Shown: in pieces, positions 1 to 64,000 of the stretch
Position numbering within the stretch: position 1 is the stretch's first letter
Layout: each line of letters begins with the position of its first letter
From: a virus
IMG/VR virus record: IMGVR_UViG_3300028608_000008
Span: 60,246-124,245 of that record
DNA: 64,000 nt
Strand: one strand, 5' to 3'
Position numbers and translations under genes: made by a program
The notes under the pieces: generated by a model
The model's database searches: none
The model's input: only the letters and a program-made list of their open reading frames with translations
What the model was told of the DNA's origin: nothing

Positions 1-1
1 C

Positions 2-2302
2 GCAGGTCTGCAACCGGGTAGCGCAGCGTTCAACCAGAAGTACAAAGAGATTGTTGCACGCGACGGTGAAGGTTTCGATAAAGCGCAATCCAACTTTATC
101 AAAGCCACGCACTATGATCCGGCAGCACGCAAGCTGGCAAAAGACACCGGCCTTGATGTTTCCGGTCGCAGCCGTGCGGTTCAGGAAATGGTTTATTCCA
201 CTTCCACGCAATACGGCGGCGGTTCCTCGGTAATGGCGAAAGCACTTGCTGGCCGTGATGCCAATAGCATGAGCGACGAAGACATTATTGACGCAGTGCA
301 AAACTACAAACGCGACAACGTTGGGACGCACTTCAAGTCGTCGAGTGCAAAACAACAAGCGGGTGTGGCTGCGCGGGCGGAAAGAGAAAAAGCCATGCTG
401 CGCCAGATTCTTGATGATGAACGCAAGAATCCGCAAGGTGTAATGAAAGGCGAAGACAAAAAAGGCGTAGACGGAAACACTGCGGCCGAAGTTGTCCAAG
501 GCAAAACTGATCCGAAATCGCTTCCAGCGGATTCTGTTGCCAAAGCGCAGCAACAAAGTGTCGGCATTATGCCAATGCAACCGCAAGACGTAAAAGCGGA
601 TGAAGCGTTGGGCACCAGTGAAGACGGCGAACAATTTGTAACCGTGCAACAATCCACTGGCGGCGTTACTGCGGTCGATGGGGCTGGTATGGCATTGGCC
701 GGGGCTGGTATTGCAAAAGCTGGGGCCGATGGCACCAAAGCCGCAACCGCAACCAAAGCCATGATTTCTTCCGGTGAAAAAGCTACGCTGAAAGGCGCAG
801 CAAAAGTCGGTGGCAAGATGCTCGGTCCCGGCGTTAGTGTTGCAATGGACGGCTACCGCGCTGCGGAAGTTATCAACGATGACAAAATGTCGAGTGCGAA
901 AAAGGAAACTGAACTCGCAGGCATTGGTGGTTCCATGGCTGGCGCTGTTGCTGGCGGTGCAATCGGTGCAACAATGGGTTCCGTTGTTCCTGTTGCGGGT
1001 ACTGCGGTCGGCGGCGTCATTGGTTCCATTGGTGGCGCAATAGTTGGCGAAGAAGGTGTGAAGGCTGGCGTCAATTACGTTATGGGAACTCCCGAAGAAC
1101 GTGAAGCAAAAGCCGCATCGAAAATGTATGTCAATTCTCCGTTGCTGCAAGGCGAACATTCGACTTTGCCAACGGCGCCGGTTGCATTGCCTTCGGTAAA
1201 AGATTTGATGACGGTGCCACCAAAAGCGCCAACTGAAATCCAAACCGCTGCATTGGCCGCACCTGCAAAACCTGCGGACGCTACGCCGGTAATTCCGCCA
1301 GCGCAAAAAATGGATGGTAAATCTGTTGCGGAAACGCTCGCCCCTTCGGTTGCCGCATCTTCGACTCCGGGCTGGAATCCAACCCCGGATGAAATGGCAA
1401 CTTGGAAAGCGATGACAGTTCCAGTCGCTCCAAACGCGCCGTCGTTCCACAAAGCTGCACGCGATCTTGCTGCAAAAGATAAACCGGCAGAAGTGTTGAC
1501 GCCAAGCAATCCGGAAACGCAAATTGGTAAAGCTGCAACGTATCAAGCGGCTGCACCGAAAAGCGAAACTCCGGCACCAGTACAGGCGCCTGCGCAAGCA
1601 CCGACCAAAACTTTTGATATGCCGAAACAGGAAGCTGCGCCGCCATCGGTTACGGCTCCAACCTATTCGGAAATCAAACCTTTCCAGCAACCGGCAGTCG
1701 TTCCAAACACTCCGTCCATTGCAACAAACGTTTCTGCAACTCCGGTAAGCGCTGGCTCCGATGGGCTTTCCTCAAACGTTGACCGGTTAGCAACCGCTGC
1801 ACAATCGCTTGCTGATTCCGCTGCAAAAATGGCCGGGGCTGGTGGCGTCAAAGACGGAAAAGGTGATCCCACAAAACCGGGAATGCCGGGCGCTGCACCT
1901 GCTGGAATGCAATCGGTTGAAGCAAAACCAGTTGGCGCTTCTCTGTTTGAAAAACTGAATCCGTTCTCGCCTGCGAGTCCGCAATTCTACAAATCGGAAC
2001 CTGCAATTTCGCAACGTCCGCAAATGGCCGCACCAGTGGTCAGCGCTGCGCCTACTCCGGTTGCAGCAATGCCAGCACGCGAATCGGCAGCACCTCAACC
2101 AATAGACAACATTTCGAATATTCGCATGGCGACACAAGCGCCAGCACCGGCTCCGGCTGCACCTGCACCATCGGCAGGCGGTGGAGGCGGCGCAGCAAAA
2201 GGTGGCGGAGGTGGTTCGGGTTCGGATAAACCGACGCTCGATGAAATCCCCGCGCTGATTAGCGATTTCGGATTGGTGTTTGTAAACTCGGGACTTCTGT
2301 AA
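2..2302 (+). CDS. Tail-associated protein with lysozyme-like domain (5' end outside window)
   Basis: The frame is open from base 2, so the gene begins before the window; 766 codons are visible. Visible residues 1-115 align with the C-terminal half of the small endolysin at 12877: both carry FI-x-x-THY-[DE]-P, then AV-x-EMVYST-x-x-QYG, then TxFKxSS. This is the VgrG3-like C-terminal (lysozyme-fold) domain; its catalytic Glu would lie upstream of the window. After it come a glycine-zipper hydrophobic stretch (about bases 910-1080), a long Ala/Pro-rich linker (about 1140-2140) and a Gly-rich stretch before a conserved-looking tail. Its place ahead of baseplate genes suggests a virion muralytic or tape-measure-like protein that opens the peptidoglycan during DNA entry. 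The stop TAA shares a base with the next ATG. Confidence 0.75.
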   Translation, partial: AGLQPGSAAFNQKYKEIVARDGEGFDKAQSNFIKATHYDPAARKLAKDTGLDVSGRSRAVQEMVYSTSTQYGGGSSVMAKALAGRDANSMSDEDIIDAVQNYKRDNVGTHFKSSSAKQQAGVAARAEREKAMLRQILDDERKNPQGVMKGEDKKGVDGNTAAEVVQGKTDPKSLPADSVAKAQQQSVGIMPMQPQDVKADEALGTSEDGEQFVTVQQSTGGVTAVDGAGMALAGAGIAKAGADGTKAATATKAMISSGEKATLKGAAKVGGKMLGPGVSVAMDGYRAAEVINDDKMSSAKKETELAGIGGSMAGAVAGGAIGATMGSVVPVAGTAVGGVIGSIGGAIVGEEGVKAGVNYVMGTPEEREAKAASKMYVNSPLLQGEHSTLPTAPVALPSVKDLMTVPPKAPTEIQTAALAAPAKPADATPVIPPAQKMDGKSVAETLAPSVAASSTPGWNPTPDEMATWKAMTVPVAPNAPSFHKAARDLAAKDKPAEVLTPSNPETQIGKAATYQAAAPKSETPAPVQAPAQAPTKTFDMPKQEAAPPSVTAPTYSEIKPFQQPAVVPNTPSIATNVSATPVSAGSDGLSSNVDRLATAAQSLADSAAKMAGAGGVKDGKGDPTKPGMPGAAPAGMQSVEAKPVGASLFEKLNPFSPASPQFYKSEPAISQRPQMAAPVVSAAPTPVAAMPARESAAPQPIDNISNIRMATQAPAPAPAAPAPSAGGGGGAAKGGGGGSGSDKPTLDEIPALISDFGLVFVNSGLL

Positions 2303-3081
2303 TGGCTACTGCAACTCCAAACGCAGCAACCCCAGCGGCCAAACCGTACACGTCCGATATTTACATGGCAACGCTAAACGTAAAACGGGACAACGCGGAT
2401 TATCTGAATATCAGTACCCCGTTGCCTGAAAGTTTTTCGTTTGGTTTGACCAGCCACTTTGACCGTCCGCTCGATCAGCCGCTTTCCAACCTGAACCAAG
2501 GTGGCGGCATCGCAGCAAACAGTTTGGTGAAAGCTGGTGCAACTGCAATCACCGGCCAAACAACCAAGATGAAGTTTTTGTCTGGTGCCGTTTGGTCGGG
2601 CGGTTCGTATTTGCAAATTTCGTTGCCCTTCCTTTTGCATGCGTACACCGATGCAAAAATGGACGTGATGGATAAGCTGATTCAATTAATGTCACTCGCG
2701 GCTCCAAGCGAAGACGGTTTGGGCGGGACGCTTCGTGCGCCCGGTCCGACCGTGGCAAACCTTGATGCGATTATGGAAGGCAACTTTTCGCAACAAGGCA
2801 ACCCTTTGCAAATGGGCGGCGATCTGATTACTGTAAACCTCGGAAGATTCATGACGTTGAGTCCGTGCATCATCACCGACGTAACTCCGACGTTTGACAC
2901 AGTGCTGGATCAAAACGGAACGCCAATGGGTGTTTCGGTAAACGTGAGTATTGAAACGTTCTTCACCACGACGCAGGAAGATTTGATTAAAGCTTTCCAA
3001 AGCAGTATCACTGCGGGCACCGGTGCGAAGTCTGGCACAGGCTGGGGCGTTCTCAATCTCGCAAAACTGATTGGTGGATAA
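2302..3081 (+). CDS. Putative tail tube/baseplate structural protein
   Basis: 259 residues; its ATG overlaps the upstream stop (TAATG). The N-terminus is Ala/Pro-rich and flexible, the middle is rich in Gly and aromatic residues, and the C-terminal part has the pattern I-T-D-V-x-P-x-F-D then D-x-N-G-x-P followed by V-S-V-x-V-S-I-E-T-F-F. A beta-strand block of that kind ('DxxGxP' before a long strand) is familiar from tube-initiator and baseplate tube proteins (T4 gp48/gp54 or CIS tube type). The order hydrolase - this gene - LysM/gp53-like - hub supports a tail-tube/baseplate role. The family assignment is inference from pattern and position; no catalytic residues are visible. Confidence 0.6.
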   Translation: MATATPNAATPAAKPYTSDIYMATLNVKRDNADYLNISTPLPESFSFGLTSHFDRPLDQPLSNLNQGGGIAANSLVKAGATAITGQTTKMKFLSGAVWSGGSYLQISLPFLLHAYTDAKMDVMDKLIQLMSLAAPSEDGLGGTLRAPGPTVANLDAIMEGNFSQQGNPLQMGGDLITVNLGRFMTLSPCIITDVTPTFDTVLDQNGTPMGVSVNVSIETFFTTTQEDLIKAFQSSITAGTGAKSGTGWGVLNLAKLIGG

Positions 3082-3082
3082 C

Positions 3083-3415
3083 ATGGCTGACCTCGGCGAC
3101 CATTCCACGTTTTTGGTGATTGACGAACTGGGCATTGATCCTTTGCGGGACAAAGCCATTGACGCAATCATGGAAACGAGAGGTTTTGAATTCTACACCG
3201 TGAAGTCGAGTGAACAGCACAACACGCCGTTGCTCGCCTACAACGTGTACCGGAACGAAAAATTCTGGTGGCATATCCAAGTCTACAACGGACTCGACGA
3301 TATGTTTGAAGTCAAAACCGGTATGCAAATCAAAATCCCTGATATGAACGAAATGGTCACGCGTCTAACTGCCGCAATGAAGCCGACCAATTCCAACAAA
3401 ACAGTGAGTATCTAA
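3083..3415 (+). CDS. LysM/gp53-like baseplate wedge protein
   Basis: 110 residues from ATG 3083, two bases after the upstream stop, with GGTGG just before it. A TTG at 3071 would add four residues and is less likely. The centre reads LLAYNVYRNEKFWWHIQVYN and then G-x-Q-I-K-I-P: a stretch of 'start-up, Trp-rich helix, asparagine/glycine, then IKIP' typical of the LysM-like fold in T4 gp53-type wedge proteins and related contractile-injection-system proteins. It probably bridges tube and wedge in the baseplate. It is the best single hint that the tail is contractile. Confidence 0.65.
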   Translation: MADLGDHSTFLVIDELGIDPLRDKAIDAIMETRGFEFYTVKSSEQHNTPLLAYNVYRNEKFWWHIQVYNGLDDMFEVKTGMQIKIPDMNEMVTRLTAAMKPTNSNKTVSI

Positions 3416-5881
3416 ATGCAAGCGACTCTGAATATTGAGGGCTTGGCGTATTGCTCAATCGACATTGAAGGTTCTTCGGTTCCTCCGTCGATGAACATGC
3501 TGAGTAGCATTTTGATTATGGAAGGTTTCGGAATGGGTCTGCCCGTTCTGCAACTGATCCTCAACGACGAAAAAGAGTCGCTGTCCAAAGAACTCGCGAT
3601 TGCCGACGGCTCGCGCATTGTGATTCGCATGGGCCGCGACACCAAGAATATCAAGGAATGTCCGTTTCGTGTTTTCGGGTGGCGCCGTTCGCGTTCCACT
3701 TCCGGACCGCGTTTGGAAATTGTTGGTTTGCTTGACGTTCCGGAATTCGGCGCGGGCGCTTTTTGCGAAGCGTTCCGTGTCAGTTCCAGCGACCTGATGG
3801 CGCAGATTGCCAGCCTTTGCGGTTTGACCTATGACGGTCCAGCACAAAACACCGACGACCTGATGACGTGGTTGAATTTAAACACAACTCGTTTGTCGTT
3901 TACCGAAGACGTAGCCATGCGTGGTTACACTTCCGAACAATCGTGCATGGCGCGTATCGTGACCATGGACAAAACCCTGCGCTACAAAAACCTGTTTGAC
4001 GTGCTGTCCGATAAACCGAAATTCACTTTCGTGCATGACACCACGGGCGCAGGCACCGAAGGCGTTGTGGTTTCTGTTCGCGAATCTCGGGACGCTTCTG
4101 TTTCGGGCATGGGCGCACACCACGTCAACTACGGGCAAAAGCATTACCAACACGAAGGCAATGGCATTGACGAAGAAATTCTGACATTGACCGCGCCGCT
4201 TCTCGGCACCGGTTTGCCATTGAATGACGACGTGTTGCAGAAACTCAAAGAGCGCGGTTCTCGCGTTTCCTATTCTGGTTTCGATCCGGGCACAGCGCCA
4301 ACTGCGGACGACGCGGTTCACCAGTTTTACGAAAACGCGTATTACCAAAACCTGCGCTTCCTGTCGTTGTTTAGCGAACGCCTTGTTTTGCTGAATGACC
4401 AATGCACCGATTCGAAATCGTTTGACCCGGTTGCCTACCTGCTGAAAAACGATAAGCAGAACGGTACGCCAACTGTCAGCGCCGACGTGTCGAGCCAGTA
4501 TGTGCTGGGCGGTAAATCCATTCTGATTAAAAACGGTTTGCGGTTTGCCGAAGCGCATTATCTGTATCGACCATTCCTTTCGACGCCTGCAAAGAAAGGT
4601 CAAGATTCTGGACAGGCTCCGGTTGCGCAAAACGCCAGCGCTTCCAGTTCCGGACCAATCGCGGCAGCCGCAACGCAAACAAATGCAAACACGGCCACCA
4701 ACCTTTCTTCGCAATTGGTTGCGGGTGAAGGTGGCGGCATTCCAGTTCCGGCGACAACGGCTGCAATGGACAGCATGAAATCGCTGGATGCGTTCAACAG
4801 CGCGTTCCCGGCAGTTCCGAGCATTGCAACAAACTTGGCACCGAATGCACAAATGCGAAGTGCTATGGATGGCGTGCGTTCCAGTACGGCAGCACTCGAC
4901 AACATCGGTGGGCCACTGGGCGCAAGTATCAAAGCTGCAAACGTTATTCCGGCCGACACCTCATACTTCCAGCGCGTCACAGCATTCGGCGGCGATATGC
5001 TTTCGAATTTGACCGATGGTTTCAACATAAACCGTATTGCATCGGACATTGATTATGCGCGAAGCAATTCTACAAGTTTTAAAGCGGCTGCTATTGGCCG
5101 CGTTAGTGGCGCTTTTGGCGATGTTACTGGTTTCCGGGTTAATAATATCGTCAGTGCTGCCACTGGTGGACGCCTCAACAAAGGCGCTATCGTCGGTGAA
5201 GTTCTCGGTGGTGGAATATGGGCGGCGGACCTTGCAACAGGCGGCATGGGAGCGGGCCAACTTGACCTTCCGTTCACGTTGCCGTTTGTGGATACGGCGG
5301 CTGGTAAAGTAACGACAAATTTCCTGATGGATACGACCGGTTTCGGAATCGGGCCGGACAACATCACAATCAACCCGCACAAAACCGCACGCGCCGTAAA
5401 CGCGTTTGCAAATTCCACAAACCCACAACAGTTGCTGCTGACCCAAGGTGCAGATTCTTACATCAAAACGTTTGGCAACGTAACGCCAACCGATGCCGCT
5501 TCGAGTCTGCAAGAACTTTCGGTAATCTCGGCCAAGGTAATGTCGCAGTACGGACAAAACGAATATCTTTCCGACGACGCCCGAACCAACAAAGCACTGA
5601 TCTACGCAGGTCGCGAAACAATCTTCTCGTTTGGCGGCAAGGGCGCAACGCCATTGCTAAACTCGGTAGAAAAAGTTTACGACTACGGCGGTTATCAAAA
5701 CGTCGAGACAACAAAGCAAGCCACCACATGGGCGCGCCTTTACTCAATGGGCAAAGACGTTACCAACAAAGCCGGACAGTGGGAGGCGCCGGTGTTCCCG
5801 TCACTCGCAACCGAAACGGATACAACTGCTGGTTTGTCGAATTCGTATTCCAGCAACGCAACGCGCTACTTTGGTGGGTAA
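3416..5881 (+). CDS. Large baseplate hub-like protein
   Basis: 821 residues, starting directly after the previous stop. The first ~330 residues are beta-rich, with a compact start (I-E-G-L-A-Y-x-S-I-D-I) and an L-x-x-L-C-G-L region at about 140-150, the general layout of gp27/gp44-type tail hub proteins. A low-complexity Ala/Ser/Gln hinge lies near residues 395-440. The second half is Ala/Gly/Asn-rich with few aromatic residues and no enzyme motif. It closes the baseplate block and probably forms the hub or central spike platform. The function is inferred from size, domain layout and position after the LysM-like wedge gene. Confidence 0.55.
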   Translation: MQATLNIEGLAYCSIDIEGSSVPPSMNMLSSILIMEGFGMGLPVLQLILNDEKESLSKELAIADGSRIVIRMGRDTKNIKECPFRVFGWRRSRSTSGPRLEIVGLLDVPEFGAGAFCEAFRVSSSDLMAQIASLCGLTYDGPAQNTDDLMTWLNLNTTRLSFTEDVAMRGYTSEQSCMARIVTMDKTLRYKNLFDVLSDKPKFTFVHDTTGAGTEGVVVSVRESRDASVSGMGAHHVNYGQKHYQHEGNGIDEEILTLTAPLLGTGLPLNDDVLQKLKERGSRVSYSGFDPGTAPTADDAVHQFYENAYYQNLRFLSLFSERLVLLNDQCTDSKSFDPVAYLLKNDKQNGTPTVSADVSSQYVLGGKSILIKNGLRFAEAHYLYRPFLSTPAKKGQDSGQAPVAQNASASSSGPIAAAATQTNANTATNLSSQLVAGEGGGIPVPATTAAMDSMKSLDAFNSAFPAVPSIATNLAPNAQMRSAMDGVRSSTAALDNIGGPLGASIKAANVIPADTSYFQRVTAFGGDMLSNLTDGFNINRIASDIDYARSNSTSFKAAAIGRVSGAFGDVTGFRVNNIVSAATGGRLNKGAIVGEVLGGGIWAADLATGGMGAGQLDLPFTLPFVDTAAGKVTTNFLMDTTGFGIGPDNITINPHKTARAVNAFANSTNPQQLLLTQGADSYIKTFGNVTPTDAASSLQELSVISAKVMSQYGQNEYLSDDARTNKALIYAGRETIFSFGGKGATPLLNSVEKVYDYGGYQNVETTKQATTWARLYSMGKDVTNKAGQWEAPVFPSLATETDTTAGLSNSYSSNATRYFGG

Positions 5882-5917
5882 ACTGTAAACCTTCCTCAGA
5901 TAGTAAAGGAAACCAAC

Positions 5918-6205
5918 ATGCACTCATGGGAAATACTGGGCGACAATCGGGTCAATCACATACAAGAACCCGATCCCGGTAAAATCAAAAAAGAAATCTA
6001 TGTCGATATGTGGCAGACTAAAGACGGGGCGCTTCAATCCGCTTTGGAGATTGCCCGCAAAGATTTGCTTCTCGACGTGGAGATTGAACAGGTTGAAGGT
6101 ATGGTCTGCATCAATCTCTACGGCATGCCAAACGACGTGATTCTGTTCCATTCACGGTTAACGTGGGAAGACGGAATCCATATCGCCACAACCAAAATCC
6201 GCTAA
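5918..6205 (+). CDS. Small hypothetical protein
   Basis: 95 residues from an ATG preceded by AAGGAA at good spacing. Acidic, mixed alpha/beta, with no transmembrane segment and no motif I recognise. It lies between the baseplate block and the dCMP deaminase. Its codon use matches its neighbours, so it is very likely real, but its function is unknown. Confidence 0.75.
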   Translation: MHSWEILGDNRVNHIQEPDPGKIKKEIYVDMWQTKDGALQSALEIARKDLLLDVEIEQVEGMVCINLYGMPNDVILFHSRLTWEDGIHIATTKIR

Positions 6206-6246
6206 CTGTATGGGGCGCAAACCAATACGCCCCGTTGGAGAATAAA

Positions 6247-7008
6247 ATGCGTCAACACTGGGCAAAGTTTTTCATCGACATTGCGTATATGTACGCCAAC
6301 CAAGTGACCTGCGCTTCGGGTCGTAAAGTCGGTTGCGTAATCTCTCGCGGCAATCGTCAGATTTCGGCGGGCTTCAACGGTGTGAAACCAAAAGTACCAC
6401 ATCCGGACAAATGCGAACGTCTGATTTATGGTGTGCCCAGTGGTGGCGGCTTGCATATGTGTGAATGCGACCACGCCGAAGCCAATGCAATCGACTTTGC
6501 AAAACGTATGGGCATCGACATTGTTGGTGCCGAAATGTATGCGACTGCGCAGCCTTGCGATTTGTGCAGTGCGAAAATCATCGAAGCGAAACTGGGCGCC
6601 GTCTATTACGACGTGCCGTATCCGGGTTCGAATTCGTTGATCGACTTTTTCCAAGCTGGCATTATGTGCGAACCTTATCACAACGTGGTTTTGCGTTCGC
6701 TCAGTGTTGGTGAACAATCCAACTACCTGCTGGAACTCACAAAGAACGAACGCGGCCTCGACCGTATCGCCAAACTGATTCCAACGTTTATCCACCTTTC
6801 CGCTGGCATGGCCGAAGCGTTTGCCTGCGCGATTGTAAACCGCTCGGGCGTTTTCGGAAAGGAAGAACCAATCACCGAATGGAACGAACTCGACTGTACC
6901 ATTACCGTGAAGCTTTCCGAAACGGCAATGCCAATCAAGATCGCACCAAAGGAAAACATCATCCTCGGTTTGCAAGCGCATTACGGGGTTCCAAATTTTC
7001 TGAATTGA
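6247..7008 (+). CDS. dCMP deaminase family protein
   Basis: 253 residues from ATG 6247, which has GGAG eight bases upstream; the longer open frame starting at 6163 overlaps the previous gene and lacks a ribosome site. The zinc site of cytidine/deoxycytidylate deaminases is intact: H77-A78-E79 (in CDHAEANAI) and P103-C104-D-L-C107. dCMP deaminase makes dUMP for thymidylate synthesis and is common in large phages. After about residue 145 there is a ~110-residue C-terminal extension without a known motif, longer than the usual ~150-190 residues of the family. A dUTPase-like gene two genes downstream fits the same dUMP pathway. Confidence 0.88.
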   Translation: MRQHWAKFFIDIAYMYANQVTCASGRKVGCVISRGNRQISAGFNGVKPKVPHPDKCERLIYGVPSGGGLHMCECDHAEANAIDFAKRMGIDIVGAEMYATAQPCDLCSAKIIEAKLGAVYYDVPYPGSNSLIDFFQAGIMCEPYHNVVLRSLSVGEQSNYLLELTKNERGLDRIAKLIPTFIHLSAGMAEAFACAIVNRSGVFGKEEPITEWNELDCTITVKLSETAMPIKIAPKENIILGLQAHYGVPNFLN

Positions 7009-7017
7009 GGATTTCCA

Positions 7018-7944
7018 ATGGAAGTTCAAACTTATGGTGGCGTAGTCGATCAACTCGTTGCCAAGATTGCCGAAGCTGGCGAGCATCCCAACGAAGTACG
7101 TCGAATCGTTTTGACTCCGGCCGAAATGAAAGAAGTGCAAGACTCCGGCGCCTTCACCACCACGGTTTCGAAATACTACGGTGATTCCTCGACGCTGATT
7201 ATCGACAACATCATCACCGACCGCCAAGGCGATTACATTTCGTTTTACCTTGGCGGCGTTTTGGTTTGTCGTCATCCGGGCGACCCTGATTTCGTTGCCG
7301 GTCTGACCTACGCGGCAGGCAGCGCCCCGGCTGTTGCTGAAACCGGTTTTACCAAAACCATCAACGGCAAGAAATACATGCTGGCTGGTATTGGCAATCC
7401 GGCTGACGATTTCACCATTTCGAAAAACTCGCTGATTGAACTTGGCCTCGCCGTGCGCAAACGTGGCGACCAAACCAATTACGAAGCGGGCGGCAGTTAC
7501 GACATTGCGCTCAAGCCTGACGAACTGTGGACTTTCGCAGTCACTGTCGGCTCGCTGAATCCGGATGTTCCAAACGTCTGCGATATGTATGACGTGGAAC
7601 TGATTCTGGATACCGACCCTTCCGGTGGCGAAGCCAATCCAGTGAAATGGAAATTGATCTTTGACGAATTGCGTAAAGCTTACGTCTGGAGCAATGCGGC
7701 TTCCGGCCATACCGTCATTACCGATGGCACCATGAGCGAAGGCGGTTACGCTGTCCAAACAATTCAGCGTTACGACTTTGGTTTCATCAAGCCGTATCTG
7801 CAAAACGTCAAATACAACGCTGCCGGTGCGCCACTCGGTTCCTATGTTCTGGAACTGAAAGCCACTCCGAAATGGAAAGGCAGCACTGCCGTCGTTTCCG
7901 TCGAAGTGTTGGCCGACATTTCCGAATTCGTCGAACAGCCGTGA
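7018..7944 (+). CDS. Hypothetical protein, possibly virion component
   Basis: 308 residues; ATG with GAGG at good spacing. It has a helical first ~40 residues, then a strand-rich body with many Gly/Tyr/Thr residues (for example YGDSSTLIIDNI and ISFYLGGVLVC) and no enzyme motif, signal peptide or membrane segment. It is followed at once by a strong intrinsic terminator, so it closes a transcription unit. A well-translated soluble beta protein ending a unit near structural genes could be a head or tail decoration protein, but that is only inference. Confidence 0.75.
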   Translation: MEVQTYGGVVDQLVAKIAEAGEHPNEVRRIVLTPAEMKEVQDSGAFTTTVSKYYGDSSTLIIDNIITDRQGDYISFYLGGVLVCRHPGDPDFVAGLTYAAGSAPAVAETGFTKTINGKKYMLAGIGNPADDFTISKNSLIELGLAVRKRGDQTNYEAGGSYDIALKPDELWTFAVTVGSLNPDVPNVCDMYDVELILDTDPSGGEANPVKWKLIFDELRKAYVWSNAASGHTVITDGTMSEGGYAVQTIQRYDFGFIKPYLQNVKYNAAGAPLGSYVLELKATPKWKGSTAVVSVEVLADISEFVEQP

Positions 7945-7950
7945 CCAAGA

Positions 7951-7990
7951 GCCGTGCTCACCTAAACTGTAAAGGGTGAGTACGGTTTTT
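7951..7990 (+). terminator. Strong intrinsic terminator
   Basis: The stem CCGTGCTCACC (7952-7962) pairs with GGTGAGTACGG (to 7985) with one mismatch, around a loop containing TAAACTGTAA, and is followed by five T residues (7986-7990). It lies seven bases after the stop of the 308-residue protein, and the next gene starts 20 bases later. Confidence 0.85.
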
Positions 7991-8009
7991 CATTTCTGGA
8001 GCCAAAACA

Positions 8010-8198
8010 ATGACCGAAGTTAAACAAGTGAAAACCAGTGAAGGTGCCTCTACTGTAATGCGCGATATGGTAATGTCGCCGGGCAACCCCGAACAGCAAC
8101 AGGCTCGAATCGAAGCGCGCCAAGCTCCCCAATTCCTGACCCGCAAACCGCGTATCCGCCCAAGCATCGCGGCCAAACTGCGTGGCGAAAAACTGTAA
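8010..8198 (+). CDS. Small basic hypothetical protein
   Basis: 62 residues; ATG preceded by CTGGAGCC. It is Gln/Arg-rich, probably disordered in the middle, with a basic end (RKPRIRPSIAAKLRGEKL). No family recognised. It sits directly after a terminator, so it must have its own promoter or be read through. Confidence 0.65.
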   Translation: MTEVKQVKTSEGASTVMRDMVMSPGNPEQQQARIEARQAPQFLTRKPRIRPSIAAKLRGEKL

Positions 8199-8237
8199 AC
8201 TAGATTCATCACCAATCACCCAAACTGGAAAACTGAA

Positions 8238-9131
8238 ATGTCTCGATTCCCGGCTCGCTACCTCGGCCACGAAATGCCAGAACACACTGCCGTTTTCAAT
8301 ACCATTCTCGGCGTGCAGGCTGACCTGAACGACCTGATGGGCGGCGTGCAATGGCGCAACGCAACTCTGGAAAACGACCACGGTTTCGCGTATCGCCGCG
8401 CAATCAAACTGGAAGTCGCGGAAGCAATCGCGTTCACTCCGTACAAGTGGTGGGCGAAAGTCGATTTCAACCGTCCGCAATTCCGCATGGAACTGATCGA
8501 CGCCGCGCACTTCCTGCTTTCGTTCACCCACGTTGTGCAGCGTAGTTCCAAGCCGTACTACTGGGCTGGTCAAATGTCGGCTGTTCAAAAAGTTTACACG
8601 CCTCTCGACGCAATGCGCGAAGGTTGGGTAAACGCCGAACACGCCTACGGCAGCAAGTACAACGACCTGTTCGCAGAAACCGAAAAAGAAACTTCGGAAC
8701 ACGCAGTGCAACATCTGGAGCGTCTGGTTTCCAACCTGTATGGTCGCCACATCGCAACCCAAGTGACCTACAGCACTTTCGATCTGTGCGGCGCGTGGGA
8801 AAATCTTTTCTCCGCTCTGTTCATCGTCGATCCGGATTTTACCGTTCAAAACCTGCTGACCGAATACCTGTCGAAGTCGGTTCTGAATCGTTTCCGTACC
8901 GCGAACGGCGCGAAAGAACACGGCCTCGCCTACAACAAAACCCAGTTCCTCGAAAACCCGGCGACCTACGTGAAAGTGTGGGCCGACGACCGCGAAGACA
9001 CCGAACATCTGGCCGACATTCTGGAAGGTATGCTGCTGGCTGGCGGTGAAATCGACAACGCAAAAATCATGACCGCGCTGACCGAACGTTACGCGAAAAC
9101 CATCGAAGCGTACCAGCGCATCGAACAGTAA
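8238..9131 (+). CDS. All-alpha dUTPase-like NTP pyrophosphohydrolase
   Basis: 297 residues. The metal-binding signature of dimeric dUTPases and the MazG superfamily is visible as E59-x-x-E62 and E85-x-x-D88, 22 residues apart, with the KWW-x-K substrate-pocket type sequence between them (K70-W-W). Such enzymes hydrolyse dUTP (or dCTP) to the monophosphate and pyrophosphate, keeping uracil out of DNA and feeding dUMP to thymidylate synthesis. The dCMP deaminase two genes upstream supports this role. The ~200 residues after the motif are mostly helical, as in the family. Which dNTP it prefers cannot be read from the sequence. Confidence 0.75.
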   Translation: MSRFPARYLGHEMPEHTAVFNTILGVQADLNDLMGGVQWRNATLENDHGFAYRRAIKLEVAEAIAFTPYKWWAKVDFNRPQFRMELIDAAHFLLSFTHVVQRSSKPYYWAGQMSAVQKVYTPLDAMREGWVNAEHAYGSKYNDLFAETEKETSEHAVQHLERLVSNLYGRHIATQVTYSTFDLCGAWENLFSALFIVDPDFTVQNLLTEYLSKSVLNRFRTANGAKEHGLAYNKTQFLENPATYVKVWADDREDTEHLADILEGMLLAGGEIDNAKIMTALTERYAKTIEAYQRIEQ

Positions 9132-9139
9132 CAATCGCG

Positions 9140-9171
9140 AACGGGTGGCCTAGTGCTGCCCGTTTCTGTTT
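9140..9171 (+). terminator. Intrinsic terminator
   Basis: AACGGGTGGC (from 9140) and GCTGCCCGTT (to 9164) form a stem around CTAGT, with a T-rich tail to 9171. It shares the core GGGTGGC..CTAGTGC with the terminator at 14084. Confidence 0.8.
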
Positions 9172-9180
9172 GAGGTGCGT

Positions 9181-9735
9181 ATGGGTTTAGGACTTCCTCC
9201 GATGAAGAAAAAGCAAAAGGAAATCACGTTCACTAGCCGGACCATCAAGTACGCGTTTCTGTCGAACCCGTTCCCGGCTGCGTTCATCGCCATGTTTGGC
9301 GGCAAGCCAGTTTTGTTTAAAAGCGCTGAGCACTACTACCAAGCGCACAAGACGAAAAACAAAACCTTCCGCGCCAAGATCATCAACGCGTTTGACTGGT
9401 CGAAGGCCAAGTATTTCGGTTCCGAGAAAGGCGGGGCGCCACTCGACCCTGCGTTCAACGAAAAGAAAGACAGCATCATGCTGAATGCCGTGGCGCACAA
9501 GTTTGCACAAAACCCAATCTTGCTTCGGTTGCTGCGCGATACCGGCGAAGCTACGTTGACCGAAGACGCGACGTGGGATGAATACTGGGGAACCGGGCGC
9601 GACGGAAAAGGTAAACGCAAACTCACCAAGATTCTCGCAAAGGTCCGCAGCATGACCAACGAGGAACTGGCGAAGTACCGCATCAACGCAAACCTCGATG
9701 ATTTGAAATTTTACGAAGGGAGTGACGACAAATGA
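9181..9735 (+). CDS. NADAR (YbiA-type) ADP-ribose/riboflavin-intermediate N-glycosidase
   Basis: 184 residues from ATG 9181, with GAGG five bases upstream. NADAR signatures are present in order: FLSNPFPAAF (26-35), FKSAEHYYQAHK (47-58, with the family Glu and the YQ pair), the M-x-x-A-x-x-x-K-F region (100-108), and the end block L-x-x-T-G-x-x-x-L-x-E..WGTGRDGKG (118-145). NADAR enzymes cleave N-glycosidic bonds: YbiA acts on riboflavin-pathway intermediates, while DarT-associated members remove ADP-ribose from guanine. It overlaps the HD-domain gene by four bases (ATGA), so the two are translationally coupled. A phage copy could undo host ADP-ribosylation defence; this is inference. Confidence 0.85.
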   Translation: MGLGLPPMKKKQKEITFTSRTIKYAFLSNPFPAAFIAMFGGKPVLFKSAEHYYQAHKTKNKTFRAKIINAFDWSKAKYFGSEKGGAPLDPAFNEKKDSIMLNAVAHKFAQNPILLRLLRDTGEATLTEDATWDEYWGTGRDGKGKRKLTKILAKVRSMTNEELAKYRINANLDDLKFYEGSDDK

Positions 9736-10511
9736 GACCGATGATTGGCAATTTCAGCGGCACCGTTACTGACGCGCACGGCAATACCAAAAAGATTCAC
9801 CACTTCCCGCAAGTCCTAGCCATTGCCCGTCTGCAAAAAGAAGCGCGCTTGCGTATCCTGCTCAAAGCCATCGGCCACCCCGAAGCACTCGACTACCTGA
9901 AAACCTACAACGTCGGTGCGGGCAACCTGTATCACAATACACAACATTGCATTGGCGTTGCTCATTACGCTGTTGAAATTGCGGCAACCGAAACCCTAAA
10001 CGATCCCCAATTTGCTGGTCTGGTACTGGGTGCCCTGTTCCACGATTTCCATCACACCGGTGGTAATCAACAAGTTCCAGATTCGCACAACATCGAAGCG
10101 GCTGTTTCCGGCCTGCACGAATACAAGGCCATGCTGCGCCAGAAAAATGTTGTCGAGTGGGTTAACTTCGACAAAGTGTTTCCAATCGCCGAAGAAGCAA
10201 TTCGTGTAACAGAGTTTCCGTTCATACACGAACCGAAAAACATTGTGCAGCAAATCATTCGTGACGCCGACCTGCTGTATGCGTCTGCCAGTGCTGACAC
10301 GCTGTACATTCTGGAAAGCCTGCGTTGCGAAATCATGAAGAAGACCGGCACCAACATCACCCCGGTCGATTTCGTAAAACAGCAACGTTCGTTCCTCAAG
10401 GCTGCGACCTTCTACACCGAAGCCGGTCGCGCAATGTTTGACGCCGTGGCGCCGCTGTCGCTGGACTTGCTGGAAGCCTACGCCAATTCGCAAGAGGATC
10501 ATAACGAGTAA
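9732..10511 (+). CDS. HD-domain phosphohydrolase, cyclic-nucleotide phosphodiesterase-like
   Basis: 259 residues; its ATGA start overlaps the NADAR stop. The metal ligands of an HD fold are present: H68 and H72 in YHNTQHC, H104-D105 in FHDFHHTGG, and the C-terminal Asp in IIRDADLLY (D178/D180). The YHN-x-x-H box followed by HD-x-x-H-x-G is the pattern of class I cyclic-nucleotide phosphodiesterases rather than of dGTPases or SpoT. It may hydrolyse a cyclic or modified nucleotide. Next to a NADAR gene, a role in removing a host alarm signal is attractive, but the substrate is not deducible. Confidence 0.8.
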   Translation: MRPMIGNFSGTVTDAHGNTKKIHHFPQVLAIARLQKEARLRILLKAIGHPEALDYLKTYNVGAGNLYHNTQHCIGVAHYAVEIAATETLNDPQFAGLVLGALFHDFHHTGGNQQVPDSHNIEAAVSGLHEYKAMLRQKNVVEWVNFDKVFPIAEEAIRVTEFPFIHEPKNIVQQIIRDADLLYASASADTLYILESLRCEIMKKTGTNITPVDFVKQQRSFLKAATFYTEAGRAMFDAVAPLSLDLLEAYANSQEDHNE

Positions 10512-10672
10512 TGGCCGAATCAGTTTTCTACCCAAAGAAAAATATTCGAATCATGAAAGGTTCGGAAGCGTGGGAAATCTATCACGACAAATCCGACAAG
10601 AATCGGAAGCGTCTGGATAAGCACCTCGACAAACTCGACCAAACGTGGCGCGACTTAGAAGGTCGCCAGTAG
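10511..10672 (+). CDS. Small charged hypothetical protein
   Basis: 53 residues; the ATG shares its A with the upstream TAA. Very rich in Lys, Asp and Arg, with a predicted amphipathic helix in the second half (KRLDKHLDKLDQTWRDLEG). The coupling to the HD gene and normal codon use support it as real. Function unknown. Confidence 0.65.
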   Translation: MAESVFYPKKNIRIMKGSEAWEIYHDKSDKNRKRLDKHLDKLDQTWRDLEGRQ

Positions 10673-10690
10673 TAATCGGAGACGGGCACG

Positions 10691-11170
10691 ATGCGACTCT
10701 ATACTGTAACAATGTGGTACGACGACGTGCCCGTTGACGAACACCTGATTCCGATTCCTTCCTTCGGCGAACCAAACTTTTATCGCTGGGGCGCCCGCTG
10801 GGAAACTTTCCGCAAACGCAACAACACTGATTTGTACAAGCGCACACTGGCCGCACATAAACCGGGAGGCGTGTACATTCCGCCACCGATTCGTGCGTCT
10901 GTAAAAGATAAAGATGATTGGGATTGGGATCGGCAGCATTTGATCGACTGTCTTCTCAAACACAATCAGCCAATTCCGAATGAGCCGGACTGGATCAAAC
11001 ACGACAACATGCTGGAATTCTTTGAGGCCGTTGGTTATGACGATAAAGCGCACCGGTGGATTCGTCCCGAAGATCGTGAAGCCCACTTTTTGGCAAAGGT
11101 TGGTTCACAGATGGACCTTGTTGCGCGCAACTTTGCAAACGATGCCAAAAGGTATTGTATCCGACGCTAA
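10691..11170 (+). CDS. Hypothetical protein
   Basis: 159 residues; ATG preceded by CGGAGACGGG. Rich in Trp, Asp and Pro (WYDDVPVDEHLIPIPSFGEP near the start), soluble, with no known motif. Overlaps the next small gene by 29 bases. Confidence 0.75.
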   Translation: MRLYTVTMWYDDVPVDEHLIPIPSFGEPNFYRWGARWETFRKRNNTDLYKRTLAAHKPGGVYIPPPIRASVKDKDDWDWDRQHLIDCLLKHNQPIPNEPDWIKHDNMLEFFEAVGYDDKAHRWIRPEDREAHFLAKVGSQMDLVARNFANDAKRYCIRR

Positions 11171-11300
11171 AGGCGAACAGGGAATTCAAGGCACCCCGCT
11201 GCGCGGTATCAAAGGCGGCAAAGTCGATCTAGAATTCGATTCGAAGTCCGTAACTTATAATCCGCGTGAATTCCGCGCCGATAAAGGACCACGTAAATGA
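11142..11300 (+). CDS. Small basic hypothetical protein
   Basis: 52 residues from the only ATG in the frame after the upstream gene's body. Gly/Lys-rich start (KGEQGIQGTPLRGIKGG), then DLEFDSKSVTYNPREFR. There is no clear ribosome site, so it may be translated by coupling, since it starts inside the previous gene and its TGA overlaps the next ATG. Unknown function. Confidence 0.6.
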   Translation: MPKGIVSDAKGEQGIQGTPLRGIKGGKVDLEFDSKSVTYNPREFRADKGPRK

Positions 11301-12319
11301 CTCTCATAAATCCTGATGCACAACTGACCAAGCGTGCCCCATTCACAATGCTGACGCCGAAACCAATCCTCCTTGACGGCCCGATCAAGGAACTGGATTT
11401 GGAAAAGCTGAAACCGCTGTGCTACTACATTTACGCCGACGCTACACCATTCGTTAAAGAAGACGTGTACCGCGATCCGAAAGAAGTCATTCCGGGTTTG
11501 CTGACGGATCACTTCAATCTCGTTTACAGCGAGCACCTTCCAAACTTCTGGCGCACTCTGAATCTGCCGTACCGGTTTGCAAATCTGGCCATAGCAACCC
11601 GTGATACGCTAATCAGCAATCGCATCAACTGCATTACCAACTATCCCGGCCGTGGCCCATTAATGCAAGGGCGCGAACTTTTCGGAACGCATATCACAGT
11701 TCCAGAACTTACTGTGTTTGCTTCATTGTTGTCGGAGATTTTCAATTTCGCTGACCACAATCCGAGCCTTGCCAACAACCTCGACGCACTTGCGCCAGAC
11801 GGTAATAAGGTGGCGTTGCATCACGTTTTCCACCATCTGGATTCGATGGTTCACAATTTGAAAGCGCGGGGCTTTCTGCCATTCGGCGTGAACGCAAATG
11901 TTTCGCTAAACAGGCACCCCACGCTGGTCTACACCCGTACAGCAACGGCAGAAGAACTTGCCGCCGATCCGGACACGCTTTCTTTCGAATACACAATTAG
12001 TCCGGGTGGCGTTCTGATTCAGGTCGGCACCATGGTCGCCTGTTTCAACTGCAACATGGAAAGTTTCGACCTGATTATTTTCGGTGATGCCAACACGCTG
12101 ATCGAAAACGTATTCGGTTACGACACCTTCGGTTCGTGGATGGACGAACAGACCGGTCAGCGCTACGTCCGTGTTTTCAACCACAGCATCGAAGTCCGCC
12201 GCATGCAACAGATGAAAGACGCCTGTGCGATTGCGGCCAATCTTGCTTTCCTGAATCCACTGGAACGCAAAGACGTAAACATTCCACTCAACATCACCCA
12301 CGCTGGAGTTCCAAAATGA
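11297..12319 (+). CDS. Hypothetical protein
   Basis: 340 residues; ATGA overlap with the upstream gene. Soluble, with a His-rich central patch (VALHHVFHHLDSMVHN) and later Cys residues (VACFNCNMESFD). No known catalytic motif could be assigned. The conserved-looking aromatic/Asn-rich central region (FANLAIATRD, CITNYPGRGP) suggests a folded enzyme or structural protein. Confidence 0.75.
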   Translation: MTLINPDAQLTKRAPFTMLTPKPILLDGPIKELDLEKLKPLCYYIYADATPFVKEDVYRDPKEVIPGLLTDHFNLVYSEHLPNFWRTLNLPYRFANLAIATRDTLISNRINCITNYPGRGPLMQGRELFGTHITVPELTVFASLLSEIFNFADHNPSLANNLDALAPDGNKVALHHVFHHLDSMVHNLKARGFLPFGVNANVSLNRHPTLVYTRTATAEELAADPDTLSFEYTISPGGVLIQVGTMVACFNCNMESFDLIIFGDANTLIENVFGYDTFGSWMDEQTGQRYVRVFNHSIEVRRMQQMKDACAIAANLAFLNPLERKDVNIPLNITHAGVPK

Positions 12320-12816
12320 GTAAACGCTATAAAAGCCGTCGCACTCTCACGGGCGAACCAACCGGTAAGCGCGTTCGCTGGTTGACCATTTCCGGCCGCA
12401 AAGCCAGTCTTTCGAAATCGGTCGTCAACAAAGATTTCGACCGCGAATTCCAAACCGAACTGGTGGCGCTGAATCACGTTTTCGGCATTTACGAAATCAC
12501 CGCCGACGGTTTGAAGTACGTGGCGTGGACCGGTCAAGTTGGCGTGTGCAAAGTCAAAGGCGAACGCCGCCATTGCGTTGCGGGAAATCTGTTTGTCAAC
12601 GATGACCCTGCGCGTGTCGTAATCTATTCGATGTTTGTTCCGTTTGGTTTGGAAGCTGAAACCGCAGCCGGTTACGCTGAGCGAATCAACAACGGCATGG
12701 CTCGCCCGCTGTTGCAGTGGATGCCACCAGCCGGTGCCATACTGGGCCGAGTCCAGTTGAAAAGTTTTGGAAAAGAAATCAGCGCTGGGTACAACGCCCT
12801 GAAAGCCACCGAGTAA
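12316..12816 (+). CDS. Hypothetical protein
   Basis: 166 residues; ATG 12316 overlaps the previous stop (ATGA). Basic N-terminus (SKRYKSRRTLTG..GKRVRW), then an alpha/beta body. No motif recognised. It ends the unit before the endolysin. Confidence 0.75.
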   Translation: MSKRYKSRRTLTGEPTGKRVRWLTISGRKASLSKSVVNKDFDREFQTELVALNHVFGIYEITADGLKYVAWTGQVGVCKVKGERRHCVAGNLFVNDDPARVVIYSMFVPFGLEAETAAGYAERINNGMARPLLQWMPPAGAILGRVQLKSFGKEISAGYNALKATE

Positions 12817-12849
12817 AAACGTTCGATTTCCTCTGATTTGAAGAATTTA

Positions 12850-12878
12850 ATGGTAGTGACACAAGAGGCCACTACCAT
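12850..12878 (+). promoter_or_regulatory. Hairpin covering the endolysin start
   Basis: ATGGTAGTG (12850-12858) is a perfect nine-base complement of CACTACCAT (12870-12878). The loop (12859-12869) carries the AGAGG Shine-Dalgarno sequence, and the start codon's A and T lie in the stem. This would slow initiation of the long endolysin form. Confidence 0.7.
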
Positions 12879-13590
12879 GCGTTCTATCATCGACCTGATC
12901 CTGTCTCTGTTTCGGAAAGCACCAGAACCAACCCCGGTTCCTGCTCCCGAACCTGCGCCGGTTACGGAAGAAAAATCTGAGGAAATCGAAATGCCTACTC
13001 CAATCATCGTGACCGGCTTCGTTAGCGAAAAGTTTGAATCGGGCGGTCGCGGCGTTTCCACGGTGAGCACCGGCAAAGGTGACAACGGCGGCGTTTCCTA
13101 CGGGAAGCACCAACTGAGCACCAACGCTGGCACCATGGCTGCGTTCTTGAAATCGGAATTCGGGAAACCGTTTACCGAGTTCAATGGTTACACTCCGGGC
13201 ACCACTGCTTTCAACGCGGTTTACAAAAGCGTTGCCAGCAAACGCGCTGATGAATTCGCGGCAGCACAAGCGGCGTTCATTCGGAAAACCCATTACGAGC
13301 CCCAAGCCGCAACGCTTGAAAAGGCCGGGTGGAATCTCGGTAAACGCCACCAAGCCGTTCGCGAAATGGTTTACTCGACGGCAGTGCAGTACGGTCCAAA
13401 CACTTCGGTTCTGCTGAATTGTTCTTGGCTTCCGTCTGATACCGACGAACAACTGATTATCAAAGCGCAGCAATTCAAAAAGCGCAGCGTTCCCACCTAC
13501 TTCAAGAAAAGCAGCATTGCGGTTCAGAAGTCGGTCGAAGATCGCTGCCAAAACGAACAGGCCGTTTTGCTGGCCTTCCTGAAAGGGTAA
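12877..13590 (+). CDS. Endolysin, VgrG3-like lysozyme-fold domain
   Basis: 237 residues from ATG 12877. Domains: a short amphipathic N-terminus (RSIIDLILSLF), a Pro/Glu linker (15-38), then a ~195-residue lysozyme-like domain with GFVSEKFESGG (Glu54 the likely catalytic acid), the STGKGDNGGVSYGKHQL loop and a C-terminal half matching the tail protein at the left edge. This domain is the VgrG3-type C-terminal hydrolase of phage and type VI effectors and cleaves peptidoglycan glycan strands. A second start, ATG 12991 with GAGGAA six bases upstream, would give a ~199-residue form without the N-terminus. There is no signal peptide, so it would need a holin or membrane disruptor for release. Confidence 0.82.
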   Translation: MRSIIDLILSLFRKAPEPTPVPAPEPAPVTEEKSEEIEMPTPIIVTGFVSEKFESGGRGVSTVSTGKGDNGGVSYGKHQLSTNAGTMAAFLKSEFGKPFTEFNGYTPGTTAFNAVYKSVASKRADEFAAAQAAFIRKTHYEPQAATLEKAGWNLGKRHQAVREMVYSTAVQYGPNTSVLLNCSWLPSDTDEQLIIKAQQFKKRSVPTYFKKSSIAVQKSVEDRCQNEQAVLLAFLKG

Positions 13591-13594
13591 CACC

Positions 13595-14074
13595 ATGCTC
13601 AAACTTCCGGCGCACGTTGCGGAATGGCATTACAAATCCGTTTCTGTTTGCGGGACCGACGTGGGGCTTTTGTCCGACGAAGACACTTGCAAACATTTGC
13701 AGGATCGCCAAGTATTCACCGATGCTGTTTGGGGACCGGATCGCAGCGACGAAAAGCCTATCGGTTTTCGAATCAAGAACCCGGTCGGCCTACTCGCCAT
13801 TGACCCGGACCTAAACGCACTGGCGCAACTGGCAGTGCGTTCCGGAAAGAAGTCGGATTCAGTTTTCGAACTGTTTACGCATTTGTTGATTCTGCTCAAG
13901 ATACCAACGGGCAAACAATCGCATACCGTGGTGCCAATCATTCGTGAAGCGTTGAAAGAACGTTACACGGTTGAATCGCAACACACTCACGAACTGTCTT
14001 TGCTCTGCGCAAACGTGGTTCGGGTTTTGCGGCGGTTGACCCCGAAGCTGTTGCTGGAAATGCCGAAAGGCTGA
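13595..14074 (+). CDS. Hypothetical protein
   Basis: 159 residues, four bases after the endolysin stop. Soluble, Leu-rich in the C-terminal half (FELFTHLLILLKIP; LLCANVVRVLRRL) without a clear membrane segment. Its position after the endolysin makes a lysis-related role possible, but there is no holin-like topology. An intrinsic terminator follows. Confidence 0.72.
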   Translation: MLKLPAHVAEWHYKSVSVCGTDVGLLSDEDTCKHLQDRQVFTDAVWGPDRSDEKPIGFRIKNPVGLLAIDPDLNALAQLAVRSGKKSDSVFELFTHLLILLKIPTGKQSHTVVPIIREALKERYTVESQHTHELSLLCANVVRVLRRLTPKLLLEMPKG

Positions 14075-14083
14075 CGAAGAACC

Positions 14084-14118
14084 GAAAGGGTGGCCCTAGT
14101 GCCGCCCTTTCTTCGTTT
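14084..14118 (+). terminator. Intrinsic terminator
   Basis: GAAAGGGTGGC and GCCGCCCTTTC pair around CCTAGT, followed by a T-rich tail (TTCGTTTC). The core is nearly the same as that of the terminator at 9140. It ends the unit just before the first promoter cassette. Confidence 0.82.
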
Positions 14119-14143
14119 CTGGATTCTGGAAAAACGCGTCGGG

Positions 14144-14260
14144 AAACCTCCCTTAGTCCGTAAGGGTAAGTCATTTCAAACCGAAGACGGCTATGGGATA
14201 ATGTCAATACTGGGGAGAAGCCTAGCCCGGAACATTACACTTACGAGTTAGAGGAAGTTT
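14144..14260 (+). promoter_or_regulatory. Promoter cassette A with inverted 21-base arms
   Basis: Left arm 14144-14164 (AAACCTCCCTTAGTCCGTAAG read in two parts: AAACCTCC, TTAGTCCGTAAG); right arm 14240-14260 (CTTACGAGTTAGAGGAAGTTT in inverse orientation); 75 bases between. An extended -10 (TGG-GATAAT, 14195-14202) starts 33 bases after the left arm, with TTTCAA 17 bases upstream as a weak -35. A weak hairpin (CTGGG/CCCGG, 14210-14230) lies between. The right arm's GAGGAAG also serves as ribosome site for the gene at 14265. Confidence 0.8.
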
Positions 14261-14264
14261 GAGC

Positions 14265-14567
14265 ATGAGCAAGAAGCCGAGCGTTTACATTGACCACACC
14301 GCCGACGAATTGTTTGTAGATTGCGCCGACGATTTAACCTACCGCGTTTCGGACCTGATCGAATCGCTGGTTGAAGACGGGTTCTGTCCGAGAAGCGCAG
14401 CGCTAGTTGATGCCGCGTGGGAATGGTCGAAACTTTGGGAAAGCGCGCACGACACAACCGGCACGCTGACCGCGCAATACCGAATCAACAGCGGGTTCTT
14501 CCACTGCGCGCAACCGTCACAGCGCACAATCGAACGCCGCGCAATCGCTGCATACTTCGGCGGGTAA
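14265..14567 (+). CDS. Hypothetical protein, first gene of cassette A unit
   Basis: 100 residues from ATG 14265, eight bases after GAGGAAG in the right arm of the cassette (a TTG at 14259 is less likely). Acidic first half (DHTADELFVDCADDL), Trp-rich middle, Arg-rich end. No known domain. Confidence 0.75.
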   Translation: MSKKPSVYIDHTADELFVDCADDLTYRVSDLIESLVEDGFCPRSAALVDAAWEWSKLWESAHDTTGTLTAQYRINSGFFHCAQPSQRTIERRAIAAYFGG

Positions 14568-14577
14568 ACATTCGCCA

Positions 14578-14593
14578 CGGGGCTTCGGCCCCG
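14578..14593 (+). promoter_or_regulatory. UUCG hairpin
   Basis: CGGGGC-TTCG-GCCCCG is a perfect six-pair stem with a stable UUCG loop in the gap between two genes, without a T-tail. It probably acts as an mRNA stabiliser or processing barrier rather than a terminator. Confidence 0.7.
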
Positions 14594-14642
14594 ACTCAAA
14601 CTCGTAAACTGCAAACAATTCAGATTTTTCGGAACTCATATC

Positions 14643-14786
14643 ATGTACGCCACTCAAGTAAAAACCAAGAAAGTCGCTGCAACAAAATCGTGGGAATGGG
14701 ACGCTGTGTTTGTGCAGGCTGATTCTGCGCACCAGAAAAAAGTGCAGGATGCCCAGCGCCGTTTCCGCAACGCAATCACCCGCTAA
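14643..14786 (+). CDS. Very small basic protein
   Basis: 47 residues starting MYATQVKTKKVAATK and ending FRNAITR. Lys/Arg/Gln-rich with one Trp pair (SWEWD). There is no strong ribosome site (CGGAACTCATATC). Support comes from coding-like codon use and from its stop being the start of the repeated leader AACTGTTTGGAAAACTGACC. Function unknown. Confidence 0.6.
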   Translation: MYATQVKTKKVAATKSWEWDAVFVQADSAHQKKVQDAQRRFRNAITR

Positions 14787-14804
14787 CTGTTTGGAAAACT
14801 GACC

Positions 14805-15029
14805 ATGCCTGACCAAAAACCGACCTGCCCATTCAGCACGCACATTTACCACTGCGATGATCCACGTTACGACGGAATGTGCGTTAACGGTGAATTGCTG
14901 GAAGAAGAATTCCCCGGCCAAGGTGTTTACGTGTGGTACAACGAAAACGGTGATGCTTTGGGTCGCGCTCGTATCGACGGCGCCAAAGCGTTTAAGGGCC
15001 AGTACGTCACCCCGATTGTTCGCGACTAA
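14805..15029 (+). CDS. Small hypothetical protein
   Basis: 74 residues. Its leader (stop codon, AACTGTTTGGAAAACTGACC, ATG) is repeated exactly before the next gene. Three Cys residues in the first 25 (C7, C17, C26), acidic, with a short strand-rich region (GQGVYVWYNENGD). No family recognised. Confidence 0.72.
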   Translation: MPDQKPTCPFSTHIYHCDDPRYDGMCVNGELLEEEFPGQGVYVWYNENGDALGRARIDGAKAFKGQYVTPIVRD

Positions 15030-15047
15030 CTGTTTGGAAAACTGACC

Positions 15048-15296
15048 ATGATTATTCTGACCATCCTCCTTTGGGCCGTTATTGTTTACCTGTTGCTGGG
15101 CTGCGCTGTTGTCAGCCTCGCTGTTTGGTTCTGGTACAAGACCGAGCGTGAAAGCGTCGAGTACCAATTCGACTGGTTGAAAAATGCCAGTTGGAAAATG
15201 CGTGGGGCCGCTGTTTTGTTGGCCGTGTGGTACGGCGTCATTTGCTGGTTGCCGATTGCGGCAGGCTGGATGACTCGCCCAACTAAATTCCGCTAA
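15048..15296 (+). CDS. Small membrane protein, two segments
   Basis: 82 residues. A strong hydrophobic segment (3-28, ILTILLWAVIVYLLLGCAVV..) and a second (about 53-73, AAVLLAVWYGVICWLPIAAG) flank a charged loop. Same leader as the upstream gene. Inner-membrane location is likely. Holin-like size but no diagnostic feature. Confidence 0.72.
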   Translation: MIILTILLWAVIVYLLLGCAVVSLAVWFWYKTERESVEYQFDWLKNASWKMRGAAVLLAVWYGVICWLPIAAGWMTRPTKFR

Positions 15297-15330
15297 CTGC
15301 AAACATTTCGATTCGACAAGGAGCCACACA

Positions 15331-16536
15331 ATGTCCACTAAAAGCATCGTCGCTGCAAACGATATCCTGCGTGCCAAACACCGCGTTGAAATTGTCCCGC
15401 GTGGCCGTGGTTTTGTTTTCCATCACATGGACCCGCACATTCTGGAACAAGACAAAGCTGTTCGCGAATACGCGCACGGCAAAAAGACCGCCGACCTGAC
15501 CGTCGAAGAACTGGTGCTGTACGGCGAACAATTCGCTTCGATCAAAACAGGAAAAGAACCCGTGACCACAAACATCGCACTCGCAAACATTTCGCTTAAA
15601 GAACACGGCGTCGAGATTCGCAAAACTGGTCGCACGTTTGTTTACGCGCATATTGACCCGGAACACGAAGCGCGTCACCCTGCGCAAAACCTGCGGGTCT
15701 ACATTGGCGAAAACGCTTCGATCAATGGCATTCGCCCGGTCGAGTTGATCGCGCACGGCGTCGAGTTTGTAGATTCGCTGCCTGACGAATCCCCAGTCCA
15801 AGGTGGCTCGACTGCCGACCTGAAATACAAAATCGAAACGACCGAAGTTGAAGCCGGTTGGAACGATTCCGGATTCCGTCACCGAGTTGTTTGCAGTGAC
15901 GGGCGTGTTTCCCGCTGGGCGCCGTACAGCGTGATTTCGTTCCTTGATGATTGCGCCAGCGTGCCGCCGTATTTCACCGATGGTAACGACAACAAAATCA
16001 TGACCGTGCGCGAAGCGTTTGCGCTGGTGGCCTACGGTGAAGAAACGCAAACAGTTGCGCAGCCGGGAACGCAAAGCGCTGTCGAAATGGAAGCGGTGGA
16101 CGAAGCCACGCCGACCGAACTGTCAGAACATCCGACCGCCCTTGTTTTCCGAAACATGAACGGCACCCGCGCCGGGTCGTTTGAGTTTGGCTGGATGTGG
16201 GGAGGCAGCGCCGTTGACAAACAACTCAACGTTTTGGCCGAACCCGACCGATTCGGAAAGTTGACGGATGCGGGTTCGCTTGTTTTGCCGGTGCATGAAT
16301 ACCTGTTGATTCTGGACGACACAAACCACTACTGGGGCACTGGCAAAACAATTGAACAGGCAATTACCGCCATGCCAAACAACATGGACACGCTGCCAAA
16401 CAATTGCTGCATCTACACCAGCCCCGCACCGATGACCGTGAACGAAAATGGTTGCGTGCGCGGAACCGGCAAACATATTCCGGTGCAAATCATGAGCAAG
16501 CTGGGCAAAACAATTCGCCCGGTGATGCCGAAGTAA
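15331..16536 (+). CDS. Hypothetical protein with internal duplication
   Basis: 401 residues; ATG after AAGGAGCC. Residues ~8-70 and ~83-150 are a tandem repeat: HRVEIVPRGRGFVFHHMDPH and HGVEIRKTGRTFVYAHIDPE, each followed by an acidic helix ending EL-x-x-[YH]G-x-[QE]F. The second half (from 150) is different, with WxxS/WGxG and two Cys near residue 360. No enzyme motif. The repeat may be a small ligand or nucleic-acid-binding unit. Confidence 0.75.
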   Translation: MSTKSIVAANDILRAKHRVEIVPRGRGFVFHHMDPHILEQDKAVREYAHGKKTADLTVEELVLYGEQFASIKTGKEPVTTNIALANISLKEHGVEIRKTGRTFVYAHIDPEHEARHPAQNLRVYIGENASINGIRPVELIAHGVEFVDSLPDESPVQGGSTADLKYKIETTEVEAGWNDSGFRHRVVCSDGRVSRWAPYSVISFLDDCASVPPYFTDGNDNKIMTVREAFALVAYGEETQTVAQPGTQSAVEMEAVDEATPTELSEHPTALVFRNMNGTRAGSFEFGWMWGGSAVDKQLNVLAEPDRFGKLTDAGSLVLPVHEYLLILDDTNHYWGTGKTIEQAITAMPNNMDTLPNNCCIYTSPAPMTVNENGCVRGTGKHIPVQIMSKLGKTIRPVMPK

Positions 16537-16538
16537 AC

Positions 16539-16586
16539 AGATAAACCCGTCTGGCGATTTGTGAAAGTCGCCAGTCTGGTTGAACT
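16539..16586 (+). ncRNA. Structured RNA element, copy 1
   Basis: Just after a stop codon. CTGGCGA (16551-16557) pairs with TCGCCAG (16568-16574); outside it AACC pairs with GGTT across a symmetrical CGTCT/AGTCT internal loop. The second copy (25685-25730) has CTAGCGA/TCGCTAG, a compensatory change in the stem, and the same flanks (AGATAAACCCGTCT and AGTCTGGTTGAACT). There is no T-tail. Confidence 0.65.
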
Positions 16587-16628
16587 GTCAGCCATTGGAC
16601 ATTCAAAACTGTTTGGAGGAATCTGTAA

Positions 16629-17072
16629 ATGATCTTTATCGCCGCGCTGGTGGACGCGCAAATGTCCAACGAAGATTTCCTGTTTGCGGTAAAACACAAC
16701 CCGCAATTCAACGGCATGAAATTCAAAGGCAACGTGGAAATGGCCGAGTGTTCGCAACCGGCTGGTCGCATGCGCCGCTTCATCTGGAAAATCTCTGACG
16801 AAGAAATCCATTCGACCGACGTAACGCTGGTTATCATGTTTAACCAAACCCTTGACCAGCGTTCGGTTGTCGATCACCAATTCATGCTGAGCCGCCGTCA
16901 ATCCGAGATTCAAGAATGTTTGGATTGGCTGGCCGACCAACTTCACCCGGTCGATGTTGAAACCCAGTTCCTCGAAAACGGCAACATCGCCTATCATCTG
17001 CGCGCCTGTGAAATCGAAAAGCTGTCGTCGGCATTCGCCTCGCACAAGCGCAAACTACTCAAGGAAGTCTAA
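16629..17072 (+). CDS. Hypothetical protein
   Basis: 147 residues; ATG with GGAGG eight bases upstream. Mixed alpha/beta, with a Met/Gln-rich middle and basic end (SHKRKLLKEV). The stretch between the RNA element and this start is about 40 bases. No family recognised. Confidence 0.75.
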   Translation: MIFIAALVDAQMSNEDFLFAVKHNPQFNGMKFKGNVEMAECSQPAGRMRRFIWKISDEEIHSTDVTLVIMFNQTLDQRSVVDHQFMLSRRQSEIQECLDWLADQLHPVDVETQFLENGNIAYHLRACEIEKLSSAFASHKRKLLKEV

Positions 17073-17074
17073 TA

Positions 17075-17338
17075 ATGCTGCCTCAAACTATCGTAACCAT
17101 TTTGCAGGTCGTGTTGGTGCTGTCGTTGGTTTTGACCATCGTGACTAAAACCCGCCATCACCAAAAGATGATGGAGATTAAAGATCAGCATATCAAAATG
17201 CTGCGCGATGCCAATCAAAAACTGATTGTAGAAAAGGCCGAAATGAATGCGGCGCTGCTTGAGTCCCTCGTAAACATCGAACGGACCAAACAGGAAATGC
17301 GACTAATCTCCGACAAACTGGACAGGTTGAATGGATAA
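17075..17338 (+). CDS. Single-pass membrane protein with coiled coil
   Basis: 87 residues: hydrophobic segment 5-24 (TIVTILQVVLVLSLVLTIV), then a charged helix from ~27 to the end with heptad character. N-out/C-in or the reverse cannot be told. The next gene, overlapping by one base, has the same layout, suggesting a membrane-anchored coiled-coil pair. Confidence 0.72.
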   Translation: MLPQTIVTILQVVLVLSLVLTIVTKTRHHQKMMEIKDQHIKMLRDANQKLIVEKAEMNAALLESLVNIERTKQEMRLISDKLDRLNG

Positions 17339-17682
17339 TGGAATGGTCGAAAGTTGTAGAAATCGCCCGAGCAATCACAATCGGCACGGCCCCGATGTTG
17401 TCCCTTGCTTTGATTTTGTTTGCGTGCAAATGGCGCAGCGCTTCCAAAGAACTGCGCGCTGTCCGCAAAGAGCGTGACGCACTGCAAAAGGAATTGGATG
17501 ACACCAAGCTTGCCGAACAAGCTGACTTGCGGATGCGTGCCCGACTAGACACGGCTCGCGATTACCGTGCAGCAAACCGTTTGGCTAAAGTGCTGGACGA
17601 AAACGAAAAGTGGGATAAGCGCGGAGAACCCATTACTCCCCAACCCCGAAAAACTTGCAAAAAGAAAGGTGAACTGGAATGA
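17338..17682 (+). CDS. Single-pass membrane protein with coiled coil
   Basis: 114 residues; hydrophobic segment ~12-30 (ITIGTAPMLSLALILFAC), then a Lys/Glu/Arg-rich coiled coil (33-90) and a basic tail (KTCKKKGELE). Topology resembles an i-spanin, but no lipoprotein partner is nearby, so I do not call it one. Confidence 0.72.
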   Translation: MEWSKVVEIARAITIGTAPMLSLALILFACKWRSASKELRAVRKERDALQKELDDTKLAEQADLRMRARLDTARDYRAANRLAKVLDENEKWDKRGEPITPQPRKTCKKKGELE

Positions 17683-18599
17683 GCGATTATATCTATCGCG
17701 TTGTATTGGCAAATGGTGAAATCGTTTCGGTGAAAGGGCCGCTGTCCTACGTCTCAAATTGTTTGGAGGGATTGGGTGCCCAATACCGCTCCTACACTCC
17801 GGCCGAAACTCCGGTAAACAATTGGGCCGACGTAAACTCTAGAGAAAGCATAGAATTTCTGAATGCTCGCGCAATGCGGGCGCAACTGGAGGTGTTGAAA
17901 AAGCAAAAGCCGTTTGCCGAGGTAGTCCAAAATCTTTGCGTGATTGCCCATCTGCCGTTCGATCCAAACGACGCCGAAATCACTGTGCAGAATCTGATTC
18001 AGTGGAACGTGCAGGTTGCGACTGATCCGACCGTTTCGAAAGACGCGTACAACCTGCACCGACAAATCACCGCACGCAATGAATTTCTGGCTCGCGATAT
18101 TCTGCCGTTGACCGACAAACTCGACGGCGTTGATCCGCGTATTCTGGATAAGCTGCGCCACTACATTTCGGAAAGCCCCGGCGACACGCCATACGATCCG
18201 ACCGAATTCGAAAACTTGGACGTTTCGGAATTCGACCGGCAGGATCGTCACCCTGATCCAGAAATGGAATCGGATGTTGCAGCCGGTCGCGAAGCGGCCC
18301 GTCGTCGTTTGGAAAAGCGCAAAGCTCCAAACGTTTTGCGTTCGCAAGCGCAGGCAGACGCCCCGAAGTGGTTGGTACGACGGCAAGAGGAATTGCGGAA
18401 AGGTGCCGCACTTGCCGCACGCCGCAAAGCGCTCAACCTGAAACGTGAACAACTGGCTGCGCTGATCGGCACCACTGCGCAAAAAATCCGCCGCGTTGAA
18501 TGCGGCCTGTCCCTGATCGGCACCAAAACGATTCGCCCGCAAATGGCACGCGAACTGCGCCGCCTTGAGGAACTGAAACGGGAAAGCGAAAACGGGTAA
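17679..18599 (+). CDS. XRE-type helix-turn-helix protein
   Basis: 306 residues, ATGA overlap with the previous gene. The C-terminal ~60 residues are an XRE/Cro helix-turn-helix (AARRKALNLKREQLAALIG..TAQKIRRVECG), preceded by an acidic stretch (~165-205) and a long N-terminal part of unknown fold. Such proteins bind DNA operators as dimers. Its stop codon overlaps the left arm of promoter cassette B, so it sits immediately upstream of one of the five cassettes. Candidate regulator of the cassettes (inference). Confidence 0.75.
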   Translation: MSDYIYRVVLANGEIVSVKGPLSYVSNCLEGLGAQYRSYTPAETPVNNWADVNSRESIEFLNARAMRAQLEVLKKQKPFAEVVQNLCVIAHLPFDPNDAEITVQNLIQWNVQVATDPTVSKDAYNLHRQITARNEFLARDILPLTDKLDGVDPRILDKLRHYISESPGDTPYDPTEFENLDVSEFDRQDRHPDPEMESDVAAGREAARRRLEKRKAPNVLRSQAQADAPKWLVRRQEELRKGAALAARRKALNLKREQLAALIGTTAQKIRRVECGLSLIGTKTIRPQMARELRRLEELKRESENG

Positions 18600-18712
18600 C
18601 TTCCTGTAGGTCGTAAGGCTAAGGGGTTTCCAACAACGGTGGGGTTTGCTATCATGTATATGCTGGGGGTTCCGCACCCCAGCGATTCCCACTTACGACT
18701 TAGCGGAAGTTA
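18597..18712 (+). promoter_or_regulatory. Promoter cassette B with inverted 21-base arms
   Basis: Left arm 18597-18617 (TAACTTCCTG..GTCGTAAG); right arm 18692-18712 (CTTACGACTTAGCGGAAGTTA), 74 bases between. Extended -10 TGC-TATCAT starts at 18650, 33 bases after the left arm; TTTCCA is 17 bases upstream. The expected transcript begins with a strong hairpin CTGGGG/CCCCAG (18663-18682). The left arm overlaps the stop codon of the HTH gene. Confidence 0.8.
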
Positions 18713-18763
18713 AGGGCAACCCAGCCCGCTCATGTTGCAAACATTTCGGAAAGGAACAACGCA

Positions 18764-19780
18764 ATGACTAACGAAAAATGCAAAATCCAAACCGCTATCG
18801 AATCCGTTCGTAAGCAAGCGCTGAGCGATTGCCGCATCGCACTGGATAACGCGGCCAGCGCCCTCGGTGAATTGGGCATTGTTTCGACTTTCAGCATGGT
18901 TGCCAATCATGAAGGCGCCCGCCTGAAAATTCTGATCGACCACATTGTTAACGGTTCGGTCGAAATCGAACCGTGCTCCGAAGGCATCGCACCAAACGCT
19001 CGCGCCCTTCGCGCCAAACTGTTTGACGCTTTGCTGGACTACCCGATTGGGATGTTGGCAGCACTCGCCACCGATCAAGCGGTTCCGTTCAACGAGAAAA
19101 AAGTTGAGCGTTTCCTCAACAGCGACACTCCGAAAAAGGAGAAAAAGTTTGCTCGTAAGCTGGTCAGCAAATTGCTCGACCAAGTTCCGGCCGTGAAGTT
19201 GCAAGCGTGGTTGGAGTACAACGGCGAAGAAGTCGAGTCCTTCGAAGACGACGATGAACCGAACGTCGAAGACGACCTGTTCGAAGAACTCATGGAATTC
19301 CCGCTGTTCTATTTGAATCTGTTTGCCGAAGAAACTTCGGAGGCTATGAACATTCCGGTGCTCGCCAAACTGGTGAAGGCCAGCGACGCAATCGGCGACG
19401 AAGACTATGAGCGCCTGCAAGAACACAAACAAAAACTGGCGCGTTGTTTGGCGGCTGAGCTTCCGATTCCGGTGTTGGATGTTTGGATCACTGAAAACGA
19501 CCACCTCAAAGAAGGCGGTGATTTCGTAAATGCCGATGACGAAAACCACTCTGCCCCGAAAGCGCAAACGCCCGCCGACGTTTTGGTTTCGAACCTGAAA
19601 GCCACGCAACTGAATACGCTCTGCGCGCACTTCAACGTGGTTCCAAAAACCAAGCGTGTCGCACTCGGCGCACCGGCCCCGACCAAAAAGGAAATGGCCG
19701 ACGCCATTCTCGCGAAGCACAAACCGAAAAAGGTTGAAGCTGCGTTGGTTCAATTGAGCCTGCCGCAATTCAAACTGTAA
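18764..19780 (+). CDS. Acidic protein with SAP-like C-terminus
   Basis: 338 residues; ATG after GGAAAGGAAC. First gene of the cassette B unit. Mostly helical, with an acidic cluster (FEDDDEPNVEDDLFEELMEF, ~158-177). The last ~60 residues (NLKATQLNTLC..KTKKEMADAILAK type) resemble a SAP/Rho-N nucleic-acid-binding helix pair. Function unknown; large acidic proteins in such units could act as DNA mimics, which is only a suggestion. Confidence 0.75.
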   Translation: MTNEKCKIQTAIESVRKQALSDCRIALDNAASALGELGIVSTFSMVANHEGARLKILIDHIVNGSVEIEPCSEGIAPNARALRAKLFDALLDYPIGMLAALATDQAVPFNEKKVERFLNSDTPKKEKKFARKLVSKLLDQVPAVKLQAWLEYNGEEVESFEDDDEPNVEDDLFEELMEFPLFYLNLFAEETSEAMNIPVLAKLVKASDAIGDEDYERLQEHKQKLARCLAAELPIPVLDVWITENDHLKEGGDFVNADDENHSAPKAQTPADVLVSNLKATQLNTLCAHFNVVPKTKRVALGAPAPTKKEMADAILAKHKPKKVEAALVQLSLPQFKL

Positions 19781-19789
19781 ACAACTACC

Positions 19790-19809
19790 GCGCCTCTTAA
19801 CCGGGGCGC
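19790..19809 (+). promoter_or_regulatory. Intergenic hairpin
   Basis: GCGCCTC-TTAACC-GGGGCGC (seven pairs with one G-U). No T-tail; followed by CTACAAACAATTTC and the AGGAG ribosome site of the next gene. Confidence 0.65.
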
Positions 19810-19842
19810 ACCGCTACAAACAATTTCATTAGGAGAAGCACC

Positions 19843-21285
19843 ATGCAACAATTCCAAACTGGCCGTCGCGTTTCCGTCCTCGTTTCTGCAAACAGCGCCC
19901 TCGGTACTGCGCTCGGTGACGAACTGCCAAAAGACGGCGTGCTCTACAAATACGCCGCAGTTGTCGGCAGCCGTGCGCAACTGAATCCGAATTTCGGTGA
20001 CGGTGCCGACGCTCCGGGTGGCGAAAACGAATACATGATCGCGACCCTAAACAACAATGACGAAGCCGTCATGTTTGTTGCATACTTCGACGCTGCGCAA
20101 CTGGTTCCGGACGCCGACGAATCGCTGGTCGAAAACCTGCGTGAAGACCTCGAAGAAGCGGGCGAATTCGAACAGGACGAAGACGAATCCGGCATTCTGT
20201 ATTCCGTTCTGCGCGACGATCTGGAAAAAGGCACTTTCGAGCCGGATGGTTACGACGGTGAAATCCAGTTGGTGCGCCTCAAGGTGGACGGCGAAGTTGT
20301 AAACATTTTGCCAGCCGAATCGCTGTCGGTAGTTGCGCAAAACCTGAATGCCATTCGCCGGTTCACTGGCACCGATTCGCCGGTACTGACCGCAATCGCT
20401 GGCGTGTACACGCCGCACCCGGACGAAAACGCCGACGAAAATGTTCGCGCTGTTTACGTCCCCGAGTTTCTGTCGCTCGACAAGTTTTTCAACCGCGACG
20501 AAATCGTGCAACTCGGTCGCGCCGTAATCGACTACGGCAACTACGAACAACTGAAAATGAACAACGCGTTTGTCGAAGCGTGCGAAAACATTCCGGCACT
20601 GCCTGCGCCGAAAATGATTCCGACCATTTTCGAATCGCAAGGCGTAATCATCGAATCGCTGCGCGACTCCATTTTCGAACTCGCAGATTTGGGCCGTCTG
20701 ACTGTCGGTTCTGATATCGTTCTGGAACTGGAAGTTTACGTCGGCCCGGCCAGCGACTGGGACAACCACGGCTTCGACCCTAGCTTCGAACTGGAAGACG
20801 AAGACGACGAAGACGATCTGGATGACGAAGACGATTCGGAAGACGATTCGGAAGGCGAACTGGCTCCGGATTCCGAACAGCCGAAACCGGGCACCATGAC
20901 CGAAGAAATCGCAAACAATTTGCAGACCGCGTTTTCGTCGTTTGCTGATTCGCTGCCTGAATCGCTGGGCGCCCCGGTCGAAATCGTTTCGACCAACACC
21001 GTGTTCAGTTCCGATCTTGCGTTGGTGACTATCGCCGTTGCCACCAAAGAAGACGCGGCCGAGGTTGGGCCAATGGTCGAATCGCTGGAATCTGCAATTT
21101 CCAGCATGTTGGTAGGCGAGCCGGATTACACCGCCGCTCTGATGGAATGCGAACCGGGCAACCTGATCGCTTTCGCAAACTATTTCGGCCTCAACGCTGA
21201 TGACTCCATGACCAAAGAAGATATCGTTGAGCGCATCAACGATAACGTGGACGCTTCGGAAATCGAAGAATTCCTCGAAGGTTAA
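19843..21285 (+). CDS. Large acidic hypothetical protein
   Basis: 480 residues; ATG after AGGAGAAG. Strongly acidic, with an Asp/Glu-only run around residues 310-335 (ELEDEDDEDDLDDEDDSEDD) that separates a ~300-residue N-terminal domain from a ~140-residue C-terminal domain ending in a SAP-like helical pair (NLIAFANYFGLNADDSMTKEDIVERI-type). No known family. Composition suggests possible DNA mimicry or binding to a basic partner. Confidence 0.75.
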   Translation: MQQFQTGRRVSVLVSANSALGTALGDELPKDGVLYKYAAVVGSRAQLNPNFGDGADAPGGENEYMIATLNNNDEAVMFVAYFDAAQLVPDADESLVENLREDLEEAGEFEQDEDESGILYSVLRDDLEKGTFEPDGYDGEIQLVRLKVDGEVVNILPAESLSVVAQNLNAIRRFTGTDSPVLTAIAGVYTPHPDENADENVRAVYVPEFLSLDKFFNRDEIVQLGRAVIDYGNYEQLKMNNAFVEACENIPALPAPKMIPTIFESQGVIIESLRDSIFELADLGRLTVGSDIVLELEVYVGPASDWDNHGFDPSFELEDEDDEDDLDDEDDSEDDSEGELAPDSEQPKPGTMTEEIANNLQTAFSSFADSLPESLGAPVEIVSTNTVFSSDLALVTIAVATKEDAAEVGPMVESLESAISSMLVGEPDYTAALMECEPGNLIAFANYFGLNADDSMTKEDIVERINDNVDASEIEEFLEG

Positions 21286-21316
21286 AACCGCAACATTTCC
21301 ATTTCAGTGACACAAC

Positions 21317-21338
21317 AGGGGCGCCTTCGGGCGCCTCT
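21317..21338 (+). promoter_or_regulatory. Intergenic hairpin
   Basis: AGGGGCGC-CTTCGG-GCGCCTCT, eight pairs with one G-U and a UUCG-type loop, between two genes; no U-tract. Confidence 0.68.
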
Positions 21339-21361
21339 ACTCAGTTCAGGGAACCGCAAAC

Positions 21362-22060
21362 ATGAAAAAGTATCTGCAACTCGCCACCACCGTCAGCAAC
21401 CAATCGTATGCAAACCTTCTGCTTTCCGAATACGCCTTGCCTCGCAATGAGCGCGGCCTTGAGGATATCGCCAATATGTTTGACGATTCCGACAAACGTT
21501 TCGGTGCGTGGATCGTTTTGATTCGCGACCAAAACAACGCGCAAATCACCACGCCAGTTTGCACCATGGTTGGCGATTACTTCAATGTGCTGCGCGCTGC
21601 ATTCTGTTTGCAGCCGGTTGCCGAAATGTTTAACCGCCATCGTCAACGGGTTCCGGGTTACGTGCAAATCACACGAATCCCATCCAGCTTCGATTTCTTG
21701 GACGTGCTCCATCGTGACGACGGCCAGTATATGTCGTTCGTGGAGTGGGCGGAAACTCGCCGCGAAAACAAAGATCGTCTCAATTCCGAATACACCGGCA
21801 TCGACTCCGACGACGCCGACCATATCAAAGGTTACGTCTACGGTCCGGAAGGTTACGAAATTCTGATTACCGAATGTGACCATACCGATATCGTCGCGCT
21901 GCGTTACGAAGATTTTTACTTCGGTGAAGAAAACCAAGACGAAGCGGAAGCTATCGGCTACCGCTGCTACTTAAACATGCTGGGTTACTACAACGACGAA
22001 TTGCTGAAAGAGCATTTCCCGCATCCGTTCCGCCAGCGCCGTTCTTCAATCACCTACTAA
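21362..22060 (+). CDS. Hypothetical protein
   Basis: 232 residues; ATG at 21362 after CAGGGAACCGCAAAC. Soluble, Tyr/Asp-rich, with a conserved-looking core (FGAWIVLIRDQNN; GYEILITECDHTDIVALRYE). No catalytic signature that I can identify. Confidence 0.75.
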   Translation: MKKYLQLATTVSNQSYANLLLSEYALPRNERGLEDIANMFDDSDKRFGAWIVLIRDQNNAQITTPVCTMVGDYFNVLRAAFCLQPVAEMFNRHRQRVPGYVQITRIPSSFDFLDVLHRDDGQYMSFVEWAETRRENKDRLNSEYTGIDSDDADHIKGYVYGPEGYEILITECDHTDIVALRYEDFYFGEENQDEAEAIGYRCYLNMLGYYNDELLKEHFPHPFRQRRSSITY

Positions 22061-22085
22061 TCGAATCGAGCCGCTGGAGTTTGCG

Positions 22086-22517
22086 ATGGAAAAGATTGTT
22101 AGTGTTATCGCCAGCGGCCGGTTTTCTGCAACGGTGGAGGCGCGCACGTTGCGCCTCTTTCCGCGTGTGCTCAAAGAGATTACCGGCGTTAGCGGATATG
22201 ACAGCCTCAAACAATTCTGGAAGGCTGACCCCAACGTCGTGACTGCAATCAATTTCGATTGGAAAGAAATCGAAAGGTTGGCCGAGGCGCTGTACGAAAT
22301 GCGCGCCTATCGCTTAGCGGAACGAGCAGAACGGTTCCGCACTCTTTTTCGAAACAAGCCAAGCCGTCAACTCACCGAAGTGGACAACGCGCTTGTTTAT
22401 CAATTCGCCGACAAACTGTTGCAGACGATTGAACGTGAAGCAAAGTTTGGCCGGTTTGTTCGACACACGCATTTTGTTTTACGATTCGTTATGATGAAGC
22501 CAGTCCTTTCAAAATAG
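22086..22517 (+). CDS. Hypothetical protein
   Basis: 143 residues; ATG after CTGGAGTTTGCG. Helical and basic (many Arg/Lys, pI probably above 9). Could bind nucleic acid; no motif. Confidence 0.7.
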   Translation: MEKIVSVIASGRFSATVEARTLRLFPRVLKEITGVSGYDSLKQFWKADPNVVTAINFDWKEIERLAEALYEMRAYRLAERAERFRTLFRNKPSRQLTEVDNALVYQFADKLLQTIEREAKFGRFVRHTHFVLRFVMMKPVLSK

Positions 22518-22531
22518 TTTGGGGGTGTCGC

Positions 22532-22696
22532 ATGGAACGCAATGGCAGTGAATTCAAATCGCGTGATGACTACGACGAAATCGTAGTTCAGGAATATCCC
22601 GGTGCAACGCATACCGCTGTGACCGCGCTGCGTATGTACAAGCAAGTTGAACTGATGGCGGATCACGACCTTTGTGATTACGTCGAAATGGCGTGA
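22532..22696 (+). CDS. Small acidic hypothetical protein
   Basis: 54 residues; ATG after GGGGGTG. Acidic, with YDEIVVQEYPG and a C-terminal helix (LRMYKQVELMADHDLCDYVEMA). Fills the gap between two neighbouring genes with coding-type base use. Function unknown. Confidence 0.68.
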   Translation: MERNGSEFKSRDDYDEIVVQEYPGATHTAVTALRMYKQVELMADHDLCDYVEMA

Positions 22697-22702
22697 GGCT
22701 TT

Positions 22703-23119
22703 ATGAATAACGACACTCTCTTTGCAAAAAGCAAAAAGGACTTGGACGGCGCGCTGCGCTTGATTGAAGGTAAGAACGCCGAAACAATCGACGCAATCAG
22801 TTTGGAAAACGCGGCAACGCTGGCACTGGTCGCCGTTCGCAACATGCTGCGTCTGGCTGGACGTATCGACGTTCCAAGGCCGCAAACTATTTTGGTGAAA
22901 CCGGCCAAGCGCAAAAAGCCGGTAGCACCACCTCCCGTAAAATCGCTGGCGGATTCCGCACGTCGCGGTAAGTCGCCCGCTGTAAACCGTGACGTTGTGT
23001 TTAACGTTTCGATGGACCTTGAGGAAGGGAACGATATGCTGAATTCCGGCATGCCTTCCGATAGGCCGAAAGTTCCAACCCGCAAGAAAAGAAAACTACC
23101 CAAGGTAAAGAAAAAGTGA
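22703..23119 (+). CDS. Hypothetical protein with basic tail
   Basis: 138 residues. N-terminal helical hairpin (4-60), then Pro/Lys-rich linkers and a strongly basic end (PTRKKRKLPKVKKK). The tail may bind nucleic acid or polyanions. Its stop overlaps the GTG start of the next gene (GTGA). Confidence 0.72.
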   Translation: MNNDTLFAKSKKDLDGALRLIEGKNAETIDAISLENAATLALVAVRNMLRLAGRIDVPRPQTILVKPAKRKKPVAPPPVKSLADSARRGKSPAVNRDVVFNVSMDLEEGNDMLNSGMPSDRPKVPTRKKRKLPKVKKK

Positions 23120-23349
23120 GACTCAGTTCGTTTCTGTTTTACGTGCTACCCTTGCTGTTGATTCCTGCTGTCGTCGCCTTCGCAATGTACCAGCGCGGCG
23201 GTATGGAATTGTTGCTGATCGACTGGCCTCACAAACTAATGGTTCTGGCTCTCTTGATGTTTGGCGCGTTTCTTTGCTGGCGCCTAGACTGCTGGATCAC
23301 CCAACCCAAACAAAAACGCGGCGGCATTCGTCGCAGTACCGGAGACTGA
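23116..23349 (+). CDS. Small membrane protein (GTG start)
   Basis: 77 residues; GTG start overlapping the upstream TGA. Two hydrophobic segments (4-24 and ~39-58), short basic tail (KQKRGGIRRSTGD). Probably in the inner membrane with both ends on one side. Function unknown. Confidence 0.68.
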   Translation: MRLSSFLFYVLPLLLIPAVVAFAMYQRGGMELLLIDWPHKLMVLALLMFGAFLCWRLDCWITQPKQKRGGIRRSTGD

Positions 23350-23352
23350 ATC

Positions 23353-23823
23353 ATGGCAAAACAAAAACCGATTCTCGGCTATTGGATTTACGCGTTGCAG
23401 CGCAAGCCAGTTTTCGTTATCGACGCAATGCAGTTGTCCGTGCTGGACTACCACTTCTCGAAAACCGAAGTGGTTGAAGCGCAAATGCTCGTAAACGTTT
23501 GCAAGGAAGAACGGCGCAGCCTGTCGTTTGAACCAAACGCGGTTTCGGTCGAAGTTGTTTTCGATCCTCGCCGCGCACCTTCCATTGCATTGATCCGCAG
23601 TCCGGAAGATCGCGAAAGCCGAAGCTGGATGAACTTCGATGCGAAAGCAGGCTATGACAATTTCGTGGCCGAAGGTTCGACCGAACCGCTTGCAATTGCT
23701 TTCGACTATTGCTTTACCGAAGGGCAGGCGCGTTTGCATCTGACTCCAAACAGTCCAATATTTCCCGTGCGCAAAAATGCAGTAGGCGGTCGCCTCGGTA
23801 AGCACGAAGAAGAAAGCGAGTGA
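23353..23823 (+). CDS. Hypothetical protein, paralogue of the next gene
   Basis: 156 residues. Shares with the following gene an N-terminal G-[YF]-W then [VF]-I-D-A-x-QL-x-x-L block, a helix ending in a run of Glu/Ala residues, and a R-x-A-P strand. The two likely arose by tandem duplication. No family recognised. Confidence 0.73.
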   Translation: MAKQKPILGYWIYALQRKPVFVIDAMQLSVLDYHFSKTEVVEAQMLVNVCKEERRSLSFEPNAVSVEVVFDPRRAPSIALIRSPEDRESRSWMNFDAKAGYDNFVAEGSTEPLAIAFDYCFTEGQARLHLTPNSPIFPVRKNAVGGRLGKHEEESE

Positions 23824-23845
23824 TTGATTCACTCTGGAGGTAAAC

Positions 23846-24289
23846 ATGAAACGGGGCCTGTACGGTTTTTGGTTCCACTACGCGGACGGTTCGACATTCA
23901 TCATCGACGCCACGCAATTGCATCAATTGAAAATTCAACACAAGGACCGCGAACTCACAGCGGCAGAACTCACTAGCATGATGGCCGCAGCGACTGTTGA
24001 ATACGACGCGGTTTATTTTGCTGACGTGGGCGTCACTGTTGAGCCAGCCGTCACCGTTCGCAGCGCCCCGCGATTCGTTGTCCTCAAACCGTTGGTTGGT
24101 GACGGTGAAAAGTTTGCGCGTGTGTTTGAACCAACCACCGGCCACCAGATTTGCTACGCGCAAGACGGCACGCTGGTTTACGAAATCGTCGGGTTTGCAG
24201 ACAACTCACTCGACCTCAACGAGTTTTTGTACCACGACGCAAACAAAGGTTTCCCGCGTTCGACATTGAAGAAAGCAGCAAGGATATAA
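23846..24289 (+). CDS. Hypothetical protein, paralogue of the previous gene
   Basis: 147 residues; ATG after CTGGAGG. GFWFHYADGSTFIIDATQL matches GYWIYALQRKPVFVIDAMQL of the upstream protein, and RSAPRFVVLKP matches RRAPSIALIRS. C-terminal parts diverge. Probably soluble. Confidence 0.73.
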   Translation: MKRGLYGFWFHYADGSTFIIDATQLHQLKIQHKDRELTAAELTSMMAAATVEYDAVYFADVGVTVEPAVTVRSAPRFVVLKPLVGDGEKFARVFEPTTGHQICYAQDGTLVYEIVGFADNSLDLNEFLYHDANKGFPRSTLKKAARI

Positions 24290-24300
24290 GGAGATTCGCT

Positions 24301-24540
24301 GTGAACTGGATCATTTTGGTTTTGAGCATCATCGGCATTGCGTTCCATTGCCTGATGAAGTGGCAGGTCGCCCGCATAAACAAACGGGACCGGGCTGTAC
24401 ATGAAAGCAACCCGGTTTTTGTGCAGGCTGGTTTCCAGTACGAAAACATTCGGTTGCCGTGGCCGTTCTACATTCTGCTGGCGCTGTCCGTCTACAAACT
24501 AATTGAATCCATCGCAATTCTCTCTGGAGCGTGTCACTGA
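24301..24540 (+). CDS. Small membrane protein (GTG start)
   Basis: 79 residues from GTG 24301, preceded by AAGGAGA; an upstream ATG at 24151 would run through the previous gene. Two hydrophobic segments (2-18; ~56-75) with a charged middle. Unknown function. Confidence 0.65.
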   Translation: MNWIILVLSIIGIAFHCLMKWQVARINKRDRAVHESNPVFVQAGFQYENIRLPWPFYILLALSVYKLIESIAILSGACH

Positions 24541-24755
24541 TGATTCATCCCGAAAAAGGTTTGCACTCAAACCACCCCGGCCACACAAATTCCGATTGTC
24601 CGCTGCGTCTGCAAATCAATGCCGCACCGTATGGCACCAGCCGCAACGGGTACGCCTGTTCTTGGACCGGTGGACACTGCGTTAAATCCGACGATTGTGG
24701 GTCGCTGGTATCCGCACATGAACAGGAGCAATACAATGCGCCAAACATTTACTGA
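24540..24755 (+). CDS. Small Cys-containing protein
   Basis: 71 residues; ATGA overlap with the upstream stop and GGAG at good spacing. Four Cys residues (around 23, 43, 49, 55) and many His/Asn/Gly residues suggest a small metal-bound fold. Overlaps the next gene by 20 bases. Confidence 0.6.
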   Translation: MIHPEKGLHSNHPGHTNSDCPLRLQINAAPYGTSRNGYACSWTGGHCVKSDDCGSLVSAHEQEQYNAPNIY

Positions 24756-25179
24756 CCGACGCTTCACCGAAATTTCCCCGCAGCATTTCGCGTGGTGCAT
24801 TCAGATTCAGTTGCACGGCATTCGCCCCGACGCAAACTATCCGGGCGTGAATTTTCTCGGGTCTGAAATCCCTCTCGAAATGTTTGCGTTTTCCGAGGCG
24901 GAAATGAAACGCGCCGTAATGCTGGCGACTCCGAAAGCGCTCGGCCTTGCCGTCTCCCAACTGACGCACCAAATCAGCGGCGACAAACACGACGGCGTTG
25001 TCGAAGTCGTGCTGTTGTTCCGAGACGCCCTAACAGAAATGTTTGCAGAGGATGGCCGGGACTGGCAGACGGAATCCCTCGGGACGTTTGCCCAGCGCGT
25101 GCTAAACAAGGCCGACGCAATCCACAGCGTGCGCCAGTGCTTCGCGGACGCCACCAGCCGCACGTCCTACGGTTCCTGA
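24736..25179 (+). CDS. Hypothetical protein
   Basis: 147 residues from ATG 24736, after AGGAGC (a longer open frame from 24619 has no ribosome site). Soluble, helical C-terminal half. Last gene before cassette C. Confidence 0.7.
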   Translation: MRQTFTDRRFTEISPQHFAWCIQIQLHGIRPDANYPGVNFLGSEIPLEMFAFSEAEMKRAVMLATPKALGLAVSQLTHQISGDKHDGVVEVVLLFRDALTEMFAEDGRDWQTESLGTFAQRVLNKADAIHSVRQCFADATSRTSYGS

Positions 25180-25188
25180 TCGTTCCGG

Positions 25189-25305
25189 AAACGTCCATTA
25201 AGCCGTAAGCCTAAATCGTACCGTTCTGGCGATTTCGTGGTATATTGACACTGTGTTCGGCGCAGCGTGCCTGACACCCTGACACTTACGACTTAGTGGA
25301 AGTTA
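25189..25305 (+). promoter_or_regulatory. Promoter cassette C with inverted 21-base arms
   Basis: Left arm 25189-25209 (AAACGTCCATTAAGCCGTAAG in two blocks: AAACGTCC, TTAAGCCGTAAG); right arm 25285-25305 (CTTACGACTTAGTGGAAGTTA), 75 bases between. Extended -10 TGG-TATATT (TATATT at 25241-25246), 32 bases after the left arm. Hairpin with GTGT..GGC / GCC..ACAC in the transcript (about 25252-25276). No convincing -35 box. Confidence 0.8.
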
Positions 25306-25323
25306 ACGGAACAAGGGGAATAC

Positions 25324-25686
25324 ATGAGCAAGCAACCGAAGCGCGGCACTGTTTACACCGTCGAACAAATCGACAATGAACTGGCGCTGCGTGATTCGCC
25401 TTTCCTCCGGTTCTGGCTTACTACGGAAGACGGCCAGCGGCATCTGATTCCAATGCAGACCAGCCACATCGCTGCAAACATTTCGACGCTCTCGCCGGAA
25501 TGGGCAGCGGCTCCGTTTGAGTTCCAGACGGAAACGGACGAATGGATTCCATTGTTCCGGTTTGCGGGAACGCCCGAACAACAAGCGGCGTTGATTGACT
25601 GGCACGAAGTGTCGGAAGAAAAACGTTTGTTCCGCAACGAACGTGAATTCACGGTGACGCCGAAAGGTCATCCGTGGGACGAATAG
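25324..25686 (+). CDS. Hypothetical protein, first gene of cassette C unit
   Basis: 120 residues; ATG after AAGGGGAATAC. Soluble, Trp-rich (FLRFWLTTEDG, DEWIPLFRF, LIDWHEV). No family. Followed directly by the second copy of the structured RNA element. Confidence 0.72.
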   Translation: MSKQPKRGTVYTVEQIDNELALRDSPFLRFWLTTEDGQRHLIPMQTSHIAANISTLSPEWAAAPFEFQTETDEWIPLFRFAGTPEQQAALIDWHEVSEEKRLFRNEREFTVTPKGHPWDE

Positions 25687-25730
25687 ATAAACCCGTCTAG
25701 CGATTCAGGGAGTCGCTAGTCTGGTTGAAC
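25685..25730 (+). ncRNA. Structured RNA element, copy 2
   Basis: CTAGCGA (25697-25703) pairs with TCGCTAG (25713-25719) around TTCAGGGAG. Flanks AGATAAACCCGT and AGTCTGGTTGAACT match copy 1 at 16539. The third stem base pair is G-C in copy 1 and A-T here, a covarying pair. It overlaps the stop codon of the upstream gene. Confidence 0.65.
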
Positions 25731-25784
25731 TAAACGACCAAACACACAAACATTTTTTCAGTGAACCGTAAAAAGGAATACATC

Positions 25785-26603
25785 ATGACTACTGCAACCC
25801 ACACCACCGTTGCCATGCTGACCGTTGCTGTTGCTCAACTGGCTCGCCTGAACCGCGAAGCGAAAAAGAATGGCGGTGAAGCGCTGTTCTCGCTGGGCAC
25901 CGATATGGGCAACGGCGTTACTTGGCGCGAACTGAGCGCTTGGGCAAAAGCGCAAAAGGCAAAAGCTGCCGAAGTTTCCGCCGAACCGGTGAAACCAACC
26001 GCTGGCAAAAAGGCGCCTGCCGGTGCCAAGCGTGAACCGTCGAAGCTGTCCACCATTTCGGATGCAATCAATCCGAAATCGGCTGCAAACAAATCGGAAG
26101 CCGTCGCGCTGAAAGCCAGCGAAGTTCGCGACCAAATTGTTTTGATCGGTCGCACCAAAGAAACCGTAGTTCGTATCGGCACCGAGAAATCCAGCGGCAT
26201 GCGTGTTGCGACCACTGACAAAGGCACCATCATTCCTTTCGCCAGCATCGAGCGCAACAATCGTGGCAATCTGCGCGTGAAGCCTGCCGACGAACAAATG
26301 GTTTCGAAGGCCGCGCCGAAAGCTACTCCGAAAGTCGCTGCCGCCCCGGTCAAAGAAGGCGTGCGCAATCTGGAAATCGGCACCAGCACCAACATTTCGG
26401 CGGCATCGTATGACAAAGCCCGCAAAGTGTTGACCGTTGCTTTCCACAGCGGTTCGGTTTACGAGTACAAAGGCGTGACCCTGAAAGACATTAAAGAGTT
26501 TGAAGCCGCCAAGTCGAAAGGCGCTCATATCTCCAAGGTCATCAAACCTGCCAAAGACGTTGTTTGTGTAGCCAAGGCTCCACGCAAACAAAAGGCAGCG
26601 TAA
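25785..26603 (+). CDS. KTSC-domain protein
   Basis: 272 residues from ATG 25785 with AAAAAGG upstream (the GTG at 25761 is less likely). N-terminal ~55 residues helical, then a Lys/Ala/Pro-rich linker, a strand-rich middle (118-168), another linker, and at ~200-255 a KTSC domain: S-x-x-I-S-A-A-S-Y-D..L-T-V-A-F-H-S-G-S-V-Y-E-Y. KTSC domains occur at the ends of tRNA-synthetases and in many phage proteins and may bind nucleic acid. The rest is unknown. Confidence 0.78.
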   Translation: MTTATHTTVAMLTVAVAQLARLNREAKKNGGEALFSLGTDMGNGVTWRELSAWAKAQKAKAAEVSAEPVKPTAGKKAPAGAKREPSKLSTISDAINPKSAANKSEAVALKASEVRDQIVLIGRTKETVVRIGTEKSSGMRVATTDKGTIIPFASIERNNRGNLRVKPADEQMVSKAAPKATPKVAAAPVKEGVRNLEIGTSTNISAASYDKARKVLTVAFHSGSVYEYKGVTLKDIKEFEAAKSKGAHISKVIKPAKDVVCVAKAPRKQKAA

Positions 26604-26618
26604 CAGCAACGAAAATTC

Positions 26619-26646
26619 AAGGCGATTCGAGGGAGTCGCCTTTTTT
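26619..26646 (+). terminator. Intrinsic terminator related to the RNA element
   Basis: AAGGCGA/TCGCCTT stem around TTCGAGGGAG, followed by six T. The loop closely matches that of the structured RNA copy at 25685 (TTCAGGGAG). Confidence 0.8.
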
Positions 26647-26664
26647 CGTATGAGGTGCAAACAA

Positions 26665-26892
26665 ATGGCTATCGGCTGGGCCAAAGAAGGCGACGGCGAA
26701 CTAGAGGCCGAAAACGAAATCGCCGAAGGCATCCAGAATGCACGCGACGAACTCGCAAAGTCGCAAGGTGCCGAAGAACAAACGTGGTGCATTGATTGTG
26801 GCGATTTTATTGACGAAGGGCGGCGCCTTGCCATTCCCAACGTTCAACGCTGCACACACTGCCAATCAAAACTGGAAAGGAAAACCCGATAA
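26665..26892 (+). CDS. TraR/DksA-type zinc-finger protein
   Basis: 75 residues from ATG 26665 with GAGG nine bases upstream (ATG 26650 lacks one). The C-terminal C42-x-x-C45 ... C63-x-x-C66 finger, with I-P-N-V-x-x-C-T-H-C-Q and the Asp/Glu-rich helical N-terminus, is the F-plasmid/phage TraR pattern. TraR binds the RNA polymerase secondary channel and mimics DksA with ppGpp, changing promoter choice. The stop overlaps the start of the ACP-domain gene (TAATG), so the two are coupled. Confidence 0.82.
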   Translation: MAIGWAKEGDGELEAENEIAEGIQNARDELAKSQGAEEQTWCIDCGDFIDEGRRLAIPNVQRCTHCQSKLERKTR

Positions 26893-28901
26893 TGCAAACT
26901 CCAATGACCAAAGGCCAACGCAAACAAGCCCGCGACGATTGGCATCTGCGCTGGAATCAAGCGCTCAAACATACCGGCCTTGACCGCATTTACAAAACCA
27001 ATCTGCGCTTTGATATGACCACAAACAAAGCCAACAAGGAAACCCGGTTCACGGCCATTGGCTTTGCCCATATTCAGAATATCCCACAAACGTTTACCAT
27101 CGTCGGCTACGCAACCGGCGAGCAGAAAAATGGCCGCGCCTGTTTCGATATCTACGACCTATCCTATAGCCTCGGTTCGGATGTTGAAATGCAAATCGAC
27201 ACCGACGCCGAAGATATGCCGCCGTTGGCTGGCGACCTGACCGAAATCGGCCCGGCCATTCTCAACCGCATTTTCGAAAGTTTGCACGCGCAGTTGCCAG
27301 CGGTCGAACGCTCCAAAGCGGAAGCCGAACAAGATCGCCGCGCCTGTGACGAAACCCTGAAAAAGTTGGTACAGGCAGCGGTCAAGAAATGCCACGCTAA
27401 AGGCATCGCGTTTCAGTTTATTGAAGCGTACCGCTTTTTCAGTGACACCCGCGTAGAACAACCGTACTACGCAAAAGCTGTTTTCAAGATCAACGAACAG
27501 CACAGCGACATTCGTTTCAAGTTTAAGCGTATCGGCACCGAACAGGAATTCGTTCTGGAATCGGTCACGGTTGACGGGCGGGATCGCGAAATCAATTTCC
27601 GCGTGTCGCCGTTCACTGTTCAAAACGCAATCGTTGTCGGTATGCGCAACGCAATCAAATGGATCAAAGAGGGATTCAAGATGGACTCCACTGCAATCGA
27701 AAAAGACCCGGTAGCCGAACAAGTTGGCGCCAAGAAAACCCCGGCTGCGAAAAAGCCAGCCGTGAAAAAGACCGCCAAGGTTATCGAAAACGGCGAACTG
27801 AAAGATGCGCCAAAAGGCGCGGTCAAAGTCGTGAAGAAAAAGCCAGCCGTCAAACGTGCAGCCCGTCCGACCAAAGCTGAACTGGCCGCGAAGCCAATCC
27901 CGAAAATCAAAACCAGCCCGGACGATTTCAAGAATCTGGCAAACGGCATTATGGGCAAACCTCCGGTGGAAGAACTGAACGAAGACCAGCAACAGATTGT
28001 TCGCGTCTTTGCCGATCAACTCGGTGAGCCAGTTTCGAAATTCACAATGGCGACCGAACTCACGGCGACCGGCGCTGACGAACTCGACCTCGTTGAAATC
28101 GTGATGCAAATCGAAGAAGAATTCGAGTTTGATATGCCCGACAACATCGAGCACGAATGCAAAACCATTGGCGACCTGTACACCCACGTCGCCGAGAAAA
28201 AGGCCGAACTCGCCGCAGCCGCCGCAGCACAACCCAAAACCAAAGCGCGCCGCGCTTCGAAAGCGAAGGTCGAAGCGGAAACCGGCAAACAACCGCGCAT
28301 GACCACGCCGAAACCGAAGGCGAAAGGCAAACCGAAAGCCGCTGGTTCTGCAAACTTCGACGCGGTTAATGACGGCAAGCTGGCGAACCGTTCGAACAAC
28401 CAAACGGCGAAACCTTTGCCTGCGCCGAAAACCAAAGCCGATTCGCTCAAGTGGGATTCGCTGGACGAGGCGGAACTGGTGCGCATGCGCAAACAGTTGG
28501 TGACGACCGCCACCCGAATCAAACTGTTGGAACGGGCGAAAGAAAACGGCGTGACCGCCTCGGTTCAAGTGACCGCTGACGTGAAAGCGAAAATGAAAGA
28601 CGAACTGTTGATTGCCGAAATCAAACAGTTGGCAAACCTCTACGGCTTCACGTTCTACAAAGCGAAAAAGGTCGAAGACTTCGCCGACAAGTTTACGCTC
28701 AAGCGCACGTATATGGACGGCACCAAAGTCGCAATCGTGATTCATTACGACGACAGTTCGCAACACCGTTTCGTAATGGAAACCGATAAGCTGCCGAAAG
28801 GCGCGAAGAACAGCCTCCACACGCTGCCGGTCGAACTGAAAACCAAAGCGCAGATGTTGGCCGTACTGCGCAAGCTGGGCGCCACCAACAACCGGAAGTA
28901 A
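26892..28901 (+). CDS. Large protein with acyl-carrier-protein-like domain lacking the Ser
   Basis: 669 residues. Residues 1-250 are a soluble N-terminal region, 275-345 are Lys/Pro/Ala-rich, ~364-440 form an acyl-carrier-protein-like domain, 440-500 are again basic and disordered, and the last ~150 residues are helical with a strand-rich end. The ACP motif reads GADELDLVEIVMQIEEEFEF where carrier proteins have GADSLD: the 4'-phosphopantetheine Ser is Glu397 (bases 28080-28082). The domain can thus fold like ACP but not carry acyl groups. ACP is known to bind SpoT, MukB and others; an ACP mimic beside a TraR gene is intriguing (inference). Confidence 0.75.
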   Translation: MQTPMTKGQRKQARDDWHLRWNQALKHTGLDRIYKTNLRFDMTTNKANKETRFTAIGFAHIQNIPQTFTIVGYATGEQKNGRACFDIYDLSYSLGSDVEMQIDTDAEDMPPLAGDLTEIGPAILNRIFESLHAQLPAVERSKAEAEQDRRACDETLKKLVQAAVKKCHAKGIAFQFIEAYRFFSDTRVEQPYYAKAVFKINEQHSDIRFKFKRIGTEQEFVLESVTVDGRDREINFRVSPFTVQNAIVVGMRNAIKWIKEGFKMDSTAIEKDPVAEQVGAKKTPAAKKPAVKKTAKVIENGELKDAPKGAVKVVKKKPAVKRAARPTKAELAAKPIPKIKTSPDDFKNLANGIMGKPPVEELNEDQQQIVRVFADQLGEPVSKFTMATELTATGADELDLVEIVMQIEEEFEFDMPDNIEHECKTIGDLYTHVAEKKAELAAAAAAQPKTKARRASKAKVEAETGKQPRMTTPKPKAKGKPKAAGSANFDAVNDGKLANRSNNQTAKPLPAPKTKADSLKWDSLDEAELVRMRKQLVTTATRIKLLERAKENGVTASVQVTADVKAKMKDELLIAEIKQLANLYGFTFYKAKKVEDFADKFTLKRTYMDGTKVAIVIHYDDSSQHRFVMETDKLPKGAKNSLHTLPVELKTKAQMLAVLRKLGATNNRK

Positions 28902-28915
28902 CTGCAAACATTTTT

Positions 28916-28933
28916 GCGGCTCGCAAGGGCCGC
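28916..28933 (+). promoter_or_regulatory. Hairpin in intergenic leader
   Basis: GCGGC-TCGCAAGG-GCCGC followed by TTTCC. It follows AACTGCAAACATTT right after the 669-residue gene. Either a weak terminator or a leader structure for the gene at 28954. Confidence 0.55.
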
Positions 28934-28953
28934 TTTCCTACGGGGATTCCGCC

Positions 28954-29172
28954 ATGGACGTTTTTGTTTATTCAAACGTTTTCGCGCTGGTAGGACTGCT
29001 GACAATGGGCACGGCTGCCCTGATTATCATTCTGATTATTCAGTCACTCCAACTTCGCGATTGGCGCAAACGGGCGCTCATTGCGGAATCCGAATGCAAA
29101 CAAATGTACTCGCTGTACGGGCCACACCACGCCAAGGATATTTCCCCAAATGGAAAAAGTTTCTCGCTCTAA
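28954..29172 (+). CDS. Single-pass membrane protein
   Basis: 72 residues; ATG after GGGGATTCCGCC. Hydrophobic segment ~9-31 (VFALVGLLTMGTAALIIILII), then a charged tail with one Cys. Its end overlaps the next gene by 23 bases. Confidence 0.68.
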   Translation: MDVFVYSNVFALVGLLTMGTAALIIILIIQSLQLRDWRKRALIAESECKQMYSLYGPHHAKDISPNGKSFSL

Positions 29173-30070
29173 GGTTCAATACGCCCCACAAATTGAACGC
29201 ATGCGTGATTCGTTTGTCACTGACTTCGAACACAACGGCCATCCTGAGTACCGCATTCCACAGGCCGACTTCGAAAATCGCGCAGCACTCTTTCTTCGCT
29301 ACGGCGAAACCGAAGAAGGCCGTTTCAAAAACATGATGCGCGACCTGATGAAAACCGCGCAACTGAAAATCAGCTTCCTTGAAGGTGAAGTGATTTTCAC
29401 CAAAAGCACTGCGCCGGTTCCGCAGGCAAACAAAACCCGCGCCGCTGATTACCGGACCCGCATTCCGCGTCCGCAGTGGCAAGGCATTCTCGACACGGCA
29501 ATGCCACGGATCATTGCCGACCTGAAACACCGGACGGCACCAACCACGTCGTATACGCACGCGCAGTTTTTCGACCTGCTGACGTTCTGGCCTAGCGATG
29601 CAATGTTTGTCGAATTGCTGGAAATACGTTTGGGCAAACTCGGTTACGATATCGAAGTGCTCAAGTCGGTCGTGCGTCTGAGCAACCGCAACGCCGGGGC
29701 TGCGAAGGTTACGAAAACTCCGAAGCCTCCAATCATCAAAATGTTTAACGCGCAGGAACTGTTTGCGGTTCTGGAGAAAACCTTCTGCCAGACGCTTGAG
29801 GAACTGCGTGAAATGAAGTTTGCAGGCGCGTACAGTCACGTCGTCACCCTGCAAGATCACCCGACGGATTCCGAAAAAGGTCCGCAAAAGATTTTCTTTG
29901 TTGACGAGGATATGCAAGTCGTCGGCGGGCGCAAGGTTGACGAAATCGAACTGCGCGTTGGCGATATCGTGCTGACCAATGAAGCGGGCGCCAAACAATT
30001 CCGCAAGGCAGTCCGCTTCGTCAACGAATCACCACGCCGCATGTGCAGCGTGCGCAAAATCAAATTCTAA
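29150..30070 (+). CDS. Hypothetical protein
   Basis: 306 residues from ATG 29150, the first in-frame ATG with an upstream AAGGA; the open frame extends to 29081 inside the previous gene. Helical first ~200 residues with a basic linker, then a strand-rich C-terminal part (HVVTLQDHP; IFFVDEDMQVVGGRK; GDIVLTNEAG). No family recognised. Confidence 0.72.
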   Translation: MEKVSRSKVQYAPQIERMRDSFVTDFEHNGHPEYRIPQADFENRAALFLRYGETEEGRFKNMMRDLMKTAQLKISFLEGEVIFTKSTAPVPQANKTRAADYRTRIPRPQWQGILDTAMPRIIADLKHRTAPTTSYTHAQFFDLLTFWPSDAMFVELLEIRLGKLGYDIEVLKSVVRLSNRNAGAAKVTKTPKPPIIKMFNAQELFAVLEKTFCQTLEELREMKFAGAYSHVVTLQDHPTDSEKGPQKIFFVDEDMQVVGGRKVDEIELRVGDIVLTNEAGAKQFRKAVRFVNESPRRMCSVRKIKF

Positions 30071-30088
30071 ACAAGAGGACGCAATACA

Positions 30089-30454
30089 ATGAAAGCTGTT
30101 TTTGAATTCAGCGAAGATGCACTGTTGGTAATTCTCGAAGGCGCAAAAGAGCGCGGCCTGAGTCCGGAAGATTTCATCATGGAAGCTGTTATCAAAGCGG
30201 ACCCACAACAATCCACCAGCACCATCGAAGTTGTTTGCGTGGAAGCCGTGCGCGCAGCGGTCAAGCTGGCACCCGGCACGGAGTTTATCATTGACGACGT
30301 TGTTCCGAATTTCCGCGAACAGCTAAACGTGCGTGACCGTCAAGCACTGGGCCGGATGTTCCGTGTCGAAATCGAAGCGGGCGAGGTTGCAACGTTTACT
30401 CGCCGCAATACCCGCAACCAAGCCATGTACCGCCGCAAAGGTTCGCGTGTTTAA
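30089..30454 (+). CDS. DUF1413-like protein (tentative)
   Basis: 121 residues. The stretch L-x-P-G-T-E-F-x-I-x-D..R-D-R-Q-A-L-G-R-M-F-R-V-E-I (about 74-105) has the layout of the small DUF1413 family (PGTEF, then R-x-x-LGR-x-F). N-terminal helical half; C-terminal basic tail (RRNTRNQAMYRRKGSRV). Function of that family is unknown. Assignment is by memory of the pattern only. Confidence 0.55.
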   Translation: MKAVFEFSEDALLVILEGAKERGLSPEDFIMEAVIKADPQQSTSTIEVVCVEAVRAAVKLAPGTEFIIDDVVPNFREQLNVRDRQALGRMFRVEIEAGEVATFTRRNTRNQAMYRRKGSRV

Positions 30455-30476
30455 AACGTAAACCGGACAAGCATTA

Positions 30477-30548
30477 AGGCCACGGTCGGCCTGTCACCGA
30501 AAATATAAGGCAGTCAGAATGACAAACACTTAGGGCCAAGGTTGGCCC
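30477..30548 (+). promoter_or_regulatory. Tandem similar hairpins in a leader
   Basis: Within the 118-base gap between two genes lie two alike hairpins: AGGCC-ACGGTC-GGCCT (30477-30492) and GGGCC-AAGGTT-GGCCC (30533-30548), both followed by a C/T/A-rich CAC. The middle has AATATAAGG. No T-run, so probably regulatory or processing signals rather than terminators. Confidence 0.55.
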
Positions 30549-30572
30549 CTACACTTCCTAATGGGGCAAACA

Positions 30573-30800
30573 ATGTTTAATAATCCTGAGTTGATGTTTC
30601 TAGCGTTCATGCTGGGCTTCGCAATTATTTTCGTGGTCGGCTGTGTCTACACGATCACCGTTTTAGTTTGGAAGGTTGACGCATTGGAGCGCGAACGCTC
30701 CTTGCTGCAACAGGAATTGCTTCACGCAAACGGCGTGATTTTCCGCCTGCGTAAAAAGCTGCACGACGAAAAGTGCGCAATCTGCATTGGAGATATTTAA
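30573..30800 (+). CDS. Single-pass membrane protein with coiled coil
   Basis: 75 residues from ATG 30573, with GGGG upstream (a second ATG at 30561 lies 12 bases earlier). Hydrophobic segment ~7-33, then a Glu/Arg/Leu heptad region and a C-x-x-C near the end (EKCAICIGDI), which may bind metal or form a disulfide. Confidence 0.68.
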   Translation: MFNNPELMFLAFMLGFAIIFVVGCVYTITVLVWKVDALERERSLLQQELLHANGVIFRLRKKLHDEKCAICIGDI

Positions 30801-31283
30801 ATGGCCAGCCTCATGACACCGCATTCCGCGCAAGGCCGCATTCGTGCAATGATGGCCCGTCCAGAAAACGAAGCGAAACTGGTTTTGCTTCACACCGTCG
30901 CCGCCTACATTTTCGGCACCAACTTTATCGGGTCGAAGGATGGCGAAGGTATCACGCTGGAAGCGTTTGATAGTTTGCAGAAAGAACTGAACGCGCTCAA
31001 ACGCCAATTGCCGTTCCTGAAAATGGACGTGAAGGCTGGCGCCTCCGCTGATATGAAAGCGTCGTCCCATTACGAAGACGTTTACGACCAGCTTTGCGAA
31101 CTCTGCACGCCGCACGTTGTAGAACTGGCAAACGGCTGCACAACCATTTCCAAAGATAGTTTGTGTGGTTCGGTCGTGGACAACCTGAGCGCGCTGATCG
31201 ACTATTGGCTCGCTACCAAAGACGAAACTAAATTCGAACTTGGCGACCACATGATCGTCGGCGTTCACAGCGAAAAGGAATAA
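30801..31283 (+). CDS. Hypothetical protein
   Basis: 160 residues, starting directly after the previous stop. All-helical by appearance; three Cys (C98, C101, C111 region). No known motif. Confidence 0.72.
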   Translation: MASLMTPHSAQGRIRAMMARPENEAKLVLLHTVAAYIFGTNFIGSKDGEGITLEAFDSLQKELNALKRQLPFLKMDVKAGASADMKASSHYEDVYDQLCELCTPHVVELANGCTTISKDSLCGSVVDNLSALIDYWLATKDETKFELGDHMIVGVHSEKE

Positions 31284-31285
31284 TC

Positions 31286-31771
31286 ATGTTTCAGGTAATC
31301 ACTTCGAAACCCAAACAGTTGCAAGCTCTGCTGGAACAGATTCTGTTTCGTCCAGACAACGAAACAGACGGTGCAGAATTCACTGCTGTTCTGTCCGTTT
31401 CCGAAATCCAAACCTTTCTGCAAATCGACGACGACGTTTTGATTGCTTGGCTTGACGCAAACAAGCTGCGTCCCCACGAAGACCAAGACCCAATCGTAAA
31501 CATGCTGGATGACGTTTGGGAAATTTGCGACAAGTTGCTGCTCAAACGTTATGCAATTGGCGAAGCGTTGACACCGCTGCTTACGCATTTCCAGCCGGGT
31601 TTGCTGACGTGGGAAATCGAAGACCGGTACGACCGCGAAGGCGGTTCGACTACCCGGCTGTTCCGCTACACGCCTTTGGAAGAACTCGACTTCGACAATC
31701 ACATGGACTGGTACGCGCAATTGCAAAAAGAGTATCAGGAAGCAAACGAAAAGGAAAATGCAAATGGGTGA
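31286..31771 (+). CDS. Hypothetical protein
   Basis: 161 residues, two bases after the previous stop. Acidic, helical, with Trp-rich C-terminal half (WEIEDRYDREGG; MDWYAQLQKEYQEANEKENA). Overlaps the next gene by eight bases. Confidence 0.72.
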   Translation: MFQVITSKPKQLQALLEQILFRPDNETDGAEFTAVLSVSEIQTFLQIDDDVLIAWLDANKLRPHEDQDPIVNMLDDVWEICDKLLLKRYAIGEALTPLLTHFQPGLLTWEIEDRYDREGGSTTRLFRYTPLEELDFDNHMDWYAQLQKEYQEANEKENANG

Positions 31772-32003
31772 CGAAACTTTCACCTCTCTCGACCTGTACA
31801 TGCTGCGCCATTCCGCGACCATGCTGTACGTTTCAATCATCAAACCAACTGACGTGGCGTTGACCAAACATTGGGGCGAAGCAATGTATTTCCCTTCGCG
31901 TGCCGTTGCATTGGCACAGGCCGACGATCTTATGCGCGCACGTCTCGGGCACTTCCAAGTCGTATCGTCGCAAATGGAATTGCAAATTGTAGGGAGCCGT
32001 TAA
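31764..32003 (+). CDS. Small hypothetical protein
   Basis: 79 residues from ATG 31764 (AAAGGA eight bases upstream favours it over ATG 31758). Basic/neutral, alpha/beta. No family. Confidence 0.68.
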   Translation: MGDETFTSLDLYMLRHSATMLYVSIIKPTDVALTKHWGEAMYFPSRAVALAQADDLMRARLGHFQVVSSQMELQIVGSR

Positions 32004-32345
32004 ATGCTGCGTCGCACTCCCGAACAAGTCGCAATTCTGCTGGCCGTGCTGTTGGGCCGCGCCCCAAAATGGCGGGTCATAATCAATCGCGAACAAATCC
32101 GTCAATTGGGTGGGCGCAAAGAAGCGCCCGAAAGCTGGTACGACGAAATCAATCAGGAACTGCGCGAGCATGACGCGGTGATGTTTCCGTTTGGTGAAAA
32201 GTTTGCAATCTACAGCACGGTCAACACGCACAACTGTCACAAGATTCCCGCGTATGCAGTAGACAAAGTTTTGGAGAACGTGTCTTACAGCGAGTACCTG
32301 CGCGAAATCCAATTGGGCAAACAAAGCAAAGGCAGTGACACATGA
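32004..32345 (+). CDS. Small hypothetical protein
   Basis: 113 residues, directly after the previous stop. N-terminal helix (RRTPEQVAILLAVLLGRAP) then charged alpha/beta region. Resembles a short winged-helix by size only. Overlaps the next gene by four bases. Confidence 0.7.
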   Translation: MLRRTPEQVAILLAVLLGRAPKWRVIINREQIRQLGGRKEAPESWYDEINQELREHDAVMFPFGEKFAIYSTVNTHNCHKIPAYAVDKVLENVSYSEYLREIQLGKQSKGSDT

Positions 32346-32587
32346 GCCGGAACGAACAGAAAATGTTTGTAGTCGAAGTGGAAATCGACTTGGGCAATCC
32401 GTTTGAAACCATCGAACTGAATCGGTCGTATCCGAGCCACGATGCCGCAGACAACTTCCTGCCGGACAAGCTCTCTGACGTTTTGATCCGCGCCGGTGAG
32501 ACGTTGCAGGAAATGATTTACGACAACAAGTTCAACGAAGATCAAGTTATGAAAATCGTTGTTCGCGAATTGCGTGAGGGTGAGTAA
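32342..32587 (+). CDS. Small acidic hypothetical protein
   Basis: 81 residues, ATGA overlap at its start and one-base overlap at its end. Acidic, with alternating strands and helices (FVVEVEIDLGNPFETIEL). Function unknown. Confidence 0.7.
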   Translation: MSRNEQKMFVVEVEIDLGNPFETIELNRSYPSHDAADNFLPDKLSDVLIRAGETLQEMIYDNKFNEDQVMKIVVRELREGE

Positions 32588-32952
32588 TGCGACTGCACAG
32601 CGGCGACGACGAATGGCACGCCAAAATGAAACGGGAACAGGAAGAACGCGACCGCATTTTCAACCTTCCCGAAAACGTGAAAGCCCGTGCGTTCCGTAAA
32701 GACCTGCGCCGGGTTTTCAAAAAGCACGGCCTGTCCCTTGCGCACCAAGATATGCAAGGCTCGTTGATTATCACCAATCAGCGCATGGAACAAAACCTGC
32801 GCTATCTGGACCACGCTTCCGTAGACATTCGCGACAACCCGAAAGAAAGCGATCCGGGTCATGATCCGAATTTCAATCCCGATCCGGCGCAACTGAATCA
32901 CGATCACGCATTCCTTTACCAAGAAGACGAGGACGAATCAAATGCAAGTTAA
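32587..32952 (+). CDS. Hypothetical protein
   Basis: 121 residues, TAATG overlap with the upstream stop. Charged helices, acidic end (HAFLYQEDEDESNAS). No motif; overlaps the next gene by 11 bases. Confidence 0.7.
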   Translation: MRLHSGDDEWHAKMKREQEERDRIFNLPENVKARAFRKDLRRVFKKHGLSLAHQDMQGSLIITNQRMEQNLRYLDHASVDIRDNPKESDPGHDPNFNPDPAQLNHDHAFLYQEDEDESNAS

Positions 32953-33319
32953 TGCCACTGTTACCATTGACGAATCGGCAATCGCCAAGAAAGCCGAAGC
33001 GCGTATGCAGGAAGCAATCAACGAAGAATACGGCCATTGCGTTTCGTCCCTGCTTTCCGACAACAAACGCTGGGGCGCAAACCTCGGGCCGGTGCGTGCG
33101 CAAATCCGCAAGAAAGTCGAGTCGCTTGTCCTCGAAGCTATGACCGAGGAAAAGATTGATCCGGAAATCGAAAAGCGTTACGCCACCGCTTACGCCAAGT
33201 ATTATCAGGAAGCGCTGGACGAGGCCATCGAAAACCAAGCACGCAAAGCCGCTTTCGCCGCCGTGCGTAAACTCAAAGTTTCGGAGTTACAGAATGCAAA
33301 TTCATCAAGCGATTCTTGA
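32942..33319 (+). CDS. Hypothetical helical protein
   Basis: 125 residues, starts within the previous gene after GACGAATC. Long Glu/Lys/Ala helices throughout; likely elongated or coiled. Overlaps the next gene by 26 bases. Confidence 0.7.
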   Translation: MQVNATVTIDESAIAKKAEARMQEAINEEYGHCVSSLLSDNKRWGANLGPVRAQIRKKVESLVLEAMTEEKIDPEIEKRYATAYAKYYQEALDEAIENQARKAAFAAVRKLKVSELQNANSSSDS

Positions 33320-33578
33320 TGCGCTGGAAGAAGGCATCAATATCGAACTGACCAAAGACGCAGTTGGTTTCCAGTTCGAAATGAACACCGGCGCGAAATC
33401 CGATATGCAAATTCGCCCGCGTGCTGACGGCAGGCTCGACGTGTTCCAGCGCTACAACGAAGAAAACGTGGTCGATACCTTTGACGAAATCTGCGATCTG
33501 GTTCGTGAAGGTATGTTTAACACCAAACACGTCGCGGAGTGTTGGGAAAAGGCACTCAAGAAACGCGACCTTCTGTAA
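33294..33578 (+). CDS. Small hypothetical protein
   Basis: 94 residues from ATG 33294, with CGGAG upstream; earlier in-frame codons lie inside the upstream gene. Acidic, alpha/beta (VGFQFEMNTGAKSD..QIRPRADGRLDVFQ). No family recognised. Confidence 0.7.
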   Translation: MQIHQAILDALEEGINIELTKDAVGFQFEMNTGAKSDMQIRPRADGRLDVFQRYNEENVVDTFDEICDLVREGMFNTKHVAECWEKALKKRDLL

Positions 33579-33588
33579 GGAGACGGAA

Positions 33589-34110
33589 ATGGATAAGCAA
33601 CCAAACGAAAAAGGCACCAGCTATTCTTCTGCTGACGAAATCCGCGAATTGAAAGCGCGTATTGTCGAACTGGAAGAGGAGTTGCAGCCGTTCCTCGACA
33701 AAGAGTGGTTGAAGAACCGCGTCAAGCTGATCGTCGGCATTCTGTTTCCGGGCGGCAAGTACGACGCTCCCGGCGCGATGATTCCAAAAGAACATCGCCA
33801 CCCCGAAAAATACTGGTGGTGGAATGGCGTTGACCACACCATCGACGATATCGAAAACTGGGAAATGGGCGACGGGGTTTCCCTCGAACTTGAAACCTAC
33901 ACGGGCGGCGGCGATACCGACCGTTACGGTTTCGACATTCCGCGAGAGTGGTTGAAAATCGAAAACGATTGCGAGTGTGTCCGTACCGTAATCGAATGGG
34001 CGAAAGCCGGACACGAAGCAAAAGAAGCCGCCAAACGAAAATCTGAACTGGCGGCTGCTGAGCGTGAATTGGAAATTGCGCAACGCAAAGTAGCTCAACT
34101 CAAAGGGTAG
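33589..34110 (+). CDS. Hypothetical protein with terminal coiled coils
   Basis: 173 residues from ATG 33589 after AAGGAGACG. Coiled coil at the start (~18-42) and at the end (~140-173), with a Trp-rich globular centre (YWWWNGVDHTIDD, FDIPREWL). Probably soluble and oligomeric. Function unknown. Confidence 0.72.
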   Translation: MDKQPNEKGTSYSSADEIRELKARIVELEEELQPFLDKEWLKNRVKLIVGILFPGGKYDAPGAMIPKEHRHPEKYWWWNGVDHTIDDIENWEMGDGVSLELETYTGGGDTDRYGFDIPREWLKIENDCECVRTVIEWAKAGHEAKEAAKRKSELAAAERELEIAQRKVAQLKG

Positions 34111-34112
34111 GG

Positions 34113-34274
34113 ATGAAAATGACTGTAAACATTCGTTGGCTGTTTTGGGCCTGTGTCGCTGGCCTCGCAGCCGTAATGCTGCAACACTCCCCCGCTACGC
34201 CGTCGAATGTTTGCGGTTACACCGCGCTGTTCGTTTCGGCAATGGTTTTGGTTTATCGGTATAGGACAAAGTAA
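34113..34274 (+). CDS. Very small membrane protein
   Basis: 53 residues; ATG 34113 (or 34119). Two hydrophobic stretches (9-22, WLFWACVAGLAAVM; ~37-48, TALFVSAMVLVY) with a short Ser/Pro turn and a basic end (YRYRTK). Fits exactly between its neighbours. Confidence 0.6.
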   Translation: MKMTVNIRWLFWACVAGLAAVMLQHSPATPSNVCGYTALFVSAMVLVYRYRTK

Positions 34275-34276
34275 AA

Positions 34277-35248
34277 ATGGAATCTCAAATGACTCCGCAA
34301 CATCAACTCGCTCGCCTCAACGCAGCGCGGATGCAAACCTTTTTCGGCAAAGTGTATCCCGGTTGCCGCGTGCATCTGGTTACGTGCGAAACGGACGGCC
34401 TGACCTATCTGCAAATCGACGGCGTAGTTGCCTTTCTGATCGAACGTTCGAAAGGTATCGTCTCTACCAAAATCTTCCGTCACTCTGACGGCGGGCGTTT
34501 GTTCCTGTTTGACAACAGCCCGAAAGAAGGCGACCGCGACCGCCGCCTGAAAACGCACGTCCGCATGTGGCAACTGTTTGTGAACTCGCAGCAAGGTAAA
34601 GACGTTTTGTCACGCTGGAGAATCCCAACCGGCAACGCCACGCTGAACCGCATGCTGGAAAACGGAATGCCAACCACTACTCTACGCATGGTGGCCAAAA
34701 GTCCCGAACCTGATACCGAATCAGAATACAAAAAGTATGTGCCGCGCCAGCCTGTGGTAAAGCCGCGCAAGTTTCCGGTGCAGCGTTTCAACATTTTGGT
34801 AGTGCAGGACGGCAAGCACGGGAACCAACACCTCGACGCGTTCCTTGACACCACGATCCAGTTCCGCAAAGTGGCCGAACAACGCATTATTCTGTTTACG
34901 CAAAACCCACTGATGGAAAATCTGGTTCACCGGTTGAAACAGCGGCAAGATCACGCGAAGTTTGATCTGACGTTCCAGTGGGCGCAAACTCTGGAAGAAC
35001 TGACCGAGTGTTTTGAAACTGCGCAAACCGACAAAGCGGATTACGTTGACCTGCACCTGATCGTGGATGCGCCCGATCTGGTTGAAGTACAGGTAGAACG
35101 CCGCAACTGGTTCAACACGCGTTCGCAAACTTTCAAAGCCATTGCACTGCAAGACGTGGCCGAAGCGTGTCCAATCATTTCGGTAATCATCCCCGAACCC
35201 AAAATCGAAAAGGTTGGTGAACAATGGGCGGATCATTTGGCGGAATGA
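34277..35248 (+). CDS. Hypothetical protein
   Basis: 323 residues, starting two bases after the previous stop. Alpha/beta; N-terminal third with CR-V-H-L-V-T-C-E; C-terminal part with many hydrophobic strands (RFNILVVQDGKHGNQHLDAF; YVDLHLIVDAPDLVEVQVE; ACPIISVIIPEPKIE), reminiscent of a Rossmann-like or receiver-like fold. No motif strong enough to name it. Confidence 0.72.
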   Translation: MESQMTPQHQLARLNAARMQTFFGKVYPGCRVHLVTCETDGLTYLQIDGVVAFLIERSKGIVSTKIFRHSDGGRLFLFDNSPKEGDRDRRLKTHVRMWQLFVNSQQGKDVLSRWRIPTGNATLNRMLENGMPTTTLRMVAKSPEPDTESEYKKYVPRQPVVKPRKFPVQRFNILVVQDGKHGNQHLDAFLDTTIQFRKVAEQRIILFTQNPLMENLVHRLKQRQDHAKFDLTFQWAQTLEELTECFETAQTDKADYVDLHLIVDAPDLVEVQVERRNWFNTRSQTFKAIALQDVAEACPIISVIIPEPKIEKVGEQWADHLAE

Positions 35249-35562
35249 TGATGCGGCACGCTATGCGACTCGGTATGGGTGGCGTATCTAGTGGCCTGCA
35301 AAAAAGCGAAAGCGTGCCTGCCGATGTTTCGTGGGCGCGCATTGTAGATCGTGAAACGAAGCATGAACTTGAGCGAATCAAACGTGAACGCGAAAGCGAC
35401 CGTGACCACGCAATCGACACGTTTCAGGTTTTGCTTTTGCGGCACCAGCAAGAACTGTACGACGCGGGTTTGCTGAAAGACGGCGACACCTTGTACAAAA
35501 TTCTTTGCCGGGCCGCTGGCATCCCGTACAGGAAAAGGAAACGCAGAAATGGGAAAGGGTGA
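35224..35562 (+). CDS. Small basic hypothetical protein
   Basis: 112 residues; ATG lies inside the previous gene (25-base overlap). Gly/Met-rich start, long Arg/Glu helix (VDRETKHELERIKRERESDR), strongly basic end (RKRKRRNGKG). Could interact with nucleic acid. Confidence 0.65.
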   Translation: MGGSFGGMMMRHAMRLGMGGVSSGLQKSESVPADVSWARIVDRETKHELERIKRERESDRDHAIDTFQVLLLRHQQELYDAGLLKDGDTLYKILCRAAGIPYRKRKRRNGKG

Positions 35563-36043
35563 AATCCTGTTGCCCGTTGCAACACCAATCGTCAAGCCTT
35601 CGCGTCACCTGACCACGCCGATGTTTACCGATTCGAAAATGTTTACCCACATTTTCCTGTCCCGACATTACGTTTCGGTTTACGGTGAAGCACTGTCGTA
35701 CTACATCGTGCAGGACAACGCTCTGAAAGAAGCCCGGCGCAAAGCAGACAGTAGACGCAAAGTGCAAATCGAAGTCTATTCGTCATGGTTGCTCGACGGC
35801 GTGTTGACCGAAAAGCTCATGCGCGAATTCCCTGACCCGGAAAACGCCACGCTGACAGACGTGTTGTGGAATGCTGTAAAGTACCTAAAGCGTAGCGGCC
35901 CGTTTGGCAAACGCACGCCAGCCGGTATGCGGGACGAAGACCGCAACTGGAAATTGTACACCGACGAAAACGGCGTAGAACGTTTACGTCTTTCTCTCGA
36001 ATACCAAAAGGTTCCTGTTTATGAAGCCGCGCCGACTCATTGA
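35549..36043 (+). CDS. Hypothetical protein
   Basis: 164 residues, overlapping both neighbours by 14 and 23 bases. Mixed alpha/beta; no membrane segment or motif recognised. Confidence 0.7.
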   Translation: MGKGEILLPVATPIVKPSRHLTTPMFTDSKMFTHIFLSRHYVSVYGEALSYYIVQDNALKEARRKADSRRKVQIEVYSSWLLDGVLTEKLMREFPDPENATLTDVLWNAVKYLKRSGPFGKRTPAGMRDEDRNWKLYTDENGVERLRLSLEYQKVPVYEAAPTH

Positions 36044-36959
36044 GTTTGAAAATTCCGATGCTGAAAAAGTCGAACAGCTTGAAGGCACGCTGCATGACGC
36101 GACCACTGCGCTTTTCGAAATCAAAAAGCTGTTGACCAAAGGCGGCACCCTGCTGGAGTTTTTCGACGACGTTGAAAAGCTGGTGACTGCCGAACCGGTT
36201 CGTGCCGCTTTGCATTGGCGCCGTGACAACACTGTGCGTCTGAAAAAGAAGGCGAAAGTGCAATCGACTTTGCTCATTCCAGAAATGGGCCAGCCTGAAA
36301 TGTTGCGACCGGCTGACCAGATTTACTTTCAGGCAACCGAGCGTGACGTTACCCGAATGCCCGTGCTGTTCAAAGACGGAAAGCGCGTAATGTGTTCCGT
36401 TATCAAGATCGAAGGCACGAAGCTGAAAGGCATTGTTGTCGGCACCGGGCAGATGGTGCAATTGCAAAATCTTATTATCGGACAGAACGACGATTTCATT
36501 TCGATTCAGCAAGGGCACCTGTCGTCCGTTCCGAAAGGCCGGTTGATCGAAGTGTACCCGGCGCCCAAACAGTACACCGGCCAGCGGGCGTGGGGCCGCT
36601 TAAACTTCGGCTGCCAAACCCAACCGAAAACCGCTGGGTTCTGGCGTGAGTCTATCGAAAAGTCTACTGAGCTTGGCGGCTCTTTGCCGTTTCCAGTGCG
36701 CATGAAATTGGAAACGTTTGAAAAAGAAGCGTTCCTCAAACAGTTGGCAATCGAAGAACGTCGGGCCACCAAACGCAATATGAAAGGTTGGAGCACCAAC
36801 CGCTGGGATGGTTCGAAAAACGGTTCGGCTGAATTCCAGTACAAAGGCTGGCGTTGGCCGTCTGGTTACAAAACGTATCTCGAAGGCGGCGTTTTGCCTT
36901 CGGCATCGTTCTTCAAATTCATCATGGGTTACGAACTTCCCGGTTTGCCCGCTTTATAA
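36021..36959 (+). CDS. Hypothetical protein
   Basis: 312 residues. Acidic helical start, then a strand-rich middle with an IIKIEGTKLKGIVVG..VQLQNLII pattern typical of an SH3/KOW-like barrel (about 134-160), then a Trp/Lys-rich part. Nucleic-acid binding is possible; function unknown. Confidence 0.72.
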   Translation: MKPRRLIEFENSDAEKVEQLEGTLHDATTALFEIKKLLTKGGTLLEFFDDVEKLVTAEPVRAALHWRRDNTVRLKKKAKVQSTLLIPEMGQPEMLRPADQIYFQATERDVTRMPVLFKDGKRVMCSVIKIEGTKLKGIVVGTGQMVQLQNLIIGQNDDFISIQQGHLSSVPKGRLIEVYPAPKQYTGQRAWGRLNFGCQTQPKTAGFWRESIEKSTELGGSLPFPVRMKLETFEKEAFLKQLAIEERRATKRNMKGWSTNRWDGSKNGSAEFQYKGWRWPSGYKTYLEGGVLPSASFFKFIMGYELPGLPAL

Positions 36960-36974
36960 AAAGGAGATTCACCA

Positions 36975-37415
36975 ATGGTCCCTGTTCAATTCAAATCGTT
37001 GTACAACATTTTCATGGGCGACACTGGTTCCGGTCGCACCAACAGCCTCCTGCATGGCGTACTGGTGGATACCAATCGTCACGCCGACGTAATCGCGGTA
37101 ATCGTTTCCGAAGAATGCAGTGCGCATAACCTGACCCGCGTTCTGATGGATAACGAAAACGTACATTCGCTCGGCATTGACCCAAACCGCACTATTTTCT
37201 GCGGCACCGAAAACCTCATGCTCGTTCTGCGTGACGTGATGCCGCAAGGTCCGGTGCATTTGTTTGTCGATGCTCCAAACAAAACGCGCATCAACACCTA
37301 CGGCAACAACGATGGTTCGCAGTCGCGTGTTTTGCGTTTTGACAATGCGCGCCTGAATGAAGCTGCGGAAATCGTACAGAAGCTTTCTGTTACCGTAGAC
37401 CTGACCGCGCTGTAA
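36975..37415 (+). CDS. P-loop-like protein with Arg in place of Walker A Lys
   Basis: 146 residues; ATG after AAGGAGATTCACC. MGDTGSGRTNSLLHG (14-28) is laid out as a Walker A loop (G-x-x-G-x-G-[K]-T), but the invariant Lys is Arg21. A Walker-B-like strand (VHLFVDAP) follows near residue 96. At this length it is a minimal RecA/DnaB-like core at best. Either an unusual nucleotide binder or a degenerate partner subunit. Confidence 0.6.
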   Translation: MVPVQFKSLYNIFMGDTGSGRTNSLLHGVLVDTNRHADVIAVIVSEECSAHNLTRVLMDNENVHSLGIDPNRTIFCGTENLMLVLRDVMPQGPVHLFVDAPNKTRINTYGNNDGSQSRVLRFDNARLNEAAEIVQKLSVTVDLTAL

Positions 37416-37419
37416 TCGT

Positions 37420-37659
37420 ATGGATTGGTTGCCACTAATCTGCATGTTGGCGCCGCTCATGTTCCCTGTTCTGATTTGGGTAAACCATTGCATTCATTCG
37501 GACGGTAAAAACATCCGTCTCGAAATGCTCAAATCAGACCAGCGGATCATGGACGAATTCTTTCACAAAATGCGAACCGGACAATACGCCCGCCATTACA
37601 CAGGGCCAGTGGGACCGCAAGGCCCGCAAGGTTTGCAGCAACCAAAGAGACAACAATGA
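37420..37659 (+). CDS. Small membrane protein with collagen-like tail
   Basis: 79 residues. Hydrophobic N-terminal segment (~5-22), then a charged helix, then G-P-V-G-P-Q-G-P-Q-G collagen-type triplets and a Gln-rich end. Stop overlaps the next start (ATGA). Confidence 0.65.
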   Translation: MDWLPLICMLAPLMFPVLIWVNHCIHSDGKNIRLEMLKSDQRIMDEFFHKMRTGQYARHYTGPVGPQGPQGLQQPKRQQ

Positions 37660-38294
37660 ATCACTGCCACTACTGCAAACATCCATACGTCCACCGTCCA
37701 ATCACGCAAGTGCTGCAACCGGAAACCATCGCCAAAATCGAATTCGGTGATCGGTCACGCGGCTTGTGTTTGGACTGCGCTGTTCTGTTTCTCGGTCGCC
37801 CGCTGGAAGAACACGATTACATTCCGCAAAACAAACCGGCACCGATCCCGTTCTGCCCAATGCCTCCACACATTCCGACCGCTGCCAAAATGAACGATTT
37901 CATGCGGCGCTGTTTGGTTTGGAAGAAAGGTGTGCGCAGACAGACCACCATTGAAATGGGCGTGCGGCTTTCTGCGTTTTCCGAACCGTTGGTTTTCGAT
38001 GGTGAGTATATCGCAATCGGCTACCAGCCCGGCGCACAGGCGTGGCCTGCCTTGATCCTGTTCAACAAATATCCGTTTCTGGAACAACACCGCCCCGTCG
38101 CAATCAACGGGCATATTCCAGACTTTGAAGCGGGGATGCAAGTTGCAAACCGTTTGCTCAACGAAGCTATTCGCGATTGGATGAAGAAAAACGTTCAACT
38201 GAAACGCTGGTGCGATTCGTGTCACGACTTTTCCGTTGTTGACGGCGTATGCGAACACCGACCAAACCCAACCTTTCACGGAGAATCGAAATGA
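37656..38294 (+). CDS. Protein with multiple Cys pairs (zinc-ribbon-like)
   Basis: 212 residues, ATGA overlap. N-terminal C-x-x-C (HCHYCKHPY) and LCLDC, then C-terminal WCDSCHDF..GVC: two separated candidate zinc ribbons around a Pro-rich and strand-rich centre. Likely nucleic-acid or protein binding; the family is unknown. Confidence 0.68.
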   Translation: MNHCHYCKHPYVHRPITQVLQPETIAKIEFGDRSRGLCLDCAVLFLGRPLEEHDYIPQNKPAPIPFCPMPPHIPTAAKMNDFMRRCLVWKKGVRRQTTIEMGVRLSAFSEPLVFDGEYIAIGYQPGAQAWPALILFNKYPFLEQHRPVAINGHIPDFEAGMQVANRLLNEAIRDWMKKNVQLKRWCDSCHDFSVVDGVCEHRPNPTFHGESK

Positions 38295-38809
38295 ACGAAT
38301 TGCCAAACGCCGATAAACTGGCCCACGCCCTAACGCTGATCGCTGAACATTACGGCGACCGTTGTGCAGAACGCAGCGGCGTGCCGTTGATGAACCACAT
38401 CACCGAAGGTTTGCAAATTCTGGATCGCTTCGGTGCCAGTGATTCGGTGAAGGCAGCGTTTTGTTTGCATCCGTTGCTGCAAGCGCCCGCCGACTACAAA
38501 GCAAACTCCGAACGTTTGGCTACTGACGATATGATCGACGTTCAAGTTTTCCGCATGGCTGTCGATTACCGCTGGGCAGCGAATGCGTATTTGTGCAAAC
38601 CGGAAACCGACCACTGGAATCAACACGATATCCATCAAAAAGTCGGCCACCTGTACCCGGAACTGCGCTTGCTGCTGATTGCAGACAAAGAACAGAACCA
38701 GAAAGATTTCATGCTCTACCACTACAACAAACACGAACGTTCGGGTGAACTGAAACGCTACTTCCACAACTGGCTCGACTACCTCGGCGTTTCTGAATTG
38801 AAGGCGTAA
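38291..38809 (+). CDS. HD-like protein with altered metal motif
   Basis: 172 residues from ATG 38291 (ATGA overlap). The N-terminal helices resemble the start of RelA/SpoT-type HD domains (AHALTLIAEHYGD..SGVPLMNHITEG), with H36 in place. The usual H-D pair, however, reads H60-P61 in FCLHPLLQ. The Asp is lost, so a classic metal-HD reaction is doubtful. Similar 'CLHP' proteins are common in large phages but their function is unknown. Confidence 0.6.
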   Translation: MNELPNADKLAHALTLIAEHYGDRCAERSGVPLMNHITEGLQILDRFGASDSVKAAFCLHPLLQAPADYKANSERLATDDMIDVQVFRMAVDYRWAANAYLCKPETDHWNQHDIHQKVGHLYPELRLLLIADKEQNQKDFMLYHYNKHERSGELKRYFHNWLDYLGVSELKA

Positions 38810-38812
38810 CAA

Positions 38813-39142
38813 ATGCAAATCATCTACCGTCAATATTTGGCAGACCCGGAATCCAAAAAGGAAGTCATGGGCTGCCTGTCGGGCGATAAGCAAGCAAAGC
38901 AGTACATTGACGAAATGAACAAACGGGAAGGCGACCGCCCGTGGTTCGTCTGGTCTTCCGAGAAAACCAAAGTGCTGCGCCCGATCAAGCACAAGCCACG
39001 CAAAGCGAAAGCTGTAAAGACTGATGACGCTGCGCAGGTTCTTGATACCGTGGTTCAAGGCGCAATCGCTGATTACAAAACTTCACCACCGACGCCGAAA
39101 CGTACAGGCCGCACTCTCAAGCTGAAAAAGGATTCTGAATAA
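38813..39142 (+). CDS. Basic hypothetical protein
   Basis: 109 residues, three bases after the previous stop. Lys-rich C-terminal half (KVLRPIKHKPRKAKAVK) and basic end (RTGRTLKLKKDSE). No family. Confidence 0.7.
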   Translation: MQIIYRQYLADPESKKEVMGCLSGDKQAKQYIDEMNKREGDRPWFVWSSEKTKVLRPIKHKPRKAKAVKTDDAAQVLDTVVQGAIADYKTSPPTPKRTGRTLKLKKDSE

Positions 39143-39426
39143 TGGCAACCTGCCCACACGGTGTAAACCTCAACGAAGAAGACTGCAACTTCTGTGACCT
39201 GCGCGATGCTCAAGGTTGCGCGGACGGCGAAATGCTGACCTGCCGCCACGGCACCTACATCGAACAAGTCGAATGCGAAGACTGCGCCGAAGATGATTGC
39301 GGCGACATTCCGGGCACCGGCGAAGACGACGAAGACGACGATATGCAGCGCGGCGCCGAACTGGATGCAATGGCCGAACGTCACCGCGAACGGCAAGACT
39401 TTGCGTACTTCCACCCGGAGGATTAA
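39142..39426 (+). CDS. Cys-rich acidic protein
   Basis: 94 residues, TAATG overlap. Seven or more Cys residues in C-x-x-C/H pairs (CPHGVNL..CNFC..CRHG..CEDC) followed by an Asp/Glu stretch. The CPHG/CRHG repeats suggest two small zinc-binding knuckles. Function unknown. Confidence 0.68.
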   Translation: MATCPHGVNLNEEDCNFCDLRDAQGCADGEMLTCRHGTYIEQVECEDCAEDDCGDIPGTGEDDEDDDMQRGAELDAMAERHRERQDFAYFHPED

Positions 39427-39429
39427 GCA

Positions 39430-39666
39430 ATGGCCGACGCAAACCGAAGCTGGACCGTGTTAAACAATTTTCACCGGCCCCAATGCACCAAAACTGCTGG
39501 GTTGTTTCGGTTGTCGGTAGATAACTCTGGTGCGCATATGCTGCATGCCAGTTTTGTAAACCACCAAGCCAGCATGGATACCGACCGCGCTAGCATTATC
39601 AAATTGCGCGACGACCTCACAAAGTTTCTGGACGCCACTGCGCCCGATGGAGAAAGCAATGGGTGA
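39430..39666 (+). CDS. Small hypothetical protein
   Basis: 78 residues, three bases after the previous stop. Soluble, Ser/Asn-rich, one helix at the end. Overlaps the next gene by eight bases. Confidence 0.65.
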   Translation: MADANRSWTVLNNFHRPQCTKTAGLFRLSVDNSGAHMLHASFVNHQASMDTDRASIIKLRDDLTKFLDATAPDGESNG

Positions 39667-40186
39667 CTACATTGCAATTCGCTACAACCTGACAATCAAA
39701 CCGGAACACCGGGCCAAGGTGTCCAAACAAAACATGCGGCGCGAAGCGTGCCAGCCGTTGGATTGGGCACGCGCTGATTTGCGTTTTGCTGACCACGCCC
39801 AGCAACTGGTTTGGCAACAATTCCTGTTGCACGAAATCAGCCAGCGTTTCCCCGATGCCTGCCTGCTCCATTACAATCCGCAAGGTTGGGAATTCCAACG
39901 CCGTTATTTCAGTTGGGAAACTGGCGAAATGAAAGGCACCGTTTGCCACAAAGTCATTCCGGGTGGCGTGCAAATGTTGGCGCAGGTTCTGCCGCTGATT
40001 GCGGACGAATGGAAAGTCGAAGTCGCAATTCGTGATCTGCTAATGTCTCACGGGCAGTACGAAATGCACGGTTGCGAGCCGGTCGATATCTATTCGCACA
40101 CTGGCGACGATCTGTTCCGTGATCGTGTCAAGAAAGCGGAAGATGAAGAAGAAAAAGAATTCGGGGGCCAGTGGGGCTTCCGTTAA
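39659..40186 (+). CDS. Hypothetical protein
   Basis: 175 residues from ATG 39659, eight bases after GGAG (ATG 39647 lacks a site). Alpha/beta with a Trp-rich core (GWEFQRRYFSWETGE) and an acidic/basic helical end. No family recognised. Confidence 0.7.
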   Translation: MGDYIAIRYNLTIKPEHRAKVSKQNMRREACQPLDWARADLRFADHAQQLVWQQFLLHEISQRFPDACLLHYNPQGWEFQRRYFSWETGEMKGTVCHKVIPGGVQMLAQVLPLIADEWKVEVAIRDLLMSHGQYEMHGCEPVDIYSHTGDDLFRDRVKKAEDEEEKEFGGQWGFR

Positions 40187-40205
40187 TTGATATGGAGATT
40201 TTGTT

Positions 40206-41450
40206 GTGACTACTCAGATTCGCATTCGCTGCACCGATCCGTTCCACGCCGAAGTATTGCTGGACGAAGCACCGGGCAAACTTTTGCTCAACGTGCTGGG
40301 CCGTTCTTACGAAGGTTTTCTCGCCCGTGGTGAAGGCGCGCAGGTAATCCGTGCGCTTACCAAACTGGCAAAAGAAGACAACACCGGCACCATCACGCTG
40401 GTTCCCAAACTCGCAAACTATTTGCTACGCATTGTCACCGAGCGCATCGCCCACTTCGCTTACCGCATGAATCAGGTAAACGACAAAGTGGAAAACCAGC
40501 GCTGGGGCAAAAACGGTTTGAAGCTGACCGACGAAATGTTGGAAGCTTCGCAAGGCCACGACGAAATCTATCGTTTGTCGCAAGTGCTCACCGTTCTTAC
40601 TCTGGCTTCGCGTCATTACGCAAACGTCTATTTCATTCGTGAAGACCTCGAAGACAAAGAGGACGACGAAGACGAATCCGATCTGACTTCCGGCACCGAC
40701 TACAGCGAACTCGATGACGACGATATGCTGGATGAAGACGAAACGCCGGAAGAAATCGCCGAACGTATTTCGTCCGAATCTCCAACCACGCAGCGCCGCA
40801 CTATTTCCGAAGCGCGTGGTTTCGGAATTGACATTGTTGGGCGACTGGCAGACTGCAATTGCAGCGGGCATGCACTGCAATTCATTTCCATGCACGAAGT
40901 CATGACCGACGCCGAAAAAGAATTGTGGGCAAACAAACCTGATTACAATCTGCTGTATTCGGCAATTGTTCAGTACATCAAATTTGCCAAAAACAATCAC
41001 GAGCACGTTGTAGTTCGCGAACTGACTCAGGCCGAAGCCAACACGGTACGCCATCCAGAAGACTCGCAATTGTTTGCAGTTGAGCAGTTGCCCATGCCGA
41101 AGGCGGGCATACCCGATTCCAAAGTTCAGGAAATCGCGGGCAAGGTTTTCAAACGGGCAACCGGACATTCCGTAGACGGCCAACCGCCGATCCTCAAACC
41201 GGAAGGTGTGGAACGTTGGGTAGTGTCGGTCGAAACGTTTATGACCGTTGAAGAACGCGAAATGATTGCGCCGATGGAAACCAATCTGGAATCGTCGCTG
41301 TCTGAAATGTTTGCGCATCACTACGAATCCAAGGATTCCGAAAAGACCGGCCTGTACCGCGTGCTGGTCGCGTGCGAATCCCAATGTCCAGCCGACGACA
41401 ACCATCTGTATCTGGTCGTAACTGATTTGCCGAAGCGCGCCAATTCCTAA
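40206..41450 (+). CDS. Large acidic hypothetical protein (GTG start)
   Basis: 414 residues from GTG 40206, with GGAG upstream. An N-terminal helical domain (~1-150), an Asp/Glu-rich linker (residues ~150-190), then an alpha/beta C-terminal domain. No catalytic motif found. It is the last gene before cassette D and resembles in layout the acidic proteins at 18764 and 19843. Confidence 0.73.
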   Translation: MTTQIRIRCTDPFHAEVLLDEAPGKLLLNVLGRSYEGFLARGEGAQVIRALTKLAKEDNTGTITLVPKLANYLLRIVTERIAHFAYRMNQVNDKVENQRWGKNGLKLTDEMLEASQGHDEIYRLSQVLTVLTLASRHYANVYFIREDLEDKEDDEDESDLTSGTDYSELDDDDMLDEDETPEEIAERISSESPTTQRRTISEARGFGIDIVGRLADCNCSGHALQFISMHEVMTDAEKELWANKPDYNLLYSAIVQYIKFAKNNHEHVVVRELTQAEANTVRHPEDSQLFAVEQLPMPKAGIPDSKVQEIAGKVFKRATGHSVDGQPPILKPEGVERWVVSVETFMTVEEREMIAPMETNLESSLSEMFAHHYESKDSEKTGLYRVLVACESQCPADDNHLYLVVTDLPKRANS

Positions 41451-41463
41451 AATCGGACGGTGG

Positions 41464-41580
41464 AAACATCCAGTAGGTCGTAAGTCTTAGGGCTTTCGGC
41501 CTACTGCCGTTTGTGGGATAATGTCCATGCTGTGGAGAGACTGTGCTCTGCGGCCAACACTTACGACTTACTGGAAGTTT
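41464..41580 (+). promoter_or_regulatory. Promoter cassette D with inverted 21-base arms
   Basis: Left arm 41464-41484 (AAACATCC..GTAGGTCGTAAG); right arm 41560-41580 (CTTACGACTTACTGGAAGTTT), 75 bases between. Arm complementarity is the best of the five (19 of 21). Extended -10 TGG-GATAAT (41515-41522) starts 33 bases after the left arm; TTTCGG lies 17 bases upstream. Transcript hairpin around an AGACTGTG loop (about 41533-41553). Confidence 0.82.
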
Positions 41581-41593
41581 GGGGACACATAGA

Positions 41594-41944
41594 ATGGCAC
41601 GTAAACCGAAACAGGAATACTCGGAAGCTTCGCAACTTTTGGACCGCTTCACTTTCGAGATATCCGTCCATTTCAAGGATGAAAATGCCTGCCGCTTTTT
41701 AGTGGTGGACGTTCGTGCCCGGTCGTTGACCGAAGCCAAACATTTGGTCGTTCTGCAATACCGCAACAAAGACAATGCCTTTGTGCAGGAATGGGTTCGC
41801 ACCTATCACCACGGTCGTGATCGTTCGTGGTTGCGCGAAGGACACAAAAACTACTACCCGCAAATTGTTCAGGTCCGCCAGTACGACCGTGCAATCTATG
41901 AACGTTTGCTGAAAGAAAGGAATGCAGAATATGCAGTTCAATGA
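41594..41944 (+). CDS. Hypothetical protein, first gene of cassette D unit
   Basis: 116 residues from ATG 41594 after GGGGACACATAG. Basic, alpha/beta (FTFEISVHFKDENACRFLVVD). No family. Overlaps the next gene by 14 bases. Confidence 0.72.
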   Translation: MARKPKQEYSEASQLLDRFTFEISVHFKDENACRFLVVDVRARSLTEAKHLVVLQYRNKDNAFVQEWVRTYHHGRDRSWLREGHKNYYPQIVQVRQYDRAIYERLLKERNAEYAVQ

Positions 41945-42170
41945 GCTACCCGCAAAACTGCAAGTTTGTTTGCTCGGTGGAGTTCTTGCCGCAATCGAAG
42001 GCGAGGCCGTGCGACACAAAAGCAAGCTGGCCGGAATTGTTAGCGCACTGACCCGCAACATCGGTCTAGGCGAAGACGATATCGACAATATCATTGACAA
42101 CCTTTCGGAAGAAGAAAAGCGAGTGCTGCGCGCATACAGTGACCAACTGTTGGCAGCAAACAAATCGTAA
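41931..42170 (+). CDS. Small helical hypothetical protein
   Basis: 79 residues from ATG 41931, nine bases after AAGGA (ATG 41922 would start directly on it). Helical, with acidic C-terminal half. Function unknown. Confidence 0.68.
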   Translation: MQFNELPAKLQVCLLGGVLAAIEGEAVRHKSKLAGIVSALTRNIGLGEDDIDNIIDNLSEEEKRVLRAYSDQLLAANKS

Positions 42171-42182
42171 CACCGCAACACC

Positions 42183-42291
42183 GGGCGTCTTCGGGCGCCC
42201 AACCAAAGCCGCTCATTAGCGCACGCAATACAAAAGTTTGTCGGAACTGAAAACCGACCCACGCTGCAAACACCTTGGCTACTCCCAGCCA
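42183..42291 (+). promoter_or_regulatory. Three-hairpin leader
   Basis: The 156-base gap before the gene at 42327 holds GGGCG..CGCCC (42183-42200, UUCG-type loop), GTCGG-AACTGAAAA-CCGAC (42240-42258) and TGGCT-ACTCCC-AGCCA (42276-42291). No U-tract, so a structured 5' leader seems more likely than a terminator. I see no gene in this gap. Confidence 0.5.
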
Positions 42292-42326
42292 CACGAAAAC
42301 TTAAAACCTTAATGGGAACTACTGTA

Positions 42327-42836
42327 ATGACTACTGAAAACGTTCAACCAACCGTCGAAACCATACTCGCCAAAATCGACATTGGCGAAAAGCCGAAACG
42401 GGGTCGCAAGAAAACTGGCGTGACTGTCCGCCCAATTTCCCGTTCCGGCCCGCGCATGCAGGTCAAACCGGACGAAGTGATTGAGTACGCCGCGTTGATG
42501 ATTGCGGTTATCGGCAAACGCAACAATTTGACCCGCTGGCAAATGCGTAAAAGCATGGTGCGTGAACTTTGCCAGACTGGTATCCGTTCCCGCTTGTATG
42601 ATGAATTGTCGGATTGTTTGTCGGAATACGGCGTCATGATGATGGACGTTAGCGACAAGTATTTCGCATTCCTGCAAACTGACAAAACCAATTCGTGGCG
42701 CCACGTCGGCCTGAAAGATTTGACCGAGGAAGAACGCCGCAATCCAAACATGGAAGCGATGGAAAAAGAAATCGGCTACGTCGGCCCGTGGGATGCCATG
42801 ACCGACGAAGAACGCGCTGAATACGAAGACGCATAA
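42327..42836 (+). CDS. Hypothetical protein
   Basis: 169 residues from ATG 42327 with TGGGAA upstream (ATG 42312 has no site). Basic N-terminal region (KPKRGRKKTGVTVRP), then helical with a Met-rich middle. May bind nucleic acid; no named domain. Confidence 0.7.
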   Translation: MTTENVQPTVETILAKIDIGEKPKRGRKKTGVTVRPISRSGPRMQVKPDEVIEYAALMIAVIGKRNNLTRWQMRKSMVRELCQTGIRSRLYDELSDCLSEYGVMMMDVSDKYFAFLQTDKTNSWRHVGLKDLTEEERRNPNMEAMEKEIGYVGPWDAMTDEERAEYEDA

Positions 42837-42850
42837 CTGCAAACATTTTC

Positions 42851-42870
42851 GGGGCGGCTTCGGTCGCCCC
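42851..42870 (+). promoter_or_regulatory. UUCG-type hairpin
   Basis: GGGGCGGC-TTCG-GTCGCCCC, eight pairs (one G-U), following AACTGCAAACATTTT. It lacks a T-run. Confidence 0.68.
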
Positions 42871-42889
42871 ATTCTCTGAGGTACGCATC

Positions 42890-43417
42890 ATGCACGACTT
42901 TTTCGAAAAGCTTTTCCAACTTTTGTTTGCTTGGCTTCCGTCAATGACTTGGACAGTTGAAATGTCTACGGAATCCGGCATGGGTAAAGCAAAGGCGTTT
43001 CTGGTGATGGTTGTTGCCGGATTCCTGCTGTACAAACATTTGGTCAAACCCGTGGTGATTACCTGCTGGGCAATCTTCTGGAGTTTGGTCTGCGCGTTGT
43101 CGGTAATCGGCGTTAGCATTTACGCCGCGTACAAACACAAACGTTTGGGGCAACTGCACTGGCATCGTTTGCCGACTGTGATTTTGTCGCGCTGGTTTGG
43201 TTTCATGGCCGATGGATACAACAGCACGACCGTTACCCACGCGCACTACATTTGGCGCAGCCCGTTCGATTGGACATTGCGTGCCCAAGCGTTTCGGGAA
43301 AAGCAGCCGCGTGAAAAAGTCACCGACAATATTTGTGATGAAGACGAAGACGATGACTTCGACCTGCCCGAAGAATCGTTCAAACATTTAGGCGTTGATA
43401 AGGAATCCGAAAAATGA
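42890..43417 (+). CDS. Multi-segment membrane protein
   Basis: 175 residues; ATG after GAGGTACGC. Hydrophobic segments ~35-55 and ~58-81, with a Trp-rich amphipathic start; acidic cytosolic end (CDEDEDDDFDLPEE). Shares a P-V/I..W..IYA..KH..W..LP order with the following gene. Inner-membrane location inferred. Confidence 0.7.
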   Translation: MHDFFEKLFQLLFAWLPSMTWTVEMSTESGMGKAKAFLVMVVAGFLLYKHLVKPVVITCWAIFWSLVCALSVIGVSIYAAYKHKRLGQLHWHRLPTVILSRWFGFMADGYNSTTVTHAHYIWRSPFDWTLRAQAFREKQPREKVTDNICDEDEDDDFDLPEESFKHLGVDKESEK

Positions 43418-43719
43418 ATGAAGCACTGGTGCTGTTGTTGATTTTGGTTGCATTGTTTTGGCGTTCGATCATCTGGCCGATTCTCCACGCTACCGCCGCC
43501 GTTATTAGCTGGCACCTGTTGTTCATCTACGCAATGTGGAAACACGAAGCGTTTAGCGAAATCAAATGGCGGAACCTGCCACGGCATATGTGGCGCGAGT
43601 TTGTGCAATGGCTCGAATGTGTTCCGGACAATTGCAGCAACGATATGTTTTACTGGGGCGGCGTTTTTGTTTGGCACGTCAAACCCTATATCCCTGAGCA
43701 AAAGGAACCGCAAGCATGA
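43414..43719 (+). CDS. Small membrane protein, likely paralogue of the previous
   Basis: 101 residues, ATGA overlap. Hydrophobic start (~4-40) with IWPILH, then IYAMWKHEAFSEIKWRNLP, matching the IYAAYKHKRLGQLHWHRLP stretch of the upstream protein. The C-terminal soluble part ends Pro/Glu-rich. Confidence 0.68.
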   Translation: MNEALVLLLILVALFWRSIIWPILHATAAVISWHLLFIYAMWKHEAFSEIKWRNLPRHMWREFVQWLECVPDNCSNDMFYWGGVFVWHVKPYIPEQKEPQA

Positions 43720-44264
43720 CTTTGAAAATCGAAGGTTACGAACTGACCCAACTGGAAACCCTCGGCAAAAGTGTTGAGACGGTAGACACCCGCAAACTTT
43801 CTATCAGCGGTGACGCGCAGTACGTCGCGCAGGTTTACTTGACGCTCGGTTTGTTTGCGCCTGTTGTGCAAGAACTGAAAAAGCGGGTAGACGCGGAAGG
43901 CCCAGTGTTTAAACTGACCCGCGAACAGGAAAACGCCCGAATCAGTTTGGGGATTACCGAAGCCGAAGCGCTGGAAATGGCAAACAGTGGCAAACAGCAA
44001 CCGCCTGCCGTGTCCGCTATTGTCCCAAGCGAAGCGCTGCCTTTCGGTTTCCTGTTGCCGAAAGATGGCGAAGCACGGGAACACGCTGTAAAACATTTGC
44101 GCTGGGTACTGCACTCCACCCACAAAGGTTCCGCAAACTCGGACAACCTGACCGACAAAAAGTTTGCAAGTTGGATGCTTGGACTGTATGACGCGTTTCT
44201 GCCAATCCTAACCAGAAACGAAATGGCCTATGTGTTTGCAGGCGCTGGCGTGGAGAAATCGTAA
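43716..44264 (+). CDS. Hypothetical protein
   Basis: 182 residues, ATGA overlap. Soluble, helical; conserved-looking LPFGFLLPKDGEAREHAV stretch. Stop overlaps the next start (TAATG). No family. Confidence 0.7.
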   Translation: MTLKIEGYELTQLETLGKSVETVDTRKLSISGDAQYVAQVYLTLGLFAPVVQELKKRVDAEGPVFKLTREQENARISLGITEAEALEMANSGKQQPPAVSAIVPSEALPFGFLLPKDGEAREHAVKHLRWVLHSTHKGSANSDNLTDKKFASWMLGLYDAFLPILTRNEMAYVFAGAGVEKS

Positions 44265-45073
44265 TGAAAAAGTTGCATGAGCCAGTTCAACCGAAACGCG
44301 GTGTTCGTTTGCCGTCGCAGGAAGCACAATCCGTTGCCGGTGCCGTTTTCAGAATCATTGAAGAAATGCGCACCGATACCGATTACGCCAACCTGACGCC
44401 CGAACAGTTTGCCGAAATCCTGAAAAAGCCCGAGGTGCCGGTAAGCCCGCGTGTGGTCGAACTTTTCGACCTGATGAAAAGCGCGGATGGCCTGACCGCT
44501 GCCCCGCCAAAGATTGCCGAAATGATTTTGTTGCTGGTCGGTGAAATGCTCGGCCAGCAAATGGTCAACTTCGATACGGACCGTTTCGAGAATTGCGAAT
44601 ACGCATTCGATTGGACGGCACGCGATCAGGCCAGCGTGATGACGCCGCAAATGTTGGATGCGACTTTGAAGGTCATGGCCTACGCAATGGTTGCATCAAC
44701 TATCGGTCGCCGTCGTGGGTATCCGTCGTGCAGCGCCAAGCCAAACGAATACCTGTACGGCGAAGATGTTTTCCGGCGCCAGCTTTTGGAGTCAGAACTG
44801 TTTCGCGGTTTCGGTTTCCGCATTCACTGCCGTCGCGTGCGCAACATGCGAAACGAAGAACCGTATGCGCGTTACACCGAAGACCATTCGAAAATGCAGT
44901 GGCTGCTCAAACAAATGGTTTTGACCGGTGCGTTGTTTGGTTTCATTCCGAGAAAGGACGCGGTGTTTATGGCGTCGTCGTATTCGGCAGTCGAGTGGGA
45001 CTGGCTGTTTACCGATCCGATCATCGCACACAAACTTTACAAGCGCGCAATGGAACGTTTGGAACGTGACTGA
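44264..45073 (+). CDS. Hypothetical protein
   Basis: 269 residues. Helical N-terminal half; Arg/Cys-rich region (HCRRVRNMRNEEPYARY). Overlaps the GNAT gene by eight bases (GTGACTGA). No catalytic motif recognised. Confidence 0.72.
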   Translation: MKKLHEPVQPKRGVRLPSQEAQSVAGAVFRIIEEMRTDTDYANLTPEQFAEILKKPEVPVSPRVVELFDLMKSADGLTAAPPKIAEMILLLVGEMLGQQMVNFDTDRFENCEYAFDWTARDQASVMTPQMLDATLKVMAYAMVASTIGRRRGYPSCSAKPNEYLYGEDVFRRQLLESELFRGFGFRIHCRRVRNMRNEEPYARYTEDHSKMQWLLKQMVLTGALFGFIPRKDAVFMASSYSAVEWDWLFTDPIIAHKLYKRAMERLERD

Positions 45074-45473
45074 AACCAAGATCAAGTCGCAAATCAAACA
45101 GTTTGACGGCGAGTGTTCCACTGCCTACGTTTTGTTTGCAGACGGCAAGTGGGCATCGCACGCGGAAGTTCGCGACGAAGGCCAGTTCTATTCGCTTGAG
45201 GACGTGTCAACAGTTGAAAAGTTTCGGCGCCGTGGGTTCATGCGCCAACTGTTGCTGCACATCAAAGCGGAATGTCAGAACCGTGAGTTTCGTTTGATTG
45301 TTGCGCCCGACAATCACGAAGCAATCGTGCTCTATCTGGAATTGGGTTTCGTGTTCACCGGCGACGACACTTACCGTCAAACGTTGAAAGAGCGCGGGGC
45401 TGAGGCTTGTATTCCACCCGTTATGGAAATGCCGGAAATGGTTTGGGCATCCGGATACGTTAAGGAGAATTGA
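45066..45473 (+). CDS. GNAT-family N-acetyltransferase
   Basis: 135 residues from GTG 45066, which overlaps the upstream TGA. Motif A: VEKFRRRGFMRQLLLHI (50-66), the acetyl-CoA pyrophosphate loop in R-x-x-G-x-[GA] form; motif B: APDNHEAIVLYLELGFVFTG (80-99). GNAT enzymes move an acetyl group from acetyl-CoA to an amine; in phages targets include host proteins and toxins. The target here is unknown. GTG start and eight-base overlap suggest strong coupling to the gene upstream. Confidence 0.8.
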   Translation: MTETKIKSQIKQFDGECSTAYVLFADGKWASHAEVRDEGQFYSLEDVSTVEKFRRRGFMRQLLLHIKAECQNREFRLIVAPDNHEAIVLYLELGFVFTGDDTYRQTLKERGAEACIPPVMEMPEMVWASGYVKEN

Positions 45474-45474
45474 A

Positions 45475-45855
45475 ATGGCAAAGATGAAATGTTTTGGCTC
45501 TGAGAAACATCCGCTGTTTATGGCGCCACTGTCGATGGTGCTCCGCGATATCGCTTTCGCCAATTACGTTGTGGGTAAACCGGCAGCGCATGGCCGCAAC
45601 GTAACGCATGCAGTTGTTTTCGAAATGCCCGAGGAAGAAACCTACCCGTGGGTACTGGTGCATCACATTCGCGCAGACGACGAAATCGAACAGTCGTACA
45701 CCATTAGCGCACACTACTGTTTCCTGACCGACGAAAAAGGCGTGGAAGGTTTCAACTGTCAATCGGCCGGAACGTGGCCGTACAAAATCATTCCGCTGGA
45801 GCGGGGCGCCAAACTGTTTATCGACATTCCGAAGGTTGAGGGGATTTCACAATGA
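45475..45855 (+). CDS. Hypothetical protein
   Basis: 126 residues; ATG after AAGGAGAATTGA. Alpha/beta with His-rich centre (VLVHHIRADDEIEQSYTISAHYC). No family. Confidence 0.7.
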   Translation: MAKMKCFGSEKHPLFMAPLSMVLRDIAFANYVVGKPAAHGRNVTHAVVFEMPEEETYPWVLVHHIRADDEIEQSYTISAHYCFLTDEKGVEGFNCQSAGTWPYKIIPLERGAKLFIDIPKVEGISQ

Positions 45856-46160
45856 CCGCGCAAATCTTGAAGTTCCCGCAAAAGGCGTACAAGTGTTTCA
45901 ACCAATCGTATCGGATCAGCGGTCCGGACAAAGATTTGCACGGCGGGCCGGTGCCTCGGCAAGTTGCAGACCTGTCCCGCGATCTGGCGCCAGTTGTACA
46001 GAAGGGCAACAAGGCAATCGAAAAACGCATTCAGGATTTCCTCAAGAAAAACAATTCACGGGAATGCGGCGACCGCCACAATTTCATGTGGGTCGATTGC
46101 AAGCCCGGTAAGGTTGGCGCGTACCTCTGTTTCCGTACCTACATTTTCCACACGGGTTGA
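45852..46160 (+). CDS. Hypothetical protein
   Basis: 102 residues, ATGA overlap. Lys/Arg-rich (KKNNSRECGDRHNFMWVDC), basic. Function unknown. Confidence 0.7.
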   Translation: MTAQILKFPQKAYKCFNQSYRISGPDKDLHGGPVPRQVADLSRDLAPVVQKGNKAIEKRIQDFLKKNNSRECGDRHNFMWVDCKPGKVGAYLCFRTYIFHTG

Positions 46161-46164
46161 TAGC

Positions 46165-46359
46165 ATGCGCGAATCTCCAAACAGAATAAGGCTCGGTGCA
46201 ATCGTGCGCCGGGTCGTGCAGGAAGCAATCGTTTCGGTTTCGGAACCAGCGCAGCGCAAACTAATCGCCACCTCTATCGAACGTCAAATTGCACGGGAAT
46301 TCGCAAGCATGACGAACGCAGAGTTTGCCAAGAAATACGAAAGGTACAATCACGAATGA
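46165..46359 (+). CDS. Small basic helical protein
   Basis: 64 residues from ATG 46165, four bases after the previous stop; the ribosome site is weak (GGGTTGATAGC). Helical and Arg-rich. Overlaps the next ATGA. Real by codon use; function unknown. Confidence 0.65.
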   Translation: MRESPNRIRLGAIVRRVVQEAIVSVSEPAQRKLIATSIERQIAREFASMTNAEFAKKYERYNHE

Positions 46360-46598
46360 ACGGTTACGAATTCTTGCTGGGCATGTTCATCGTCTACTGT
46401 GTTTACAAAGTAATGGCTGGAGGCAGCTTCGACAAACTGGAATTCAAACGCGGCCTAATCAAACTGTTGCGTGATGGATTCAATCCTCCGCTCGACAAAA
46501 TCATTGAGTCTTTGGAGCAAGGCAAACCAATGCACGCCCTTGAGCATGCACGCCAACTCAAAGACGACCTAAACAAACGTCACGACTTCGAGGTATAA
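46356..46598 (+). CDS. Membrane protein, tandem family member 1
   Basis: 80 residues. N-terminal hydrophobic segment (YEFLLGMFIVYCVYKVM), then a soluble helical hairpin ending A-L-E-H-A-R-Q-L-K-D-D-L. The next two genes have the same N-terminal segment and helical tail with a 'Leu-x-x-G..A-R..L' hairpin, so the three look like tandem paralogues. Confidence 0.68.
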   Translation: MNGYEFLLGMFIVYCVYKVMAGGSFDKLEFKRGLIKLLRDGFNPPLDKIIESLEQGKPMHALEHARQLKDDLNKRHDFEV

Positions 46599-46602
46599 AC
46601 AA

Positions 46603-46875
46603 ATGATCCTTTCTTTCCTGCTGAACAACTCCACCGTTATCTGGACCCTTATTGCCATTTTCCTTGTACTGGTTTTGTCGCTGCACTTCTTTATCATGCG
46701 TACCCGTGCCCGCGACGCTGCCGATATGAAAGAACTTTCCACGTTGCGGTTTGAGCGTGCGTTGATTCTTCCGGAACTGAAATCGGCAATCGACCTGCTG
46801 TATTCCGGCAAGGTCAAAGACGCCCGCAACAAGCTGTGCCGCATCCGCAATACCATCGCCCCAATCGAGGATTAA
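46603..46875 (+). CDS. Membrane protein, tandem family member 2
   Basis: 90 residues, four bases after the previous gene. Strong hydrophobic segment ~10-31 (TVIWTLIAIFLVLVLSLHFF), then LDLLYSGKVKDARNKLCRI matching the helical hairpin of its neighbours. Confidence 0.7.
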   Translation: MILSFLLNNSTVIWTLIAIFLVLVLSLHFFIMRTRARDAADMKELSTLRFERALILPELKSAIDLLYSGKVKDARNKLCRIRNTIAPIED

Positions 46876-46879
46876 CCAA

Positions 46880-47122
46880 ATGGACTTTTTCCAAATTGTC
46901 GGTTTGGCTATTTTGGTGGCATCGTGTTACGCGGCCGGTCGTTACGGCGTACACAGTGGTGCCAAACAGATGGCACCTCAAATACAGAAAGTTGTGTGCG
47001 CCCGCGTTCTGCCTTTGCTGGAAGAAGCGCGCACGGCCCTTTCCCACGGCTCTCGCAATGAAGTGCGCAGGTCGTTGGACGAAATCGAATTGTACCTGAC
47101 CGAAGATGTTAAGGAACGGTGA
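46880..47122 (+). CDS. Membrane protein, tandem family member 3
   Basis: 80 residues, four bases after the previous gene. Shorter hydrophobic segment (~4-20, FQIVGLAILVASCYAAG), then LLEEARTALSHGSRNEVRRSLDEIELYL as the helical hairpin. Stop overlaps the RlaP-type gene's ATG (TGATG). Confidence 0.68.
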   Translation: MDFFQIVGLAILVASCYAAGRYGVHSGAKQMAPQIQKVVCARVLPLLEEARTALSHGSRNEVRRSLDEIELYLTEDVKER

Positions 47123-47934
47123 TGGATCAGCAAACATTACAAAAACTGGTTGGTGAAGTTGAAGCCGAATTCGGTGTGCGCATGCTCATTGTTTCGGAAT
47201 GCAGTTCTCGCGCTTGGGGCCTCGCCACCAAAGAAAGCGATCACGACATTGCTTTCATGTATCACCAATTGCCGTGGCGTAAAGCGCTGCAAGATACTTC
47301 GACCGGCATTCACGTAAAGCGCGGCGGTGTCGATTTCCGTGGGCACGATGTTCGCCGCACGTTTGCACTGGCTTGCAATTCCAAGCTGGGCATTTACGAA
47401 ATGGTTTACAGCCCGTTGCAGTATGCGCAAGACGCGCTGGCCTATTCGACTTTGCGTGCAGTGGTCGATCACTACTACTCGCAACGCGTTCTTTTCGATT
47501 CCACTGTCGGCCACGCGAAACGCGTCTACATGAAAAGCGGTGCGTTTGATTCACCGGAAAATGTTTCGTCAAAAGACGTGCAGTACATTGTCCGTTTCGC
47601 GCAGATGGCAGCGGCGATTGCCAAAGACAAAAAGTTGCAAGTGGCAATGCACGCCCTGAACCACGGCCTGTTTTCGCCGGACGAATACGAAGTCGTGTGC
47701 AACTTGCGCAGCATGACCGTTAGCGATTTCAACACCTTCAAACAAAGTGAACTGTACCGCCGAATCATGAAACACGTCGGCGCATTGCTTGAAGAAGTTG
47801 TCGAGTTTCCAGAACGTTCGCCACGGCCAGCGGATCAGGACTACTTCGACGAAGCAAACGTACACCTTTCGATTCTACAGAAAGCGCTGTGCAACCAAAC
47901 CGATTGTCTTGAATGGACAGGTATTCTGAAATGA
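47122..47934 (+). CDS. RlaP-type predicted nucleotidyltransferase
   Basis: 270 residues from ATG 47122 with AAGGA six bases upstream. The nucleotidyltransferase core reads LIVSECSSRAWGLATKESDH-D-I-A-F: the [GS]-S-R-A-W-G helix and D40-x-D42 acid pair are the signature of the RlaP/YcgL polymerase-beta-like family (usual form GSRAWGFASPDSDYD). These proteins occur in RNA-repair contexts and in many large phages. One Gly of the signature is Ser here. Substrate unknown. Confidence 0.78.
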   Translation: MDQQTLQKLVGEVEAEFGVRMLIVSECSSRAWGLATKESDHDIAFMYHQLPWRKALQDTSTGIHVKRGGVDFRGHDVRRTFALACNSKLGIYEMVYSPLQYAQDALAYSTLRAVVDHYYSQRVLFDSTVGHAKRVYMKSGAFDSPENVSSKDVQYIVRFAQMAAAIAKDKKLQVAMHALNHGLFSPDEYEVVCNLRSMTVSDFNTFKQSELYRRIMKHVGALLEEVVEFPERSPRPADQDYFDEANVHLSILQKALCNQTDCLEWTGILK

Positions 47935-48755
47935 GCAAACCGACCGCACGCCAGTTTTTCGAGCACGTCTACGCCGACGAAATGCAGATTCCGAAAGGTC
48001 ACGTTTTCGGTGAGCCGGGTGAAATCAATTTCGAAGACCCAACCATTCGCGAAGCGGCCTACGCTGGTTTCGCGCTGGCCTACTCCATTGTGCAAGATAC
48101 GGCTTATCGCATGACGCACAGTGTGCAGACTTTGCGTGCCCGCATTCAAGCGGAAACTACGCCGGTATTGCGTGCATTGGAAGACGACCGCGCCGTGCTG
48201 GGCAATTTCGCCGCGCAAATCAATATGCACGACGCCCGCAAAGAAGGCGACGTAATCCCACTGCCGGATGTTTTCGACTTGACCCATTTGGAAAACACGG
48301 TCGAAGGCAAACTGAAATTCGAACAGCGCCTGCTGGCCCCGCGTGCAAACAAACGCATGCGCCCAATCAGCTTGCAGGAAACCCCGGCGTTTTCCGTGGC
48401 CTACGCTTTGGAATTCGACAAGTATTACCCGATTGCCTACCGCTATCAGGATTTGGTTCTGGCGAATGGTATCGGTCCGGCCAAAGAAGAATACCAGCAA
48501 AACGTTTTCGTCGTGCTGGCAATCAAAGGCGAACCCGAACTGATGGCGCTGACGTATGCGGAAAACCTGCGCGCTGCCTTCCACCGTCTGCGAACTTTCC
48601 GGGCTGCCTGCATAAACATTTGTCCAGTTGGCGAAATCCGTGCGCTGGGCAGTTCGCTGGAAGGTGGGCCAATTGAAGCACTGGTGCTGACGCTGAATAT
48701 CCACCATCACGAATTCATGAAAGCGCAAAAGTATTCGGAGAAGCAAGATGCGTAA
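47931..48755 (+). CDS. Hypothetical protein
   Basis: 274 residues from ATG 47931 (ATGA overlap with the RlaP-type gene). Helical N-terminal half; contains HDARKEGDVIPLPD and a region around AFHRLRTFRAACINI. No recognised domain. Coupling to the RlaP-type gene suggests they act together. Confidence 0.7.
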   Translation: MSKPTARQFFEHVYADEMQIPKGHVFGEPGEINFEDPTIREAAYAGFALAYSIVQDTAYRMTHSVQTLRARIQAETTPVLRALEDDRAVLGNFAAQINMHDARKEGDVIPLPDVFDLTHLENTVEGKLKFEQRLLAPRANKRMRPISLQETPAFSVAYALEFDKYYPIAYRYQDLVLANGIGPAKEEYQQNVFVVLAIKGEPELMALTYAENLRAAFHRLRTFRAACINICPVGEIRALGSSLEGGPIEALVLTLNIHHHEFMKAQKYSEKQDA

Positions 48756-49326
48756 ACAGCCCCGCGCCGGTCAGACTGTTTGGGATGGGAAAGGCTGCGC
48801 CGTGCGCCTGATTACTTGTAAACGCAAAGGCAAGTTCTTTGTTTGCGATACGTGGCGGGAAGGCGTGCGGGAAACTCTGCACCTGTTTCTGAATGGCAAA
48901 ATCGTGCGGCCCGCTGCGGGTGGATTCATCGGTAGTCCACTTGATGCGCTGTCGGTAGGTTTGCTGGGATGGCACCACAACCGAAAAAAGGCAAAACGTT
49001 CCGGGCCGCTGATGCGTTCCATTCGGAGCATAAATCGCCAGTTCCAAAAAATTCACGTTGTTACTGCACAAGCGCGGCGTGACGATGAACTCGACCGCAT
49101 TGGAAACTTTGCAAACGGTACGCAATTCCCCGACTGGTATGGCGTGCCTAGTGGCAGCCTGAGTTGCAAGGCGTGTGCCGTTGTCGATGCTACAGTCATG
49201 GTTCACGTTCCGGTGCGGGTTATCGAAGACCCAAACAATCCGGAAAACAATGGTCGTGAAGTCAGTATGCTCATGCCGAAGTCGCGTATCGACGCAATCA
49301 AAAAACTTACAGAAGGAACGAAGTAA
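48748..49326 (+). CDS. Hypothetical protein
   Basis: 192 residues, overlapping the previous gene by eight bases. Basic, with C-x-x-C (LSCKACAV) near the end and a Gly/Pro-rich turn (SPLDALSVGLLGW). No family. Confidence 0.7.
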   Translation: MRKQPRAGQTVWDGKGCAVRLITCKRKGKFFVCDTWREGVRETLHLFLNGKIVRPAAGGFIGSPLDALSVGLLGWHHNRKKAKRSGPLMRSIRSINRQFQKIHVVTAQARRDDELDRIGNFANGTQFPDWYGVPSGSLSCKACAVVDATVMVHVPVRVIEDPNNPENNGREVSMLMPKSRIDAIKKLTEGTK

Positions 49327-50325
49327 ATGTCGATGAAATATATTGTGGTTGAAGTTTCAGACTCCAAAGCCGATCCGGAAAGCGATAAATTCGTTCAGCA
49401 CTTGCCAATCATCTTTCCGAACACCCTCATTCACAAAGATATGTTTGAAGGTGTTCAGCAAAACCTGCTGATGGACGAAAACCATAGCTTCAATGTCGCC
49501 ACCTGTATCGGCGCCGGTTTCGTTGACCTGAGCAAATGGGGCGAGCATACCTGCTACGGCGAATCGGAAACTTTGGAAATCGCCAGCCGTGGCAAAGCGG
49601 ATTCCGATTTGATGGATACCTACCGCTTCACACACGGCATTGCCGACGCAGTAACGGTTGAATCGACGCTGGCCGAAATCGTTGGGCCGATGGGTTTCCT
49701 GCACAAACATCGCCGGACCCACGCAAACGAAATCCTGCAAGCGGCCGTGCAATTGACCAAACAGCATTTCGAAGATCGCCAGTTGCACCACAACGGTTTC
49801 GTTACCTGTGACGTGGTTGGCACCGCGTATTCGATCAACAAAGATCACACGATGACTTTGCCGCCGAATTTGCACATGGACTATATCAGCCCAGCTTCGA
49901 CCGTTCGCTTTGGTGGACTGTCGCACATGCTGACCATCGGTGGCGGTACGGAAGTAATCGAGATTCCGGACAACGAATTCTGCAAACTGTTGCCACGGGC
50001 ACGCACGACCGACACTGTGGTCAGTGCAATCGCGAAACGCAAAACATTCAACGGTGAAGCGATGTTTGGCGAAATGGAAATGACGCCGCTGTCGCCAATC
50101 CCGTTGGCCGACGAAAGCTTGGACCTCGAAAACTTCAAACTGTTTGCGCACGTCGGTGACTGCATCCTGCGTTCTGTAACCATGGATCAGGAAAACCTCG
50201 AAGGCTTCCTGCGCGATACCAAAGTCAGTGTGGTCACTGCAACCGTTCTGGAAATCGAAACCGAGACGCTGTACGTGTTTGAAGCGACCCTCGGCAACCT
50301 GTTCGACAAATTCAAAAAGATTTAA
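49327..50325 (+). CDS. Hypothetical protein
   Basis: 332 residues, immediately after the previous stop. Alpha/beta with a His/Asp/Gly-rich middle (HMDYISPASTVRFGGL) and strand-rich end (VTATVLEIETETLYVFEATLG). No catalytic motif that I can identify. Confidence 0.72.
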   Translation: MSMKYIVVEVSDSKADPESDKFVQHLPIIFPNTLIHKDMFEGVQQNLLMDENHSFNVATCIGAGFVDLSKWGEHTCYGESETLEIASRGKADSDLMDTYRFTHGIADAVTVESTLAEIVGPMGFLHKHRRTHANEILQAAVQLTKQHFEDRQLHHNGFVTCDVVGTAYSINKDHTMTLPPNLHMDYISPASTVRFGGLSHMLTIGGGTEVIEIPDNEFCKLLPRARTTDTVVSAIAKRKTFNGEAMFGEMEMTPLSPIPLADESLDLENFKLFAHVGDCILRSVTMDQENLEGFLRDTKVSVVTATVLEIETETLYVFEATLGNLFDKFKKI

Positions 50326-50341
50326 CCAAAGGGGCGTTACC

Positions 50342-50515
50342 ATGAAAGTATCGTTTGAAGTGTTTTTGAAAAAGGGTGGCCGCAAACAACTGGAAGCGGA
50401 AGGCAGCACCTACGCCGACTGCTTGGCGCAAATCAAAAAGACGCCGGGGTTTGTTCGTGTCGGTATTAGCCGCGTTGTGTCGGGCGCCGTTGCGAAAACG
50501 GAAGCGCCTGCATGA
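50342..50515 (+). CDS. Small hypothetical protein
   Basis: 57 residues from ATG 50342, after AAGGGGCG. Basic, alpha/beta (SFEVFLKKGGRKQLEAEG), Ala-rich end. Overlaps the next ATGA. Confidence 0.68.
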   Translation: MKVSFEVFLKKGGRKQLEAEGSTYADCLAQIKKTPGFVRVGISRVVSGAVAKTEAPA

Positions 50516-51051
50516 ATGACGGATCGGCAAGTTTCTTTTTGCTGATGATGTTGGTGGTCGCTATGCTGGCGCTCACCAACTTCCTAAATCATACAGCGAA
50601 GATGGCACGCGAAGAAGAACGAAACGAACGGTTGGGACTTCGCCCCGAATCAGAAATAAAGGCGTGGCACCTCGTTTTGATTGTTGCCGTGGTCGGACTG
50701 GGCTGCATCGCCTACACCTTTTACGAGGACTGGCACCGCAAAAACTGGAAAGGCAAAGTAGTTGTCGATGAAATACGCGAATACGAAGTTCGCAAAATCA
50801 TCAATAACCCGAATAACGGCAGCGTAATGGTGCTATTGGTAAAGCCCGGAGAAAAGGAACGCGCACCAACCGGTTATGCACGTCGAGGCAAGCCTGACCT
50901 TTGGGCCGATTTTGAAAAACCTTGCCAGACCATCGACTTGTTGCCGATTGGCTCGTTGGTCAAAGCGCATTTCGTGGCGCGCCGGTACGCGGATAGTTTC
51001 CCGACTGGCTATTACGAAAAGATTGAAGAACCTGATTCCCTTTGTCCGTAA
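50512..51051 (+). CDS. Membrane protein, two segments
   Basis: 179 residues. Hydrophobic segments ~8-22 and ~52-71 with a Glu/Arg-rich loop, then a ~105-residue soluble domain ending with C-x-T-I-D..DSLCP. The soluble domain resembles that of the next protein, so both may act outside the cytoplasm. Confidence 0.7.
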   Translation: MNDGSASFFLLMMLVVAMLALTNFLNHTAKMAREEERNERLGLRPESEIKAWHLVLIVAVVGLGCIAYTFYEDWHRKNWKGKVVVDEIREYEVRKIINNPNNGSVMVLLVKPGEKERAPTGYARRGKPDLWADFEKPCQTIDLLPIGSLVKAHFVARRYADSFPTGYYEKIEEPDSLCP

Positions 51052-51061
51052 GGAAACGAAT

Positions 51062-51406
51062 ATGTCAACGTCCACGAAAATCATGGCCATTTTGTTTGCG
51101 TTCAGCCAGTTTGTATTGTTTTGCACGGTTGCGTCAATGGACGGTCGGCTGGAAAAGCTTGAAACGCCGGAAGTACAGTCAGCCGAGTATTCTGCCGCTG
51201 GGACAGACTATCGCGTCGTGAACGTAACGCGTTCGACTTGGCACACGCTAATTACGTTCGAACTTGCCGATTCAAAAGGCACGGCCCGTTTCCGCGCACC
51301 GTGGTTTCAGGCTTCCGGCAAATGTCCAAACGTTTCTGTCGGGCAAATCATAAAACTGGAATACACCGCAGGTCGTTTGATGAATTCTGACGACATTTGC
51401 AAGTGA
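51062..51406 (+). CDS. Exported or membrane-anchored protein
   Basis: 114 residues from ATG 51062 after AAGGAAACG. N-terminal hydrophobic segment (~6-25), then a strand-rich domain DYRVVNV..CPNVSVGQIIKLEY..DICK, similar in order to the soluble domain of the preceding protein (two Cys in matching places). Likely periplasmic. Confidence 0.68.
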   Translation: MSTSTKIMAILFAFSQFVLFCTVASMDGRLEKLETPEVQSAEYSAAGTDYRVVNVTRSTWHTLITFELADSKGTARFRAPWFQASGKCPNVSVGQIIKLEYTAGRLMNSDDICK

Positions 51407-51412
51407 GACATT

Positions 51413-51745
51413 ATGGCATACGTTGATCGCGCACTACCGGTCTACAAGAAAACCTTTTCAAACTACACAAACATCGAACCCTGCACGTTCATGTTTCTAG
51501 GAGGTACACACGACCAGAAACCAATCAAAAACGCAATGTCCATCGGCCTCTCCGGCCTCATTGAAGACGCAAGCCAAGCACTACAAAACGAAATCGACGC
51601 GTTCGAAAAAGAAGAAGGCGACATTACAATCGTCAAACGCGATTCAAAGGTTTCATTCACAACTATGCGTGATGATGACGATTATGAAGTGGCCGCTGTA
51701 GCAATCGAAATCGAAGTGTCGTTCACACATCACGACGACGTGTAG
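51413..51745 (+). CDS. Hypothetical protein
   Basis: 110 residues; short spacer and no strong ribosome site. Acidic end (DDDDYEVAAVAIEIEVSFTHHDD). Codon use somewhat richer in A (for example ACAAAC, TCAAAC) than its neighbours. No family. Confidence 0.68.
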   Translation: MAYVDRALPVYKKTFSNYTNIEPCTFMFLGGTHDQKPIKNAMSIGLSGLIEDASQALQNEIDAFEKEEGDITIVKRDSKVSFTTMRDDDDYEVAAVAIEIEVSFTHHDDV

Positions 51746-51769
51746 AAAGCGTCAACACTGGAGCGTTAC

Positions 51770-52063
51770 ATGGAACTTCCAAAAGCAGGACAAACTGTTT
51801 TCCTTGCGGGCCAACCTCGACAAATTCTTTGTTCGAGTACGGTCGTGCGCTCGGAATCGGGGAGCCACATCGTTTGCCACGTCAACACTGAGGCAAAGAG
51901 TGGAACAGTAAAACGGAAGTTGAAAATTCACGATGATGGAACGTTTGAGATTGACGAAGTGACGGGGAGTCCGTTGCCGCGCAATCTCTCACGCTGGCAC
52001 TGGCGTAAAGAAGATTGCCAACGAGCAGTCGGCGCCGCTATGCAAAAGTTAGCAACACGTTGA
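51770..52063 (+). CDS. Hypothetical protein
   Basis: 97 residues; ATG after CTGGAGCGTTAC. Strand-rich, basic; a GQTVFLAGQPRQI start hints at a small beta barrel. No family. Confidence 0.68.
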   Translation: MELPKAGQTVFLAGQPRQILCSSTVVRSESGSHIVCHVNTEAKSGTVKRKLKIHDDGTFEIDEVTGSPLPRNLSRWHWRKEDCQRAVGAAMQKLATR

Positions 52064-52097
52064 ACTACAGACCCAACGTTTAAACTTTAAACCCGAT

Positions 52098-52130
52098 GGC
52101 CGTTGTGTTTGGGAGAACCAGCGGCCTTTT
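52098..52130 (+). terminator. Probable intrinsic terminator or attenuator
   Basis: GGCCGTTG (52098-52105) and CAGCGGCC (52119-52126) pair (one G-U), followed by four T. It lies upstream of the gene at 52147, in the only gap in this part of the unit. Confidence 0.6.
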
Positions 52131-52146
52131 CAATGGAGTGATTCAA

Positions 52147-52929
52147 ATGGCAGAAAACAAAAACTTCGTCGAGCGCAGTGTCCAAGACGGCGAAACCCCA
52201 CACCCAGCTTACGAAACGTTGAAATTTAAAGACACGCGCCACCCTGATGGCGGTCGCGGTGATTGGTTCTCGCACATTCTTCTCGGTTACGTTCCGACCG
52301 ATCTGTTTGACCAACTGTGCAAGACGCCCGGCTTCAACAATCAGGAAATGAAAGTCAGTATTACCATCAACGGCATTCAGGTAATCCACGCCGAATTCGA
52401 AGCGATGATTTCCGAATTCAGTGGCCGTATGTTGGCCGAACGCATGCAGCGCGGCGACTGGCACAATTTCGAAAAGGCGGTCGAAACCAAAGCGGAAGCA
52501 ATGCTGAAAGTTATCAGCGGCGACTTTATGGAAAAGGCTCACACCATCCATAGCATGCTGACCCAATTCGCTGACCAAAGCGAAACCATGCTGCAAACTA
52601 TTTACAACCAACCGTACAAATGGCAAATCACCAGCGAAATGAAAGATGCCGGTGCGCAAGCGGTTGAAGATTTCGGCGACTACAACGATACGCCGATCAA
52701 CCGTCGCGTTCTGGCCGACAAAGTTTATTCGGCCATGGTCAAGCTCAAACCCGAAGGCTCGGGCAAAAATGTAAAGCTCAAGTTGCCTCCGGTGATTCCG
52801 GTTCCGACCAATCACGATTTCGTTGTCGATAAACGCGAAGTGCGCGGCCGTAAGCAGATGTTTGAAGAAATGAAAACCGCACTCGCCGCTATCGGTATCG
52901 ACATTGACCAACTGGCTGCAAAAGAATGA
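52147..52929 (+). CDS. Hypothetical protein
   Basis: 260 residues from ATG 52147 after TGGAGTGATTC. Long helices in the centre (EAMISEFSGRMLAERM; EKAVETKAEAMLKVI), basic C-terminal third (KNVKLKLPPVIPVP). Probably an oligomeric helical protein. Function unknown. Confidence 0.72.
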   Translation: MAENKNFVERSVQDGETPHPAYETLKFKDTRHPDGGRGDWFSHILLGYVPTDLFDQLCKTPGFNNQEMKVSITINGIQVIHAEFEAMISEFSGRMLAERMQRGDWHNFEKAVETKAEAMLKVISGDFMEKAHTIHSMLTQFADQSETMLQTIYNQPYKWQITSEMKDAGAQAVEDFGDYNDTPINRRVLADKVYSAMVKLKPEGSGKNVKLKLPPVIPVPTNHDFVVDKREVRGRKQMFEEMKTALAAIGIDIDQLAAKE

Positions 52930-53216
52930 CCCTGTACCTGATCGCGTTTTGCACCACGTTCGTCTCGATCTTCCTCAAAGGCATTCAACACAAAAACGTT
53001 ATACACTCCATGTATTGGAGCACGGGCATTACTTCGTATGCAATGAACGTGTTTGATGTTTTGCTGGTCGGCCTCAACGCCAAAATCATCATCCAAGGCG
53101 ACTACTGGTACGCATTCGTTTCCGGTACGTCGGCAGCGCTGGGCATGGTGGCCTCGATTTACGTTCACGACAAATTCATTAGCAAACGCGCACTCCGCAA
53201 AGCGCACTCACACTAA
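52926..53216 (+). CDS. Multi-pass membrane protein, paralogue of the 60487 gene
   Basis: 96 residues, ATGA overlap. At least three hydrophobic segments. TTFVSIFLKGIQHKNV and S-x-Y-V-H-D-K-F-I-S-K-R match TTFTTTFLRGYQNKNV and S-M-V-V-H-D-R-V-M-R-K-R of the protein at 60487, spaced alike. A phage-specific membrane family; function unknown. Confidence 0.72.
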   Translation: MTLYLIAFCTTFVSIFLKGIQHKNVIHSMYWSTGITSYAMNVFDVLLVGLNAKIIIQGDYWYAFVSGTSAALGMVASIYVHDKFISKRALRKAHSH

Positions 53217-53225
53217 GGAAAGAAA

Positions 53226-53984
53226 ATGCAACACATCCATTTGGAACTCGATAGCGCCCTGAATGATATTATCGCAAAATGGGCAAACAGTCTCGAAGCC
53301 AACCTCGACGACTTCGTGGTGGTCGATGGCGAGGAAGGCGATTTCGGAATCGTGCGTTATTTTGGTTTCGATCTGCACGGCAATGCCGACGTTCACTTGA
53401 TGACCCGCTATGTTGAAGGCGGCGATATCGAATCGGCCTACTACACCGAAGCCGGTGCGGAAATGGTTGAACATCTGGTCAGACGGAACCTTGATCGCGT
53501 GGTGAAAAACCAACTACGCGAAGATATCGACACGGTTGGCTACGTCGGCGGCATGTATCCGGGCTTCGTTGCCGATTACGAAAAAGCTGTGCAGATGGTC
53601 AAAGATTCCGGCAAGGAAATCAAAGGCGAACTCGGCTCAGACGTTCACGAATTCATCCCGGCAGACGCACAGCACGGCGACGTTTTCAAATGGGGCTTCC
53701 GCCTGTTTAAAGTGTTTGTCATGCGGCCCCGCGATACGACCGCGCCAACAAAGTTTGGTCTGCGCAACATTCTCGAACCGACTCAGTTTCTGGCAATGGT
53801 GCGCCCACTGCGCCCGGAAGCAAAGCGTCCCGAAGGGTTCTTCTTGTTTAGCCATGCTGACTGGTTTACCGTTTCGCAAGAAAATAAAGTTTCGCTGGTG
53901 GAGATTGCCCGTGCTGAAATGCCGGATAGACCAAACAGCTTCCCATTCACCGCGACCATTGAGCGGGTAATCTTCAATGGCTAA
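53226..53984 (+). CDS. Hypothetical protein
   Basis: 252 residues; ATG after AAGGAAAGAAA. Soluble, acidic alpha/beta protein; no enzyme motif. Overlaps the next gene by eight bases. Confidence 0.72.
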   Translation: MQHIHLELDSALNDIIAKWANSLEANLDDFVVVDGEEGDFGIVRYFGFDLHGNADVHLMTRYVEGGDIESAYYTEAGAEMVEHLVRRNLDRVVKNQLREDIDTVGYVGGMYPGFVADYEKAVQMVKDSGKEIKGELGSDVHEFIPADAQHGDVFKWGFRLFKVFVMRPRDTTAPTKFGLRNILEPTQFLAMVRPLRPEAKRPEGFFLFSHADWFTVSQENKVSLVEIARAEMPDRPNSFPFTATIERVIFNG

Positions 53985-54243
53985 GTTTACCGATCAGCAA
54001 ATTCGAATCGTTGCGTGGTTCGCCGTTGCGTCAATCGCTTTCGTTTGGCCGGTGGTGCTTTGGGCGTTTATGTCTTTCATGGGCTGGGGAGGTTTCCCGG
54101 CATGGTCGCACCAGTGGTTTGCCAAACTGATGACTGCGGGCTGTTTGCTCGCAATCTTTTTGGCGGTGCCGACACGCTTTCTGGTCGAAGGCGAAATCAT
54201 CAATCGTAAAATTCGCGCTATGGATAAGGAACACATGCAATGA
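53977..54243 (+). CDS. Small membrane protein
   Basis: 88 residues; two hydrophobic segments (~11-35 and ~48-66) joined by a Trp/Gly-rich turn, charged end (NRKIRAMDKEHMQ). Inner-membrane location inferred. Confidence 0.7.
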   Translation: MAKFTDQQIRIVAWFAVASIAFVWPVVLWAFMSFMGWGGFPAWSHQWFAKLMTAGCLLAIFLAVPTRFLVEGEIINRKIRAMDKEHMQ

Positions 54244-54803
54244 AACTCGTTATTCCCGGTGCTATCCGCGTTCGTGACGATGAATGCGCAGAATCTCCGT
54301 ATGCGCGCCCGCTGCTTTCCATGGTGCAGTTGGAACAAATGAAGTCTGATGTTTTCGACTTCGGCGCTGCACCAAAGGCCATCCTGCGTTTCTGCGCCGA
54401 CGATTCGCAAAAGGTTTTTGGTCGTCTGAAACTGCGCGCAGGCAAACTGGTGTACCCGGCAGGCGGCGACCCCAGCGCTGAAATCGAAATGCTGTATCTG
54501 GTGCGCAAAAGCAAAGAACAGCAATTCATCGCGTGCATGGAACAGTGGGCGTTTGCGGGCCACCCGCTGCTGGAAGAAATCGTTTACCCCGGCGAGGAAA
54601 ACACTTTCAACATCTGCCTCGACGAAGGCAACGAGTGTTTCTTCGGGACCGATTCGCAGTTTTACGAAACACTGTGTACCGGCCTTGAGAAAAGCTGGGC
54701 AGCTATGCACGACAACCTCGTGTTTTGGCGACTGATGCCTAGACGTTCGTTGCGTGAGAAAAGCATCGAAGAAATCATAAACGGCCCGGTAATTGCGCCG
54801 TGA
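54240..54803 (+). CDS. Hypothetical protein
   Basis: 187 residues, ATGA overlap. Alpha/beta with four Cys scattered; no motif. Overlaps the next GTG start. Confidence 0.7.
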   Translation: MKLVIPGAIRVRDDECAESPYARPLLSMVQLEQMKSDVFDFGAAPKAILRFCADDSQKVFGRLKLRAGKLVYPAGGDPSAEIEMLYLVRKSKEQQFIACMEQWAFAGHPLLEEIVYPGEENTFNICLDEGNECFFGTDSQFYETLCTGLEKSWAAMHDNLVFWRLMPRRSLREKSIEEIINGPVIAP

Positions 54804-55258
54804 AGTGGCTTCGAAAGTTTTTCCAGAACCAGCGCATTTCCCAAGTTTGTCTATACGAGGAAATGTATAAGCGCCTTGATTCAGTGCTGCTGACCAATCT
54901 CGACTATCCGACGTTGCAACGCATTGTTTTGGACCACGCCGACGAACTCAAAATCAAATACGGTTCGATCTACATCGTGTTGTCTGCAATCCCGCCGCGC
55001 ACGTTGTCTCAGAATGGTACGGTCGAAGTCACTGTGCGTTATGTTACTTTCCTGTACGGCGATCCAAACGAAGCGGTAATCGACGTAGAGGTAAAACGCA
55101 CTTGGGACATTCCGCTGTTGCGCGGTATGGTTGTCGGTGCGCGTTGCGATTGGCAAGAAGACGCCGGTTTCGTCGGACCACTTGGGCATTGGCGCAAAAC
55201 ATTTCTCGGGTTCTCCCACACAGAAGCTGCTGAATTGCAAATAGGGGATTTGATATGA
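54800..55258 (+). CDS. Hypothetical protein (GTG start)
   Basis: 152 residues from GTG 54800 (GTGA overlap). Basic N-terminus, strand-rich centre (VEVTVRYVTFLYGD), no membrane segment. Function unknown. Confidence 0.68.
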   Translation: MKWLRKFFQNQRISQVCLYEEMYKRLDSVLLTNLDYPTLQRIVLDHADELKIKYGSIYIVLSAIPPRTLSQNGTVEVTVRYVTFLYGDPNEAVIDVEVKRTWDIPLLRGMVVGARCDWQEDAGFVGPLGHWRKTFLGFSHTEAAELQIGDLI

Positions 55259-56064
55259 GCAACGCAATCAAAGCTGCATCGCAATCGACCGAAGTTGGTT
55301 ACGTTCCTACCAAACAACAGTGCCACGTCGTGGGCGCATGGCATGCGTTCAACCTGAAAAGTTTTGAAAACGATTTCGGCCGCTCCCGTGTGTACAATCC
55401 GCAATTTCGAAACGATGGGTCGGTCGTATTCGAATGGTCGGACCTTGGCCTGATTTCGGTTGGCGTGGAAGGGCTGGCCGAATTTGCTCGGTTCCTGCAA
55501 GACTTCGCACCCGCTTTCGATTTCAGCGAAACCATTCTGTACGTGTGCATGAATGGCACGCTGTTCCCGGCGCTGCCCGGTGACGATAAAGAAAACTGTA
55601 AAGCTACAGTAGAGCGCGTTCAGCGTGAGAAACGGGAGGCATACGAAAAAACTCCCGAATACGCAGCGGCTCAAGAGCGTAAAGCGTTACAGGAAGCGGA
55701 AGCCGATACCGAAATGCAAGCCGTGCTCAAAGACTTCCGGATGGATTTCGATCATCTGGATATGGGCCGCTGGCTTGCGCGGTACATTTCGGCTGGCGAC
55801 CGCATCGGTGCAAAAGTTGATTTGGATGAAATGTATTCTCGCTTCGAGCGAATGGGTTACGTTCGGAACGAAGGTGTCACCAATCCACCGACCAAACCTG
55901 TCGGCCTTGAAGCCAGCATTCGCTACATTGTCGGGCAAGTAATGTCTTTCCATAAACCGGAAGACGCTAACGGATTCGGCCCGTGTGTAGCGCACCCAAT
56001 GCTTGGCGAATGGGCGACGGACGCTGTGCGTTTACATTTGCAAACTTCAATCAAGGATCAGTAA
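55255..56064 (+). CDS. Hypothetical protein
   Basis: 269 residues, ATGA overlap. N-terminal alpha/beta domain (to ~115), charged helical middle (EREKREAYEK type), helical C-terminal part (DMGRWLARYISAG). No family. Confidence 0.7.
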   Translation: MSNAIKAASQSTEVGYVPTKQQCHVVGAWHAFNLKSFENDFGRSRVYNPQFRNDGSVVFEWSDLGLISVGVEGLAEFARFLQDFAPAFDFSETILYVCMNGTLFPALPGDDKENCKATVERVQREKREAYEKTPEYAAAQERKALQEAEADTEMQAVLKDFRMDFDHLDMGRWLARYISAGDRIGAKVDLDEMYSRFERMGYVRNEGVTNPPTKPVGLEASIRYIVGQVMSFHKPEDANGFGPCVAHPMLGEWATDAVRLHLQTSIKDQ

Positions 56065-56067
56065 TAA

Positions 56068-56742
56068 ATGAGCAAAAAACTTATTGTGTTGGCAGCACTG
56101 GCCGCGACCGCACTGGTAGGTTGTGATGACGGTTCGCCGAGTGCCGAAGAAGAAAAAGCGTATGTGGACGACACTGCGGGTTCCCAAACCCGCGAACAGT
56201 TGGCTGCTGACGAAAAAGATTTGGCCGACACACTGAAAGAACTGCAATCGAAAGACCCGACCGTCAAAGACGTTTACTTCTCGTATGACGAAAACGGCAA
56301 CAAGGTTTTGCACGTCGTGCGCGAAGAAGCCAACGGCAAAAACAACGATTCCGTTTGGCCGATGGTTGGCGCAGCGGCTGCCGGTATGGCGGGCGGGTAT
56401 CTGCTGGCAAAAGCAATGAACAGTTCGGGCGGCTATCAGCAATACCAACAAGCAAACCGGCCACTGTCCACGCAACATTACGACGAAGACGAACGCCGCA
56501 AGAAACGCAACTACGCGGGCAGCGCTTACAACGCGGCGCTGTTGAACAACAACCGTAGTGCTGTGCGTTCCAGTCCGCAATATCGTCAAAACGTAAACAC
56601 CCGCGTTTCGCAATGGCGTTCTTCGCCTTCGAGCGCACCGCCCGCTGCGCGTTCGGCAATTCAGTCTCGCGCTTCCGGTATCATGAGCGGAGGTTCTAGC
56701 GCCCGCGCCAGTTCGCACGGCGGCTCCGGTTTCGGCGGTTAA
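56068..56742 (+). CDS. Lipoprotein, YgiB (DUF1190)-like
   Basis: 224 residues. A classic lipoprotein signal: basic start (SKK), hydrophobic core and lipobox ALVGC (Cys19). The mature part has a Glu-rich helix, a small conserved-looking region (VYFSYDENGNKVLHVV), a hydrophobic Gly/Ala segment (~91-109, WPMVGAAAAGMAGGYLLA) and a Ser/Arg/Gly-rich low-complexity end. The layout matches the YgiB/DUF1190 lipoproteins, which in enterobacteria sit beside YgiC; here a YgiC-like gene follows. Confidence 0.7.
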   Translation: MSKKLIVLAALAATALVGCDDGSPSAEEEKAYVDDTAGSQTREQLAADEKDLADTLKELQSKDPTVKDVYFSYDENGNKVLHVVREEANGKNNDSVWPMVGAAAAGMAGGYLLAKAMNSSGGYQQYQQANRPLSTQHYDEDERRKKRNYAGSAYNAALLNNNRSAVRSSPQYRQNVNTRVSQWRSSPSSAPPAARSAIQSRASGIMSGGSSARASSHGGSGFGG

Positions 56743-56769
56743 CCTTTTTCGTTTACAAGGAATTTCCTA

Positions 56770-58161
56770 ATGCGTTGTGAATACCACAATATCGGTTTCA
56801 GCCTGAATGAAACCATGATGGCGGAACTGCCATACACCCAAGCGCTGTATCGCCACGAACCGAAAAACGGTCAAGCGGCTGCTGACGCCGATTTCCAACA
56901 AGACGTGAAAGACTATTTCGCGTTCCCGCTGGCCCACTCCGAAAACATGCCGGTTTACGAACTGGGTATCAGTGCGTGCGCTGAAATCGAAACCGTTTTC
57001 GAACTGTCGTATGCCATGCTGGTTGAAGCGCTGGGCAAACTGTTTGCTCGCGGCAATGCGACCGTGCTGGAATACATGGGCTGCAACTTCCTGCGCAAAC
57101 ATCCGAGTTTCATCGACTACGCGAAGTTTACCTATCACGATTCCGGTTCGGCGCGCCAGTCCATCTACGGCCGTTTCGACGCCGTGTTCAATCCGGAAAC
57201 CGATAAGGTCGAAGGCATTTACGAATTCAACGGCGACACGCCGACCATGCTTTTCGAATCGGCGCTGTTGCAGAATCAAATCTGCGAACGCATTACCGGC
57301 GACGGCGAAATGCAGTTGAACAGCTTCTACCCGCTGCTGACTTCGCTTTTCGAAAACATGGGCGAAGTGCCGGGCAAGGTCGGCATCATCTGCGACAACA
57401 ATTCGTTTGAAGACGTGGCGACCTGTGAAGTTCTGGCGCAGGTTATCGGTGACGAATGCGGAAACGAAATCCGTTACGTCGATACCACCGAAATCGACTT
57501 CGACTACAACAATAAACACAATCCGTTCTGCGCGGGCGACGATCACTTCGCGGTAATGTTTGCGTTGGTGCCGTGGGAAGAAATCATCGAATCGTTTTCC
57601 AAACACTGCCCGCAGGCGATGGAAAAGTGGCAAGACTGGGCGGGTCACGTCACCTTCTTGGAACCGGCGTGGCGCTGGTTTATCAGCAACAAAGGCATTT
57701 GGGCATTCGTGACCCACTTGTTTGAAACCGACGAAGATTTCAAACTTCGTTACGCGGAAGTTCCGTTGCTGCCGACCTACCTGTCGCAAGATCGTTTCAT
57801 CGAGAAAGGCGAGCCGTTTGTTGGCAAACCGAAAATCGGCCGTATGTCCAACAACATCGAAATCTTCAAAGCGGATGGTTCGCATGAGTTTTCGACCGAT
57901 GGCGCATACGCTGGCGACGACCGCGTGTTTCAAATGTACGCGGAACCGTTCAAGGTAAACGGTCGCCACAATTTCATCATCGGCATGTTTATGGTGCCGG
58001 ATGAAGCCACCAACTACAACACCATGCGCAATGCTACGGCTGCAACGCTGTGCATTCGCGAATTCGATTCGCCGGTACTGGGCATCTGCAATGAGCGTTT
58101 CATTCCGCACATTCTGATCGAAGACGGCGAAGACGTTGACGGCGAGGAAGACTTCGAATGA
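56770..58161 (+). CDS. YgiC/glutathionylspermidine-synthase-like ATP-grasp protein
   Basis: 463 residues; ATG after AAGGAATTTCCTA. GRFDAVFNPETDKVEGIYEF and N-G-D-T-P-T-M-L-F-E-S-A match the family pattern R-F-D..E-x-N-x-D-T-P-T-x-L-x-E-A. FLEPAWRWFISNKGIWAF, LLPTYL and the later KPKIGRMSNN region are also in the right order for the synthase domain of glutathionylspermidine synthase and YgiC/YjfC proteins (ATP-grasp amide ligases). In-family members couple peptides to polyamines or remain uncharacterised. The preceding lipoprotein copies the ygiB-ygiC gene order. Confidence 0.78.
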   Translation: MRCEYHNIGFSLNETMMAELPYTQALYRHEPKNGQAAADADFQQDVKDYFAFPLAHSENMPVYELGISACAEIETVFELSYAMLVEALGKLFARGNATVLEYMGCNFLRKHPSFIDYAKFTYHDSGSARQSIYGRFDAVFNPETDKVEGIYEFNGDTPTMLFESALLQNQICERITGDGEMQLNSFYPLLTSLFENMGEVPGKVGIICDNNSFEDVATCEVLAQVIGDECGNEIRYVDTTEIDFDYNNKHNPFCAGDDHFAVMFALVPWEEIIESFSKHCPQAMEKWQDWAGHVTFLEPAWRWFISNKGIWAFVTHLFETDEDFKLRYAEVPLLPTYLSQDRFIEKGEPFVGKPKIGRMSNNIEIFKADGSHEFSTDGAYAGDDRVFQMYAEPFKVNGRHNFIIGMFMVPDEATNYNTMRNATAATLCIREFDSPVLGICNERFIPHILIEDGEDVDGEEDFE

Positions 58162-58418
58162 TTTACAAAATGCTGGTTGTGCTGCTGTTGGCGTGGGTCG
58201 CATTCGGCGTCTACTTTTCGTGGAACTCCGGCCGCACGCTGGTGTTCAAAAACAAAAAGTGGGAATACTTCGCCGCGTTCATCATCGGGCTGGGCGTTGC
58301 CTTGGCGATGTTGTGGCAAGGTGTCGAAAAGTTTTTCACCAAACTGGCCGATACCGCTACCGATCTGCAAAAGCGGTTCGAATCGCGTGATGCAGCGAAA
58401 AAGGAATCGGGCCAATGA
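58158..58418 (+). CDS. Small membrane protein
   Basis: 86 residues, ATGA overlap. Hydrophobic segments ~3-20 and ~37-55, then a charged helix (KFFTKLADTATDLQKRFESRDAAKK). Directly downstream of the YgiC-like gene and probably co-translated. Function unknown. Confidence 0.7.
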   Translation: MIYKMLVVLLLAWVAFGVYFSWNSGRTLVFKNKKWEYFAAFIIGLGVALAMLWQGVEKFFTKLADTATDLQKRFESRDAAKKESGQ

Positions 58419-58861
58419 GGCCCCTTTCCCTCAAAGTCGATACCGCGTTGTTGCGGGCCATCGTTGAGTCCAATCCGGAACTGATGTTGGAAATCGGAAC
58501 CGCTGTGCAGAAAAACATTTCCGACGACGTTGTGAAAGTTGCGATCATGGAAAAGTTGAAAGCACAACTTGACCAGATTGCCGCATTCGCTGACGGTTGG
58601 AATCGACGTGGCTCCATGATTAATCCGTTCCACAACAGTCCGCTGCATGACTTGTTGAAACGATTAATCAACGCGCAAATCGAGCAGGCGACCGAGGAAC
58701 TGATTATCGAATCGGTCACGCCGGTTATCGACAAAGTGTTTGCATCGAAACTGGAAGCGTTCCAAGAACAGATTGATTCGACAATCGCCGCGTCGTTCAC
58801 TCCGGAACACATTCAGGAACAGATGAACAAACGCATGGCAGAAATGTTTGCAAAGGGGTAG
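58415..58861 (+). CDS. Helical hypothetical protein
   Basis: 148 residues, ATGA overlap. Helical with acidic face; repeated 'E-x-N/Q..I-x-x-x-I' heptads. No family. Confidence 0.7.
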   Translation: MRPLSLKVDTALLRAIVESNPELMLEIGTAVQKNISDDVVKVAIMEKLKAQLDQIAAFADGWNRRGSMINPFHNSPLHDLLKRLINAQIEQATEELIIESVTPVIDKVFASKLEAFQEQIDSTIAASFTPEHIQEQMNKRMAEMFAKG

Positions 58862-58864
58862 CGC

Positions 58865-59158
58865 ATGAACATTTGCGATATGGTGGAAGCTCGCGACAAG
58901 GCGTGCGCATTGCTTGTCGAGAAATTTCCGAAAGACGCCATTCTGGTTCAACGCAAAATGGACGAACGCACGCAACACCCGGAAGCGCGGATTTCGAGTC
59001 CGGACAATTCGGGCGCGGCGCTTTGGTTTCGCGTGAAGCAAAATGGTTTTACCGTGACCTCTGGTTTGGGAGCAACGTCGCAGGCTTGGCGGGATACCGT
59101 GACCGAGTTTCTGACTCCGCTTTACCAGTTTGATGCAAACAGTTTGACCGAGCAGTAA
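58865..59158 (+). CDS. Hypothetical protein
   Basis: 97 residues, three bases after the previous stop. Mixed alpha/beta, no motif. Last gene of its unit; a strong terminator follows. Confidence 0.7.
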   Translation: MNICDMVEARDKACALLVEKFPKDAILVQRKMDERTQHPEARISSPDNSGAALWFRVKQNGFTVTSGLGATSQAWRDTVTEFLTPLYQFDANSLTEQ

Positions 59159-59166
59159 CGCAATGG

Positions 59167-59209
59167 AATGCCCCGCCTGATTAGTTTCCGGTGGGGCATT
59201 TCCGTTTTT
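59167..59209 (+). terminator. Strong intrinsic terminator
   Basis: AATGCCCCGCC (59167-59177) pairs with GGTGGGGCATT (59190-59200; one G-U) and a T-rich tail ends in five T (59205-59209). It is followed nine bases later by cassette E. Confidence 0.87.
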
Positions 59210-59217
59210 GGCGCTGG

Positions 59218-59330
59218 AAACCTCCAGTAAGCCGTAAGGGTAGCCAGTTGCCATCATGTGCCACTGTGGTACAATGAACACGTTGGGAGACTGTGCCCAC
59301 GTTTTTACGCTTACGACTTAACGGAAGTTT
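59218..59330 (+). promoter_or_regulatory. Promoter cassette E with inverted 21-base arms
   Basis: Left arm 59218-59238 (AAACCTCC..GTAAGCCGTAAG); right arm 59310-59330 (CTTACGACTTAACGGAAGTTT), 71 bases between. Extended -10 TGG-TACAAT (59268-59275), 32 bases after the left arm. Hairpin ACGTTGGG-AGACTGTG-CCCACGT with the same loop as in cassette D (about 59280-59301), then five T: it could also act as an early attenuator. Confidence 0.8.
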
Positions 59331-59345
59331 AGAGGGAATACGAAA

Positions 59346-59702
59346 ATGACCTTTACTGACAAACAAGTGGTGCGCATTAGCGCCGTGGTTGAAACGTTTG
59401 CAGAACTGTACAAAACCGAAGGCCGTTTCTGTTTCGACAAAAGCACGCTGCCGGATTTGAACACGCCAGACGTTTATCAGGCTGTTCGCAATCTCCTGTT
59501 CAAGCGTCACGAACTGTTGGTGATCGACCTGCTGAGCGAAGACGAATTCGCTATTTGCACTCTGCAAGACCTGCGCGATGCCGGGGCCATTCTGGTCACG
59601 GAAGAAGAATTCAGGTCGGTTGCGGAAACGCTGGGTATCGACAAACCCGACGAACTGACGCAGTACCTCGTAAACAAAGTGGACAACTCCAAACTTCATT
59701 GA
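59346..59702 (+). CDS. Hypothetical protein, first gene of cassette E unit
   Basis: 118 residues; ATG after GAGGGAATACG. Helical, charged (LLSEDEFAICTLQDLRD). No known domain. Confidence 0.73.
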   Translation: MTFTDKQVVRISAVVETFAELYKTEGRFCFDKSTLPDLNTPDVYQAVRNLLFKRHELLVIDLLSEDEFAICTLQDLRDAGAILVTEEEFRSVAETLGIDKPDELTQYLVNKVDNSKLH

Positions 59703-59712
59703 GGACCAAATC

Positions 59713-60027
59713 GTGATTAAGTATTTCATGCAGCAACACACCGCAGGTTCCGGCCGTCTGTTTGTAAACATTCCGAAGTCGCTGGAAGAAAACACCGGCC
59801 TCGACAAACAAATGTTTATGCTGGACTACCTTTCCGTTTGGGGCGGCAGTGACCGCACCGAGATTCAGGAAGACGGCAGCAAAACTCTGTCGTGGGAGTT
59901 TGGCCCAACGCTTTACCCGATTGTGGAAAACGTTGTCGAAGACTGGCGCTTTCCCGGCAAGTGCAAACAACACAACCCGCCCGTCTGGCATCCCGACTCC
60001 TTAGAGCGCCCGTTCTACGGCATGTAA
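59713..60027 (+). CDS. Hypothetical protein (GTG start)
   Basis: 104 residues from GTG 59713, eight bases after GAGGA. Alpha/beta; Trp/Gly-rich (WGGSDRTEIQEDG; WEFGPTLYP). Function unknown. Confidence 0.68.
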   Translation: MIKYFMQQHTAGSGRLFVNIPKSLEENTGLDKQMFMLDYLSVWGGSDRTEIQEDGSKTLSWEFGPTLYPIVENVVEDWRFPGKCKQHNPPVWHPDSLERPFYGM

Positions 60028-60077
60028 ATCGCAACACTGTAAAACCGCTGTACCTCAACAAATAATGGATTGAAGAA

Positions 60078-60494
60078 ATGCGTATTCGTAATTGCTCTGG
60101 CTGCATCGTATTCCGTCGTAACGAGCAAAAGGAGATTGAATATCTCTTAATCAAGGCAGTTAAGCCGGGGGCGCAGTGGAACTTTCCAAAGGGCGGCGTT
60201 GAACCAAACATGAGTTCGCGTGCGTCGGCAGCAAAGGAAGTTCGGGAAGAAGCGGGCGTGTTGTGTACACCGCGTGAACGTTTGGGCGACTATCGTTTTG
60301 TGAAACAGGACGAAGTGCAAAACGTCGAAATGTTTGTCGCGTCGTATGAAACTGATGCGTCCGTGTGGGAAGAAGAACACCTGCGCAAACGCAAATGGCT
60401 GTCGCTGGACGAAGCCCTAAAACGTTTGGACCGTTACATGCAGGCGTTCCTGATGGAAACGCATTTCAATGTCAGCCGGGGATACTATGACTAA
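60078..60494 (+). CDS. Nudix hydrolase
   Basis: 138 residues. The Nudix box spans 39-61: G39-x5-[M45]-x7-K53-E54-V-R-E57-E58-A-G60-V61. The catalytic E-x-x-E-E core is intact, but the first acidic residue (consensus Glu) is Met45 and the consensus Arg is Lys53. The preceding WNFPKGGVEP is typical of MutT-like enzymes that act on NTPs, dinucleoside polyphosphates or capped RNA. Overlaps the next gene by eight bases. Confidence 0.8.
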   Translation: MRIRNCSGCIVFRRNEQKEIEYLLIKAVKPGAQWNFPKGGVEPNMSSRASAAKEVREEAGVLCTPRERLGDYRFVKQDEVQNVEMFVASYETDASVWEEEHLRKRKWLSLDEALKRLDRYMQAFLMETHFNVSRGYYD

Positions 60495-60930
60495 AGCGGA
60501 TTTATTCGGGCTGATTGGTGGGTACGGAATCATTTTCGCCACCACGTTCACCACAACGTTTTTGCGTGGGTATCAAAACAAAAACGTTCAGGCTGGGCAC
60601 AAGCGCATGGCCGCGCTGTTTGGGTTTGGAATGTCGGTTTGTGAAATCGGCACCATTACCCTCGTCGGTGCAGTTGCCGCAAATGCTGTGCGGACCGGCG
60701 ATCATATGTTTACGATCTACAGCGCCATTGCAGGCGGGGCCGGTAGTTCCCTCGGTTGGGTTCTGTCGATGGTTGTCCATGACCGCGTAATGCGCAAACG
60801 AAACGCCGAGCGCGACGAACTGAAAAAGTTGCGCAAACGTTCCAAGCAGGAAGAACGAATCCGCGATGTTTTGCGGGACGAACTTGATGACCTAGAAGCG
60901 AAAGGTATCATCACAATTAATCGGCAATAA
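60487..60930 (+). CDS. Multi-pass membrane protein, paralogue of the 52926 gene
   Basis: 147 residues from ATG 60487 in the end of the Nudix gene. Three to four hydrophobic segments (to ~103), then a Lys/Arg/Glu helix (RKRNAERDELKKLRKRSKQE) that the shorter paralogue lacks. Shared blocks: TTF-x-x-x-FL-[KR]-G-x-Q-x-KNV and VHD-[KR]. Confidence 0.72.
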   Translation: MTKADLFGLIGGYGIIFATTFTTTFLRGYQNKNVQAGHKRMAALFGFGMSVCEIGTITLVGAVAANAVRTGDHMFTIYSAIAGGAGSSLGWVLSMVVHDRVMRKRNAERDELKKLRKRSKQEERIRDVLRDELDDLEAKGIITINRQ

Positions 60931-60941
60931 GGAATCAACCA

Positions 60942-61229
60942 ATGACCAATTCCGTGACCACACCGCAAGCCATTGAAGTCAACCTGAACGACCGCGTTTT
61001 GTTTGTGCTGACCGATTTCGGAAATGAGTGCTGGGATAAATTGGCGAATGCTGAAATGGTGGAGTTCAACGCCAGCACGCCTCGCCAGAAGGAAAAGGCC
61101 ACTCTGAATCCGGATGACCCAACGCTGAAAATGCAGCTTTGGGATTTCGCAAACTTCTTCGGGCCGAAACTGTTTGTCGGCTCTCCAAACATCTTTGTAG
61201 ACAACACCGTTAAAATCGAGCGTAGCTAA
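60942..61229 (+). CDS. Small hypothetical protein
   Basis: 95 residues; ATG after AAGGAATCAACC. Compact alpha/beta; no motif. Confidence 0.7.
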   Translation: MTNSVTTPQAIEVNLNDRVLFVLTDFGNECWDKLANAEMVEFNASTPRQKEKATLNPDDPTLKMQLWDFANFFGPKLFVGSPNIFVDNTVKIERS

Positions 61230-61230
61230 C

Positions 61231-61635
61231 ATGGAATATGTAATCATCACCAGCAAGAAAGTCATGGACTCCCTCAACACTCTGGCCCATCTGGCCGAGA
61301 AAAACCGCTACGCAATCACCACGGTAAACATCCCAACGGTTCCGCTGAACGTTGGTGACAACCTGCCGGAAACCGAACAGTTTTACGCCATGCTGTATTC
61401 CAGCAACGGCGTCAATGCTTCGCTGGTCGGTTGTGCCGAACAAGTTTACATGCAGGCAGTCAACGGCGATTGGTTCCCGGTGAAACGATCCGAGTACGCA
61501 AACATCGCCAAACAAATCGGTGGGCTTTACGATAGTGTCGCGCTACACGGCACCGACATTGGCCATCCGGAAGTGCAGCACCGTTTTATCGGCCTGAACC
61601 GACGTGTGGCCGATCATTTCGAGTTGGCAATATAA
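61231..61635 (+). CDS. Hypothetical protein
   Basis: 134 residues, one base after the previous stop. Alpha/beta. Function unknown. Confidence 0.7.
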   Translation: MEYVIITSKKVMDSLNTLAHLAEKNRYAITTVNIPTVPLNVGDNLPETEQFYAMLYSSNGVNASLVGCAEQVYMQAVNGDWFPVKRSEYANIAKQIGGLYDSVALHGTDIGHPEVQHRFIGLNRRVADHFELAI

Positions 61636-61661
61636 GCTGACCGAAAAGCTTCACCCTGCAA

Positions 61662-61693
61662 AATGCGCAAACGGAAAGTAGCAGTCGCGCATT
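61662..61693 (+). promoter_or_regulatory. Hairpin in the 115-base gap
   Basis: AATGCGC (61662-61668) is a perfect complement of GCGCATT (61687-61693) with an 18-base loop; downstream TTCTTGTGGCTCTT is T-rich but broken. Possible weak terminator. The rest of the gap (to 61750) shows no gene. Confidence 0.5.
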
Positions 61694-61750
61694 CTTGTGG
61701 CTCTTACCATAACGGGGAGAAACATTAATTGACGAAGGCGAAAAAGCATC

Positions 61751-62068
61751 ATGAACACCCAAATCGACTACAACGCTCTGGCAGCAAGTTTCATCAACCC
61801 AAACAAAGTTCGTCGTGACTGGATGCAGCTTGACCTGAACAGTCAGGCAAAGATCATTCACGATCTGGACATTCCTGTTTTCCTGCCGCCGCGTGTTGGT
61901 CGCTTCGATCCGAAGATGACCGCCGCCTATGACAAAGTGTTTGAACACGTCAAGGATGCAATGGACGTTTTCGAAGAAACGGTGACTGACCGTTTGCGCG
62001 AAATCGAAAAGAATCGTTTCAATCGTCTTCTGTCTGGCGTTGACCAGCGCAAACACCCAAGGGAATAA
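61751..62068 (+). CDS. Hypothetical protein
   Basis: 105 residues; ATG after GAAGGCGAAAAAGCATC. Mostly helical, charged. No family. Confidence 0.7.
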   Translation: MNTQIDYNALAASFINPNKVRRDWMQLDLNSQAKIIHDLDIPVFLPPRVGRFDPKMTAAYDKVFEHVKDAMDVFEETVTDRLREIEKNRFNRLLSGVDQRKHPRE

Positions 62069-62070
62069 TT

Positions 62071-62598
62071 ATGGACCTCGTTGCACCAGTTTATAAAATC
62101 GAGTTGAAGATGTTTGTTCCAACCATTCTGAAAACTTGGGATGACTTCCGCAACAATCCCAACGATTCGGATGGTTGCGATGGAGCCTCGGTATTTTTCC
62201 GTGAGGAAGTGGTGCAACGTTTTGTGCGCCGGGTGCGTCGCAAGATTCATCCGGCAGTTGATACTTCCGACGAACACCGCCAACACATGGGGCGACTCAT
62301 TCGCACGTTTTCTTCGATCATGCGAATCCGCCGAACGTTTGGCAACACCGATGGCCTGCTTTCTTTCAGCTTCGAAATGTACGCGCCACTGCGCCGTGCC
62401 GGGGTGGGCGATCCGCGTGACTGGGTAATGAACCAGTTTGTTACGCCGCTGTGCCACATGGTTTCGGTACTGGAAGCCGAAGAACCAAAAGACGACTATG
62501 AAGAATGGCGTCAAAAAGTTTACAAAGAAATGTACCGCGAACTGTCCGACTTGCAACGCAATTACGGCTTCGCAAAACTCAACGTGGGGATGAAGTGA
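62071..62598 (+). CDS. Hypothetical protein
   Basis: 175 residues, two bases after the previous stop. Helical, Arg-rich (VVQRFVRRVRRKIHP); overlaps the next gene's ATG (TGATG). May bind nucleic acid. Confidence 0.7.
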   Translation: MDLVAPVYKIELKMFVPTILKTWDDFRNNPNDSDGCDGASVFFREEVVQRFVRRVRRKIHPAVDTSDEHRQHMGRLIRTFSSIMRIRRTFGNTDGLLSFSFEMYAPLRRAGVGDPRDWVMNQFVTPLCHMVSVLEAEEPKDDYEEWRQKVYKEMYRELSDLQRNYGFAKLNVGMK

Positions 62599-63437
62599 TG
62601 GAAAACACTCGCGATCTTTCGCCAGAAGAAATCCGTTCGATGGCGGACAACGCCGAAATGTTTGCTGCGCTGCGTGCGCTGTCGATTCAGGCAGCAATGC
62701 AAAACGGTGAGTCGATCATCGACGTTGCAAACAAGTGGTCGGTTTCGATTCAGCACGTCGAAGCGGTCATGCGGGCATCGCGTATGGTTGTGCGCGATTA
62801 CCCAAATCTTGTGGCGCCGACTGCTTACACCGGTCCAGCCAATTCGCAAAACGTCACCGAAGTGTTTGACGAACTGCGCAAGATGACACGCGGCGATGCA
62901 CCGATTCACGAATTCCGTTGCATGTGGTCGATTGGCGATCCAATCAGCGGTTACGAATTCAGCGCTTCCCATCCGGGTAACGAAGCGGTTGCGACCGGCG
63001 CCGTGGAAGGTTGGACGGCTTCGCGGCTGGCCGACTATTTGAACGAACAGGAAAAGGAACGCAAACCTTTTTCGACCACGGGCAAAGCGAAGGCTGCGCA
63101 AACCGATGACGATGAAGACGACGAAGATGAACCAGAACGTCGCCGTCCGCGTCAAGCGCCCAAACATATTCGGGAAGCGTCGAAACCCGAAAGTGCCGAA
63201 CGCAAAGAAATTCTCGCCACTGCACGCAAACTCGGTCCCGAATTCAAAAAGCTTCGGGTGAAAGCTGGTTTGAGTCAGGCGAAAGCGGGCGAACTGATCG
63301 GCCTGTCGCAAACCAACGTTTCGATGTTGGAGCGCGGGCAAATGCCAAGCAAAGACAGCAAACCGGCTGGCATCAAAATGATGCTGGCAGATTTCGAGCG
63401 GAATCTGAAAACTCTCAATCTGATTCCGTCCGAGTGA
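62598..63437 (+). CDS. XRE-type helix-turn-helix protein
   Basis: 279 residues from ATG 62598. N-terminal helical region with a possible first helix-turn-helix (IIDVANKWSVSIQHVEAVMR, ~38-57), a central unknown part, an acidic/basic linker (DDDEDDEDEPERRRPRQAP, ~171-189) and a C-terminal XRE helix-turn-helix (LRVKAGLSQAKAGELIGLSQ then N-V-S-M-L-E-R-G, ~222-250). The layout mirrors the XRE protein at 17679. Candidate operator-binding regulator of the cassettes (inference). Confidence 0.78.
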   Translation: MENTRDLSPEEIRSMADNAEMFAALRALSIQAAMQNGESIIDVANKWSVSIQHVEAVMRASRMVVRDYPNLVAPTAYTGPANSQNVTEVFDELRKMTRGDAPIHEFRCMWSIGDPISGYEFSASHPGNEAVATGAVEGWTASRLADYLNEQEKERKPFSTTGKAKAAQTDDDEDDEDEPERRRPRQAPKHIREASKPESAERKEILATARKLGPEFKKLRVKAGLSQAKAGELIGLSQTNVSMLERGQMPSKDSKPAGIKMMLADFERNLKTLNLIPSE

Positions 63438-63464
63438 CCTAACGCAAACATTGGAGGGGCAGTT

Positions 63465-63737
63465 ATGAAATCCTATGTGTACGTGTATCGAGTGCCTGCC
63501 CTTTCAGTGTTGGCGCCCGAAGAACGCGAAAAGATTGTAGCCGTGTCTGGTCAAATCGAAGACCGCCGCGTGCTGCATGCAAACTCGCAAATCTCTGGTC
63601 GGTTTGCGGAATGCGCAGACCTGATCGTGCTGGTCGAAGACGATTTGTACCGCACACTTAAATCGGACGGTTCCCTAACGTTTGACGAACTCACAAACGT
63701 TTTGGACTTCGGCCAATCCCTCAAAACTCTGCATTGA
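63465..63737 (+). CDS. Hypothetical protein
   Basis: 90 residues; ATG after GGAGGGGCAGTT. Compact alpha/beta; no motif. Confidence 0.7.
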   Translation: MKSYVYVYRVPALSVLAPEEREKIVAVSGQIEDRRVLHANSQISGRFAECADLIVLVEDDLYRTLKSDGSLTFDELTNVLDFGQSLKTLH

Positions 63738-63750
63738 AAGGAAAACAATC

Positions 63751-64000
63751 ATGAGCCGCACTTTTGTAGAAGACGTTTCCGGGCGCGACGATGACGCAGC
63801 ACCAAAAACTCCCGTAGCTGCGGGGCGCCCCGAACAAAAAAGCTGGACGATCATGCTGGAGCGCAAAGTCAAAGCGCACCTCGGTAACGATCAAATCAGC
63901 GTCGAGAAACTGCAACTGGATACCAACGGCCAGTGGGTAATCGTGGTGAATGGCAACATTATCATTCACCGCCCCGGCAAAACCGTCACGTCGATTTATC
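63751..64000 (+). CDS. Hypothetical protein (3' end outside window)
   Basis: ATG at 63751 after AAAGGAAAACAATC; 83 codons are visible and open at the window edge. Disordered acidic start, then alpha/beta. Function unknown. Confidence 0.68.
   Translation, partial: MSRTFVEDVSGRDDDAAPKTPVAAGRPEQKSWTIMLERKVKAHLGNDQISVEKLQLDTNGQWVIVVNGNIIIHRPGKTVTSIY

What the first reader, a model, noticed from the sequence alone, without database searches (positions are those of the whole stretch)
27981..28205. Acyl-carrier-protein-like domain with Glu in place of the pantetheine serine
Inside the 669-residue protein, residues ~364-440 follow the carrier-protein pattern closely (GAD-E-LDLVEIVM..EEEFEF, then a helix after KTIGDLY). 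The invariant Ser of GADSLD is Glu397. The fold would remain but cannot be loaded with 4'-phosphopantetheine. Known ACP partners include SpoT and MukB, so this may be a permanent unloaded (or charge-mimicking) ACP decoy. It is fused between Lys/Ala-rich linkers, and the gene is coupled to a TraR-type gene that acts on the same ppGpp-dependent machinery.
Basis: partly seen in the sequence, partly recalled or inferred. Interest (0 to 1): 0.8.

Follow-up and report, generated by a model that had tools for sequence, protein, structure and literature searches.

The report
Unloadable acyl-carrier-protein domain in jumbo-like phage
A large phage protein carries a perfect-looking acyl carrier protein domain whose obligatory cofactor-bearing serine is glutamate, so it can never carry a fatty-acid chain; the same serine-to-acid swap turns out to be shared by a whole family of known phages (wrongly labelled as carrier proteins) and to recur in unrelated phages and even in exported bacterial proteins.

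Summary
Residues ~364-440 of the 669-aa ORF (26892-28901) are a genuine ACP fold (Pfam PP-binding 33 bits, above cut-off; AlphaFold pLDDT 95-98; all 50 listed PDB hits are ACPs, TM-score 0.77-0.90). The cofactor serine is Glu397 (GAA, at least two base changes from any Ser codon), so 4'-phosphopantetheine cannot be attached. Helix II, the partner-recognition helix, is otherwise kept (11/16 identical to E. coli AcpP; rest 11/60). It is not a one-off. An acidic residue fills this site in every Ackermannviridae genus checked (9/9 genomes; 269 records hold the gene, largely annotated 'acyl carrier protein'), in Pseudomonas jumbo phage Lu11 twice (Asp, Glu; its relative HRDY3 keeps Ser at the same gene slot), and in about ten unrelated phage lineages. 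In a motif survey ~3% of viral but only ~0.04% of bacterial ACP motifs are acidic; nearly half of the bacterial cases are exported or membrane-anchored. Best reading: an ACP fold reused as a cofactor-free protein-docking module. The SpoT decoy idea is disfavoured (SpoT reportedly does not bind apo-ACP), and the TraR linkage is real here but not conserved. Inhibition of host ACP-dependent enzymes remains possible; the partner is unknown.

The parts
26892..28901 (+). 669-aa phage protein containing the Ser-less ACP domain
   Evidence: Open frame; Pfam/PHROG hits; AlphaFold model. No full-length relative in phage records or viral contigs.
27981..28211 (+). ACP-fold domain, residues 364-440
   Evidence: PF00550 33 bits; pLDDT 95-98; Foldseek PDB ACPs TM 0.77-0.90.
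28080..28082 (+). Glu397 codon (GAA) at the position of the 4'-phosphopantetheine serine (Ser36 of E. coli AcpP)
   Evidence: Sequence and pairwise alignment; at least two base changes from any Ser codon.
26892..27701 (+). N-terminal region, residues 1-270: predicted two alpha-beta4-alpha-like units (low to medium confidence), no homologue found
   Evidence: Secondary structure; no significant fold match; hhalign shows no sequence-level repeat.
27702..27965 (+). Lys/Ala-rich basic linker, residues 271-358 (pI 10.3), predicted disordered
28230..28466 (+). Lys/Ala-rich basic linker, residues 447-525 (pI 10.4), mostly predicted disordered
28467..28898 (+). C-terminal region, residues 526-669: predicted helix-strands-helix unit, no homologue found
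   Evidence: low to medium pLDDT; phmmer against fetched loci negative.
26650..26892 (+). DksA/TraR-type C4 zinc-finger gene, overlapping the start codon of the ACP gene by one base (TAATG)
   Evidence: PF01258 40.8 bits, PHROG 54; sequence.
26619..26642 (+). Intrinsic-terminator-like hairpin with T tail just upstream of the TraR-ACP pair; suggests a separate transcription unit
   Evidence: 10-pair stem, TTTT tail; such hits are only slightly above chance in this region.
29081..30070 (+). Next large ORF; distant homologue of a Lu11 gene lying ~4.3 kb from Lu11's own acidic ACP gene gp353
   Evidence: 21% identity over 282 aa, E 2e-11 pairwise.

Best explanation
The domain is a true acyl-carrier-protein fold that has lost its carrier function for good: Glu397 replaces the serine that receives 4'-phosphopantetheine. 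It most likely works as a cofactor-free docking module. The acidic recognition helix II is kept and would bind a basic patch on a partner protein, while flexible basic linkers tether it between the folded N- and C-terminal parts of the 669-aa phage protein. The acidic residue at the first turn of helix II stabilises the helix and/or stands in for the phosphate charge of the missing cofactor. Shown: the fold, the Glu, the kept helix-II surface, the basic linkers, the recurrence and conservation of acidic residues in other phages. Inferred: that it binds a protein, and through helix II. Unknown: whether the partner is a host ACP-dependent enzyme or another phage protein.
For: Fold and Glu. Partner-contact residues of AcpP (D35, L37, D38, V40, E41, M44, E47, E48, F50, D56) all identical, helix II 11/16 versus 11/60 elsewhere. 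No ACP synthase (PF01648) in this contig, Lu11, HRDY3 or G007. Not an isolated decay event: acid in 9/9 Ackermannviridae sampled over four named genera plus one unclassified Aglimvirinae phage, six Glu and three Asp, while much of the rest varies; Lu11 gp353 Asp and gp378 Glu. Complete IMG/VR scans at the site, G** and AA*/AC* codons: D 18, E 16, A 4, V 3, G 2, N 2, T 0, K 0, although A, G, T and N are one base change from Ser and D, E are two. Acid in 4 of 120 viral motif hits against 31 in ~82,000 expected bacterial ones, ~90-fold. Same gene slot with Ser in HRDY3/G007 and Asp in Lu11. Bacterial acidic ACPs often sit in exported or anchored proteins, where there is no cofactor enzyme: the fold is used without cofactor there. 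Virion mass spectrometry reports an ACP in Eneladusvirus (PMC7760394) and one spectrum of the Ackermannviridae ACP (PMC10892097).
Against: No partner is known and no interaction was tested. The 669-aa protein has no relatives outside the ACP domain, so conservation of Glu397 in this phage itself cannot be measured. In one family (L022/L069/L139/L187/L271) the site holds E, D, N, A or V, which looks like drift. Helix II of the surveyed set is conserved partly because the search motif required it.
Confidence: 0.62

Rival explanations
1. Antagonist of host lipid synthesis: the phage domain behaves like permanent apo-ACP and occupies ACP sites on host enzymes such as the glycerol-3-phosphate acyltransferase PlsB or holo-ACP synthase, slowing phospholipid synthesis or redirecting it.
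For: Whole ACP recognition surface kept except the serine. [quoted passage not shown] coli growth (PMC3896788; Keating 1995 by title, cited in PMC8557913 and PMC13343975). All viral acidic ACPs surveyed lack an export signal (0/34), so they are in the cytoplasm with these enzymes.
Against: Only a single domain in a 669-aa protein, an unlikely form for titrating enzymes that normally see abundant ACP. Acidic ACPs also occur in exported bacterial proteins that cannot act this way. No linked lipid genes found.
Confidence: 0.2
2. ppGpp/transcription decoy: the domain binds SpoT (or RelA) while the coupled TraR protein acts on RNA polymerase.
For: One-base overlap with a TraR-type gene; ACP-SpoT binding is established in E. 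coli (PMC3340395).
Against: SpoT reported not to bind apo-ACP (PMC3896788); ACP does not bind RelA (PMC3340395); TraR and ACP genes are ~21-22 kb apart in HRDY3 and G007, and PF01258 is absent from Lu11 and PaBG.
Confidence: 0.05
3. Pure structural spacer or virion assembly part: the ACP fold is just a stable acidic bead binding the protein's own basic linkers or other virion proteins, with no host target.
For: Acidic domain (pI 4.05) between basic linkers (pI 10.3-10.4); an ACP detected in virions of Erwinia jumbo phages (PMC7760394); Ackermannviridae gene sits beside a confirmed structural vWA protein in LIMEstone1.
Against: A spacer would not need the AcpP contact residues of helix II, which are kept at identity. 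In Sajous1 virions only one ACP spectrum was found, which the authors warn may be contamination.
Confidence: 0.18
4. Evolutionary relic: a captured host ACP that lost its serine and is drifting.
For: One viral family shows E/D/N/A/V at the site; Lu11 gp378 has lost several helix-II hydrophobics.
Against: Glu needs at least two base changes while A/G/T/N need one, yet acid dominates; D/E only across Ackermannviridae; contact residues intact here.
Confidence: 0.1

Closest known systems
Acyl carrier protein AcpP (type II fatty acid synthesis; TIGR00517, PF00550)
   Same: Four-helix fold, helix-II recognition residues, acidity, GAD-x-LD motif.
   Different: No serine, so no 4'-phosphopantetheine; embedded in a 669-aa phage protein; below the NCBIfam equivalog cut-off.
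Ackermannviridae 'acyl carrier protein' (Vi01 CBW37990, LIMEstone1 ORF107, Ag3 gp126, CBA120 orf142)
   Same: Phage ACP-like domain with Glu or Asp at the serine.
   Different: Small proteins of about 105-113 aa beside a vWA-type virion gene; about 25% identity in the domain (LIMEstone1-type L012); no shared extra domains.
Pseudomonas phage Lu11 gp353 and gp378
   Same: Related jumbo phage; acidic residue at the serine (Asp, Glu); gp353 lies ~4.3 kb from a homologue of the window's next gene.
   Different: 140 and 241 aa, different flanking parts; grouping with the window domain in the tree is unsupported (SH-aLRT 31).
HRDY3 XDJ15383/XDJ15384 and contig G007 ACP
   Same: Same phage group; ACP domain on a longer phage protein (XDJ15383, G007) or alone (XDJ15384).
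   Different: Serine retained, so still loadable.
Apo-AcpP / AcpP S36T of E. coli
   Same: ACP fold without cofactor; apo-ACP still binds MukB and inhibits glycerol-3-phosphate acyltransferase (PMC8602292, PMC3896788).
   Different: Laboratory or transient state, neutral residue, not a naturally fixed form.

Membership tests
Acyl carrier protein (carrier function) | ACP four-helix fold | tested here: met
   AlphaFold pLDDT 95-98; Foldseek PDB ACPs TM-score 0.77-0.90.
Acyl carrier protein (carrier function) | PF00550 profile match above the gathering score | tested here: met
   33.1 bits versus 20.8.
Acyl carrier protein (carrier function) | Serine at the D-S-L motif for 4'-phosphopantetheine | tested here: not met
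   Glu397, codon 28080-28082.
Acyl carrier protein (carrier function) | NCBIfam equivalog cut-off (TIGR00517, 70.45 bits) | tested here: not met
   46.6 bits.
Acyl carrier protein (carrier function) | Attached 4'-phosphopantetheine | not testable with these tools
   Needs mass spectrometry; excluded chemically at this position by the lack of Ser.
Acidic phage ACP-like class (as in Ackermannviridae) | Asp or Glu at the serine site with helix-II acids D35, D38, E41, E47 kept | tested here: met
Acidic phage ACP-like class (as in Ackermannviridae) | Single common origin of the class | tested here: inconclusive
   Viral tree needs 11-13 label changes, at least 3 forced by starred branches; support poor. 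50% identity clustering keeps the lineages apart.
SpoT/RelA-targeting decoy | Binding to SpoT | not testable with these tools
   Literature speaks against binding of unmodified ACP (PMC3896788).
Conserved TraR-ACP operon | Adjacency of DksA/TraR and ACP genes in relatives | tested here: not met
   Adjacent only in the window; ~21-22 kb apart in HRDY3 and G007, PF01258 absent from Lu11 and PaBG.

The most novel reading that the evidence does not exclude
Phages have repeatedly evolved unloadable, charge-fixed ACP mimics. The acid at the cofactor site imitates the phosphate of holo-ACP, and the domain binds host ACP-dependent enzymes or regulators as a takeover factor, so hundreds of phage genes annotated 'acyl carrier protein' are in fact host-binding mimics.
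Probability: 0.2. Interest if true: 0.85.

Novelty: new variant of a known kind. Interest (0 to 1): 0.62.

Why it matters
ACP is defined by its cofactor serine. A class of phage ACPs that has fixed an acid at that site, across an entire cultured phage family (269 records) and in several jumbo phages, means that a common phage annotation is probably wrong in function and that the fold has a second, cofactor-free use. Because Ackermannviridae infect laboratory E. coli and Salmonella and have a small stand-alone version, the question 'what does an ACP do without its cofactor?' becomes directly testable there. The bacterial exported versions point to the same use of the fold outside phages. In nine literature searches of the open PMC library no paper describing the substitution turned up, which is not proof that none exists.

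Tried and rejected
Full-length relatives: none in phage records or viral contigs; the 100%-identical contig L230 does not reach the gene. Internal repeat of the flanking alpha-beta units: suggested by predicted secondary structure, not by sequence (hhalign); fold search of residues 1-275 gave nothing significant from a low-confidence model. One common origin of all acidic ACPs: not supported. Acid merely the easiest mutation: rejected, since Asp and Glu need two base changes from Ser and Ala, Gly, Thr, Asn one. Sequencing error: rejected for the same reason and because relatives are acidic. TraR partnership as a conserved module: rejected. Terminase marker search in the own contig: PF03237 gave no match, nothing learned. 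A first residue tally failed from a typing error in the pattern and was redone.

Full report
Observation. The ORF at 26892-28901 encodes 669 aa. Residues ~364-440 match the carrier-protein profile PF00550 over its full length at 33.1 bits (cut-off 20.8) and PHROG 5934 at E 1e-15. The serine is replaced by Glu397 (GAA, 28080-28082). NCBIfam's acyl_carrier equivalog is matched only below its cut-off (46.6 versus 70.45 bits).

Fold. AlphaFold with an alignment of 42 ACP domains gives pLDDT 95-98 over the domain with the canonical helices, Glu397 being the first residue of helix II. Foldseek finds ACPs for all 50 PDB hits listed (TM-score on target 0.77-0.90); global E-values are modest (2.8e-3 at best) because the domain is 11% of the query. 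The rest of the protein has low to medium confidence: two predicted alpha-beta4-alpha-like stretches at the N-terminus and one helix-strands-helix stretch at the C-terminus, without detectable homologues. The domain is strongly acidic (pI 4.05) and hangs between basic, mostly disordered linkers (pI 10.3-10.4).

What is kept. Against E. coli AcpP, helix II is 11/16 identical and the remainder 11/60; D35, L37, D38, V40, E41, M44, E47, E48, F50 and D56 are identical. Which residues AcpP uses for partner contacts is established knowledge. So the recognition face is kept while the attachment point is gone.

Which phage. The contig is a 124-kb IMG/VR fragment. Its baseplate hub protein is 39.5% identical over 97% to Pseudomonas jumbo phage PaBG, with HRDY3 and Lu11 next. 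In this group, HRDY3 has two ACP genes with Ser and contig G007 one with Ser, Lu11 gp353 has Asp at the corresponding slot between shared flanking genes, Lu11 gp378 is a second, divergent ACP with Glu, and PaBG has none. The gene after the window's ACP gene is a distant homologue of a Lu11 gene ~4.3 kb from gp353. No ACP synthase was found in the contig or in Lu11, HRDY3, G007.

How widespread. A motif scan of IMG/VR for Asp/Glu at the site gave 76 loci; a good part are ACP domains by their flanking sequence, the rest chance hits. With a longer motif open at the site, 120 viral hits were Ser 110, Glu 2, Asp 2, Ala 2, Gly 2, Asn 1, Leu 1. Complete scans for G** and AA*/AC* codons gave Asp 18, Glu 16, Ala 4, Val 3, Gly 2, Asn 2. 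In 84,980 bacterial and archaeal genomes the acidic motif occurs in only 30 places (31 matches), while 194 of 200 Pseudomonadota genomes carry the open motif, nearly all with Ser as far as listed: ~0.04% against ~3%, Fisher p 2e-7.

Ackermannviridae. Searching with the LIMEstone1 domain finds 269 phage records. All nine genomes read, from Kuttervirus, Taipeivirus, Limestonevirus, Agtrevirus and an unclassified Aglimvirinae phage, have Glu (6) or Asp (3), never Ser. Many are annotated 'acyl carrier protein', one even 'phosphopantetheine attachment site protein'. This shows long-term maintenance of an acidic site in one family, though Glu/Asp are one mutation apart. By contrast eight other phage ACPs read for comparison (GAP32, eugene 12A10, P-HM2, R6L, 424E50-1, 249E41-1, phiXF1, Bajun) keep Ser.

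Origins. At 50% identity the non-Ser domains fall into 41 clusters, and the viral tree needs 11-13 changes between acid and non-acid, at least 3 forced by well-supported branches. With the site masked, the window domain scores about equally with Ser and acidic ACPs. Several independent replacements are therefore likely.

Bacterial acidic ACPs. 13 of 31 (14 if the signal-peptide-like start of the L202 protein is counted) have a strongly hydrophobic segment upstream of the ACP domain, as in a signal peptide, lipoprotein or membrane anchor, against 0 of 34 viral acidic and 1 of 110 viral Ser ACPs. This is a simple hydropathy heuristic. It suggests that acid at this site is a general mark of an ACP fold used without cofactor, which lowers the weight of 'charge mimic of holo-ACP' as the only reason.

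Mechanism. I commit to a cofactor-free docking module (0.62). Literature narrows the host-target options: SpoT reportedly cannot bind apo-ACP (PMC3896788), IscS binding needs Ser36 (PMC13343975), MukB accepts apo-AcpP (PMC8602292), and apo-ACP inhibits glycerol-3-phosphate acyltransferase (PMC3896788). So if the target is a host ACP partner, a PlsB-like acyltransferase or a MukB-type partner is more plausible than SpoT. The TraR adjacency is real (TAATG overlap; terminator-like hairpin upstream) but not conserved.

Verdict. Acyl carrier protein by fold, not by function; a new variant of a known kind.

Noticed in passing
L200-L229 (bacterial contigs), e.g. L206:6965-7381, L223:7274-7642, L211:567-1127, L202:2-3760: Rare bacterial ACP domains with Asp/Glu at the cofactor serine are often in exported, lipoprotein or membrane-anchored proteins; L202 has two tandem acidic ACP domains at the end of a very large protein with a signal-peptide-like start. 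A possible extracytoplasmic use of the ACP fold.
   Followed up: partly
L278:3917-4240, L280:2432-2749 and 269 Ackermannviridae records: The 'acyl carrier protein' of Ackermannviridae has Glu or Asp instead of Ser in all nine genomes read; the common annotation implies a carrier function it cannot have.
   Followed up: partly
L242:1003-1728 (-) = Lu11 gp378: Unannotated divergent ACP domain with Glu at the serine (LADETDRAE) at the N-terminus of a 241-aa hypothetical protein.
   Followed up: partly
L022, L057, L067, L069, L076, L139, L187, L271-L273, L275, L276: A viral ACP family (GADxFDT[IV]E) in which the serine site holds E, D, N, A or V: apparently free drift, in contrast to Ackermannviridae.
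   Followed up: no
L144:11977-13218 (-): 414-aa phage protein with an ACP-like domain (Gly at the serine) followed by what looks like a helix-turn-helix segment; possible ACP-DNA-binding fusion.
   Followed up: no
L005:1977-2537, L006:1977-2540: Vibrio phages P018-4 and 10AMN carry a Ser-containing ACP fused to a C-terminal alpha-beta segment conserved between the two phages.
   Followed up: no
25761-26603: KTSC-domain protein with Lys/Ala-rich linkers of the same style as the ACP protein, immediately upstream of the TraR-ACP pair.
   Followed up: no
56770-58161: Glutathionylspermidine synthase-like gene (PHROG 6215, E 2e-104) in the phage contig.
   Followed up: no
L007:1-4231 (CAKLQH020000007.1): A record labelled Acinetobacter phage holds rpmF-fabD-fabG-acpP in bacterial order, so it looks like host chromosome rather than phage.
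   Followed up: no
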